From NCBI RefSeq assembly GCF_014270065.1, contig NZ_JACNME010000021.1, positions 1-36,647 of the forward strand: DNA of 36,647 nt. Reading direction: 5' to 3'. The position numbers and the translations under genes are program-made. The DNA comes from Quadrisphaera sp. RL12-1S. GTDB lineage: Bacteria; Actinomycetota; Actinomycetes; Actinomycetales; Quadrisphaeraceae. Every line of letters starts with the position of its first letter. The first letter of the stretch is position 1. The notes beneath the pieces were generated by a model. It did not search any database. It was not told the DNA's origin and saw only the letters and a program-made list of their open reading frames with translations. Shown here in pieces: positions 1 through 36,647 of this stretch.

Positions 1-101
1 TGCAGGTGCAGTCTGTCTCCAGCGCTGAGTCCCAGGGCAGAGCGGACCTCAGCGGGGATGACGAGCCGGCCCTGCTGGCCGAGCACGAGCGTGGCATCCA
101 T
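1..101 (-). CDS. AbrB/MazE-family DNA-binding protein, N-terminal part (cut by window edge)
   Basis: Reading the minus strand from the ATG at 101 gives 33 residues that begin MDATLVLGQQGRLVIPAEVR and continue with a SALGLSAGDRL-type segment. This is the swapped-hairpin AbrB/SpoVT fold: the G-R-L-V-I-P core followed by the R..LGL..GD turn. Family members bind DNA as dimers and act either as transition-state regulators or as the antitoxin half of a toxin-antitoxin pair. If it is an antitoxin, a VapC-type PIN toxin would be expected just downstream, to the left of position 1, which cannot be seen. Another ATG at 109 is out of frame. No clear ribosome binding site is visible. The family call is fairly secure; the role is open. 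Confidence 0.75.
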   Translation of the reverse strand, partial: MDATLVLGQQGRLVIPAEVRSALGLSAGDRLHL

Positions 102-191
102 GCGTTCATGGTGGCACGAACTGTTCTGTCGTGTCATGAGTCTTTCATCTCGCTGACCACCGTGCACCGGACGCCGTGAGGCCTCCGGGTC

Positions 192-229
192 TCTTCTCTG
201 GCCGACGCCGCGAAGCGTCGCAGAGGGGA
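192..229. terminator. Hairpin in the gap between the AbrB-type gene and the membrane protein gene
   Basis: A six-base stem CGACGC/GCGTCG (203-208 with 215-220, loop CGCGAA) is extended by CTCTG/CAGAG (196-200 with 221-225) after a two-base bulge, and then by a few G-T and Watson-Crick pairs. It lies about 90 bases downstream of the stop of the minus-strand gene at 322-789, so it may end that transcript. The G-T pairs are better as plus-strand RNA, which argues for a non-coding role instead. The call is weak. Confidence 0.35.
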
Positions 230-321
230 TCGCTGACCGGACGTCGCGACAGGCCGCAGGGGCCCAACTCCATGGGCCGCGGGCTTCAGAGCCGGGTGCG
301 CCCGGCGCAGAAGTCAGGTGA

Positions 322-789
322 TCAGCCGGGGTGACCCGCGAGGACGTGGAGGACCTCATCGATAGCGGTGGGTACCGTCGCCAGCTGCAAGGTGGCGCCG
401 GCGGCCGTCGTCACCTCCAGCAGGCGGGCCCCTGGGGTCACGGACCAGGCTGAGCGCCACCCGCTGCGCTGGACGGTGCCCTCCGCGACGGCCGCGATGT
501 CGACCTCTACCGGTGCCATAGGGAAGATGCGCATCCCCCAGCGGAAGGGGCGCAGTGTGATGCGGCCTGGTTCCAGTGCAGCTCTGCCGTGGCGCCAGCG
601 GCGACTCAGCCCAGGCTGATCGCCGCTCAAGATCCGTAGGCCGGCGTCGAGGTGCCATCGCTGGGGGTGCTGGTCCTCGGGTGCCTTGCTGGGTCCGCCG
701 ACGCGTCGTCGCACCCACGCTGACAGGACGGCTCCGAGGAGCACCGCTGCTGCGATGAGCAGCACCAGGGCGCCCCAGTCCTCACTCAC
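322..789 (-). CDS. Single-pass membrane protein, DUF2550-like
   Basis: The protein has 155 residues and a GTG start at 789. Residues 5-25 form one hydrophobic helix (GALVLLIAAAVLLGAVLSAWV), followed by the stop-transfer charges RRRVGG, so it is probably anchored with its C-terminal domain in the cytoplasm. The soluble part (about 60-155) is beta-rich, with a RHGRAALEPGRITLRPFRWG segment. That is similar in layout to actinobacterial DUF2550 proteins, which carry one helix and a PH-like beta domain; I match this by pattern only. No catalytic motif is seen. It is isolated: 232 bases separate it from the hydrolase end on its right except for a hairpin. No strong ribosome binding site is visible. 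The function is unknown. Confidence 0.6.
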   Translation of the reverse strand: MSEDWGALVLLIAAAVLLGAVLSAWVRRRVGGPSKAPEDQHPQRWHLDAGLRILSGDQPGLSRRWRHGRAALEPGRITLRPFRWGMRIFPMAPVEVDIAAVAEGTVQRSGWRSAWSVTPGARLLEVTTAAGATLQLATVPTAIDEVLHVLAGHPG

Positions 790-999
790 GGGAGAGGTGC
801 TGCGAGGTGGTGTGTGTCGGCGGAGTCATGGCCGCACTTTGGAGGTGTCCGCCGTCGGGCGACAACAGGAGCACGCGCAAGCGAGCGAGCGGTGATGAGC
901 TCGTTGGGCTGTCGCAGAAGAGGACCGGTGACTGGACGCCTCGGCGCGGGTCGCGACGCAGTGCTGCCGCAGGCCGCCGTCCGTCGCGGATGGGACCCC

Positions 1000-1028
1000 C
1001 GACTGGTCAGCGGCACGCTGACCAGTCG
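1000..1028. terminator. Perfect 13-bp hairpin downstream of the alpha/beta hydrolase gene
   Basis: CGACTGGTCAGCG (1000-1012) is the exact reverse complement of CGCTGACCAGTCG (1016-1028), with a GCA loop. It starts 10 bases beyond the TAA stop (1039-1041) of the minus-strand hydrolase gene, the place expected for a terminator. There is no T-run, which is common for actinobacterial terminators. The core CGCTGACC also occurs in other gaps of this region (see findings). Confidence 0.6.
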
Positions 1029-1038
1029 TGAACGGGTA

Positions 1039-1722
1039 TTAGCTGGCACCCAGTCCAGGTCCCTCCAGAACCTCGTTGATCAGGCAGGCGACGAGATCGG
1101 GTCGGCTCAGGAAGGGCGAGTGGCTGGTAGACCACTCCACGCTGCGCGTGCACCGCTGCGCCATCAACCGCTGCACATCCGGATCCAGCACGCGGTCGTG
1201 AGCGCAGACGACGTACGTCGAGGACGTCGAACGCCACGCAGCGCGCTCGGGCACACCGCGTCCGTGCCCACCAGCCTGAGGACGCAGCAGACTCCCCGCC
1301 CTAGCCGCGACCTGCGGTGAGCAGTCGGCGTACAGGGCTTCCGCCGCGCGACCGTGAGCGATCTCGCTGGTGCCGTCGGAGCAACGCACGACAGCCGCGT
1401 CAGCCCATGGAGCTGGGCCGCCCAAGCTCGCGGCGCTCTCGCCGGCGTCGGGAACGAAAGCCGCGAGGTAAACCAGGTGTGCGACACCTGACAGGCCAGT
1501 GATGACAGACCCGCCGTAGGAGTGGCCGAGCATCACCGGCGGCGCGCCGGCAACCTTCGCCGTCGCCTCGACGACTGCCTGGACGGCGGCAGCATCAGCG
1601 GCCAGAGAACCGCGGTGCAGCTCGGGAACGACGACGCCGATGCCTCTCTCGCGCAAGGCAGCGGCCAGGAGGTCGAAGTGAGCCGGTACGTGCCACAGGC
1701 CGTGGACGAGGATGACACTCAC
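1039..1722 (-). CDS. Alpha/beta hydrolase (small esterase type)
   Basis: This is a 227-residue single-domain alpha/beta hydrolase. The oxyanion region is VHGLWH (residues 6-11), the nucleophile elbow is GHSYGG with Ser68, the acid is probably Asp176 (CAHDRVLD), and the base is His201 in STSHSPF. That order, spacing and size fit the small plant-esterase and salicylate-esterase-like group seen in bacteria; the substrate cannot be read from sequence. There is no signal peptide, so it should be cytoplasmic. The start ATG (1722-1720) overlaps the stop of the VOC gene in an ATGA, so the two are almost certainly translated together and may act on one small substrate. A perfect hairpin follows the stop. 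Confidence 0.85.
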   Translation of the reverse strand: MSVILVHGLWHVPAHFDLLAAALRERGIGVVVPELHRGSLAADAAAVQAVVEATAKVAGAPPVMLGHSYGGSVITGLSGVAHLVYLAAFVPDAGESAASLGGPAPWADAAVVRCSDGTSEIAHGRAAEALYADCSPQVAARAGSLLRPQAGGHGRGVPERAAWRSTSSTYVVCAHDRVLDPDVQRLMAQRCTRSVEWSTSHSPFLSRPDLVACLINEVLEGPGLGAS

Positions 1723-2147
1723 GCTGGTGTCGATGCACCGTCTGGTGCTCGGGGCTCCGGGGCGGGGCCGCGAGGTGGGCGTCCGAAGACGATGCAGAAG
1801 GGGTGCCCGGCAGGGTCCAGAAAGGTCCGGAAGGTCCCGTGGATGGCTTCCGCAGCGCTCGGGCGACGTTTGGCTCCCAGGGCCAGCAGTGCTGCCTCGG
1901 CGATGTCGGGGTCTGAGACGCGGATGTCCACGTGCATCTGCTGCGGCTGCCCCGGCTGCGGCCAGGTGGGCGGTGAGTAGTCGTGGACGCGTTGGAAGGC
2001 CAGGTCGCGTCGGTCGGGGCCGAGACCGATCACCGTCCAGTCCTCGAGGTTCTGGTTGATCTGCATGCCCAGCACGGCGCAGTAGAACGCTGCCAGGGCC
2101 TGGGGGTCTGGGCAGTCGATCACGGTTTTCTCCAGATGGCCGATCAC
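1719..2147 (-). CDS. VOC (glyoxalase/bleomycin-resistance fold) protein
   Basis: The 142 residues start at GTG 2147. An open frame runs upstream to 2297, but those 50 residues are Arg-rich and unlike the family, so I exclude them. The fold is visible as the start HLEKTVIDCPDPQALAAFY, the middle strand QMHVDIRV and the end DPAGHPFCIVF. These regions usually provide the metal or substrate ligands; His and acidic residues are present (His5, His72, His115). The family ranges from glyoxalases and dioxygenases to drug-binding proteins, and this subtype (Glyoxalase_6-like) rarely has a known substrate. It is coupled by a four-base overlap to the hydrolase downstream. A 28-bp palindrome lies 22 bases upstream of the start. 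The C-terminal 20 residues are Pro-rich and look disordered. Confidence 0.8.
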   Translation of the reverse strand: MIGHLEKTVIDCPDPQALAAFYCAVLGMQINQNLEDWTVIGLGPDRRDLAFQRVHDYSPPTWPQPGQPQQMHVDIRVSDPDIAEAALLALGAKRRPSAAEAIHGTFRTFLDPAGHPFCIVFGRPPRGPAPEPRAPDGASTPA

Positions 2148-2168
2148 CTGACGAGCATGCCCCCGGCG

Positions 2169-2196
2169 GTCTCCTCTTCCCCGGGGAGGAGGAGAC
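2169..2196. promoter_or_regulatory. Near-perfect 28-bp palindrome upstream of the VOC-hydrolase pair
   Basis: The left half GTCTCCTCTTCCCC (2169-2182) and right half GGGGAGGAGGAGAC (2183-2196) pair at 13 of 14 positions, with one T-G mismatch and no spacer. It ends 22 bases before the GTG at 2147. A zero-loop dyad fits a dimeric repressor site better than a terminator, but an RNA hairpin with a CCGG loop is also possible. Confidence 0.45.
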
Positions 2197-2229
2197 AGGC
2201 CCTCCTCGGCCGCGCGCACCACCGCTGCC

Positions 2230-2251
2230 CGGTCAGCGTCCCGGCTGACCG
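2230..2251. terminator. Hairpin downstream of the RmlD-like gene
   Basis: CGGTCAGC (2230-2237) and GCTGACCG (2244-2251) form an 8-bp perfect stem with a six-base loop, 14 bases past the minus-strand stop codon at 2266. The position fits a terminator separating the reductase from the VOC-hydrolase pair. No T-run follows. Confidence 0.45.
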
Positions 2252-2265
2252 TCGCTACCTGAGCA

Positions 2266-3093
2266 TCACGACTGAGCGGCCAAGAACGTGCGCGCACCCC
2301 GCACTCGGCTCCTCAGCCCCGACAAGGTCGCCCTGCAGTCGAGACGCACGTCGAGCGGCTCGGCCGGGCCCAGGTCACTGCGATGCGCCCGCGGGATCTT
2401 CTCTGGGTCGAGACCGTCACGGACAGCGATGAGACGACCAAGCTCGTACCGGCTCACAGCGTCAGGGCCCGCCACGTGGTGAACCCCAGACCGATCCGAG
2501 GCTGCGAGCTCGAGCAGCGCCGAGGCCAGGTCGTCCACGTGGACCGGACAGCGGATGTCATCGACGAACAGCGCACCGCCCGCTCCCGCCGCTGCGGACG
2601 CCGCCCGCTGCTCGTGAGCGGAAGCACCGGTATCGGTGATGATCAAAGAGGTGCGGACGACCACAGCGCTTGGCGCTAGTTCCTGCACCGCGACCTCTGC
2701 TGCAACCTTGGCTGCTCCGTAGCGGGTGACTGGGTCCGGTGCCGCGGTCTCGGTGTAAGGGGAACCTCTCCCGGAGAAGACAGCGTCGGAGGAGACGAAC
2801 ACCAGCCGCGCCCCCACTGCCCCCGCGGCCTTCGCGATGTTGGCCGGCCCCTCGGCCGTGGTCGCCCAGTCGTCCTGGCGGTAGGCAGCATCGATGACGA
2901 CGTCTGGTCGAGTCTGGGCGAGCAGGGCGCGGACCATCCCGGGGTCGCGTACGTCCAGCTGGAGCCATTCGGCGCCGGTGCTCTGGGGCGGTGTGGTCCA
3001 GTACGTGCCCGTCACGCGTGCCCCGTTCAGCTGGGCCTGGCGCAGCACCTGTCCTCCGAGCAGGCCGCTGGCCCCGAGCACGAGCAGGTTCAT
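2266..3093 (-). CDS. RmlD-like NAD(P)-dependent sugar-nucleotide reductase / extended SDR
   Basis: The 275-residue protein begins with a Rossmann fold: MNLLVLGASGLLGGQVL, with the glycine motif GASGLLG at 7-13. An extended-SDR active site follows: SSDAVF (101-106), then Y125-GAA-K129. RmlD, dTDP-4-dehydrorhamnose reductase, has the same DxVFxG...YG..K layout, including the SPYTE.....P...YG segment seen here (111-126). The size matches. However, no rmlA, rmlB or rmlC neighbour is present, so rhamnose synthesis is not supported by context. Related proteins include the regulatory methionine adenosyltransferase beta-like group and other NAD(P)-dependent reductases. It is cytoplasmic. It ends next to a hairpin and has a 186-base gap before it with no clear gene. 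Confidence 0.8.
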   Translation of the reverse strand: MNLLVLGASGLLGGQVLRQAQLNGARVTGTYWTTPPQSTGAEWLQLDVRDPGMVRALLAQTRPDVVIDAAYRQDDWATTAEGPANIAKAAGAVGARLVFVSSDAVFSGRGSPYTETAAPDPVTRYGAAKVAAEVAVQELAPSAVVVRTSLIITDTGASAHEQRAASAAAGAGGALFVDDIRCPVHVDDLASALLELAASDRSGVHHVAGPDAVSRYELGRLIAVRDGLDPEKIPRAHRSDLGPAEPLDVRLDCRATLSGLRSRVRGARTFLAAQS

Positions 3094-3279
3094 CTGCGCA
3101 CGCTAGGGCCGCCACTGGTATCGCGGTGCTCTCTAGCCGTGTCGACCGCCCACGGTCACAAGCCGTCTCACGGGGGACCGCTCACCGCGCCCAGTCGGGG
3201 GGTTCGCGAGCACCGGCAGCCGGTGCCGCCATCCGTCGCAGCAGGGATCGGTGTACGTGTAGCGGAGGGCGCCCATCGA

Positions 3280-3798
3280 CTACGCCAGCGCGCATTCGGA
3301 GATGACCGCCTCCCACCAAGCACCGAAGTCTTCTATCGACTCGTTGCCGGTCTCTGGCCACAGCAGGTGAACCCCGTAGGAGACAAGCCGGCGTCGACTC
3401 TCAGGCGCTACCGGATGGTCCATCAAGGCGCTGTTCATCGAAGGAGCCACTACCACCCGCTGCCCAGCCCCGATCGCCTCGGCGGCGACGGCGGTCACCA
3501 GTGTGTCCGCGACCCCGCTGGCCAGCTTGTTCAGCGTGTTGAAGGTCGCCGGGGCCACGCAGACCGTGCAACTGCCCGCTGGCAGCGGCTCACCGTCGTT
3601 CACCAACGGCCTTCCGGTCACTCCCTCGACGGCCTTCCGGTCGAGCCACGACAGGGCATCCCCCGAAGCGCCCACCCAGATGTCGGCTCCGAGGTCACGG
3701 GCCAGGTGCAGTCCGGTCTGTAGCGACCTCAAGGGACGGGCAGCGCTGATCAAGAGCATCAACCTCGCCGCGGCCGCCGCACCATCCGAAGCCTTCAT
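3280..3798 (-). CDS. CoaC/UbiX-type flavoprotein (phosphopantothenoylcysteine decarboxylase-like)
   Basis: The protein of about 172 residues belongs to the homo-oligomeric flavin-containing Cys decarboxylase fold. Diagnostic pieces are VAPATFNTLNKLASGVADTL (FMN-binding PAT.NT...A.G.AD motif) and VVAPSMNSALMDHP, which corresponds to the PxMN substrate-recognition clamp of CoaC and EpiD. It is a stand-alone domain without the CoaB half, and the housekeeping coaBC is normally bifunctional, so it more likely acts on a peptide or small thiol, or is an orphan flavoprotein. No lanthipeptide-type precursor is visible nearby. Starts are uncertain: ATG 3798 is chosen; TTG 3804 and ATG 3759, the latter with GAGG just upstream, are alternatives. 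It is transcribed away from the VOC gene at 3908. Confidence 0.75.
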   Translation of the reverse strand: MKASDGAAAAARLMLLISAARPLRSLQTGLHLARDLGADIWVGASGDALSWLDRKAVEGVTGRPLVNDGEPLPAGSCTVCVAPATFNTLNKLASGVADTLVTAVAAEAIGAGQRVVVAPSMNSALMDHPVAPESRRRLVSYGVHLLWPETGNESIEDFGAWWEAVISECALA

Positions 3799-3907
3799 GA
3801 ACAACTACGGTGTCATGTCGAGCTGCACAGACTCCACCCGTCAACGCGCGACGAAGGTGATCGACGAGGGCAGCGGTGCGCTTCGGTCGGAAGTACCCTG
3901 CCGGGCC

Positions 3908-4288
3908 ATGCACCGCAGCCGCTTCTCGACAATCTTGATCGACGCCCCGAAACAGGAGGCGGCCGCCAGCACCTCCTTCTGGTCAGCCGCGTTGGGCGCG
4001 CCGACCAGCCAACCGCCTGGCGAACCGCAGTACTCGACCCTGCATGGCGCCGCCCCTGGCCTAGTGGTGGCGGTCCAGGTGGTTGAAGATTCAGCTCGCT
4101 ACCACGTCGACATCGAGACCGATGACGTGGCTGCGGAGGTGGAGCGGTTGGTGGGGCTGGGGGCGACGCCACTGTCTACATGGCAGGGGTGCCACACCCT
4201 CAAGGCTCCTGGCGGCCATCTGCTCTGCGTCATCCCCATACACAGCGACCCAGACAAGTTCGCCGCCTCGGCGAACACCTGGGCCTAG
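3908..4288 (+). CDS. VOC-family protein
   Basis: The 126 residues from ATG 3908 show the paired beta-alpha-beta-beta-beta modules. The first is FSTILIDAPKQEAAASTSFWSAALG, and the second is the segment beginning RYHVDIETDDVAAEVERLVGLGA and ending in LKAPGGHLLCVI. The layout resembles the Glyoxalase_6-like VOC protein at 1719-2147, yet the sequences are clearly different, so a recent duplication is not supported. Longer in-frame starts exist from 3503 but run across the oppositely oriented flavoprotein gene and are not homologous. The intergenic 3799-3907 would hold both divergent promoters. The substrate is unknown. Confidence 0.78.
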   Translation: MHRSRFSTILIDAPKQEAAASTSFWSAALGAPTSQPPGEPQYSTLHGAAPGLVVAVQVVEDSARYHVDIETDDVAAEVERLVGLGATPLSTWQGCHTLKAPGGHLLCVIPIHSDPDKFAASANTWA

Positions 4289-4988
4289 GGCGCGTGCTCT
4301 CCACTGGCATCAGGATCGTGGCGTGAACTTCGGCCGTCTCTAATGAGGACGGTGCTCCGGTCGGCGTCTCGCTGACGACCGCTCACCGGACGGTCGTCGG
4401 GCCTTCTCGACCGTCCTCATCACGCCGAGTGCTCGAGTCTCACATGGCCTGTGCGGTGGTCCGTCTCCTTCTGGTGCGGCGAACGAGACGGGTCCCGGTG
4501 CCTTGCCCAGTCCCTTGCTGAGACTCCCCTGGAGCGGGCCAGGGACTGACCCGGTACCTGGACCCCTTCCCCGCTGTGGTGGCCGCCGCCTCCACTGCGA
4601 GAGTCTCCCTCCTGGTGAGGACGCGCCGGGGGCTCCAGGGGCACCTCCGAGATGCTGCCGCGACCAGCTCGTCGGCCAGGTTCGTGGACAGGCCGCCTCG
4701 CCCCGCAAGTCCCCGGGCCGACCCCCCGTGGTGGCGTCGCCGTGGCCGCAGTCGCTGATGAGCGTCTGCGGCCACGTGACGCGGACACCGAGAACCAGGT
4801 CTCGATCAGCGCATGCTCCATCCACTCGGCCGTCACCCACTCAGCAGCTGGGCGGTGACCCCGCCGCTCAGGTGGTCGAGGAGCTCGACGATCGGGGCGC
4901 AGCCACGACGAGATGGTCGAGGCCGATCGCGGCTCGTCTCCCGGGTGTCGCTCTGGTCGAACCCGGCGGGCCGTTGCGGCGGCAGCGT
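4289..4988. other. About 700 bases with no recognisable gene
   Basis: Several open frames cross this stretch on both strands, but none gives a recognisable domain, and all are Arg- or Pro-rich in the way wrong frames of GC-rich DNA are. It carries the nested inverted repeat at 4343-4420. It also marks the change from the mixed, lower-GC left region to dense core genes. It could hold a decayed gene; the minus-strand stretch around 4790-4850, encoding EWVTAEWMEHALIETWF, is the most protein-like piece. Confidence 0.5.
4343..4420. repeat. Nested inverted repeat (78 bp)
   Basis: The outer arms ATGAGGACGGT (4343-4353) and ACCGTCCTCAT (4410-4420) are perfect reverse complements. Inside them, GACGACCG (4374-4381) pairs perfectly with CGGTCGTC (4391-4398). 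The spacing is nearly symmetric: 20 bases on the left and 11 on the right between the two sets. This could be a small structured RNA, a decayed miniature mobile element or a strong terminator for the VOC gene that ends at 4288. Confidence 0.6.
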
Positions 4989-7031
4989 TCAGGCGCCGCG
5001 CAGGTCGAGGGCCAGCTCCGACGGACCGGAGGAGTCGAGGACCACGGGAATGCCCCAGTCCTGCTGGTACAGGTGGCACGCGGCGAACTCCGGCACCTCC
5101 CCGGTGACCGGGTCGCCGTCGCACGCGGCGGCCTGCACCGACACGTGCAGCACGCCCGTCGCGCCCTGCTCCAGGGCGGAGGCGTCGATGACGAGGCCCC
5201 GGGTGAGTCCCTCGGCGTCTCCGGCACCCGCGCTGAGCAGGCCCTCCGGCGACGACGACACCACCAGCCGCGTCGGGTCTCCCCAGCGGTGGTCGAGCTT
5301 CTGCCCGGTCGGCGGGGTGAACGCCACGCGCAGCGCCACGGGTCCCGGCGCCAGCGGCGTCGGCGGGCGCTTGACGCGCTGCGCCTCCCCGGCCAGCTTC
5401 GACGCCGCCGCCGGCACCTGCAGCCGGGTGAGGCGCGAGGCTGCGCTCTCGACGACGACGAAGGTCGCCGCCCGCCCGGCGTCGTCCAGCTCCACGGCCA
5501 CGGCGGTCGGCTCGGCGAGGTCGCGGGCGAGCGTGGTCACCTCGCCCGCGTCGCCGCCGAGGGGGTCGTAGCGGCGCAGCGCGCCGTTGTAGGTGTCGGC
5601 CACCACCACCGACCCGTCCGGCAGCAGCGCCATGCCGAGGGGGTGCTGCAGCAGCGCCTGGGCGGCCTCGCCGTCACGCAGGCCGAACTCGAACAGGCCG
5701 GTGCCCACCACGGACCCGACCTCGTAGCCGGCACCGGCGACGGGAAGGACGTTGGCCATGCGGTCGTCGTCGACGTCCTTGACAGCCCGGTCAGCAGGAG
5801 CGTCGCCCGATCGCTCGAGCCAGCGCAGGGCGGACGTCTCGGCGTCCAGCACCCACAACCTGCTGCCGTCGGCGGAGGTCTCCAGCGCGCCGGTCTGCGC
5901 GAACCACGCCTGCTCGGCGGCGCCGTCGCGCAGGCCCTCGGCGGTGGTGCCGGCGAGCACCCGGACCACGCCACCGGTGGCGTCGACGGCGCCGGCCGGA
6001 CCGGCCGGGGCCGGGTCGAGCGCCCACAGCTGGTGCACGCCGGCCATGGCGATGACCAGCTGGTCGTCGAACCAGGCGGTGTCGAGCGGGGTGGACAGGT
6101 CCTGCTCCAGCGCCGGACCGCCGCCCTCGCGGCGGCGCAGCTGGCGCCCGGTGCCCGCCAGCGTCACCAGCGACAGGTCGGCCAGGCGCAGCCCGCGCAC
6201 GGCGTGGTTGGTGGAGTCGGCCACGGCCACGTCCCACCCGACGCGCGCCGCGACGTCGGGCGGCAGCAGCGTGAGGCCGACCGGCTCGGACAGGCGCGCC
6301 TGGTCGGGGCCGCCGTCGACGAGGCCGCGCTCGCCGGTGCCGACGCGAGCGCGCTCGGTGGTGAGGTCGTCGTCGAGGACGACGAGCTGGTGGTGGGCGG
6401 TGTCGGACACCAGGTAGCCGCCGCCAGCGCTGTCGGGGAGCGCGAGCAGCGCCGTGGGCAGCGCGAAGGCGCTGTCGGGGGCGGGCGGCGCCACGTAGGG
6501 CTGGTCGCCGCGCCGCAGCGTGCCCTTCGCCTCGTGCTCGGCCACCAGCTCGCGCAGCAGCACCCCGAGCCCGTGCGCGTGGCCCTCGCCGCTCATCGAC
6601 GCGACGACGTAGCCCTCCGGGTCGACCACCGTCAGCGTCGGCCACGCGCGCGCGGCGTAGGCCTGCCAGGTGGTCAGCTGCGGGTCGTCGAGGACGGGGT
6701 GGCGCACGTCCCAGCGCAGGACGGCGGCGTCGACGGCCTCGACGGTGCCCTCGTGGGCGAACTTCGGTGAGTGCACCCCGACGACGACGAGGACGTCGGC
6801 GAACTCGTGCTCCAGCTCGCGCAGCTCGTCCAGGACGTGCTGGCAGTTGACGCAGCAGCTGGTCCAGAAGTCGAGCAGCACGATGCGGCCGCGCAGGTCG
6901 GCCAGGGACAGGTCGGCGCCGCCCGTACCCACCCAGCGGCGGCCCACGAGCTCGGGGGCGCGGACGCGGGTGCGCTTCACCGGGGTGGCCAGCTGCTTCG
7001 GAAGTCCATGATCACGGACGGGGGAGGTCAT
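4989..7031 (-). CDS. Thioredoxin-like domain plus NHL beta-propeller protein (NHLRC2-like)
   Basis: The protein has 680 residues. Residues about 25-175 form a thioredoxin/TlpA-like domain: LDFWTSCCVNC holds the CxxC (Cys60-Val-Asn-Cys63), and a cis-Pro loop is at WPTLTVVDPEG. Residues about 185-560 are an NHL six-bladed propeller with repeated VADSTNHAVRGL and VVADTYNGALRRYD blades. The C-terminal 120 residues form a beta-rich domain seen in full-length NHLRC2 proteins. The WTSCCVNC motif is the hallmark of this group, found from bacteria to animals and poorly understood. No signal peptide is seen, so it is probably cytoplasmic. It is the last gene of a minus-strand operon, 28 bases after the Gfo/Idh/MocA gene. 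ATG 7031 is in a good position. Confidence 0.9.
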   Translation of the reverse strand: MTSPVRDHGLPKQLATPVKRTRVRAPELVGRRWVGTGGADLSLADLRGRIVLLDFWTSCCVNCQHVLDELRELEHEFADVLVVVGVHSPKFAHEGTVEAVDAAVLRWDVRHPVLDDPQLTTWQAYAARAWPTLTVVDPEGYVVASMSGEGHAHGLGVLLRELVAEHEAKGTLRRGDQPYVAPPAPDSAFALPTALLALPDSAGGGYLVSDTAHHQLVVLDDDLTTERARVGTGERGLVDGGPDQARLSEPVGLTLLPPDVAARVGWDVAVADSTNHAVRGLRLADLSLVTLAGTGRQLRRREGGGPALEQDLSTPLDTAWFDDQLVIAMAGVHQLWALDPAPAGPAGAVDATGGVVRVLAGTTAEGLRDGAAEQAWFAQTGALETSADGSRLWVLDAETSALRWLERSGDAPADRAVKDVDDDRMANVLPVAGAGYEVGSVVGTGLFEFGLRDGEAAQALLQHPLGMALLPDGSVVVADTYNGALRRYDPLGGDAGEVTTLARDLAEPTAVAVELDDAGRAATFVVVESAASRLTRLQVPAAASKLAGEAQRVKRPPTPLAPGPVALRVAFTPPTGQKLDHRWGDPTRLVVSSSPEGLLSAGAGDAEGLTRGLVIDASALEQGATGVLHVSVQAAACDGDPVTGEVPEFAACHLYQQDWGIPVVLDSSGPSELALDLRGA

Positions 7032-7059
7032 GCGAGGGCTCCAGCGGAGGTGTTCGGGA

Positions 7060-8124
7060 TCAGACGAGGGCGGTGTCGTCGTCGCGGTGGACCGCGCCGA
7101 GGGCGTCCAGGGCGGCGTCGAGCACCTCGGCCACGGCGACCGAGTCGGTCATCGGCATGACCGGGCTCTCCACGAGCCCCGCGGCCAGGCACTCGTGCAC
7201 GTGCTCGACCATGTGGACGTAACCACGGCCCGTGACGGGACGTTCCACCACCTCGGACGGGGCGTCGTCGCGGCCGGCGCCGTCGGCCCACACCTGCAGG
7301 CGGGACGGCTTGTGCAGCGGCCCGGCCACCTCGATGCGGCCCGTCGTGCCGGTGATGGTGCCGGCGCCGCCCGCGTGGGCGAGCAGCGTGGAGCCCAGGC
7401 GCGCGGTGCGGCCGCCGCCCCAGTCGAGCAGCAGCGAGGCCTCTGCGTCGACGCCGTTCTCGGCGAGCACCCCGACCGCGTGCACGGCCTGAGGGGACCC
7501 GCCGAAGACGCCCTGGGCGAAGGACACCGGGTAGACGCCGGTGTCGAGCAGCGTGCCGCCGCCCTGCGCCGGGTCCCACAGGCGGTGGGCCGGGTCGTAG
7601 GGCAGCGCGAAGCCGAGGTCGCCGGCCACCGAGCGGACCTCGCCGATCGCGCCGGACGCCAGCAGCTCGCGCAGGCGGACGAGGTTGGGCTGGAAGCGGG
7701 CCCACAGCGCCTCCATGACGAAGACGCCGCGCTCGCGCGCCAGCTCCGCCAGGCCGCGGGTGGCCGCCGCGGTGCAGCCGACGGGCTTCTCCACCAGCAC
7801 GGGCAGCCCCGCCTCGACGCACGCGCGGGCCAGCACCACGTGCTGGGCGTGCGGGGTGGCGATGTAGACCGCGTCGAGCCCGGTCTCGCTCGACCTGTCG
7901 GCACCGGCCTCGATGAGCTCGCGGTAGGAGCCGTAGGAGCGGGTGAAGCCGTGCTCGGCCGCGAAGGCCGCCGCCCGGCCCGCGTCGCGGGAGGCGACGG
8001 CCGCGAGCTCCGCGCCCGGCACGAGCGCGATGTCACCGCTCACCGTGGCGGCGATGCCGCCGGTGGCGAGCACGCCCCAGCGCACGTTGCTGACCCTCGT
8101 CGTCTCGCTCAGCTGGTCGGTCAT
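7060..8124 (-). CDS. Gfo/Idh/MocA-family NAD(P)-dependent oxidoreductase
   Basis: The 354-residue protein starts at ATG 8124, which overlaps the stop of the S9 peptidase gene in an ATGA; a longer open frame to 8889 lies inside that peptidase gene and is not real. The Rossmann part opens with VRWGVLATGGIAATVSGDIA. It has the YIATPH segment and the family hallmark VEKPVG carrying the catalytic-site Lys. The C-terminal alpha/beta domain includes GGGTLLDTGVYPVSFA, which supports the dihydrodiol dehydrogenase/glucose-fructose oxidoreductase-like branch. The substrate is most likely a sugar, polyol or cyclic diol, but cannot be assigned. It is cytoplasmic and the third gene of a four-gene operon. 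Confidence 0.88.
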   Translation of the reverse strand: MTDQLSETTRVSNVRWGVLATGGIAATVSGDIALVPGAELAAVASRDAGRAAAFAAEHGFTRSYGSYRELIEAGADRSSETGLDAVYIATPHAQHVVLARACVEAGLPVLVEKPVGCTAAATRGLAELARERGVFVMEALWARFQPNLVRLRELLASGAIGEVRSVAGDLGFALPYDPAHRLWDPAQGGGTLLDTGVYPVSFAQGVFGGSPQAVHAVGVLAENGVDAEASLLLDWGGGRTARLGSTLLAHAGGAGTITGTTGRIEVAGPLHKPSRLQVWADGAGRDDAPSEVVERPVTGRGYVHMVEHVHECLAAGLVESPVMPMTDSVAVAEVLDAALDALGAVHRDDDTALV

Positions 8125-10253
8125 CCGAGCTCCTCGGGTGGGGTCCACGGCTGACCCAGCACGTGCTGGTCCAGGAAGGCGAGGACGGTGGCGTACCAGA
8201 GCCGGGCGTTGCCCGCGCCGAGCACCCAGTGGCCCTCGTCGGGGAAGTACAGGAAGCGGTGAGGTGATGACGGCACGGCCTCGGTGCCGCCCTCCGCAGC
8301 CTGCGACCTGCTCAGCAGGTCGTACCAGAGCCGCAGCGCCTCCCCGACCGGCACGCGGTCGTCGTCGTCCCCGTGGATGACGAGGACGGGCGTGGTGATC
8401 GCGTCGGCGTGGTCGTGCGGGGAGTTGTCGCGCACCATCTCGGCGGTCATCTCCCGCGCCCACTCGGCGGGGAAGTCGGTGGTGCCGGAGAACTGGTCGA
8501 GCGCCCACAGCGAGGCGTGCGTGACGATCGCGCGGAACCTGTCGGTGTGGCCCGCCACCCAGTTGGCCATGTACCCGCCGAAGGAGCCGCCCATGGCGGC
8601 GGTGCGGTCGGCGTCGACGTCGTCGCGGGCCACGGCGGCGTCGGTGATGGTCATGAGGTCGGTGTACGGCTCGGCGCCCCAGCGCCCCAGCCCGCGCTTG
8701 ATGAACTCGAGGCCGTACCCGGTGGACAGGGCGGGGTCGGGCAGGAGCACGGCGTACCCGCGGGCCACGGCGAGCCACGGGTTCCACCGCCAGCTCCACG
8801 CGTTCCAGCTGCTCAGCGGGCCGCCGTGGATCCACAGCAGCAGCGGCGCGGGCTGGTCCGGTCCGGCGCCGTGCGGGAGCGCGAGCCACGCGCGCAGCGC
8901 GGTGCCGTCCTCGGCGGTGGCGGTGACCTCGGTGAGCGTGCCGGGCAGCTCGGGGCCGGCCGCGTCCCAGGCGCCCAGGGCGTGCGCGGGGGCTGGGAGC
9001 ACCTCCGGCTCACCGCCGGCGGCGGGGATGCGCACGGGCGTGGGCGGGGCGTCGACGGCGGAGCGCAGGGCGTAGACCCACTGGCCGTCGGGGGAGGCGA
9101 CGACGTCGGAGTAGGCACCGTCGTCAGGGGTGAGCCGCTGCACCTCGTCGGCGGAGGGCCCGTCGACCTCAAGGCGGAACACCGGGCACCGGCCACCGTC
9201 GTCGGCGGTGACCAGCAGGGAGGAGCCGTCGGGGGTCCACGTCAGCGACGCCGGCCAGCGGTCCCACCCGGTGGCGAGCACGAGGCTCTCCCCGGTGGCG
9301 GCGTCGACGACGACCACGTCCACGTCCGGGGCCTGCGCCGGCGTGGCCCGGGTGTGCCGGAGCGCCGCCACGCGAGCGCCGGACGGTGCGGCGACCGGCG
9401 CGAGGTGCTCGTGGTCGGGGTCGTCCAGAAGCGTGCGGCGCTCTCCCGTCGCGGTGTCGACGGCCACGAGGGCGCTGCGGCGGTCGCCGCGCGCCTCGGA
9501 GACGTTCCACTCCGTGACCGCGGTCGTGCCGTCAGCCGTGATCGTCCAGGCCGGGTCGTCCGGAAGGGCGGCACCGACGTGACCGGTGAGGTCGCGCAGC
9601 TCGAGGCGGTCCAGCCCGCTGCCGGAGCGCCCTCCCGTGCCGGACAGCGCCTCCGCGGCGTCGCTGCCGGCCACCAGGAGGCGGTGGCGGTCGGGCCCGA
9701 GGTCGTGGTCCCAGATCCGGACCGGGAGGGCGTCGTGCAGGACCCCGCTGGTGCGGGAGTCCTTGCGGAGCGCGCGCAGCCGCGCGTCGTCAGCGGCGTC
9801 GGTGGCCGACGGCAGCGTGGGGCTGCCGAGCAGCACCGTCCCGGCCTCGCGGGCCACGGTGACGCCGCTGAGACCCCCGGGGCGCACCGCCACCTTCCGC
9901 GCCTCGCCGCCTCCCGCCGGCAGGCACCACAGCGCGGCCGGCGCGTCGTCGTCGCCGTCGTCCTTCGCAGCGGCCGGGTCGGGGCGGGCGGAGGTGAAGA
10001 GCAGGTCGCCCGCGGGCGTGAAGACCGGGGCGGACTCGCCCTTCGCGCCGCGCGTCAGCCGCCGCGCGGGGCGCTGCCCCGCGGGGTCGACCTCCCAGAG
10101 CGCCGTGGTGGACCGGCCGCCGCGCTCGTCGAGCTGGGAGACCGCGGTGACCAGGCGGGTGCCGTCCGGGGAGAGCGCCAGGCCCCCCGTGCGGGGCAGC
10201 CGCGTGTACGCGACGAGGTCGGAGAAGGGCGTGCCGTCAGGTGTCCGGCTCAT
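8121..10253 (-). CDS. S9-family serine peptidase (acylaminoacyl-peptidase/oligopeptidase type)
   Basis: The 710 residues divide into an N-terminal beta-propeller (about 1-430, with TolB/WD-like blades such as LTWTPDGSSLLVTADD) and a C-terminal alpha/beta hydrolase (about 440-705). The catalytic triad is readable: Ser557 in GGSFGGYMANW, the Asp of HGDDDDRVP (around 631) and His675 in DEGHWV. The propeller gates access so that only peptides are cut. The length and motifs fit acylaminoacyl-peptidase and dipeptidyl-peptidase relatives. No signal sequence is seen, so it is cytoplasmic. ATG 10253 overlaps the stop of the copD-ctaG gene by four bases, and its own stop overlaps the next start, indicating translational coupling on both sides. 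A physiological link to its neighbours is not obvious. Confidence 0.9.
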   Translation of the reverse strand: MSRTPDGTPFSDLVAYTRLPRTGGLALSPDGTRLVTAVSQLDERGGRSTTALWEVDPAGQRPARRLTRGAKGESAPVFTPAGDLLFTSARPDPAAAKDDGDDDAPAALWCLPAGGGEARKVAVRPGGLSGVTVAREAGTVLLGSPTLPSATDAADDARLRALRKDSRTSGVLHDALPVRIWDHDLGPDRHRLLVAGSDAAEALSGTGGRSGSGLDRLELRDLTGHVGAALPDDPAWTITADGTTAVTEWNVSEARGDRRSALVAVDTATGERRTLLDDPDHEHLAPVAAPSGARVAALRHTRATPAQAPDVDVVVVDAATGESLVLATGWDRWPASLTWTPDGSSLLVTADDGGRCPVFRLEVDGPSADEVQRLTPDDGAYSDVVASPDGQWVYALRSAVDAPPTPVRIPAAGGEPEVLPAPAHALGAWDAAGPELPGTLTEVTATAEDGTALRAWLALPHGAGPDQPAPLLLWIHGGPLSSWNAWSWRWNPWLAVARGYAVLLPDPALSTGYGLEFIKRGLGRWGAEPYTDLMTITDAAVARDDVDADRTAAMGGSFGGYMANWVAGHTDRFRAIVTHASLWALDQFSGTTDFPAEWAREMTAEMVRDNSPHDHADAITTPVLVIHGDDDDRVPVGEALRLWYDLLSRSQAAEGGTEAVPSSPHRFLYFPDEGHWVLGAGNARLWYATVLAFLDQHVLGQPWTPPEELG

Positions 10254-12319
10254 CGCCCCTGCTTACCAGCACCCTGCTGACCGGCGCCCGAGCGGGCGGC
10301 CAGCATGGCGTTGTACGCGGCCAGCTCGGCGTCTCCGTCCCGGTCGGCAGCGCGGTCGCGGCGGCGCGTCTCGCGCTCGTCGCTGCGCGACCACTGCACG
10401 GCCAGCACGATCGCCAGCACCAGCGTGGGCAGCTCCCCGATGCCCCAGGCGATGGCGCCACCGGTGCGCTGGTCGGCGAGGGCGTCCACGCCGAGGCCGA
10501 GGCGGGAGAACCAGTCCGCAGCGAGCAGCTCGTTGCCGCTGGTCAGCGCCACCCCGAAGAACGCGTGGAACGCCATGGTGGCCAGCAGCAGGAGCAGGCG
10601 CAGCGGGTACGGCGGGTTCCAGGCGCCCGGGTCCACGCCGATCACCGCGGAGGCGAACAGGTACCCGGTGAGGAGGAAGTGCACCTCCATGAGCTCGTGC
10701 CCGAGGTGGGTGGACAGCGCCAACCCGAACAGCGGCGAGAAGTAGAAGACGATGACGCTTCCGGCGAAGAGCACCGCCGCCACCACGGGGTGGGAGACGA
10801 AGCGGGCCCAGCGGGAGTGCACCAGCACGAGCAGCCACTCGCGCGGCCCGCGGCTGCCGTCGCGGCGCTTGGGCAGCGTCCGCATCGCCAGGGTGATGGG
10901 CGCGCCGGCCACGAGGAGGATCGGCGCCACCATCATGATCGTCATGTGCGCGACCATGTGGGCGCTGAAGAGCAGGTCGATGTAGGCCTGCGGTCCGAAC
11001 GAGGTGGCCCAGGCGAGGACGACGACGCCGGCGAACCACGACACCGCCCGACCCGCGGGCCAGCGGTCACCGCGGGCGCGCAGGCGGCGCAGGCCAGCCC
11101 CGTAGGCGAGCGCCAGGGCCCCGCAGACCACCAGCCACAGCAGGTCCGGAGCAGGCTCGGCCAGCAGCCGCAGCGGCGTGGCCGGCAGGGGCGGGACCAC
11201 GTCGTTGGTGAGCTGCTCGGCCAGCGAGCGCGGGCCGTCCCCCGCGGTGGCCGGCGGCCCGGTGCGGACCAGGGCCACCGCCACGCCGACTGTCGCGGCC
11301 ATCACGACCACCTCGCCGGCCACGAGCCGCCAGAACAGCCGCCCGGTCGCAGCGGCGGGGCCGGCGGCGCGCTCGAGGCCGGCGATGGCGCTGCGGCGGT
11401 GCACCCAGCCCGCTGCACCGAGGGCCACGGCTGCCGCCGTCTTGACGGCCAGCAGCCCCCCGTACGGGCTGGCGAGACCGGACAGCGAGCCGCCGACCTG
11501 CACCCAGCCGTTGGCCACCCCCGAGACCACCACGAGGGCGAAGGACCCCAGGGCCAGGGCGGAGTAGCGCCGTACCACCACGGGCAGCGCCCGGCCGAGG
11601 TGGGGACCGGCCACGGCGAGGGCCACCAGGCCCCCCGCCCAGGCACCGACGCCGAGGGCGTGCAGCCACCAGCCGGAGACGGCGGTGTGGTGGCCGCCCT
11701 CGGCGCTGGCGTGGCTGCCCAGGGCGATGGGCACGAGGGCTGCGCCGGTGAGGACGGCTGCGACGGCCGCGGACGCGGGGGTGGCCGTGCCCAGCGCCAC
11801 GAGCGTCCCCGCGAGCACCGCCAGCACGGCGGTGGCGAGCGCGGTGCGCCCCGGGGGGACCTGGGTGAGGAAGAACCCGATCTGGCTGCCCAGGTCGCCG
11901 CTGCTGAGCGGGGCGCCCGCGATGTCCGCGTAGGCGAAGACCGGCTGGACCACGGCCGCGAGGACCCACACGACGGCGGCGCCGGACGCCAGCCGGGCGA
12001 CCGAGCGCCAGGCGGCCGAGCCGGGCACGAGGGCGAAGGCCGCCAGGAGCAGCGACCCCAGCACCACGGAGACCGCCAGGTCACCGGTGGTCCGCAGCGC
12101 CGGTAGGCCCCAGCGCACCACCGGCCCGGCATCGCCGAGGACGCCGGGCACCGCCGCGCCGCTGGCGACCATCGAGACGACCAGGGCCACGAGGGCCACG
12201 GGCACGCCGAGGACGAGGGCCAGCGCCACGGGGGAGCGCTCGGCCCGCCCGACGTCGCGGACGGCGGTGACGTCCCGCTCGAGAACCACACGTCGAGGGT
12301 AAGTCCGCGGGCGCACCAC
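10250..12319 (-). CDS. CopD-CtaG fusion: copper-handling / cytochrome c oxidase assembly membrane protein
   Basis: The 689-residue polytopic protein joins two families. The N-terminal half (about 30-350) has eight or so helices and the CopD-type His cluster GSHASAEGGHHTAVSGWWLHALGVGAWAG (His203, 210, 211, 220). The C-terminal half (about 390-650) is caa3-type CtaG, with SAHMVAHM (His454, His458), GHELMEVHF (His541, His547) and MAFHAFFG (His585). CopD proteins import or handle copper; the CtaG of Bacillus-type oxidases helps assemble the CuB centre. Such fusions are common in actinobacteria. The last 40 residues are charged and cytoplasmic. GTG 12319 is used, but GTG 12289 would remove ten Arg-rich residues. 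It heads a four-gene operon, and an iron-box-like site lies 20 bases upstream. Confidence 0.88.
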   Translation of the reverse strand: MVRPRTYPRRVVLERDVTAVRDVGRAERSPVALALVLGVPVALVALVVSMVASGAAVPGVLGDAGPVVRWGLPALRTTGDLAVSVVLGSLLLAAFALVPGSAAWRSVARLASGAAVVWVLAAVVQPVFAYADIAGAPLSSGDLGSQIGFFLTQVPPGRTALATAVLAVLAGTLVALGTATPASAAVAAVLTGAALVPIALGSHASAEGGHHTAVSGWWLHALGVGAWAGGLVALAVAGPHLGRALPVVVRRYSALALGSFALVVVSGVANGWVQVGGSLSGLASPYGGLLAVKTAAAVALGAAGWVHRRSAIAGLERAAGPAAATGRLFWRLVAGEVVVMAATVGVAVALVRTGPPATAGDGPRSLAEQLTNDVVPPLPATPLRLLAEPAPDLLWLVVCGALALAYGAGLRRLRARGDRWPAGRAVSWFAGVVVLAWATSFGPQAYIDLLFSAHMVAHMTIMMVAPILLVAGAPITLAMRTLPKRRDGSRGPREWLLVLVHSRWARFVSHPVVAAVLFAGSVIVFYFSPLFGLALSTHLGHELMEVHFLLTGYLFASAVIGVDPGAWNPPYPLRLLLLLATMAFHAFFGVALTSGNELLAADWFSRLGLGVDALADQRTGGAIAWGIGELPTLVLAIVLAVQWSRSDERETRRRDRAADRDGDAELAAYNAMLAARSGAGQQGAGKQGR

Positions 12320-12338
12320 CAGACCACGCTCGCACGAG

Positions 12339-12357
12339 TTAGGTGAGCCTTGCCTTT
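12339..12357. promoter_or_regulatory. Probable DtxR/IdeR-type iron box in a divergent promoter region
   Basis: TTAGGTGAGCCTTGCCTTT matches the published DtxR/IdeR consensus TTAGGTTAGSCTAACCTAA at 14 of 19 positions, including the strongly conserved left half TTAGGT.AG.CT and the CCT of the right half. It is centred 39 bases before the GTG of the DUF2470 gene and 20 bases before the first possible start of the copD-ctaG gene, so it could repress either or both when iron is plentiful. The regulator is not in this window. Confidence 0.65.
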
Positions 12358-12386
12358 GTCACCGGTCCGGGGCCAGACTGCGCCCC

Positions 12387-13202
12387 GTGACCACCGCCTC
12401 CCCCGCCTTCCCCGGTTCCTCCGCCCTGCTGCCCGCAGCCGTGACCGCACGCACCGTCGCGGCGGGCTCCGGCGTCGCCGTCCTCGCCGTCGCCGGGTGG
12501 CGCAGCACGGGCGTGCTGCACGGCTGCGACGCCCAGGGCCGCCTCGTGCTGCTCCTCCCGCCGGACGCCGTGCTCCCTGACCTGCCCCCCGCGGGGCCGA
12601 CGCCCGTCACGAGCGTGCTGGAGGTCGAGCGCTGCGCGGCCCTGCCGGACGCGACCGTGCCGCTGGCCAGCGTCCAGGTCTGGCTCGACCTGGAGGAGGT
12701 GCCGGCCGACGAGCGGCCAGCGGCGCTGGAGCTGCTGGCCGGCTGCCACAGCCTGACCGCCGCCCTGCGCAGCTGGCGCGGCCGCCGCCTCCTGCGCGGC
12801 ACCGTGGAGCACGCCCACTGCCACCGCGCCCCGCGCTGCGAGGAGGTCGACGCCACCGAGTTCGCCGCGGCCGTCCCCGACCCGGTGGCGCCCTGGGAGG
12901 CGGACGCCCTCGAGCGCCTGCGGGTCGACCTGCGCGAGGAGCTGCTCGACGGCCTGCGCCGCTGCGGTCCCGCGTCGCGCTCGCGGGTGGTGCTGGACGG
13001 CCCCGCCTGGCGCGGCACAGCGGACCTGGCCGACGCGCTGCCCGTGGCCGTCGACGAGCGCGGCGCCAGCGTGCTGGGCGTGCTGTCGGACGGCGACCGG
13101 CTGCACCTGCGGCTGCCCTTCACCAGGGCGCCCCGGGACGTCGAGGACGTGGTGGACCTCACGGCCACGGCCCTGCACGAGGCGGTCGCGGCGACGGCCT
13201 GA
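12387..13202 (+). CDS. DUF2470-domain protein, possibly involved in heme or iron use
   Basis: The protein has 271 residues from GTG 12387. The first 180 residues form an alpha/beta domain resembling the split-barrel of HugZ/pyridoxamine-oxidase-like proteins (GVLHGCDAQGRLVLLLPPDA, then VQVWLDLEEVPADERPAALELLAG). A Cys/His cluster, HAHCHRAPRCEE, lies near residue 145, and the C-terminal 85 residues look like DUF2470 (DALPVAVDERGASVLGVLSDGDRLHLRLPF, then ALHEAV). In other bacteria DUF2470 is the tail of heme-degrading HugZ-type proteins. The gene starts 30 bases after an iron-box-like site, which supports iron-dependent expression. It converges on the nitrilase-family gene with only 13 bases between them. 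The DUF2470 call is fairly firm; heme use is inference. Confidence 0.75.
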   Translation: MTTASPAFPGSSALLPAAVTARTVAAGSGVAVLAVAGWRSTGVLHGCDAQGRLVLLLPPDAVLPDLPPAGPTPVTSVLEVERCAALPDATVPLASVQVWLDLEEVPADERPAALELLAGCHSLTAALRSWRGRRLLRGTVEHAHCHRAPRCEEVDATEFAAAVPDPVAPWEADALERLRVDLREELLDGLRRCGPASRSRVVLDGPAWRGTADLADALPVAVDERGASVLGVLSDGDRLHLRLPFTRAPRDVEDVVDLTATALHEAVAATA

Positions 13203-13215
13203 CCGCCCGGGCCGC

Positions 13216-14046
13216 CTACAGGCGGCGGTCGGCGAGCACCGGGAACTGCTCGCGGCAGCGGGCCACCTCGCCGAGGTCGACCTCCACGCGCAGCACCTGC
13301 TCGCCGTCGCCGGCCTCAGCCAGGTCGACGCCCCACGGCGAGACGACCGCGCTGTGCCCGGCCATGGGCGTGCGCGCGTGCGTGCCGGCCGTCCCGACCG
13401 CCACGAGCACCACCTGGTCCTCGACGGCGCGGGCGCGGGTCAGGAGCCGCCAGTGCGCCAGGCGGGCCGCGGGCCACGCCGCGGGGAGCAGCACCAGCTC
13501 GGCGCCGAGGTCCACCTGGCGCCGGAACAGCTCGGGGAAGCGGACGTCGTAGCAGGTGGCGAGGCCGGTCCTGACACTCCCGCCGCCCGGCAGCACCGGC
13601 AGGTCGACGACGACGACGTCCTCGCCGGCCTCCATGAGCAGCGGCTCCCCCGCACCGAACCCGAACCGGTGCACCTTGCGGTAGCTCGCCAGCAGCGCCC
13701 CGTCGCGGCCCAGCACCACAGAGGTGTTCCACAGGTGGCGCCCCTGCGGTCCGGGCCGCTCGGTGCGCTCCACCAGCGAGCCCCCGTGCACCACGGCGCC
13801 GGCGGCTCGTGCCGCGTCGGCCAGGGCCCGCACGGTCGGCCCGTCGAGCGCCTCGGCCCGCTGCTCCCACTCGCGGTAGGAGAAGCCGCCGGGCGCCCAC
13901 AGCTCGGGCAGCACCACGAGGTCGGCGTCGCGCTGCTCGGCCACCAGCTGCGCCACGCGGTCGACGCGGGCGGCCACGGGCTCGTCGTCGTCGTAGCCGA
14001 CCTGCAGCACGCTCACCCGCACGGTCCCCTGCTGGCCAGTGGTCAC
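13216..14046 (-). CDS. Carbon-nitrogen hydrolase (nitrilase superfamily amidase)
   Basis: The protein has about 276 residues from GTG 14046 (AGGGTG lies about seven bases upstream; GTG 14022 is the alternative). The Glu-Lys-Cys triad is clear: Glu48 in [11 protein letters not shown], Lys124 in [10 protein letters not shown] and Cys165 in [14 protein letters not shown]. The last motif and overall length match Nit2/omega-amidase-like branches, which hydrolyse deaminated glutamine or asparagine and other small amides, and clean up side products of aminotransferases. A true nitrile substrate is unlikely. It is cytoplasmic. It is divergent from aroQ with only 19 bases between the two start codons, so each promoter must extend into the other gene. 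An upstream open frame to 14448 lies inside aroQ and is rejected. Confidence 0.87.
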
Positions 14047-14065
14047 GGCTGGCACCCTAGGCGGC

Positions 14066-14509
14066 GTGACCGCACCCGTCTTCCTGCTCAACGGCCCCAA
14101 CCTCGGACGCCTGGGCCTGCGCGAGCCCGACGTGTACGGCGCGACCACGCTGCCCGAGCTCGAGGCGCGCTGCACCGCGGTGGCCGCGGAGCTGGGCCTG
14201 GAGCTGACCTGCCGGCAGACCGACACCGAGGGCCAGATGATCGGCTGGGTGCACGAGGCCGCTGACCTCGGCGCGGGCGTGGTGCTCAACCCCGCCGGGT
14301 GGACCCACACGTCGGTGGCGCTGCGCGACGCGTGCGCCCAGCTCACCGCCCCGCTGGTGGAGGTGCACCTCACCAACGTGCACGCGCGCGAGCCGTTCCG
14401 GGCGCACTCGTACATCTCCCCCGTGGCCGCGGCCGTGGTCGCGGGCATGGGCCCGGAGGGCTACCTGGCGGCGCTGCGCTACCTCGCCGGCCGCCTCAGC
14501 ACCGACTGA
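14066..14509 (+). CDS. aroQ: 3-dehydroquinate dehydratase, type II
   Basis: The 147-residue protein matches the usual size of dodecameric type II dehydroquinases, which catalyse the third step of the shikimate pathway: removal of water from 3-dehydroquinate. The motifs are [19 protein letters not shown] with the catalytic Tyr24 and lid Arg17, [30 protein letters not shown] and [21 protein letters not shown] with His101. Compared with typical enzymes, QSNxEG reads QTDTEG and NPxAxxH reads NPAGWTH, which are conservative changes. GTG 14066 gives the standard N-terminus; the upstream in-frame GTG at 14039 would overlap the divergent amidase start. It is isolated from other aro genes in this window and ends 45 bases from the convergent E2 gene. 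Confidence 0.93.
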
Positions 14510-14554
14510 GCACGCCCGGAACCGCGGCCGAGCGCCTGGCTGCGGCCCAGGGGG

Positions 14555-16048
14555 TCAGGCCCAGCGCAGGGCGGTGTCGGGGCGCTCGAGCACGCGGGCG
14601 ACGTCGGCGAGGAACTTGGAGCCGAGGTCGCCGTCGACGAGGCGGTGGTCGAAGGAGACCGACAGCTCCACCACGTCGCGCGGCTTGACCTTGCCCTTGT
14701 GCACCCATGGCTTCTTGGCCACCTGGCCCACGCAGAGGATCGCGGCCTCGCCGGGGTTGAGGATCGGGGTGCCGGAGTCGACGCCGAAGACGCCGATGTT
14801 GGTGATGGACAGGGTGCTGCCCGACAGGTCCGCCGGCTGCGAGCGACCCGCGCGCGCCGTGGAGACCAGGTCGCCGAGGGCGTGGGCGAGCTGCACGAGG
14901 GACATCTCGTGAGCGTCCTTGATGCTCGGCACGAGCAGGCCGCGCGGTGAGGCCACGGCGATGCCGAGGTTCACGTAGTGCTTGATGACGATCTCCTGCG
15001 CGAGCTCGTCCCAGCTGGCGTTGATGCCGGGGTGACGAGCAGCCGCCAGGCACACCGCGCGGGCGACGAGCAGCAGCGGTGAGACGTGCACGTCGCGGAA
15101 CTCGCGCTCGGCGCGGACCCGCTCGAGCATCTTCATGGAGCGGGTCACGTCCACCGTGACGAAAGCGGTGGCGTGCGGCGCGGTGAAGGCGCTGGCCACC
15201 ATCTGGCGGGCCGTGGCGCGGCGCACGCCGCGGACGGGGATGCGGGTCTCGCGCTCGTCGGACCCGGCGCCGGCCGGGGCGGCCTCGGCGGGCAGCTGGA
15301 CGACGTCGGCGGCCTGGCCGGCGGGGGGCTCGGGCAGCGCGCCGCGGGCGTCCACGAACGCGCGGACGTCGTCGCGGGTGACCACGCCGCCGTCGCCGGT
15401 GGCGACCACGCGGGCGAGGTCCACGCCGAGGTCGCGGGCCATGGCGCGCACGGGCGGGGAGGCGAGCGGGCGGTCGGTGCTGGCGCGCTGGCCGGGGGCG
15501 GCGGGCGCGACGGGCGCGACGGCGGCCGACGAGGGCGCCGCCTCGGCGCCGGGACGCTGGCTGCGCACGGTGCGGCGGCGGCGCGCGGGGTGGCCGTGGG
15601 TGGCGGGGCGCACGCCGTAGCCGACCAGCACCGCCTCGCGCTCGGTCTCGTGCTCGTGGTCGACGGCGGAGACGGGACCGCCCTGCAGACCGGAGCCTCC
15701 CTGGCCGGTGGGCGCGACGGGCGCGGGCCGGTGGGCGTGGTCACGGGGAGCGTCGTCACCGGGCCCGGCCGGGCCGGAGGTCTGCACGGCGATGAGGGGG
15801 GTGCCGACGTCCACGGTGGTGCCCTCGGGCACGAGCAGGCCGACCACGGTGCCGGAGAACGGCGAGGGCAGCTCGACGAGGGACTTGGCGGTCTCGACCT
15901 CCACCACCGTGTCGCCGTCGGCCACGACGTCGCCGACCGCGACCCGCCAGCTGACGACCTCGGCCTCGGTGAGGCCCTCGCCGACGTCGGGCAGGAGGAA
16001 GTGCTGGGTGGTCTGGGAGCTCGCGGTGGTGCTCGTCGGAGTGGTCAC
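14555..16048 (-). CDS. Dihydrolipoamide acyltransferase (E2) of a 2-oxo-acid dehydrogenase complex
   Basis: E2 core enzyme of 497 residues. The order is: lipoyl domain (about 15-90, lipoyl-Lys55 in VEVETAKSLVEL), a long Ala/Pro/Arg-rich linker with REAVLVGYGVRP, the E3/E1-binding domain (196-233, ASPPVRAMARDLGVDLARV) and the catalytic domain (265-497), with SFDHRLVDGDLGSKF holding His468 and Asp472. The linker motif and E1 partners point to the branched-chain or broad acyl type rather than the three-domain actinobacterial pyruvate E2. GTG 16048 is chosen because GAGGAGG sits five bases upstream; GTG 16084 would add 12 residues but lacks such a site. There are 40 bases to the E1beta stop. No E3 gene is nearby; complexes often share lpd. 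Confidence 0.9.
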   Translation of the reverse strand: MTTPTSTTASSQTTQHFLLPDVGEGLTEAEVVSWRVAVGDVVADGDTVVEVETAKSLVELPSPFSGTVVGLLVPEGTTVDVGTPLIAVQTSGPAGPGDDAPRDHAHRPAPVAPTGQGGSGLQGGPVSAVDHEHETEREAVLVGYGVRPATHGHPARRRRTVRSQRPGAEAAPSSAAVAPVAPAAPGQRASTDRPLASPPVRAMARDLGVDLARVVATGDGGVVTRDDVRAFVDARGALPEPPAGQAADVVQLPAEAAPAGAGSDERETRIPVRGVRRATARQMVASAFTAPHATAFVTVDVTRSMKMLERVRAEREFRDVHVSPLLLVARAVCLAAARHPGINASWDELAQEIVIKHYVNLGIAVASPRGLLVPSIKDAHEMSLVQLAHALGDLVSTARAGRSQPADLSGSTLSITNIGVFGVDSGTPILNPGEAAILCVGQVAKKPWVHKGKVKPRDVVELSVSFDHRLVDGDLGSKFLADVARVLERPDTALRWA

Positions 16049-16088
16049 GGACGCCTCCTCGCGGGTGGTGGTCACGGTGGTCACGCGC

Positions 16089-17207
16089 TCAGGCCAGGAC
16101 GCGGTCGACGGCGTCGAGCAGCCGCTCGGCGTCGGGGAGGTAGTGCTCCTCGATGCGCGCCGCCGGGTAGGGCACGGAGAAGCCGCCCACGCGGAGCACG
16201 GGCGCCTCGAGGGAGTGGAAGCAGCTCTCGGTGACCCGCGCGGCCACCTCCGCCCCCATGCCCAGGAACACGGGGGCCTCGTGGACGACGACGACGCGGC
16301 CGGTGCGCCGGGCGCTGGCCTCGACCACGCCGACGTCGAGCGGGGAGAGGCTGCGCAGGTCCACGACCTCCAGCTCCACGCCCTCCTCGGCGGCGGCCAG
16401 GGCGGCGTCGAGCGCCACCCGCACCGTCGGGCCGTACGCGACCACGGTGACGGCGCCGCCCTCGGACACGCGGGCGTCGCTGACGGGGCGGGCGACGCGG
16501 GCGGAGTGCAGCCCCGGGGCCGCAGCGAGGGCGGCGGCGGAGGTGTCGACGGCGCCCTTGTCCCAGTACCGGCGCTTGGGCTCCATGACGATGACCGGGT
16601 CGGGCTGGGTGAGCGACTGCCGCAGCATCCAGTAGGCGTCCTGCGGGGTGGCGGGAGAGATGACCCGCAGCCCCGCGGTGTGGGCGAAGTACGCCTCGGG
16701 CGACTCGCTGTGGTGCTCCACGGCGCCGATGCCGCCGCCGTAGGGGATCCGGACGACGACGGGCAGCTGACCGGCCCCCGCCAGGCGGGCGGGCATCTTG
16801 GCCAGCTGGGAGACGATCTGGCTGAACGCGGGGTAGACGAACCCGTCGAACTGGATCTCGCACACGGGCCGGTAGCCGCGCAGCGCGAGCCCGATGGCGG
16901 CGCCGAGGATGGTGGCCTCGGCGAGCGGGGTGTCCACCACGCGGTCCTCGCCGAAGGTGGCCTGCAGGCCGTCCGTGACGCGGAAGACGCCCCCGAGGCG
17001 GCCGATGTCCTCGCCCATCAGCAGGACCTTCTCGTCGGCGGCCATCGCGTCGTGCAGCGCGGCGGTGATGGCCTTGGCGAGGGTGAGGGTGGCGGTCCCG
17101 GACGCGCCCGACGCGCCCGACGCACCGGCTGGGGTGGCCGCGGCCCCGGTCGGCGACGCGGTCTGGTCCGGGGTCGGTGCGGTGGGACGGGTGGTGGTGG
17201 CGCTCAT
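16089..17207 (-). CDS. 2-oxo-acid dehydrogenase E1 beta subunit
   Basis: E1beta of 372 residues, partner of E1alpha in thiamine-diphosphate-dependent decarboxylation of a 2-oxo acid. The core starts near residue 40 with LTLAKAITAALHDAMAADEKVLLMGEDIG, the family hallmark, followed by DTPLAEATILGAAIGLALRGYRPVCEIQF and, near the end, VHEAPVFLGMGAEVAARV. The first 38 residues are a low-complexity tail ending in three Gly-Ala-Ser repeats coded by a 9-base tandem near 17101-17126; this is unusual for the family. ATG 17207 has GGAGG upstream and overlaps the E1alpha stop in ATGA. Sequence style (HHSESPEAYFAHTAGL) matches branched-chain and pyruvate E1beta equally, so the substrate is not certain. 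Confidence 0.92.
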   Translation of the reverse strand: MSATTTRPTAPTPDQTASPTGAAATPAGASGASGASGTATLTLAKAITAALHDAMAADEKVLLMGEDIGRLGGVFRVTDGLQATFGEDRVVDTPLAEATILGAAIGLALRGYRPVCEIQFDGFVYPAFSQIVSQLAKMPARLAGAGQLPVVVRIPYGGGIGAVEHHSESPEAYFAHTAGLRVISPATPQDAYWMLRQSLTQPDPVIVMEPKRRYWDKGAVDTSAAALAAAPGLHSARVARPVSDARVSEGGAVTVVAYGPTVRVALDAALAAAEEGVELEVVDLRSLSPLDVGVVEASARRTGRVVVVHEAPVFLGMGAEVAARVTESCFHSLEAPVLRVGGFSVPYPAARIEEHYLPDAERLLDAVDRVLA

Positions 17208-18355
17208 CGGGCCTCCTCCGGCTCGGTGGCCAGCCAGGTCTCCAGCCAGGCGCGCTCGGAGGCGACCAGCGGGTGCTCGGCGGCGTAGGCGTGGTCGAAC
17301 ATCGAGGTGGGCGCCGGGTCGGTCATCTCGCGGACCCCGCGGCGCACGCGGGCGCCGAGCTCGTCGGACTCCCCGCGGACGGCGTCGAAGAAGGCGTCGT
17401 CGGCGCCGTCGGTGGCGCGCAGGTGGGCCTCCACGCGGGCGAGGGGGTCCTTGGCGCGCCAGGAGTCCTCCTCCTCGCGGGTGCGGTAGCGCCCGGCGTC
17501 GTCGGACGTGGTGTGGGCGTTCATGCGGTAGGTGACGGCTTCGACGAGCACCGGGCCGGCACCGCTGCGGGCCCGGTCGCCGGCAGCGCGGACCACGGCC
17601 TCCACCGCGAGGACGTCGTTGCCGTCCACCTGCACCCCCGGCATCCCGAACCCGGTGGCGCGCTGGTGGAGCGGCGCGGCGCTCTGGCGTGCGGTCGGGG
17701 CGGAGATGGCCCAGCCGTTGTTCTGGCAGAAGAAGACCACCGGGGCGCTGAAGACGGCCGCCCAGCTGAGCGCCTCGTTGACCTCGCCCTGGGAGCTGGC
17801 GCCGTCCCCGAAGCAGGCCATCACCGCGGTGTCGCGGCCGCGGTCCCCGGTGCCGACGAGGCCGTCGCGCTGGACGCCCATGGCGTAGCCGGTGGCGTGC
17901 GGCAGCTGCGCGCCGATGACCAGCGTGTAGAGATGGAACGCGTGGTCGGACGGGTCCCACCCGCCGTGGCTGGAGCCGCGGTAGAGCTGCAGCACCTGCA
18001 GCGGGTCCACGCCGCGCACCCAGGCGAGGCCGTGCTCGCGGTAGGTGGGGAAGACGTGGTCCTGGCCGGCCAGGCCGTGGCCGGCGCCCACCTGGGCGGC
18101 CTCCTGCCCGGTGCAGCTGGCCCACAGCGCCAGCTCGCCCTGGCGCTGCAGGGCGGTCGCCTCGACGTCGAACCGGCGGACCAGCGCCATGTCGCGGTAG
18201 CGGGCGCGCAGCTGCTCGGCGCCCACGTCCGCGACCAGCGCGGCGTACTCCTCGACGTCGGGGTACTCGCGCTCGCCGGTGGGCCGGCTGCGGCGGACCC
18301 CGGTGGGGCTGAGCAGCTGGACCGGCGCCTGCGGCGCGGGGGCGACGAGGGGCAC
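17204..18355 (-). CDS. 2-oxo-acid dehydrogenase E1 alpha subunit
   Basis: E1alpha of 383 residues. The thiamine-diphosphate motif runs from GDG (183-185) in CFGDGASSQGEVNEALSWA to NN (212-213) in FFCQNNGWAIS. The phosphate-loop region reads YRMNAHTTSDDAGRYR with His281. The HTTSDD form is the one usual in branched-chain E1alpha, whereas pyruvate enzymes usually have an HSMGD- or HTMAGD-like loop, so a branched-chain or aryl 2-oxo acid is favoured. GTG 18355 has a strong AGGAGGT five bases upstream. The stop overlaps the E1beta start. The gene follows pat on the same strand after 93 bases that contain the operator-like palindrome, so it may be read both with pat and from its own promoter. Confidence 0.92.
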   Translation of the reverse strand: MPLVAPAPQAPVQLLSPTGVRRSRPTGEREYPDVEEYAALVADVGAEQLRARYRDMALVRRFDVEATALQRQGELALWASCTGQEAAQVGAGHGLAGQDHVFPTYREHGLAWVRGVDPLQVLQLYRGSSHGGWDPSDHAFHLYTLVIGAQLPHATGYAMGVQRDGLVGTGDRGRDTAVMACFGDGASSQGEVNEALSWAAVFSAPVVFFCQNNGWAISAPTARQSAAPLHQRATGFGMPGVQVDGNDVLAVEAVVRAAGDRARSGAGPVLVEAVTYRMNAHTTSDDAGRYRTREEEDSWRAKDPLARVEAHLRATDGADDAFFDAVRGESDELGARVRRGVREMTDPAPTSMFDHAYAAEHPLVASERAWLETWLATEPEEAR

Positions 18356-18375
18356 GAGACCTCCTGTGCTGGGAT

Positions 18376-18408
18376 ACCTACGGAACCGTACCTTACGGTT
18401 CCGTAGGT
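18376..18408. promoter_or_regulatory. Perfect 33-bp palindromic operator upstream of the E1alpha-E1beta-E2 operon
   Basis: ACCTACGGAACCGTA (18376-18390) and TACGGTTCCGTAGGT (18394-18408) are exact reverse complements around CCT. Each arm itself contains a 12-bp palindrome, TACGG-AA-CCGTA and TACGG-TT-CCGTA. It lies 20 bases upstream of the GTG. Two overlapping dyads of this kind are typical of TetR-family sites that take two dimers. No T-run follows, so it is not a convincing terminator. Confidence 0.8.
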
Positions 18409-18448
18409 CTCAGCGGAAGCGGCGCGCGCGTCCCTCTCGACCAGCGCG

Positions 18449-19570
18449 TCAGCCCACGCGGTCGGGGCTCCAGCCCTGCAGGAAGGCGCCGCACACCTCG
18501 AGCAGCACGTCGTCAGCGGGCACGTCGCCGACCGTCGCCCTCACGCCGTCGCTGCCGTACCCGCGCACCGACAGCCCGGCCTGCGCGCAGGCGGCCACGA
18601 GGTCGGGCGTGGAGCTGCCCACCGGCAGGTAGACGAAGTTCGCCTCCGAGCGCGGCAGCCGCCACCCCTGGCGGGCGAGCTCCGCGGCCACCCGCTCCCG
18701 CTCGTCGACGATGGCGTCCACCCGCTCCAAGAGGGCGTCCGCCTGCTGCAGGGACGCGACGGCCGCCAGCTGGGCGATCCCGGAGACGCCGAACGGCACC
18801 GCGGTGCGCCGCAGCGCCTCGGCGACGGGCTCGTGCGCCACCGCGTAGCCCACGCGCAGGCCCGCCAGCCCGTAGGCCTTGGAGAACGTGCGCAGCACCA
18901 TGGCGTTGGGGTGGGCGCGGTGCACCGCCAGCCCGTCCGCGGCGGTGGGGTCGCGCACGAACTCGAGGTAGGCCTCGTCCACCACCACGAGCACGTCGCG
19001 GGGGACGCGCGCCAAGAAGGCCTCCAGCTCCTGGGCGCCCACGACCGGTCCGGTGGGGTTGTTGGGGGTGCAGACCAGCACCAGGCGCGTGCGCTCGGTG
19101 ATGGCGTCGGCCATGGCGTCCAGGTCGTGCCGGCCCGCGCCGTCCAGCGGCACCGGCACGGGACGGGCACCGGACAGCCCCACGACGATGGGGTAGGCCT
19201 CGAAGGAGCGCCAGGCGAAGACGACCTCGTCGCCGGGCTCGCAGACCGCCTGCACCACGGACCCGAGCACGCCCACGCTGCCGGTGCCCGGCACCACCCG
19301 CGCCGCGGGCACGTCGAGGTGCTCGGCGAGGGCGTGGACGAGGTCCGCCGACCCCATGTCGGGGTAGCGGTTCAGGTCCGCGGCGGCGCGCTGCACCACC
19401 TCCAGCACGGCGGGCAGCGGCGGGTACGGGTTCTCGTTCGAGGAGATCTTGTAGGAGGCACCACCGGGGCCCACCGGCGCGGGACGGCCCGGCAGGTAGC
19501 CGGGCAGGGCGCCCACCGCGGCGCGCAGGCGGGGGGAGGACGAGGACGGCGAGGACGACGGGGTGCTCAC
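18449..19570 (-). CDS. pat: HisC-family aromatic amino acid aminotransferase (Pat type)
   Basis: Fold-type I PLP aminotransferase of 373 residues. Motifs: YKISSNENPYPPLPAV, GTGSVGVLGSVVQAVC, FAWRSFEAYPIVV, CTPNNPTGP, VVVDEAYLEFV and TFSKAYGLAGLRVGYAVAH with the PLP-Lys231. The GTGSVGVL and AWRSFEAYPIVV forms are those of actinobacterial Pat (HisC2), which moves amino groups between aromatic amino acids and their 2-oxo acids; a true histidinol-phosphate role cannot be excluded, but no his genes are near. Start: GTG 19570 is used; GTG 19579 adds three residues. It is 41 bases from the palindrome and 93 from the E1alpha start on the same strand. Its product class, 2-oxo acids, fits the neighbouring dehydrogenase. 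Confidence 0.88.
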   Translation of the reverse strand: MSTPSSSPSSSSPRLRAAVGALPGYLPGRPAPVGPGGASYKISSNENPYPPLPAVLEVVQRAAADLNRYPDMGSADLVHALAEHLDVPAARVVPGTGSVGVLGSVVQAVCEPGDEVVFAWRSFEAYPIVVGLSGARPVPVPLDGAGRHDLDAMADAITERTRLVLVCTPNNPTGPVVGAQELEAFLARVPRDVLVVVDEAYLEFVRDPTAADGLAVHRAHPNAMVLRTFSKAYGLAGLRVGYAVAHEPVAEALRRTAVPFGVSGIAQLAAVASLQQADALLERVDAIVDERERVAAELARQGWRLPRSEANFVYLPVGSSTPDLVAACAQAGLSVRGYGSDGVRATVGDVPADDVLLEVCGAFLQGWSPDRVG

Positions 19571-19664
19571 GGCCGCCACCGTAGGCCGACGGGCCCACCA
19601 CCCGGGAGGACGAGCGCCACGCCCTCGGCGTGCGCCCGCCCCGGCTCAGGAGGAAGGTGCCCGC

Positions 19665-21134
19665 GTGAGCAGCACGACGCAGCGCAGCAGCGGGGCCTCC
19701 CCCGCGGGCGGGGAGAAGACCACCGGGAAGGTCATCGCCATCGCGGTGGTCGCCGCCGTCGGGGGCTTCCTGTTCGGCTTCGACTCCTCGGTGGTCAACG
19801 GCGCCGTCGACGCCCTCGCCGCCCAGTTCAGCATCGGGGCGCTGCTCAAGGGGTTCACCGTCTCGTGCGCCCTCCTGGGCGCCGCCGTCGGCGCCTGGTT
19901 CGCCGGTCCCCTCGCCGACAAGTTCGGCCGCACCCGCGTCATGGTCATCGCCGCCGTCATCTTCGCCGTGAGCGCCGTCGGCTCCGGCCTGGCCTTCGCC
20001 GTGTGGGACCTCATCCTGTGGCGGGCCGTCGGCGGCGTGGGCATCGGCGCCGCCTCGGTGATCGCCCCCGCCTACATCGCCGAGGTCTCCCCGGCCGCCA
20101 TCCGCGGCCGCCTGGGGTCCCTGCAGCAGTTCGCCATCACCGTCGGCATCCTGTCCGCCCTGGTCTCCAACGCCCTGCTCGCCGGCGCCGCCGACGGAGC
20201 GTCCGAGGACTTCTGGCTCGGCCTGCCCGCCTGGCGCTGGATGTTCCTCGTGGGCGTCATCCCGGCCGTCGTGTGGGCGGGACTGGCGCTCGCGGTGCCG
20301 GAGTCCCCGAGGTTCCTCGTGGCCAAGGGGCGCCAGGAGGAGGCCGGGCGGGTGCTGGCCAGCATCCAGGGGCTCAAGGACCGCGGGCTGGTCAAGCGGC
20401 GCATCGCCGAGATCGCCAAGCACCTGGCCGCCGAGCGCGAGCCGTCGCTGCGCGACCTCAAGGGCCCCCGGCTGGGCCTCAAGCCCATCGTGTGGGTCGG
20501 CATCCTGCTGTCGGTCTTCCAGCAGGCGGTGGGCATCAACGTGATCTTCTACTACTCCACGTCGCTGTGGAGCTCGGTGGGCTTCGACGAGCAGCAGTCG
20601 GGCCTGTTCTCCGTGATCACCGCCATCACCAACGTGCTGGTCACGCTCATCGCCATCGCCCTGGTCGACAAGGTCGGCCGGCGTCCGATGCTCCTGGCCG
20701 GGTCGCTCGGCATGACGGTGTCCCTGGGGGCCATGGCGCTGGCGTTCACGCAGGGCACCGCGAACGGCCAGGACCTGACTCTGCCCGCCCCGTGGGGTCC
20801 GGTGGCGCTGGTGGCGGCCAACCTCTTCATCGTCTCGTTCGGCATCACCTGGGGTCCGGTCGTCTGGGTGCTGCTCGGCGAGATGTTCCCGGGCCGGATC
20901 CGCGCCGCGGCGCTGTCGGTGGCCGCGGCGGCCCAGTGGATCGCCAACTTCGTCATCAGCACCACCTTCCCGCCGCTGGCGGAGGTCGGTCTGCCGCTGG
21001 CCTACGGGCTGTACACGGTGCTGGCGCTGCTGTCGTTCTTCTTCGTCCTCAAGGCGGTCCCGGAGACCAAGGGACGCGAGCTGGAGGACATGGACGACCT
21101 GCGCGTCGAGCGCCGCGAGCGCGCCCGGGCCTGA
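19665..21134 (+). CDS. MFS sugar porter
   Basis: The 489-residue membrane protein has 12 predicted helices. The sugar-porter signatures are complete: GFLFGFDSSVVNGA in helix 1, DKFGRTRVM between helices 2 and 3, AYIAEVSPAAIRGRLG, PESPRFLVAKGR after helix 6, GRRPMLLAGS between helices 8 and 9, and PETKGRELEDM at the end. These mark the family of proton-linked or facilitated monosaccharide uptake (XylE, GalP, GLUT relatives). The exact sugar is not readable, but the QQAVGINVIFYYS motif in helix 7 is typical of hexose and pentose porters. GTG 19665 is chosen, with AGGAGG at 19648-19653. It is divergent from pat and probably single; its end is 30 bases from the convergent lipase gene. Confidence 0.93.
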   Translation: MSSTTQRSSGASPAGGEKTTGKVIAIAVVAAVGGFLFGFDSSVVNGAVDALAAQFSIGALLKGFTVSCALLGAAVGAWFAGPLADKFGRTRVMVIAAVIFAVSAVGSGLAFAVWDLILWRAVGGVGIGAASVIAPAYIAEVSPAAIRGRLGSLQQFAITVGILSALVSNALLAGAADGASEDFWLGLPAWRWMFLVGVIPAVVWAGLALAVPESPRFLVAKGRQEEAGRVLASIQGLKDRGLVKRRIAEIAKHLAAEREPSLRDLKGPRLGLKPIVWVGILLSVFQQAVGINVIFYYSTSLWSSVGFDEQQSGLFSVITAITNVLVTLIAIALVDKVGRRPMLLAGSLGMTVSLGAMALAFTQGTANGQDLTLPAPWGPVALVAANLFIVSFGITWGPVVWVLLGEMFPGRIRAAALSVAAAAQWIANFVISTTFPPLAEVGLPLAYGLYTVLALLSFFFVLKAVPETKGRELEDMDDLRVERRERARA

Positions 21135-21164
21135 CCGGACGGTCTCCGCGGGCGGGGCGGCACC

Positions 21165-22748
21165 TCACAGGCCGACCCGGGCCGTGGCCACCTCGGTGAC
21201 CTCCGTGTGGTCACCGCGCCGCGCGAAGAACTGCGCCAGGCCCTCACGAGCGGCCACGAGGTCCGGCCGGTGAGAGGCGTCCACGTCGTCACCGAGGTCC
21301 GCGTACCCCTCGATGCCGTGGGCGCCCAGCTGACCCGGTGTCGCGCCTTCGACGGTGACCCAGTTCGACTCCAGCGAGGTGTTGGGCGCCCCGTCCAGCT
21401 TGGGGACCAGGTCCTCCGAGTGCTCCACGGAGATGGTGCTCACGGTGGAGGGGATGTCGACGTGGCCGATGGGCGCCCCCGCGGTGATCAGTCCCTGCAC
21501 GTCGAAGTGGGCTCGCACGGCCGGGTCGGCGGCCATCTGCGCCGCGGTGATGCCACCCAGGCTGTAGCCGCTCAGCAGGACGGGCTCGTCGGGCCGGACG
21601 CCGGCCTCCTCCATGGCTCGCAGCACCGCGTCGGTGTACGCGGATGGCTTCCCCGCCACGCCGCGCTGGATCGCATCCAGGTCAGCGGGGGTGGGTGAGT
21701 CCGTCATCCACTTCTCCGTGCCCGGCAGGTACACCACCGTCGAGCGGCTCCCGTCGGCGTGGCGGGTGCGCTCCACGCGGACGTGGAGGTCGGACCCGGG
21801 GGCCTTGCTGGTGTCTTCGACGCGGCGGAGCGCCTCGCCCACACCGGTGGGAGCTCCGGCGGCGGCCACGACCGGCGGGAGCGGGACCGGGGTCACCGTG
21901 CTCCGCGTGCTGGAACCGATGCCCTGGGACTCACCAGAGGCGACGGTGCGCGCCGCGAGGAGCGGGACCGCCGGTGACGCCAGGGCGGCGGAGCCGACCA
22001 GGGCCCCGGCGAGCATCCCGATGAGGGGCTCCTCACCCGGACCGACGAGCCGACCGATCGCCGTGAGGCCCTCCACCTGGCTCTCCTGCTGCACCGGGGG
22101 CTGCGCCGGCTCCAGCCCGCCCTGCAGGGAGCGCACGACGACACCGGGGGGCAGCGTCTGCGGAGGGGCGGTGGTGGCGGGAAGCAGGTCGGTGGAGAGA
22201 GGGCGTTCGTGCGGGAGAGGACCGCTCGGTGGCCCGAGGACGGCCCCCTGCCCCGCGAGCGACCTCGGAGGGCTCCCGCCGGTCCCGGGCGAGGGTGGCG
22301 AGACCTGCTCGTCCTCGCCAGGGCCGGCCTGCATCCACCTCGACAGGTTCCCGGTCAGGACGAGCCCTGTGAGGCCGAACGCAGGGCTGAGGCCCCCGGC
22401 CAGCGCTCCCAGCGCGGCCCACCGGTTCCGGTTGGCGTCGTTCGCGGTGCGGTAGCCGGTGGTGCAGGTGGCCACCACCAGCGAGAGCCCCAGCGTGGAC
22501 TCCGCGACCCGTCGCAGTTCCGTGGCCGCCGCCAGCAGGTCTCCCTCGAGCGCCACCGATGCTCCGGGGTCCGCCAGCACGCCGTCGAGGCCCTGGAGGA
22601 GGCTCTTCCCCCAGTCCAGGTCGGCGCTGGCTCGCTGGAGGTCCGCCGCACTGGTCTGCAGACGGGTCACGGCGACGTCGAGGTCCTCGAGCAGGACTCC
22701 GTAGCCCCCGACGCCTCCCGACACCGCGAGGCTCGCGTCTGCGGTCAC
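21165..22748 (-). CDS. Lipase-like alpha/beta hydrolase with an N-terminal helical domain
   Basis: The 527-residue protein has three parts. Residues 1-140 are helical and resemble a WXG100/LXG-type N-terminus ending in hydrophobic segments. Residues 140-230 are a Pro/Gly/Ser-rich linker. Residues about 310-527 are an alpha/beta hydrolase with nucleophile GYSLGG (Ser396), probable acid Asp446 in HSEDLVPKLDG and His477 in GAHGIEGY. It lacks a classical signal peptide. GTG 22748 overlaps the upstream WXG100-like stop in a GTGA, so the two are translated together. This pairing suggests an exported enzyme and a small helical partner, possibly for a type VII system, though no secretion component is in the window. 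GTG 22757 is another start. Confidence 0.7.
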   Translation of the reverse strand: MTADASLAVSGGVGGYGVLLEDLDVAVTRLQTSAADLQRASADLDWGKSLLQGLDGVLADPGASVALEGDLLAAATELRRVAESTLGLSLVVATCTTGYRTANDANRNRWAALGALAGGLSPAFGLTGLVLTGNLSRWMQAGPGEDEQVSPPSPGTGGSPPRSLAGQGAVLGPPSGPLPHERPLSTDLLPATTAPPQTLPPGVVVRSLQGGLEPAQPPVQQESQVEGLTAIGRLVGPGEEPLIGMLAGALVGSAALASPAVPLLAARTVASGESQGIGSSTRSTVTPVPLPPVVAAAGAPTGVGEALRRVEDTSKAPGSDLHVRVERTRHADGSRSTVVYLPGTEKWMTDSPTPADLDAIQRGVAGKPSAYTDAVLRAMEEAGVRPDEPVLLSGYSLGGITAAQMAADPAVRAHFDVQGLITAGAPIGHVDIPSTVSTISVEHSEDLVPKLDGAPNTSLESNWVTVEGATPGQLGAHGIEGYADLGDDVDASHRPDLVAAREGLAQFFARRGDHTEVTEVATARVGL

Positions 22749-23101
22749 GGGAGCCACCCAGCAGCGCTGCGGGCGGCGTCACCGGCGGCGGCCCGGCGCC
22801 GGGCCGTCTCTGCGAGGTCGGTCAGCTGACCCGCGAGACGGTCCAGGCCCAGCGCTCGCACCTCCAGCAGGCCGTTGAACGCGGTCGCGGCAGCACCCTG
22901 CCAGTCCAGGACGAGCAGTCCCCGGTGCACGGCCGCCTGGGCCTCCACCGTCGAGGCGGCGGCGCGCAGCCGGGCCGCGAGCTGCGCGAGGTCCTCGCCG
23001 GCCGCTGCGAGGGCGCGCACGTCGTCGCCGAGTCCCCGGAGGTCGTCGCCGAGGTCGCGGTAGCCGCCGACGTACCCGGCGGTGGGGGAGATCTGGGGCA
23101 C
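22745..23101 (-). CDS. WXG100-like small helical protein
   Basis: The 118 residues from GTG 23101 form an almost wholly helical protein. A first helix runs from about 14 to 62, then a turn LDWQGAAATAF with W67-x-G69, then a second helix from about 70 to 110. This is the layout of WXG100/ESAT-6 proteins, and the GAAATAF continuation is typical. A canonical C-terminal YxxxD/E export signal is not seen; the protein ends in GDAARSAAGWLP. The four-base GTGA overlap with the lipase-like gene indicates a functional pair. It is divergent from the GT2-like gene, so both promoters share 23102-23195. Confidence 0.65.
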   Translation of the reverse strand: MPQISPTAGYVGGYRDLGDDLRGLGDDVRALAAAGEDLAQLAARLRAAASTVEAQAAVHRGLLVLDWQGAAATAFNGLLEVRALGLDRLAGQLTDLAETARRRAAAGDAARSAAGWLP

Positions 23102-23195
23102 GCGGCGATGCTGCAGCGAGACCGCCCCGTGGTCGTGCGCCGCGGGCGCGGCCTGTGGACGACGCGCCCCCCGCCGGCACCTGTGGGCGGACGAC

Positions 23196-23873
23196 GTGCT
23201 CAGCGACGTACCGTCGGGCCTCGTGGAGAGCGTTCACGACGCCGCGGCCGACCTCGAGCCGACCTTCGCCTGCTCCCCGCCGCCCGGCACCGCACGCGTC
23301 GACGCCGTGCTCGCCGCCGCTCGCGGGCGCGCGCCGGACTGGGTGCTGGCGCGGCTGCCCGACGGCTACCGCGGCGTGGTGGCCCCTCTGGACGCCCACG
23401 CGCCTGACGGTCTGGACGCCGCGTGGGCGGCGGGGCTCGCGCGCACCACCGCGCCCGTGGTGGCGCTGCTGGACGGGCGCAGCGGCGTGGACCCGCGCGA
23501 GCTGGAGCGGCTCGCCGAGCCCGTGGCCCGCGGCAGCGCCGACGTCGTCGTGGCCGTGCGCCGCGCCGGGTGGGACTCCGCCGCGCTGTGGCGCTGGCCC
23601 CTGCACCGCCGCCTCCTGGACGCCGCCACCGCTCGGCGGATGGACCGGCGCCTCGCGGAGCGGGTCACCCGGGCGGGGCGCCCCGGCCCGAGCGACGTGA
23701 CCGGTCGGCCGCTGCGGCTGACCGACGCCGTCCCCGCGCTGGCCGGGCGCCGCCAGCTGCTCGCCGCCGTGGACGGCGCCGGCCCGGAGGCCCTGCTGGC
23801 GGCCGCGGCGGCCGGCGGCTGGCGGGTGGCCCAGGTGCCCGTGCGCTGCGGGCCTGGCCCGCTCCACCGGTGA
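23196..23873 (+). CDS. Degenerate GT2-like glycosyltransferase-fold protein
   Basis: The 225 residues from GTG 23196 look like the C-terminal two thirds of a DPM-like family 2 glycosyltransferase. VVALLDGRSGVDPRELERLAEPVARGSADVVVAVRR resembles the nucleotide-sugar strand and following helix, and the end, AAAAAGGWRVAQVPVRC, matches the usual AGWRV.EVPV.Y tail. The catalytic D-x-D is changed to DGR, and the normal N-terminal strand with its TLN...L motif is weak or missing, so activity is doubtful. An upstream open frame to 23082 overlaps the divergent gene and is not used. The stop overlaps the MOSC gene start in a GTGA. It might be a scaffold or a pseudoenzyme; another nucleotidyl-binding role is possible. 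Confidence 0.5.
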   Translation: MLSDVPSGLVESVHDAAADLEPTFACSPPPGTARVDAVLAAARGRAPDWVLARLPDGYRGVVAPLDAHAPDGLDAAWAAGLARTTAPVVALLDGRSGVDPRELERLAEPVARGSADVVVAVRRAGWDSAALWRWPLHRRLLDAATARRMDRRLAERVTRAGRPGPSDVTGRPLRLTDAVPALAGRRQLLAAVDGAGPEALLAAAAAGGWRVAQVPVRCGPGPLHR

Positions 23874-24517
23874 CCGCCTCGCAGCAGCCGCAGCAGCCGC
23901 AGCAGCCGCTCGACGTGCTGGGCACCCTCGTCCACCGCACCCCGGTGGAGGTGCTCCACCTGCTGGTCTCCCCCGTGCACCGGTACTTCGGCCGCCCCAA
24001 GGACGGGCCCCTCCCCTTCGACGGCTCGAGCAGCGGCCCCACCTCGGAGGACCGGGAGACCGCCGACGTGGTCGCCGGCCGCGGCATCGTCGGGGACCGG
24101 TTCTACGGCAAGGCGGCCCACATGGACGCGGCTGTGACCCTGCTGGCGGTCGAGGCGCTCGAGGCGGTGGCCGCCCAGCTGGGCGCCGCTCCCTTCGACC
24201 CGCTGCTCGCCCGGCGCAACGCGGTGCTGCGCGGCGCGGAGCTGGAGCCGCTGCGCGGCCGCACCTTCGCGCTGGACTGCGGTGACGGCCCCGTGCTCCT
24301 GGCCGGCCGCAGGCCCGCGGCGCCCTGCGCGTGGATGGACCGCCAGCTCGCGCCCGGTGCGCACGCCGCGCTGCGGGGCCGGGGAGGGCTGCGCTGCGAG
24401 CCGCTCAGCTCGGGCCGCCTGCGCCGCGGACCCGCGGTCCTGCTCTCCGACGTCGCGCTCGACCCGGCGCGCGCCGGGGACGCGGTGCTGCCGCGCGGAG
24501 GCCGGCGCCTCCCCTGA
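23870..24517 (+). CDS. MOSC-domain protein
   Basis: The 215 residues from GTG 23870 include a MOSC-type domain. GIVGDRFYGKAAHMDAAVTLL (72-92) corresponds to the G..GD.......R.v.ll segment, FDPLLARRNAVLRGAELEPLRGRTFAL (109-135) matches the R.N....G..L..L.g..f segment, and Cys153 in PAAPCAWM matches the conserved Cys thought to carry sulfur. MOSC proteins transfer sulfur in molybdenum cofactor maturation or reduce N-hydroxylated compounds. The GRLRRGPAVLLS end is also usual. A 3x Gln-Gln-Pro stretch opens the protein. It is coupled by a four-base overlap to the GT2-like gene, an unexplained pairing. It has no transmembrane segments, and no Mo-cofactor gene is nearby. Confidence 0.75.
   Translation: MTASQQPQQPQQPLDVLGTLVHRTPVEVLHLLVSPVHRYFGRPKDGPLPFDGSSSGPTSEDRETADVVAGRGIVGDRFYGKAAHMDAAVTLLAVEALEAVAAQLGAAPFDPLLARRNAVLRGAELEPLRGRTFALDCGDGPVLLAGRRPAAPCAWMDRQLAPGAHAALRGRGGLRCEPLSSGRLRRGPAVLLSDVALDPARAGDAVLPRGGRRLP
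23882..23908. repeat. Three 9-base tandem repeats (CAGCAGCCG)
   Basis: Three exact copies of CAGCAGCCG lie at the start of the MOSC gene and encode Gln-Gln-Pro three times. Such tandem 9-mers can change copy number by slippage without shifting the frame, so the N-terminal length may vary among strains. Confidence 0.8.
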
Positions 24518-24614
24518 CGCCCCACCGCACCCGCCCCCGCGGCCCGCGAGGTTCCCCGTGGACCCACCGGCGTGGCGCCGCGGATCCGGGTGCCCGCGTG
24601 CCTAGCGTGCTCGA

Positions 24615-25559
24615 GTGACCGCACTGCCGGACATCCCGCACCCCTCCCGCTCCCTCCTGGACGAGCTGGTGCTGCTGGAGGGCGGTACCGAGGCTCCCCC
24701 GTCACGGCGGACGGGGCCCGGCCTCGAGCTGGTCACGGCCCCGCCCGCGCGCACGCCGTTCGTGGTGCGCGCGTGCGCCCGCGCCCGCGGCACCGCCTCG
24801 CTGGTGGGCGCCGGGCTGGTGGCCTCCGGCGTGGCGCTGCACCTGCTGCCGCTGCCGTGGCCGCAGCTGGCCGGCCAGGCCGCGACGGTGGCCGGCCTCG
24901 CGGGCGTGCTCCTCGTGGCCGTGGCCGCACTGCTGTCGGTGCTCGCTCCCCGGGGCCGCTGGTCGTCGCTGCAGCTGGTGTCGGCGCCGCTGGCGGGCAA
25001 CTGCGTGGAAGCCGACGACCTCTCCTCCACCGGCCCGGGCTCGTACGGCCGGGCGCACGCCGTGGGCCTGGTGCTCGACGTCGCCGTCCCCGACCCGGCC
25101 GCTGTGCCGGTGCCCGGCCGCCGCGCTGCCGCCGCCCGCCGCCTGGGCCTGCTGCCCGTGGGCGACGCCGCGACCTTCGGCGAGCCGGTGCTGTGCCCCG
25201 CCGACGCCACCGTGCTGCGCGTCGTGGAGGGCGCGCGCGACCACGCCTGCCGCCAGGGCCGCCTGGCCCGCGCCGCCGGCGGCCTGCTGGACGCCGCGCG
25301 CGAGCTGGTCGGGGCGCGCGCCGTGCTCGGCAACCACGTGGTGCTGGACTGCGGGGGCGGCCGGTACGCCGTCCTGCCGCACCTGCAGCGCCGCTCCGTG
25401 CGGGTCAGCCCCGGTGACCGCGTGCTGCCCGGCCAGGTGGTGGCGGCGGTCGGCTGCTCCGGCGCCGTCCCCGAGCCGCAGGCCCAGCTGCTCGTGGTGG
25501 ACACCCCGCACCTGCGCATGGCCGCCGGCATCCCGGTCCGGGTGGCCCCGGTCGCCTGA
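24615..25559 (+). CDS. M23/LytM-like membrane protein lacking zinc ligands
   Basis: The protein has 314 residues from GTG 24615. A cytoplasmic N-terminus is followed by two helices (about 60-80 and 85-110) and a C-terminal domain (about 180-310) with the LytM/duplicated-hybrid architecture: FGEPVLCPADATVLRVVEG, NHVVLDCGGGRYAVLPHLQRRSVRVSPGDRVLPGQVVAAVGCSGA, then EPQAQLLVVDTP. Active M23 enzymes need H...D near the first motif and HxH in the last; here the first pair is absent and HxH reads QAQ, leaving only His256 of YAxLxHLQ. It is therefore probably a non-catalytic LytM-type activator or regulator, like the EnvC/NlpD class. The gap before it (97 bases) follows the MOSC stop and has no clear structure. 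A strong terminator follows. Confidence 0.7.
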   Translation: MTALPDIPHPSRSLLDELVLLEGGTEAPPSRRTGPGLELVTAPPARTPFVVRACARARGTASLVGAGLVASGVALHLLPLPWPQLAGQAATVAGLAGVLLVAVAALLSVLAPRGRWSSLQLVSAPLAGNCVEADDLSSTGPGSYGRAHAVGLVLDVAVPDPAAVPVPGRRAAAARRLGLLPVGDAATFGEPVLCPADATVLRVVEGARDHACRQGRLARAAGGLLDAARELVGARAVLGNHVVLDCGGGRYAVLPHLQRRSVRVSPGDRVLPGQVVAAVGCSGAVPEPQAQLLVVDTPHLRMAAGIPVRVAPVA

Positions 25560-25603
25560 GGACGACGACGAGGGCGGCCCCGCCCGTCCGGGCCCCGCAC
25601 CAC

Positions 25604-25631
25604 GACCCCCGCGCCACCTGGCGCGGGGGTC
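25604..25631. terminator. Strong hairpin terminator after the M23-like gene
   Basis: GACCCCCGCGCC (25604-25615) and GGCGCGGGGGTC (25620-25631) form a perfect 12-bp stem with an ACCT loop, followed by TTCTC. It lies 44 bases after the M23-like stop and 28 bases before the purB start, so it probably ends the first transcript. Confidence 0.85.
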
Positions 25632-25658
25632 TTCTCGCGCCTGGGAGGATGAGGCTCC

Positions 25659-27098
25659 GTGAGCACTCCCACGCCTGCTGCTGCGCCGTCGTCGTCGTCC
25701 GCGCCGTCGTCCGCGCCCCTGGCGGACGCCGGCTACGCCCTCGGGGCCCTCGACGGCCGCTACCGCGCCACCGTCTCCCCGCTCGTGGAGCACCTGTCCG
25801 AGGCCGCCCTCAACCGCGAGCGGCTGCGGGTGGAGGTCGAGTGGCTGGTGCACCTGACCGCCACGGGCGCGGTGCCGGGAGCGCGGCGCCTCACCGAGGA
25901 CGAGGTCGCCTCCGTGCGCGGCCTGGTCGACGGGTTCGGCGCTGGCGTCGTGGAGGAGATGGCGGCCATCGAGCGGGAGACGGTGCACGACGTCAAGGCC
26001 GTGGAGGTGTGGCTGCGCCGCCAGCTGGCCGGCGGGTCGGCAGCCGACCTCGTCGAGCTGGTGCACTTCTGCCTGACCAGCGAGGACGTCAACAACCTCT
26101 CCTACGCGCTCATGGTCCGCGGCGCCGTGCAGCAGGTGTGGCTGCCGGCCGCGCGGTCCCTGCACGCGCAGCTGGTGCAGATGGCCCACGACTCCGCTGG
26201 CGCCGCCGCGCTGGCCCGCACGCACGGCCAGCCCGCCACCCCCACCACGCTGGGCAAGGAGCTGGCGGTGACCGCCGCCCGCTTGGACCGCCAGCTGCGC
26301 CGGGTGGAGCGCGCCGACTTCCTCGGCAAGCTCAACGGCGCCACCGGCACCTACGCGGCGCACGTCGTCGCCGTGCCCACCACGGACTGGCAGGAGGTCT
26401 CCCGCACGTTCGTAGAGGGCCTGGGTCTGCAGTGGAACCCACTGACCACCCAGATCGAGAGCCACGACTGGCAGGCGGAGCTCTACAGCGACGTCGCGCG
26501 GTTCAACCGGGTCCTGCACGACCTGTGCACCGACGTGTGGAGCTACATCTCGCTGGGCTACTTCGCGCAGGTGCGCGGCCAGGGCACGGTCGGCTCCAGC
26601 ACCATGCCGCACAAGGTCAACCCGATCCGCTTCGAGAACGCCGAGGCGAACCTCGAGGTCTCCAGCGCCCTGCTCGACGTGCTCGCCTCCACGCTGGTGA
26701 CCTCGCGGCTGCAGCGCGACCTCACCGACTCCTCCATGCAGCGCAACATCGGCACCGCGTTCGGGCACTCCCTGCTGGCGGTGGACAACGTGCGCAAGGG
26801 CCTGGCCGGCCTCGACGTCGACCCGGCGGCCCTCGCGCGGGACCTCGACGCCAACTGGGAGGTGCTCGGCGAGGCGGTCCAGTCCGTCATGCGCGCGGCG
26901 TCGGTGGCGGGCGTGCCCGGCATGGACGACCCGTACTCCCGCCTCAAGGAGCTGACCCGCGGTCGACGCGTTGACGCCGAGGGCATGCGCGCCTTCGTCT
27001 CCGGCCTGGGCCTGCCGGACGACGCCCGCGACCGCCTGCTGGCGCTCACCCCGGGCACCTACACCGGCATCGCCGAGCAGCTCGCGCGCACCGTCTGA
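25659..27098 (+). CDS. purB: Adenylosuccinate lyase
   Basis: The 479-residue enzyme of the fumarase/aspartase superfamily splits SAICAR to AICAR and adenylosuccinate to AMP, each with release of fumarate. The opening YALGALDGRYRATVSPLVEHLSE belongs to the long PurB form. The superfamily signature SSTMPHKVNPIRFENAE lies at about 312-328 (the flexible catalytic loop with the catalytic Ser), and ARTHGQPATPTTLGKE gives the catalytic His region. The first 24 residues (Pro/Ser/Ala-rich) are an extra tail not needed by the fold, so the true start could be later; GTG 25659 has GGAGG about ten bases upstream. It has its own terminators on both sides and so appears monocistronic; no other pur gene is nearby. 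Confidence 0.95.
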   Translation: MSTPTPAAAPSSSSAPSSAPLADAGYALGALDGRYRATVSPLVEHLSEAALNRERLRVEVEWLVHLTATGAVPGARRLTEDEVASVRGLVDGFGAGVVEEMAAIERETVHDVKAVEVWLRRQLAGGSAADLVELVHFCLTSEDVNNLSYALMVRGAVQQVWLPAARSLHAQLVQMAHDSAGAAALARTHGQPATPTTLGKELAVTAARLDRQLRRVERADFLGKLNGATGTYAAHVVAVPTTDWQEVSRTFVEGLGLQWNPLTTQIESHDWQAELYSDVARFNRVLHDLCTDVWSYISLGYFAQVRGQGTVGSSTMPHKVNPIRFENAEANLEVSSALLDVLASTLVTSRLQRDLTDSSMQRNIGTAFGHSLLAVDNVRKGLAGLDVDPAALARDLDANWEVLGEAVQSVMRAASVAGVPGMDDPYSRLKELTRGRRVDAEGMRAFVSGLGLPDDARDRLLALTPGTYTGIAEQLARTV

Positions 27099-27118
27099 GA
27101 CCTCGACCGCCGCGGCAG

Positions 27119-27152
27119 GACGGCCCCGGACCCGAGCGGGTCCGGGGCCGTC
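27119..27152. terminator. Strong bidirectional terminator between purB and the aldo/keto reductase
   Basis: GACGGCCCCGGACCC (27119-27133) and GGGTCCGGGGCCGTC (27138-27152) form a perfect 15-bp stem with a GAGC loop. It lies between the converging stops of purB (27098) and the aldo/keto reductase (27163) and would work on both transcripts. Confidence 0.9.
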
Positions 27153-27162
27153 GCCGCCGCGG

Positions 27163-28134
27163 TCAGAGGCCGGCGGTGGTGATGCTCTCCCGCTCGTCGG
27201 CGGACAGCTCCACCGCGGTGACCGCCAGCAGAGCGGGCAGCTGCTGCGGCGTGCGCGCCGAGGCGATGGGCACCGCGCCCTGGGCGCGCAGCCACGCCAG
27301 CGCCACCGTGCTCAGCTCCGCTCCGCGGGCCTGCGCCACAGCGCGGACGGCGTCCAGCACGGCCCAGCTGCGCTCGTCGCTGTAGCGCTTCCCCACGCCG
27401 TCGGCGCGCACCGACTCCGGCACCTCCCCGCCGCGGGAGTACTTGCCGGTGAGGAAGCCGGAGGCCAGCGCGCCGTAGGGCATGGCGAGCAGGCCGTGGC
27501 GGCGGCAGGCGTCCACCACCGACGGGTCGGTGCGGGTCACGGCGCTGCCGGCGTTCTGCACCGCGACCGGGCCGGGCAGTCCGGCCTCCTGGGCGGCGGC
27601 CACGGCGCCGTCGATGCGCTCGGCGCTCCAGTTGCTCACCGCCCACGCGCGGGCCCGGCCGCTGGTCACCGTGGCGGCGAAGGCCCTCACGACCTCCTCG
27701 ACCGGGCGGTGCTCCTGGTCGCGGTGGGCGTAGTACAGCGCCACGGAGTCCTGGCCGAGACGTCCCAGCGAGGCGTCCAGGGCGGCGTCGACGGCGGACG
27801 GCGAGAGCTCGGCGCCCTCGGCGGCCCCGGTCTTGGTGGCCACGTGCACGGCCCCGCCCCCGGGGTGGCGGTCCGCGAGCCACCGGCCGATCACGGTCTC
27901 GCTCTCGCCCCCGTGGTGGCCGGGGACCCACGCGGAGTAGACGTCGGCGGTGTCGACGAGGTTGCCGCCCGCCTCGGCGTAGGCGTCGAGGACGGCGCGG
28001 GAGGCCTCCTCGTCGGCGCTCCAGCCGAAGACGTTGCCGCCGAGGCAGAGGGGGTGCAGGTCGATGCCGGTGTCACCGAGGGGCACCGCACCGGTGCCGC
28101 TGGCCGTGGTGCTCGTGCTGGGGAGGCTGGTCAT
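27163..28134 (-). CDS. Aldo/keto reductase
   Basis: The 323-residue NADPH-dependent oxidoreductase has a TIM-barrel fold. The catalytic tetrad is visible: Asp61 and Tyr66 in LVDTADVYS, Lys101 in VATKTG and His137 in YYAHRDQ. The opening PLGDTGIDLHPLCLGGNVFGW and NWSAERI motif match the AKR11/12 group of bacterial proteins related to YajO and Tas, which reduce sugar- or aldehyde-type carbonyls; the substrate is not readable. It is cytoplasmic. ATG 28134 is the natural start. A small membrane protein gene lies 58 bases upstream on the same strand and may share its transcript. It converges with purB across a shared terminator. Confidence 0.92.
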   Translation of the reverse strand: MTSLPSTSTTASGTGAVPLGDTGIDLHPLCLGGNVFGWSADEEASRAVLDAYAEAGGNLVDTADVYSAWVPGHHGGESETVIGRWLADRHPGGGAVHVATKTGAAEGAELSPSAVDAALDASLGRLGQDSVALYYAHRDQEHRPVEEVVRAFAATVTSGRARAWAVSNWSAERIDGAVAAAQEAGLPGPVAVQNAGSAVTRTDPSVVDACRRHGLLAMPYGALASGFLTGKYSRGGEVPESVRADGVGKRYSDERSWAVLDAVRAVAQARGAELSTVALAWLRAQGAVPIASARTPQQLPALLAVTAVELSADERESITTAGL

Positions 28135-28192
28135 GTCTCCGCCCTACCCCGCGGGCCCCGTCCGGACACCTGGGCCGGACCGGGTCGACCGC

Positions 28193-28378
28193 TCAGCGGC
28201 GGGGACGCTCCTGGCCGGGGGGCACCGCCTGGTCCCACCCCTTGAGGACGGGCTCGCGCAGGTGCTCGCGGGGACCCTCGCGGCGCTCCTTGGACGCGGA
28301 CCGGGCGACCAGCGCGACGAAGAGCGCGATGGCCACGATCGTTCCCCACAGGACGAAGCCCACGATGCCGGTGCTCAC
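28193..28378 (-). CDS. Small single-pass membrane protein (61 residues), unknown function
   Basis: GTG 28378 opens a 61-residue protein: one hydrophobic helix at about 5-25 (IVGFVLWGTIVAIALFVALVA), then a strongly charged tail (RSASKERREGPREHLREP, ending PGQERPRR). The charges predict a cytoplasmic C-terminus. A segment of this kind with Trp-rich turns could bind nucleic acid or the membrane, but I recognise no family. It is 58 bases upstream of the aldo/keto reductase on the same strand and divergent from the CPBP gene. A longer open frame runs into the CPBP gene and is unlikely. GTGGTGGG lies just upstream of the start. Confidence 0.55.
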   Translation of the reverse strand: MSTGIVGFVLWGTIVAIALFVALVARSASKERREGPREHLREPVLKGWDQAVPPGQERPRR

Positions 28379-28483
28379 CCCACCACGGTAAGACCGCCAG
28401 ATGGGTGCCGCAGACCACCGAGCGCTGGGGTCCCCCACCGGGGTTCCCAGCGGGCTCCCAGCGCACGCACGGACACTGGGCCC

Positions 28484-29359
28484 GTGACGCAGGTGGAGCG
28501 CTCCGAGGCCGCCGGGCCCGTCGAGGAGGCCGCCGAGCAGCAGCTCGACCGGGGGCGGGTCCTCGGGGAGGTCCTGCTCGTGGCCGCGCTGTCGCTGGGC
28601 CGCTCCGGCGTGTACGCCGTCGTCCAGCTCATCGCCCTGGCGACGGCTGCCGGCGGGGTCGCCGCCGGCACAGCCACCCTCAACCCCTCGCGCAGCCCGC
28701 GCCCCTACCTCGACCTCACCTACCAGCTGCTCGGCATCGGGTTCGCCCTGGTGCCGGTCCTGCTGTGCCTGTTCCTGCTCGCCGGCGGCACGTCGGGTCG
28801 CGGGCGGCTGCTCCCGGCGGTGGGCCGGGTCTGCCACCGGACCGGCTTCGACCTGCGCCGCCCCGGCCGAGACCTGCTGCACGGGGTCGGGCTGGCCGCC
28901 GCCATCGGGATCCCCGGGCTCGGCCTGTACTTCCTGGGGCGCGCCGTCGGGATCACCGCGCAGGTGCAGGCCTCGGCGCTGGGCGGTGACTGGTGGACGG
29001 TCCCGGTGCTCGTCCTCTCCGCGGCGCAGAACGCCGTGCTCGAGGAGGTGGTGGTGGTCGCCTACCTCCTCGACCGGCTGCCCCGTCTCGGGCTGCGCCG
29101 CCCGGCGTGGCTCGGCCGCCTGTCTCCGCAGGCCTGGACGGTGGCGTGGGTCGTGGCGGCCAGCGCGCTGCTGCGCGGCAGCTACCACCTCTACCAGGGG
29201 TACGGCCCCGGCTTCGGCAACGTGGTGATGGGCGTGGTCTTCGCCCTCGTCTACTGGCGCACGCGCCGCGTCATGCCGCTGGTGGTCGCCCACACGCTGC
29301 TCGACGTCGTCGCGTTCGTCGGGTACCAGTACCTCGCGGGACCGCTCGGGCTGACCTGA
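28484..29359 (+). CDS. CPBP-family intramembrane protease-like protein
   Basis: The 291-residue polytopic membrane protein starts at GTG 28484. It has about eight helices, and the C-terminal half carries the CPBP (Abi/CAAX-type) motifs: EEVVVVAYLLDRL (first motif), RGSYHLYQG (second) and GNVVMGVVFALVYWRTRRVMPLVVAHTLLDVV, with the His of the third motif and the Asp after it. The usual EExxxR has Val in place of the Arg, a change seen in several actinobacterial members. Eukaryotic relatives cut prenylated CAAX proteins; bacterial ones often serve in bacteriocin self-immunity or have unknown substrates. An upstream extension to 28034 lies inside the aldo/keto reductase gene and is rejected. Confidence 0.85.
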   Translation: MTQVERSEAAGPVEEAAEQQLDRGRVLGEVLLVAALSLGRSGVYAVVQLIALATAAGGVAAGTATLNPSRSPRPYLDLTYQLLGIGFALVPVLLCLFLLAGGTSGRGRLLPAVGRVCHRTGFDLRRPGRDLLHGVGLAAAIGIPGLGLYFLGRAVGITAQVQASALGGDWWTVPVLVLSAAQNAVLEEVVVVAYLLDRLPRLGLRRPAWLGRLSPQAWTVAWVVAASALLRGSYHLYQGYGPGFGNVVMGVVFALVYWRTRRVMPLVVAHTLLDVVAFVGYQYLAGPLGLT

Positions 29360-29412
29360 CCGGGCGGCCTCCGGCACCCGGTCCGCGGCAGCCGGCGGGT
29401 CGGCCCGGCAGG

Positions 29413-30186
29413 TCAGCCCAGCAGGTCGGCGAGCGCGTCCAGGCCCGGTACCACCAGGTCCGGCTCCGCCATGACCTGCGGGTAGGGCGTCCCGCCCGAC
29501 CTGTCGACCCACGCCGTCGACAGGCCGGCGCGCGCCGCGCCGTCGACGTCCCACGGGTGCACGGCCACGAGGAGGGCCTCGGCCGGGGAGGCACCGACCT
29601 GGTCCAGGGCCCAGGCGTACGTGCTCGCGGACGGCTTCCAGAGGCCACCCGGAGCGTCGGCCACCGACAGCGCCCCCTCCACGAGGTCCCCGGCGCCGCC
29701 CGAGCGCAGCAGCCGGTCGGTGGTGCCGCCGGCGCCCTGGCTCAGGGGCACCAGCCTCAGCCCGCGCTGCCGCAGCGCCGCCAGCCCGGGGACGACGTCG
29801 GGGTGCAGCGGCAGCGACCCGACCGCGTCGACCACGGCCACCGCGCCGGCCTCGACGTGGTCGGCGGCCACGCCGGCGCCCGCGAGAGCCGTGCGCGCCC
29901 CGGCCAGGGCGACGTCGGCGAAGCGGGCCGGGGCGCCGTGCAGGGTCAGCGCGAGCCCGTCGCGGAGCACCCCGGCGAACCAGGCCGCCGCGATGTGGCC
30001 GGGCGCTCCGGCGTCCTGGAAGGCCGCCGCCAGGGCGGAGGTGTCGCTGAGGGTCTCGTTGACGTCGAGCAGCACCACCCGCAGGGGCGGCTGCCCGGCG
30101 CCGGCGTCGAGGGGGTCGGCGGGGCCGTGCTCCACGTCGCCGGGAGAGGGCTGGGCGAAGCGGTCGTCGGCGGGGAGCGTGCTCAC
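29413..30186 (-). CDS. HAD-superfamily hydrolase, haloacid-dehalogenase-like
   Basis: The protein has 257 residues from GTG 30186; GTG 30201 adds five. The HAD core has motif I LLDVNETLSD (nucleophile Asp near 41), motif II in LVPLSQGAGG, motif III Lys in WKPSASTYAWAL, and motif IV in AVHPWDVDGAARAGLSTAWVDR. The DVNET form and the HPWDxxGA segment are typical of type II L-2-haloacid dehalogenase-like members. True dehalogenases have a Thr/Asn pair after the nucleophile and a Lys pair; activity here could be phosphatase or dehalogenase. The first 35 residues are an unstructured extension, so a later start is possible. It lies 46 bases past the ABC exporter stop on the same strand and may be in its transcript. 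Confidence 0.83.
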   Translation of the reverse strand: MSTLPADDRFAQPSPGDVEHGPADPLDAGAGQPPLRVVLLDVNETLSDTSALAAAFQDAGAPGHIAAAWFAGVLRDGLALTLHGAPARFADVALAGARTALAGAGVAADHVEAGAVAVVDAVGSLPLHPDVVPGLAALRQRGLRLVPLSQGAGGTTDRLLRSGGAGDLVEGALSVADAPGGLWKPSASTYAWALDQVGASPAEALLVAVHPWDVDGAARAGLSTAWVDRSGGTPYPQVMAEPDLVVPGLDALADLLG

Positions 30187-30246
30187 CTCACGAGCCTGCA
30201 CGCCGGACGCCGTGACCGCCCCCGGGGACCGGCGGGGCGGACGGCC

Positions 30247-32001
30247 TCAGTCGGCCACGAGCAGCTGCGTCGCGGCGAGCTCGCGGTACAGGGGTGTGCT
30301 GACCAGGAGGTCCGCGTGGCGGCCGACCCCCACCACGCGTCCGGAGTCGAGGACGACGATCTGGTCGGCGTCGACCACCGTCGAGAGGCGGTGCGCCACC
30401 ACCACGAGCGCCGTCGAGCGGCGCTGCACCGCGTCGAGGGCTCGCGCGAGCGCCGCCTCGTTGCGGGCGTCGAGGCTCGCGGTGGGCTCGTCGAGCAGCA
30501 GCAGCTCGGGACGGGCCAGCAGGGACCGGCAGATGGCCAGGCGCTGGCGCTCGCCCCCGGACAGCAGCACGCCGCCCTCCCCGACCGGCGCGTCCAGGCC
30601 CAGCGAGGAGCGCAGCGCGAGCTCTGACAGCCCCACGGCCGCGAGCACGTCGGCGACGTCGTCGTCCGTGGCGCGCGGGGCCGCCAGCAGGAGGTTCTCG
30701 CGCAGCGTGCCGGCGAGCACGGGCGCCTCCTGCTCGACGTACCCGAGGCGGGCGCGCAGCGCCGCCCGCGGCAGGTCGCGCAGGTCGGTGCCGTCCAGGC
30801 GGATGCCGCCCTCGACGGGGTCGCCGAACCGCTCCAGGAGGCCGAGCAGGGTCGACTTGCCGGCCCCCGAGGGCCCGACGAGCGCGGTCCGGGTGCCCCG
30901 TTCCACGCGGAACGAGACGCCCTCCAGCACGCGCCGGTCGCTGCCGGGGTGGGCGAAGGCGACGTCGTCCAGCTCGAGCAGGGGCGCGGGGACGCGCTGG
31001 GGCGCGGGGGCGGGCCGGGGCCCCGGGTCCTCCTCGTCAAGGGCCAGGACCTCCTCGACGCGGGAGAGCGCGCCCAGGCCGAGCTGCAGCTGGGAGTAGG
31101 CCCCCAGGAGCTGGCCCAGCGGCACCACCAGCAGGAACAGGTAGAGGACGAAGGCCACCAGGTCCGCCACGGACAGCGCGCCGCTGGCGACGCGGTACCC
31201 GCCGACGCCGAGCACGGCCACGAAGGCCCCCTGGACCGCGACACCCACGAGCGGGGAGATCGCGGCCTGCACGCGGGCCGCGCGCACGCCCGCGTCGTAG
31301 GCCTGCTCCGCTGCCCTGCCGACCACCTCGACCTCGCGGTCGGTGGCCCCGGAGGCCCGCAGGGTGCGCACCGCGCCGAGGGCCCGCTCCACGGCGGCCG
31401 TCATCGCCCCCACCCGCTCCTGGGAGGCGCGCGCCAGCTCCCGCAGACGACGGCCGACGGCGACGCCCGCCACCGCGCCCACGGCCACCGCGACCAGCGT
31501 CACGGCGAGCAGCACCGGGTCGACCAGCGCCATGGCCACCACCGCGCCCGCCGCCAGCAGCGCCGAGGACGCCACCTCCACCAGGCCGGAGGTGACGACG
31601 GCGCGCAGCAGCGTGGTGTCGGAGCCCACGCGGGAGATGAGGTCACCGGTGCGGCGCCCGGCCAGCTCCGCCACGGGCAGGCGCAGCAGGCGACCGACCA
31701 GGCGGCGACGGGTGGCGAGGACCACGCCCTCGGCGGTGCGCTGCAGCAGGTACTGCTGGACGGCCCCGACCAGCGAGCCCGCCACCAGCACCACGACGAC
31801 GGCGACGACGGCCGCTCCCGTGGGGGCGCCCACCTGGACGGCGTCGATGACGCGGCGGACCAGGAGCGGCTGGGCCAGCCCGGTGGCAGCGGTGACGAGG
31901 GACAGGCCCGCTGCGGCGGCCAGGGCGCCCCGGTGCTCGCGCAGGTGCGGCAGGAGCGCCCGCAGACCCGGGGTGGGCCCCGCGGCCCTGCTGCTGGTCA
32001 T
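30247..32001 (-). CDS. ABC exporter half-transporter (fused TMD and NBD)
   Basis: The 584-residue protein has six transmembrane helices (about 25-305) and an ATP-binding domain (340-584). Motifs: Walker A GPSGAGKS at 376-383, Q-loop YVEQEAP near 421, signature LSGGERQ at 480-486, Walker B LLLLDEP at 500-506, H-loop His537 in VAHRLST. The D-loop is SLDARN. The layout is that of a homodimeric (or paired heterodimeric) multidrug or lipid exporter; both catalytic sites look complete, so a homodimer is possible. ATG 32001 overlaps the PAP2 stop in ATGA; a longer frame upstream lies in the PAP2 gene. As it follows a lycopene cyclase and a PAP2 phosphatase, it may carry a lipid or isoprenoid substrate. 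Confidence 0.92.
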   Translation of the reverse strand: MTSSRAAGPTPGLRALLPHLREHRGALAAAAGLSLVTAATGLAQPLLVRRVIDAVQVGAPTGAAVVAVVVVLVAGSLVGAVQQYLLQRTAEGVVLATRRRLVGRLLRLPVAELAGRRTGDLISRVGSDTTLLRAVVTSGLVEVASSALLAAGAVVAMALVDPVLLAVTLVAVAVGAVAGVAVGRRLRELARASQERVGAMTAAVERALGAVRTLRASGATDREVEVVGRAAEQAYDAGVRAARVQAAISPLVGVAVQGAFVAVLGVGGYRVASGALSVADLVAFVLYLFLLVVPLGQLLGAYSQLQLGLGALSRVEEVLALDEEDPGPRPAPAPQRVPAPLLELDDVAFAHPGSDRRVLEGVSFRVERGTRTALVGPSGAGKSTLLGLLERFGDPVEGGIRLDGTDLRDLPRAALRARLGYVEQEAPVLAGTLRENLLLAAPRATDDDVADVLAAVGLSELALRSSLGLDAPVGEGGVLLSGGERQRLAICRSLLARPELLLLDEPTASLDARNEAALARALDAVQRRSTALVVVAHRLSTVVDADQIVVLDSGRVVGVGRHADLLVSTPLYRELAATQLLVAD

Positions 32002-32669
32002 GGCGCTGTGCCGGCGGCGGCGCGTGGTGCTGGTGGTGGTGGTGGTGGACGGTCCCAGGGGCGCACCAGCGCGGCGACCACCAGCCCCAGGGCGGCACCG
32101 GTGCACCAGCCCGCCAGCACGTCGGTGAGCCAGTGGGCCCCGAGGTAGACCCGGGAGAGCCCCACCACCAGCGAGTACGCCGCCGAGGCCGCCACCGCCA
32201 GCACCCGAGCGACCGCACTGCGCAGCGCGGCCACGGCGAGCACGGCCAGGCCGGTGGCCAGCGCCGCGGAGGCCGTCGCGTGGCCGCTGGGGAACGACGG
32301 GTCCAGCGGGTGGTCAAGTGCCTCGGCGGCGGGCGGGCGGGGTCTGTCGACGAGGCGCTTGGTGCTGGCGCTGACCGCCGGGGCGACGGCCACCACGAGC
32401 GCCGCGCAGGCGACCGGCCGCCACGACCTCCAGCGCAGCGCCAGGGGCACGGACACCGCCGCCGCCAGCACGGTCCGGTAGGCCGTGGTGCCGAGGTCGG
32501 AGAGCAGCCGCACCGCCGGCGTGAGCTGCGGGGAGCGCAGCCGCTCGGCCAGCGCCTTCGCCGGCTCGTCGAGGCGGCTGATGGCGCCGTGAGCCAGCAC
32601 GTCGGTCCCCAGCGCCACGGCCAGCGCCGCGAGCACGGCGGCCCCCAGGAGGAGGTGGCGCGTCCTCAC
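31998..32669 (-). CDS. PAP2-family membrane phosphatase
   Basis: The 223-residue protein has six likely helices and the three PAP2 motifs: KRLVDRPRPP (KxxxxxxRP), PSGHA and SRVYLGAHWLTDV (SRxxxxxHxxxD), with the catalytic His residues present. The family removes phosphate from lipid phosphates such as phosphatidic acid or undecaprenyl and other prenyl diphosphates at the membrane. The Pro-rich tail (RPPPPPPAP) is coded by a TGG/GGT-type run. The GTG 32669 start overlaps the lycopene cyclase stop in GTGA, and its stop overlaps the ABC exporter start. Given the neighbours, a prenyl diphosphate or glycerolipid phosphate is the best guess for its substrate. Confidence 0.9.
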   Translation of the reverse strand: MRTRHLLLGAAVLAALAVALGTDVLAHGAISRLDEPAKALAERLRSPQLTPAVRLLSDLGTTAYRTVLAAAVSVPLALRWRSWRPVACAALVVAVAPAVSASTKRLVDRPRPPAAEALDHPLDPSFPSGHATASAALATGLAVLAVAALRSAVARVLAVAASAAYSLVVGLSRVYLGAHWLTDVLAGWCTGAALGLVVAALVRPWDRPPPPPPAPRAAAGTAP

Positions 32670-33976
32670 CGCGGGCCCCGCGGGCCCCGCGGACCCCGCA
32701 GGCGGCGGGCGGCGTCGAGCGCGGCCGCCCGGAGCATCGGCGCGCGGGGCGAGGTCGCCATGAGGGCCAGCTCCTCCGCCGGGGAGGTGAGCCCGTCCAG
32801 GAAGCGCAGCACCCGCTGCGGGGGGTTGCGGGCGAAGAGCCGCACGAAGAAGTCCGGCCCGTCGAGCCCCCCGTGCCGCGGCCCGTCGAGGAGGGCCCGC
32901 AGCACGAGCGCGTCCATCCAGGCGTGGCGGCGGGGGTACGGGCGCGGGACCTCGAGGCGGTCGCCGGGGACGCCGGCGGCCAGCTGCCCGGCCAGGGCCC
33001 GCGCGGCGCGCTGCATCGCGGTGAACGCGTAGCCGGTGGACGGGCGCACCGCGCCGCCGGCCGTCCCGAGCCTCACCACGCGGCTGCGGCGCAGGCCCGG
33101 CGGAGCGGGCGGGCGCTGCGGGAAGAGCGCGTCGGTCATGGGGATCGCCCCGGTCTCGACGTGCTCGACCAGCAGCTCGCGGGTCGTCGTCGTCCCCATC
33201 GCCCGTGGGAGGTAGGCGGCCAGGGCCGCCGCCTGCTCGGCGCCGTCCAGCGGTTCGGGCACGAAGGCCGTGTGCTCCACCAGGGCCGTGGCGGCGTCGC
33301 TGGGCAGGCAGTAGCCGAACGCGAGGCCGACCTCCGGCTGCGGCACGGAGAAGTCCATGAGCACGGCCCGGTCGGGGTCCACCGACCCGTCACGACCGCG
33401 CACCCGCTGGCCCAGGAAGTGCTGGACGAGGGTCGAGGCGCCGGGCCGGGCCGGTGGCGCGGGGCGCGAGTCCAGCACCGCGCGCGCGGGCAGCTCACCA
33501 CCCGGCAGGACCACGCGGGTGCCGGTGGCGTCCTCCCGGACGGCCAGCGCCGTCTGCGGGAGGTGCTCCAGCTGCAGCGCACCGCGGTCGCCGGCACGGG
33601 CGACGAGCCCGGCCACGTGGTCGTAGTAGTCCTCCCCGCGCACCATGGCGTAGCGCAGCGGGGCGAGGTCGAGGCGCGCTGCGGCGCCGTCGGGCGCCAC
33701 CACCTCCACGCGCGGCCACCAGCGGTGCACGGCGGGCTCCAGCTCCGCCTCGGCCCGGCTGCCGCGCAGCAGCCACGAGCACCACGTGCGGTCCGCCGGC
33801 CGCTCGGCGAGCCGGTCGACGGGGTCGACGACGACGACGCGCAGCGGCCGCCGCTGCGGCTGTCGCAGCAGGTGGAGCGCCAGGTGGTGCAGCACGGCCG
33901 TCCCGGCGCCGCCCCCGCCGAGCAGGACGGCGTCGGCGACGGCGGGGGTGGGCTGCACCCCCGCATGGTGACCCAC
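32666..33976 (-). CDS. crtY: Lycopene cyclase (CrtY type)
   Basis: The 436-residue FAD-dependent (redox-neutral) cyclase makes beta-rings from lycopene in carotenoid synthesis. Signature pieces: VLLGGGGAGTAVLHHLA (nucleotide fold, about 17-33), DRTWCSW (the D-R-T-W-x-x-W motif of CrtY), QHFLGQRV, VLMDF, IPMTDALFP and LGTAGGAVRPSTGYAFTAMQR (the conserved GGxxRPSTGYAF). The length fits the family. The C-terminus ends in three Gly-Pro-Arg repeats coded by a near-perfect 9-base tandem, which is unusual. GTG 33976 or GTG 33958 can start it. No other carotenoid gene is in this window; they must lie elsewhere. It heads an overlapping set with PAP2 and the ABC exporter. The pigment type is not determined. 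Confidence 0.9.
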   Translation of the reverse strand: MGHHAGVQPTPAVADAVLLGGGGAGTAVLHHLALHLLRQPQRRPLRVVVVDPVDRLAERPADRTWCSWLLRGSRAEAELEPAVHRWWPRVEVVAPDGAAARLDLAPLRYAMVRGEDYYDHVAGLVARAGDRGALQLEHLPQTALAVREDATGTRVVLPGGELPARAVLDSRPAPPARPGASTLVQHFLGQRVRGRDGSVDPDRAVLMDFSVPQPEVGLAFGYCLPSDAATALVEHTAFVPEPLDGAEQAAALAAYLPRAMGTTTTRELLVEHVETGAIPMTDALFPQRPPAPPGLRRSRVVRLGTAGGAVRPSTGYAFTAMQRAARALAGQLAAGVPGDRLEVPRPYPRRHAWMDALVLRALLDGPRHGGLDGPDFFVRLFARNPPQRVLRFLDGLTSPAEELALMATSPRAPMLRAAALDAARRLRGPRGPRGPR

Positions 33977-34043
33977 GTCCGGACCGGCAACGCGTGGATC
34001 TTCCGCGGCTGTCGCTCTCGGCGGTGGGCGCTACGGTGTCGGC

Positions 34044-34640
34044 GTGACCCACCTGGTGACCACCGAGCGTCTCGTCGTGCGCGACTGGGAGCTCTCTGAC
34101 GCCGCCGCCGCCCTCACCGTCTTCGGGGACGAGAGGGTGTCCCGCTGGCTCGCGCCCGCGGCCGACGCGGTTCCGGACGAGCAGGCCATGGCCGCCCGCC
34201 TGGAGCAGTGGCGCGCCGAGCAGGTGCGCGAGGGGGACGACGTCGAGCAGTTCGTCGGCCGGTGGGCCCTGGCCCGCTCCGAGGACGGCGTGGTGGTCGG
34301 CGCGCTGGTGCTGCGCACGATGCCGCCGCACGGGGAGGACCTGGAGATCGCCTGGCAGCTGGCGCCCGAGCACTGGGGCCACAGCTACGCCAGCGAGGGC
34401 GCGCGGGCCCTGGCGGCCTGGGCCTTCCGGCAGGGCGCCTCCGAGGTGTTCGCCGTCATCAGGCCCGGCAACGAGCGCGGCGAGTGGATCGCGCGGCGCC
34501 TGGGCATGGAGTGGGTCGGCGAGACCGACAAGTACTACGACCTCCACCTGCGCGTGTACCGGCTGCGACCCTCCGACATCGCCCCGCCGGACCCGGTCAC
34601 CACCGGCTCGCTGCCGGTCATCACCCCTCGCCCCGCCTGA
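34044..34640 (+). CDS. GNAT-family N-acetyltransferase (RimJ/RimL-like)
   Basis: The 198-residue protein opens with TTERLVVRDWELSDAAAALTVFGDERVSRWL, the usual start of the Acetyltransf_3 (RimJ/RimL) group. It continues through LEIAWQLAPEHWGHSYASEGARALAAWAF, the acetyl-CoA binding region with the xxWGxGYAxEA-like motif (here HWGHSYASEG), and RPGNERGEWIARRLGMEWVG for the final strand. Family members acetylate ribosomal proteins or small amines; the target cannot be told. The C-terminal 25 residues are Pro-rich. GTG 34044 starts it 67 bases from the divergent crtY. The last 20 bases overlap the end of the convergent MFS gene. Confidence 0.9.
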   Translation: MTHLVTTERLVVRDWELSDAAAALTVFGDERVSRWLAPAADAVPDEQAMAARLEQWRAEQVREGDDVEQFVGRWALARSEDGVVVGALVLRTMPPHGEDLEIAWQLAPEHWGHSYASEGARALAAWAFRQGASEVFAVIRPGNERGEWIARRLGMEWVGETDKYYDLHLRVYRLRPSDIAPPDPVTTGSLPVITPRPA

Positions 34641-35937
34641 CGCCCGCGCCGGCGCGGTCCTTCTTCGGGAAGCGCTGCGCCAGCGCCACGCGGATCGGGG
34701 GCACCACCACCCCCTCGGACGCCAGCTGCGCCCGCACCTTGCGGCGCGTCACGAGGACGCCGACGAGGCCCACGGCCCACACGGCGTACTGCACGCTGAA
34801 GGCGGCCCGGAAGTCGCCGAGGGAGTAGTCGCCGCCGGTGACGTCGAGCACCACCCCGACGGCCAGGACGGTGAGCAGGCTCGCCACGAAGCCGCCCACG
34901 TTGACGATGCCCGTGGCGGTGCCCTGGCGGTCCGCGGGGTTGAAGGTGCGGGCGTAGTCGAACCCCACCATCGAGCCCGGTCCACCGCTGGCCAGCGCCA
35001 GCACGAGCAGGGCCAGCAGCCACAGCGGCGCGGGGCCGGGCCAGGCGATCACCGTCGTCCAGGCGGCCGCGTTGGCGGCCACGATGGTCAGCACCAGCCA
35101 GGAGCGGCGCAGCGGGTGGCGGGACACCAGGACGCCCAGGAGCGGCCCGGCCACCAGCCCCGCGACCACGTAGGAGGTGAACAGCGCGCTGACCGCGGCC
35201 TGCGGGACGCCTTCGCCGCGCTCGAGGAACGGGAAGCCCCACATGAGGGCGAACACCGTCCCGGGGAACTGCGTGGCGAAGTGGCTCCACAGGCCCAGGC
35301 GGGTGCCGGGGTGGCGCCAGGCGCGCACCAGGTCCCGACCGGCCTTGGACCAGCTCAGCGGCGGCCCCGAGCGGCTGCGCACGCCCGGGGCGTCGCGCAC
35401 CACGAGGGCCACGAGGACGACGGCGAGCACTCCGAGGGCCGCCGCTGACGCGAACGCCGGCGTCCACCCCGGCCCGGAGAGGACCGCGACGAGCGGGACG
35501 GCGGAGAGCACCTGCCCCAGCTGGCCGAGAAGGCCCGTGAGCTGGGTGATGACGGGGGCCTGGCGGGCGGGGAACCAGGCGCCCACCAGTCGCAGCACGC
35601 TGATGAAGGTGAGGGCGTCACCGGCGCCGACGAGCACGCGGCCGAGCACCGCCAGCGGCAGCACCTCGCCCACGGCGAGCACCAGCTGGCCGGCCGCCAT
35701 GAGCAGGCCGCCGACCACCACGAGCCGGCGCGTGCCGAACCTGTCCAGGAGCACTCCCGCGGGCACCTGGAGGAGGGCGTAGACGAGCAGCTGGAGCACG
35801 GTGAAGGCGGAGACGGCGGCTGCTGTGGTGCCGAACCTGTCGACCGCGTCGAGCCCCGCGACCCCGAACGAGGTCCTCTGCAGGACCGCCACCACGTACG
35901 CCGCGACGCCGACGCCCCAGACCACCCACGCGCGCAC
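34621..35937 (-). CDS. MFS transporter
   Basis: Permease of about 438 residues with 12 predicted helices. GTG 35937 gives VRAWVVWGVGVAAYVVAVLQRTSFGVAGLDAV, typical of the nitrate/hexose-phosphate/oxalate-like MFS branch, and the loop 2-3 motif reads LLDRFGTRRLVVVGG. The loop between the halves is short, and the C-terminal tail is basic (RRKVRAQL, then RFPKKDRAGAGVRRGEG). The substrate is unknown; it is likely an anion, sugar or drug. Longer open frames reach through the upstream gap and are not real. Its stop codon lies inside the GNAT gene end. The terminator of the DUF1540 gene separates it from that gene upstream. Confidence 0.87.
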   Translation of the reverse strand: MRAWVVWGVGVAAYVVAVLQRTSFGVAGLDAVDRFGTTAAAVSAFTVLQLLVYALLQVPAGVLLDRFGTRRLVVVGGLLMAAGQLVLAVGEVLPLAVLGRVLVGAGDALTFISVLRLVGAWFPARQAPVITQLTGLLGQLGQVLSAVPLVAVLSGPGWTPAFASAAALGVLAVVLVALVVRDAPGVRSRSGPPLSWSKAGRDLVRAWRHPGTRLGLWSHFATQFPGTVFALMWGFPFLERGEGVPQAAVSALFTSYVVAGLVAGPLLGVLVSRHPLRRSWLVLTIVAANAAAWTTVIAWPGPAPLWLLALLVLALASGGPGSMVGFDYARTFNPADRQGTATGIVNVGGFVASLLTVLAVGVVLDVTGGDYSLGDFRAAFSVQYAVWAVGLVGVLVTRRKVRAQLASEGVVVPPIRVALAQRFPKKDRAGAGVRRGEG

Positions 35938-35990
35938 CCGACCAGTCTCCCGGGTGCTGGTGCCACGGACGCGCACCCCCCGTGGACGAC

Positions 35991-36028
35991 GACCGCCGGC
36001 CGTCGCCCACGGGCGACGACCGGCGGTC
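35991..36028. terminator. Long hairpin terminator after the DUF1540 gene
   Basis: GACCGCCGG (35991-35999) pairs with CCGGCGGTC (36020-36028), and CGTCGCC (36001-36007) pairs with GGCGACG (36012-36018), with one C-A mismatch between the blocks and a CACG loop. It begins 41 bases beyond the DUF1540 stop on the minus strand. It also isolates the MFS gene downstream. Confidence 0.85.
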
Positions 36029-36068
36029 CGGGTGGTGCTGGTGCGCCCGGGTGCCGGGCGCGGGCGGC

Positions 36069-36371
36069 TCAGGAGGCCTGGAAGGTGAGGCACGCCGCGG
36101 TGTCGGCACCGCTCGCGCCGGCGCCCACGCGGATGGAGCTGGCGGTGCACTCGAGGTCGGCGTTGAACGCGCAGTTGCTGCGCGAGCAGGCGCCCACCTG
36201 GGCCACGACCTTGTCCAGGCCGCCCTTGCGGCTGAGCGGGATGAAGGTCCCGCAGTCCGCAGACCCGTCGGCAGAGCCGACGGTGATCGCGAAGGCGTGG
36301 CAGCCGTCGTGGTTGTACGAGCAACCGGCGACGGTGCACTCGGTGACGGCGGGCATCTCGAGCGTGGCCAC
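36069..36371 (-). CDS. Tandem DUF1540 protein (Cys-rich, probable metal binder)
   Basis: The 100-residue protein has GTG 36371 as start, with GGAGGT four bases upstream, a strong site. It holds two copies of a DUF1540-like motif. The first has Cys12, Cys17, Cys24 and Cys40 (CTVAGCSYNHDGC, then ADCGTF); the second has Cys62, Cys67, Cys75 and Cys94 (CSRSNCAFNADLEC, then AACLTF). Four Cys per copy in the same spacing suggest two small metal sites, probably zinc. The family occurs in actinobacteria and firmicutes, and its function is unknown. There is no signal sequence. It is transcribed alone, with a terminator downstream and about 115 bases upstream before the AT-rich hairpin at 36488. Confidence 0.85.
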   Translation of the reverse strand: MATLEMPAVTECTVAGCSYNHDGCHAFAITVGSADGSADCGTFIPLSRKGGLDKVVAQVGACSRSNCAFNADLECTASSIRVGAGASGADTAACLTFQAS

Positions 36372-36487
36372 GGTGACCTCCAGGGAGTCAGGACGGTGAA
36401 TTCCTGTCCATGACCATATCGGCTCCGACCCGGAATCTCTAATGCAACACCCCAGGTCAGCGGCCGTTCGTGATAGATCAGGCCCCT

Positions 36488-36529
36488 CTTTCGATATTCG
36501 GTGAGGCTGCCCTCACCGAATATCGAAAG
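36488..36529. repeat. Perfect 19-bp-stem hairpin with an A+T core
   Basis: CTTTCGATATTCGGTGAGG (36488-36506) is the exact reverse complement of CCTCACCGAATATCGAAAG (36511-36529), with a CTGC loop. The TATTCG/CGAATA core is unusually A+T-rich for this genome. The 14-mer GGTGAGGCTGCCCT across the loop is repeated at 36548-36561. It lies seven bases beyond the stop of the gene entering from the right and 117 bases upstream of the DUF1540 start, so it may be a terminator, an operator or both. Confidence 0.85.
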
Positions 36530-36535
36530 GACGGC

Positions 36536-36647
36536 TCAGCGATATGAGGTGAGGCTGCCCTGGCCGCCGCGGCGGCCGCCCTGGCCGCCCTGGCGGCCGC
36601 GGCCCGAGCCCCCACCGCTGGCGGCCGCGCCGGCGGTGGGGGCTCGG
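36536..36647 (-). CDS. C-terminal end of a Gly/Arg-rich protein (partial, cut by window edge)
   Basis: One minus-strand frame ends at TGA 36538-36536. Its last residues include GRGRQGGQGGRRGGQG followed by SLTSYR and a stop, preceded by AAASGGGS. Gly-Arg-Gln-rich tails like this are common at the end of actinobacterial DEAD-box RNA helicases and other RNA-binding proteins, and the strong hairpin follows the stop as expected. Only 37 codons are visible, and other frames in this repetitive GC-rich stretch are also open, so the call is tentative. Confidence 0.4.
   Translation of the reverse strand, partial: RAPTAGAAASGGGSGRGRQGGQGGRRGGQGSLTSYR
36604..36647. repeat. Inverted repeat at the window edge
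   Basis: CCGAGCCCCCACCG (36604-36617) and CGGTGGGGGCTCGG (36634-36647) are exact reverse complements around a 16-base spacer, which itself can form a small GGC/GCC stem. The right arm ends exactly at the last base. The stem could be real (inside the Gly/Arg-rich coding stretch) or mark a fold-back at a contig end. Confidence 0.6.

Follow-up and report, generated by a model that had tools for sequence, protein, structure and literature searches.

A conserved double operator before a 2-oxo-acid dehydrogenase operon of Quadrisphaera and its candidate TetR-family regulator

A perfect 33-bp dyad lies in front of a 2-oxo-acid dehydrogenase operon of Quadrisphaera sp. RL12-1S, and the locus raises the question of which protein reads this site and for what purpose. 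The DNA analysed, referred to here as the window, is the whole stretch of 36,647 nucleotides from contig NZ_JACNME010000021.1, and its relevant features are collected in Table 1. The genes for E1alpha, E1beta and E2, which run from 18355 to 14555, either overlap or lie almost end to end and look like one operon. The substrate of E1alpha is uncertain, because its best model is named for pyruvate dehydrogenase and was matched below the cut-off. The aminotransferase gene upstream, which has the same direction as the operon here, is also found upstream of E1alpha in many relatives.

Table 1. Positions of the operator, the presumed expression signals and the adjoining genes in the window
Feature	Position	Strand	Basis or remark
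Double operator, 33-bp dyad	18376-18408	.	double site in 6/6 same-genus genomes
Operator unit 1, TACGGAACCGTA	18379-18390	.	exact 12-bp palindrome
Operator unit 2, TACGGTTCCGTA	18394-18405	.	12-bp palindrome, 15 bp from unit 1
TAAGGT, possible -10 hexamer (TANNNT), operator centre	18390-18395	-	invariant 6/6 in genus; promoter role inferred
GCTTCC, possible -35 region, 19 nt upstream of TAAGGT	18415-18420	-	invariant 6/6; role inferred
AGGAGG, likely ribosome-binding site of E1alpha	18360-18365	-	sequence, genus alignment
HisC/Pat-type aminotransferase, upstream of operator	18449-19579	-	NCBIfam NF002878, 491.6 bits; Pfam Aminotran_1_2
2-oxo-acid dehydrogenase E1alpha	17204-18355	-	Pfam E1_dh PF00676; NCBIfam TIGR03181, 406 bits, just below cut-off 411.35
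E1beta, start overlapping E1alpha stop	16089-17207	-	open frame; Pfam Transket_pyr, Transketolase_C
E2 acyltransferase	14555-16084	-	Pfam 2-oxoacid_dh, Biotin_lipoyl, E3_binding; all NCBIfam E2 models below cut-off

The paired palindrome and its conservation

The original prediction, made from the window, described two palindromes joined by CCT, and both the coordinates and the sequence were confirmed: the dyad reads ACCTACGGAACCGTA-CCT-TACGGTTCCGTAGGT, has a perfect 15+3+15 structure, ends 20 bases before the GTG of E1alpha and contains two exact TACGGWWCCGTA units. In 60 first-order Markov simulations of the window, arms of at least 15 with a loop of at most 8 never arose. Long dyads are nevertheless not unique to the operator, since the window holds two other perfect ones with arms of at least 15. 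Further copies had been suggested as a check, and TACGGNNCCGTA has no second copy in the 4.6-Mb genome; likewise, TACGNNNNCGTA-N3-TACGNNNNCGTA with up to 2 mismatches occurs there a single time, before E1alpha.

Several other repeats were observed in the window. Perfect G+C-rich dyads are present at 27119-27152 (16-bp arms) and 25604-25631 (13-bp arms), and the scanned open reading frames of those stretches gave no Pfam match. A perfect 19-bp inverted repeat with a 4-nt loop (CTTTCGATATTCGGTGAGG), longer than the operator dyad, occupies 36488-36529, about 150 bases upstream of an MFS transporter frame (34621-36339, minus strand). The 20-nt, 95% inverted repeat at 36604-36647 forms the extreme contig end and is perhaps why the assembly stops there.

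Each of the six same-genus genomes searched carries one double site, before E1alpha, and in the alignment of the six sequences GACCTACGG.ACCGTAAGGTACGG..CCGTAGGT is invariant while the upstream part is more variable. Across the order, 59 genomes were searched, 48 gave a match and 30 of these supplied one E1alpha locus each; a double site with at most 1 mismatch was found within 450 bp upstream at 15 of the 30 loci, a single exact unit was kept at two (G008 and G039), and neither was found at 13. Conservation before orthologous operons is thus observed, and it supports the E1alpha operon as the target that had been proposed. In the two loci with a single exact unit, L039 (G008) and L060 (G039), the intact unit stands beside a decayed second one, as if a double site were being lost.

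The long dyad itself is not shared by relatives. Mirrored halves were found in only 4 of 74 distinct exact double sites listed for the order and in 17 of 157 double sites among the matches listed in the named-genome scan, and the inner tetranucleotide is palindromic in 2 (left unit) and 3 (right unit) of the 74 exact order sites. Even within the genus the 33-bp symmetry fails in G004 and G005, where both 12-bp units retain their TACG/CGTA cores. Because the long dyad is not conserved, the motif is taken as TACGNNNNCGTA-N3-TACGNNNNCGTA; the 33-bp symmetry is incidental, and the paired TACGNNNNCGTA units are the conserved feature. The dyad that had been read as one unit is therefore real, but the unit which persists is the pair of 12-bp palindromes. 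For the same reason TACGGWWCCGTA, previously regarded as the half-site form, was rejected as too narrow, since the bases adjoining the core vary among relatives. Three tandem TACGNNNNCGTA units at a 15-bp pitch were seen at L017, L028, L106 and L062, so that the array can apparently be extended.

A candidate regulator of the TetR family

The window genome gives 22 matches to TetR_N at E<=1e-5, none of them on the window contig, and no Lrp/AsnC gene was found among the 24 window open reading frames scanned with Pfam. The original prediction that no regulator gene is present in the window thus stands for TetR proteins on the whole contig; other regulator types were looked for in the scanned frames. 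It had also suggested that a different regulator may be involved, and a candidate gene does lie on another contig. Four genomes of another genus in the family (G006, G009, G011 and G012) have the double site followed by a gene for a ferritin-like desaturase, desA (PF03405), and then by a TetR gene. The protein of the window genome (G000) designated P0004 (C3:434016-434615) is 73% identical to this desA-linked TetR, and the next TetR of that genome over a comparable length is 34% identical to it.

The distribution of this TetR across the order largely follows that of the site. P0004-type proteins occur in 144 of 198 genomes, with one match in the window genome and a single match in every carrier except G027 and G179, which have two partial pieces each. 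The double site (at most 1 mismatch) occurs in 118 of the 198, and a reversed control pattern in 4. Both were present in 114 genomes, the site alone in 4, the TetR alone in 30 and neither in 50; the TetR therefore accompanies 114 of the 118 double-site genomes, and the site is absent in 50 of the 54 TetR-less genomes. The association is strong (odds ratio 47.5, Fisher p 4.5e-21, a value which overstates independence because the genomes are related), and the split between genomes with and without the pair recurs inside families f3, f4 and f17. The one control TetR taken from the same genome was weakly associated with the site (both 61, site only 57, TetR only 20, neither 60; odds ratio 3.2, p 0.0002).

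Linkage and conservation of the protein point in the same direction. Besides the other genus of the family, the site adjoins the regulator gene in Streptomyces fildesensis, where the double site is followed by a PF00487 desaturase gene and then a P0004-type TetR, and in L208 and L220 (both contigs of metagenome-assembled genomes), where the gene behind it encodes a TetR with 47% identity to P0004. Nine of nine named double-site genomes tested had exactly one P0004 match (E<=1e-25), with 56-97% identity, and the DNA-binding motif VSKPxVYEHFGGKEG is invariant at all but one position in 21 orthologs. Based on this co-occurrence and linkage, the TetR type guessed for the operator is well supported, and the P0004-family protein, which would bind the site, can be named as regulator with good confidence. 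Contig NZ_VDMJ01000006.1 (Streptomyces sp. NP160, L188) appears to be the genome G002 of the window's own genus, with the TetR in the same place, and its placement in Streptomyces looks doubtful.

The correspondence is not complete. The double site is absent in 30 of the 144 TetR carriers, including 10 of 13 in f11 and all 7 in f6. Altered spacing was considered as the cause and discarded, for an exact pair with spacers of 0-12 was found in only 1 of the 30. Two of the four site-bearing genomes without the TetR are 62 and 73% complete, and the others 91 and 93%. No autoregulation is seen in the window genome, as no exact unit occurs within the 14 kb around P0004.

Genes behind the double sites

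A scan of named genomes for TACGGNNCCGTANNNTACGGNNCCGTA returned at least 117 stretches, and the genera among the matches listed include many Mycobacterium/Mycolicibacterium, as well as Streptomyces, Catellatospora, Amycolatopsis, Rhodococcus, Gordonia and others. The nearest genes were classified by tblastn, with overlapping pairs in triple arrays counted separately; the classification is descriptive, since the representatives, named by Pfam, were drawn from the same loci. Of the 76 distinct sites among the matches listed for the order, 75 precede a recurring set of mostly lipid genes: E1alpha (27), HlyIII/TrhA (23, of which 18 are divergent with UppS), FadD-like ligases (11), DesA (9), a desaturase-type reductase (2), NMO-like (2) and UppS alone (1). 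A fatty-acid role is not evident for the NMO-like and UppS genes, and several genes were labelled FadD-like at 25-40% identity. In the named set the same holds for 158 of 166 sites among the matches listed, that is, DesA3-type (52), FNR-type reductase (51), DesA (25), another membrane desaturase (10, one shared with a TetR gene), HlyIII/TrhA (6), E1alpha (4), FadD-like (4), NMO-like (4), an acyltransferase (1) and TetR alone (1). In many order relatives, e.g., L005 and L104, the double site stands between divergent uppS and hlyIII/trhA, which suggests a lipid-related role of the HlyIII protein.

These targets would connect P0004 with a known mycobacterial system. The orthologs of Mycobacterium aurum and M. 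lepraemurium are 64 and 62% identical to the window TetR and both adjoin a glmU-like gene; that of M. aurum lies between the glmU-like gene and mfd (TRCF domain). Rv1019 of M. tuberculosis is the gene between glmU and mfd, and the assignment of the P0004 family to Rv1019 rests on this synteny. Many named mycobacteria have this double site in front of FNR-DesA3-type operons, with orthologs and paralogs of the pair pooled. According to the available part of one paper, the fnr1-desA3 pair of M. kansasii is orthologous to Rv3230c-Rv3229c and mycobacteria have a paralogous reductase-desaturase pair; its reference list includes a 2022 FEBS J article whose title states that Rv1019 negatively regulates Rv3230c-Rv3229c (PMC9861118). 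The present case differs from the mycobacterial one in that the target is a 2-oxo-acid dehydrogenase, P0004 is not beside glmU, and there is one double site per genome.

The change of target may be related to the desaturases that a lineage possesses. Ferritin-like DesA was matched in the other genus, in the four genomes whose site stands at desA, but gave no match in the six genomes of the window's genus, a contrast that fits retargeting and is a single comparison. To regard the genus as lacking desaturases would be wrong, because PF00487 genes are present in G000-G005 and it is only ferritin-like DesA that is unmatched; the one PF00487 desaturase of the window genome has no site nearby. The site-less TetR carriers, the TetR-less sites, the missing site near P0004 and this site-free membrane desaturase indicate that the regulon is lineage-specific. 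In the window's genus its role rests on one site, and the regulon seems narrowed to the dehydrogenase operon.

It is possible, if rather unlikely, that the same site and TetR serve catabolic or central-carbon control, i.e., the use of branched-chain amino acids or pyruvate, and not membrane lipids. This would agree with the pyruvate dehydrogenase model that E1alpha matches just below the cut-off and with the aminotransferase upstream, but the other genes behind the site are, among the sites listed, mostly desaturases, FadD-like ligases and HlyIII/TrhA. A connection with membrane fatty acids through the supply of branched-chain lipid precursors is plausible.

Proposed mode of action and biological meaning

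The best explanation is that the site is a double operator for P0004, the Rv1019-family TetR, which probably represses E1alpha-E1beta-E2 as part of a membrane-fatty-acid regulon. Two TetR dimers would sit over the -10 region, one on each of the two 12-bp palindromes, as is suggested by the adjacency of these at a 15-bp pitch, and would block transcription of the operon. Such an arrangement resembles the QacR-type operator, a 28-bp palindrome bound as a tetramer according to the available extract of PMC4482099, in that the palindromic stretch is long enough for two dimers; it differs in consisting of two separate 12-bp units 15 bp apart. An acyl-CoA or related lipid signal, guessed by family, would release the dimers, and the dehydrogenase would supply branched-chain acyl-CoA primers, which would make the operon one branch of the regulon that in relatives includes desaturases, FadD-like ligases and HlyIII/TrhA.

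The promoter reading of the operator centre draws on the spacers. The TA-NNN-TA at the centre of a double site always yields a TANNNT hexamer, and among the listed sites 50 of 53 spacers oriented to FNR read AGT or GGT, so that the hexamer becomes TARGTT, compatible with a -10 role; those oriented to DesA3 are GGT in 37 of 48. Such a bias is not needed by a symmetric protein site. At E1alpha sites no comparable bias appears (GCC 10, GGC 7 and AGG 6 of 29), at TrhA sites ACC prevails (15 of 25) in the opposite direction, the FNR sites are mostly mycobacterial, and a sigma70 consensus scan found no promoter; the -10 reading is for these reasons suggestive only. In G001 and G003, GCTTCC and TAAGGT stand one position further apart.

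The TetR could also activate rather than repress, which we consider improbable. The nearest NCBIfam model of P0004 is the activator FasR (93.3 bits, far below the cut-off of 330), and the nearest solved relative is PDB 6o6n (1.3e-22, residues 5-188), presumably FasR itself, whose ligand is acyl-CoA. P0004 is a sequence relative of FasR which falls outside the FasR model. Against activation, the presumed -10 falls within the operator, which lies near the gene starts (class medians 7-77 bp, excepting NMO-like genes, whose starts are uncertain), and the title cited above calls Rv1019 a negative regulator.

Binding by a different protein, such as BkaR, MadR, an Lrp-type BkdR or another TetR, is more doubtful still; the Rv1019-family TetR encoded on the other contig is the most likely regulator. 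It had been stated that the known branched-chain dehydrogenase regulators of Streptomyces are of the Lrp type, which leaves out a mycobacterial TetR precedent: BkaR (Rv2506/MSMEG_4718) controls the bkd genes through GTTA(N)T(N4)A(N)TAAC (PMC3920632, available extract). BkaR resembles the present case as a TetR-type control of a branched-chain keto-acid operon. However, its motif is not found in the site, and its gene adjoins its targets, whereas no TetR_N match lies on the window contig or beside the operon. MadR (Rv0472c/MSMEG_0916), a TetR protein that represses desaturase genes until saturated acyl-CoAs release it, is similar in its tie to desaturases, but its binding consensus, TCTGTGxxxxxxxGT, does not match the window site. 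BkaR and MadR are disfavoured by these differing motifs, and the co-occurrence favours the P0004-type TetR over the one control TetR compared with it.

That the palindrome acts as RNA, either as an aminotransferase terminator or as a leader hairpin hiding the ribosome-binding site, is very improbable: the operator strand folds stably (-37.4 kcal/mol, z -3.92; none of 200 shuffled sequences reached this stability), and the AGGAGG region is paired in the fold, but neither a T-run after the stem nor a terminator match was found, and the broken dyad of G004 and G005, together with its retention in only 4 of the 74 listed order sites, led to its rejection.

A literature search with motif strings gave no match, and in the titles and abstract beginnings listed, mostly of open papers, neither the site nor an Rv1019-type regulator was linked to a branched-chain dehydrogenase. 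The regulon is of a known type; its target is unexpected, and a regulator can be assigned to it. The site would join the supply of branched lipid building blocks with membrane-lipid control. A wider proposal, to which we give even chances, is that one TetR, found from mycobacteria and Streptomyces to this genus, runs a membrane-lipid regulon across Actinobacteria and is retargeted from lineage to lineage by relocation of a single double operator: to desaturases in lineages where these fluidise the membrane, and to the supply of branched-chain acyl-CoA primers in this genus, in which no ferritin-like acyl-ACP desaturase DesA was found. An orphan palindrome becomes a named and testable regulator-operator pair, which suggests a way in which branched-chain lipids may be controlled in the actinobacteria that contain them. 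A little-described TetR family also gains a candidate operator and, as its candidate regulon, genes for desaturases, FadD-like ligases, HlyIII/TrhA and a branched-chain dehydrogenase.
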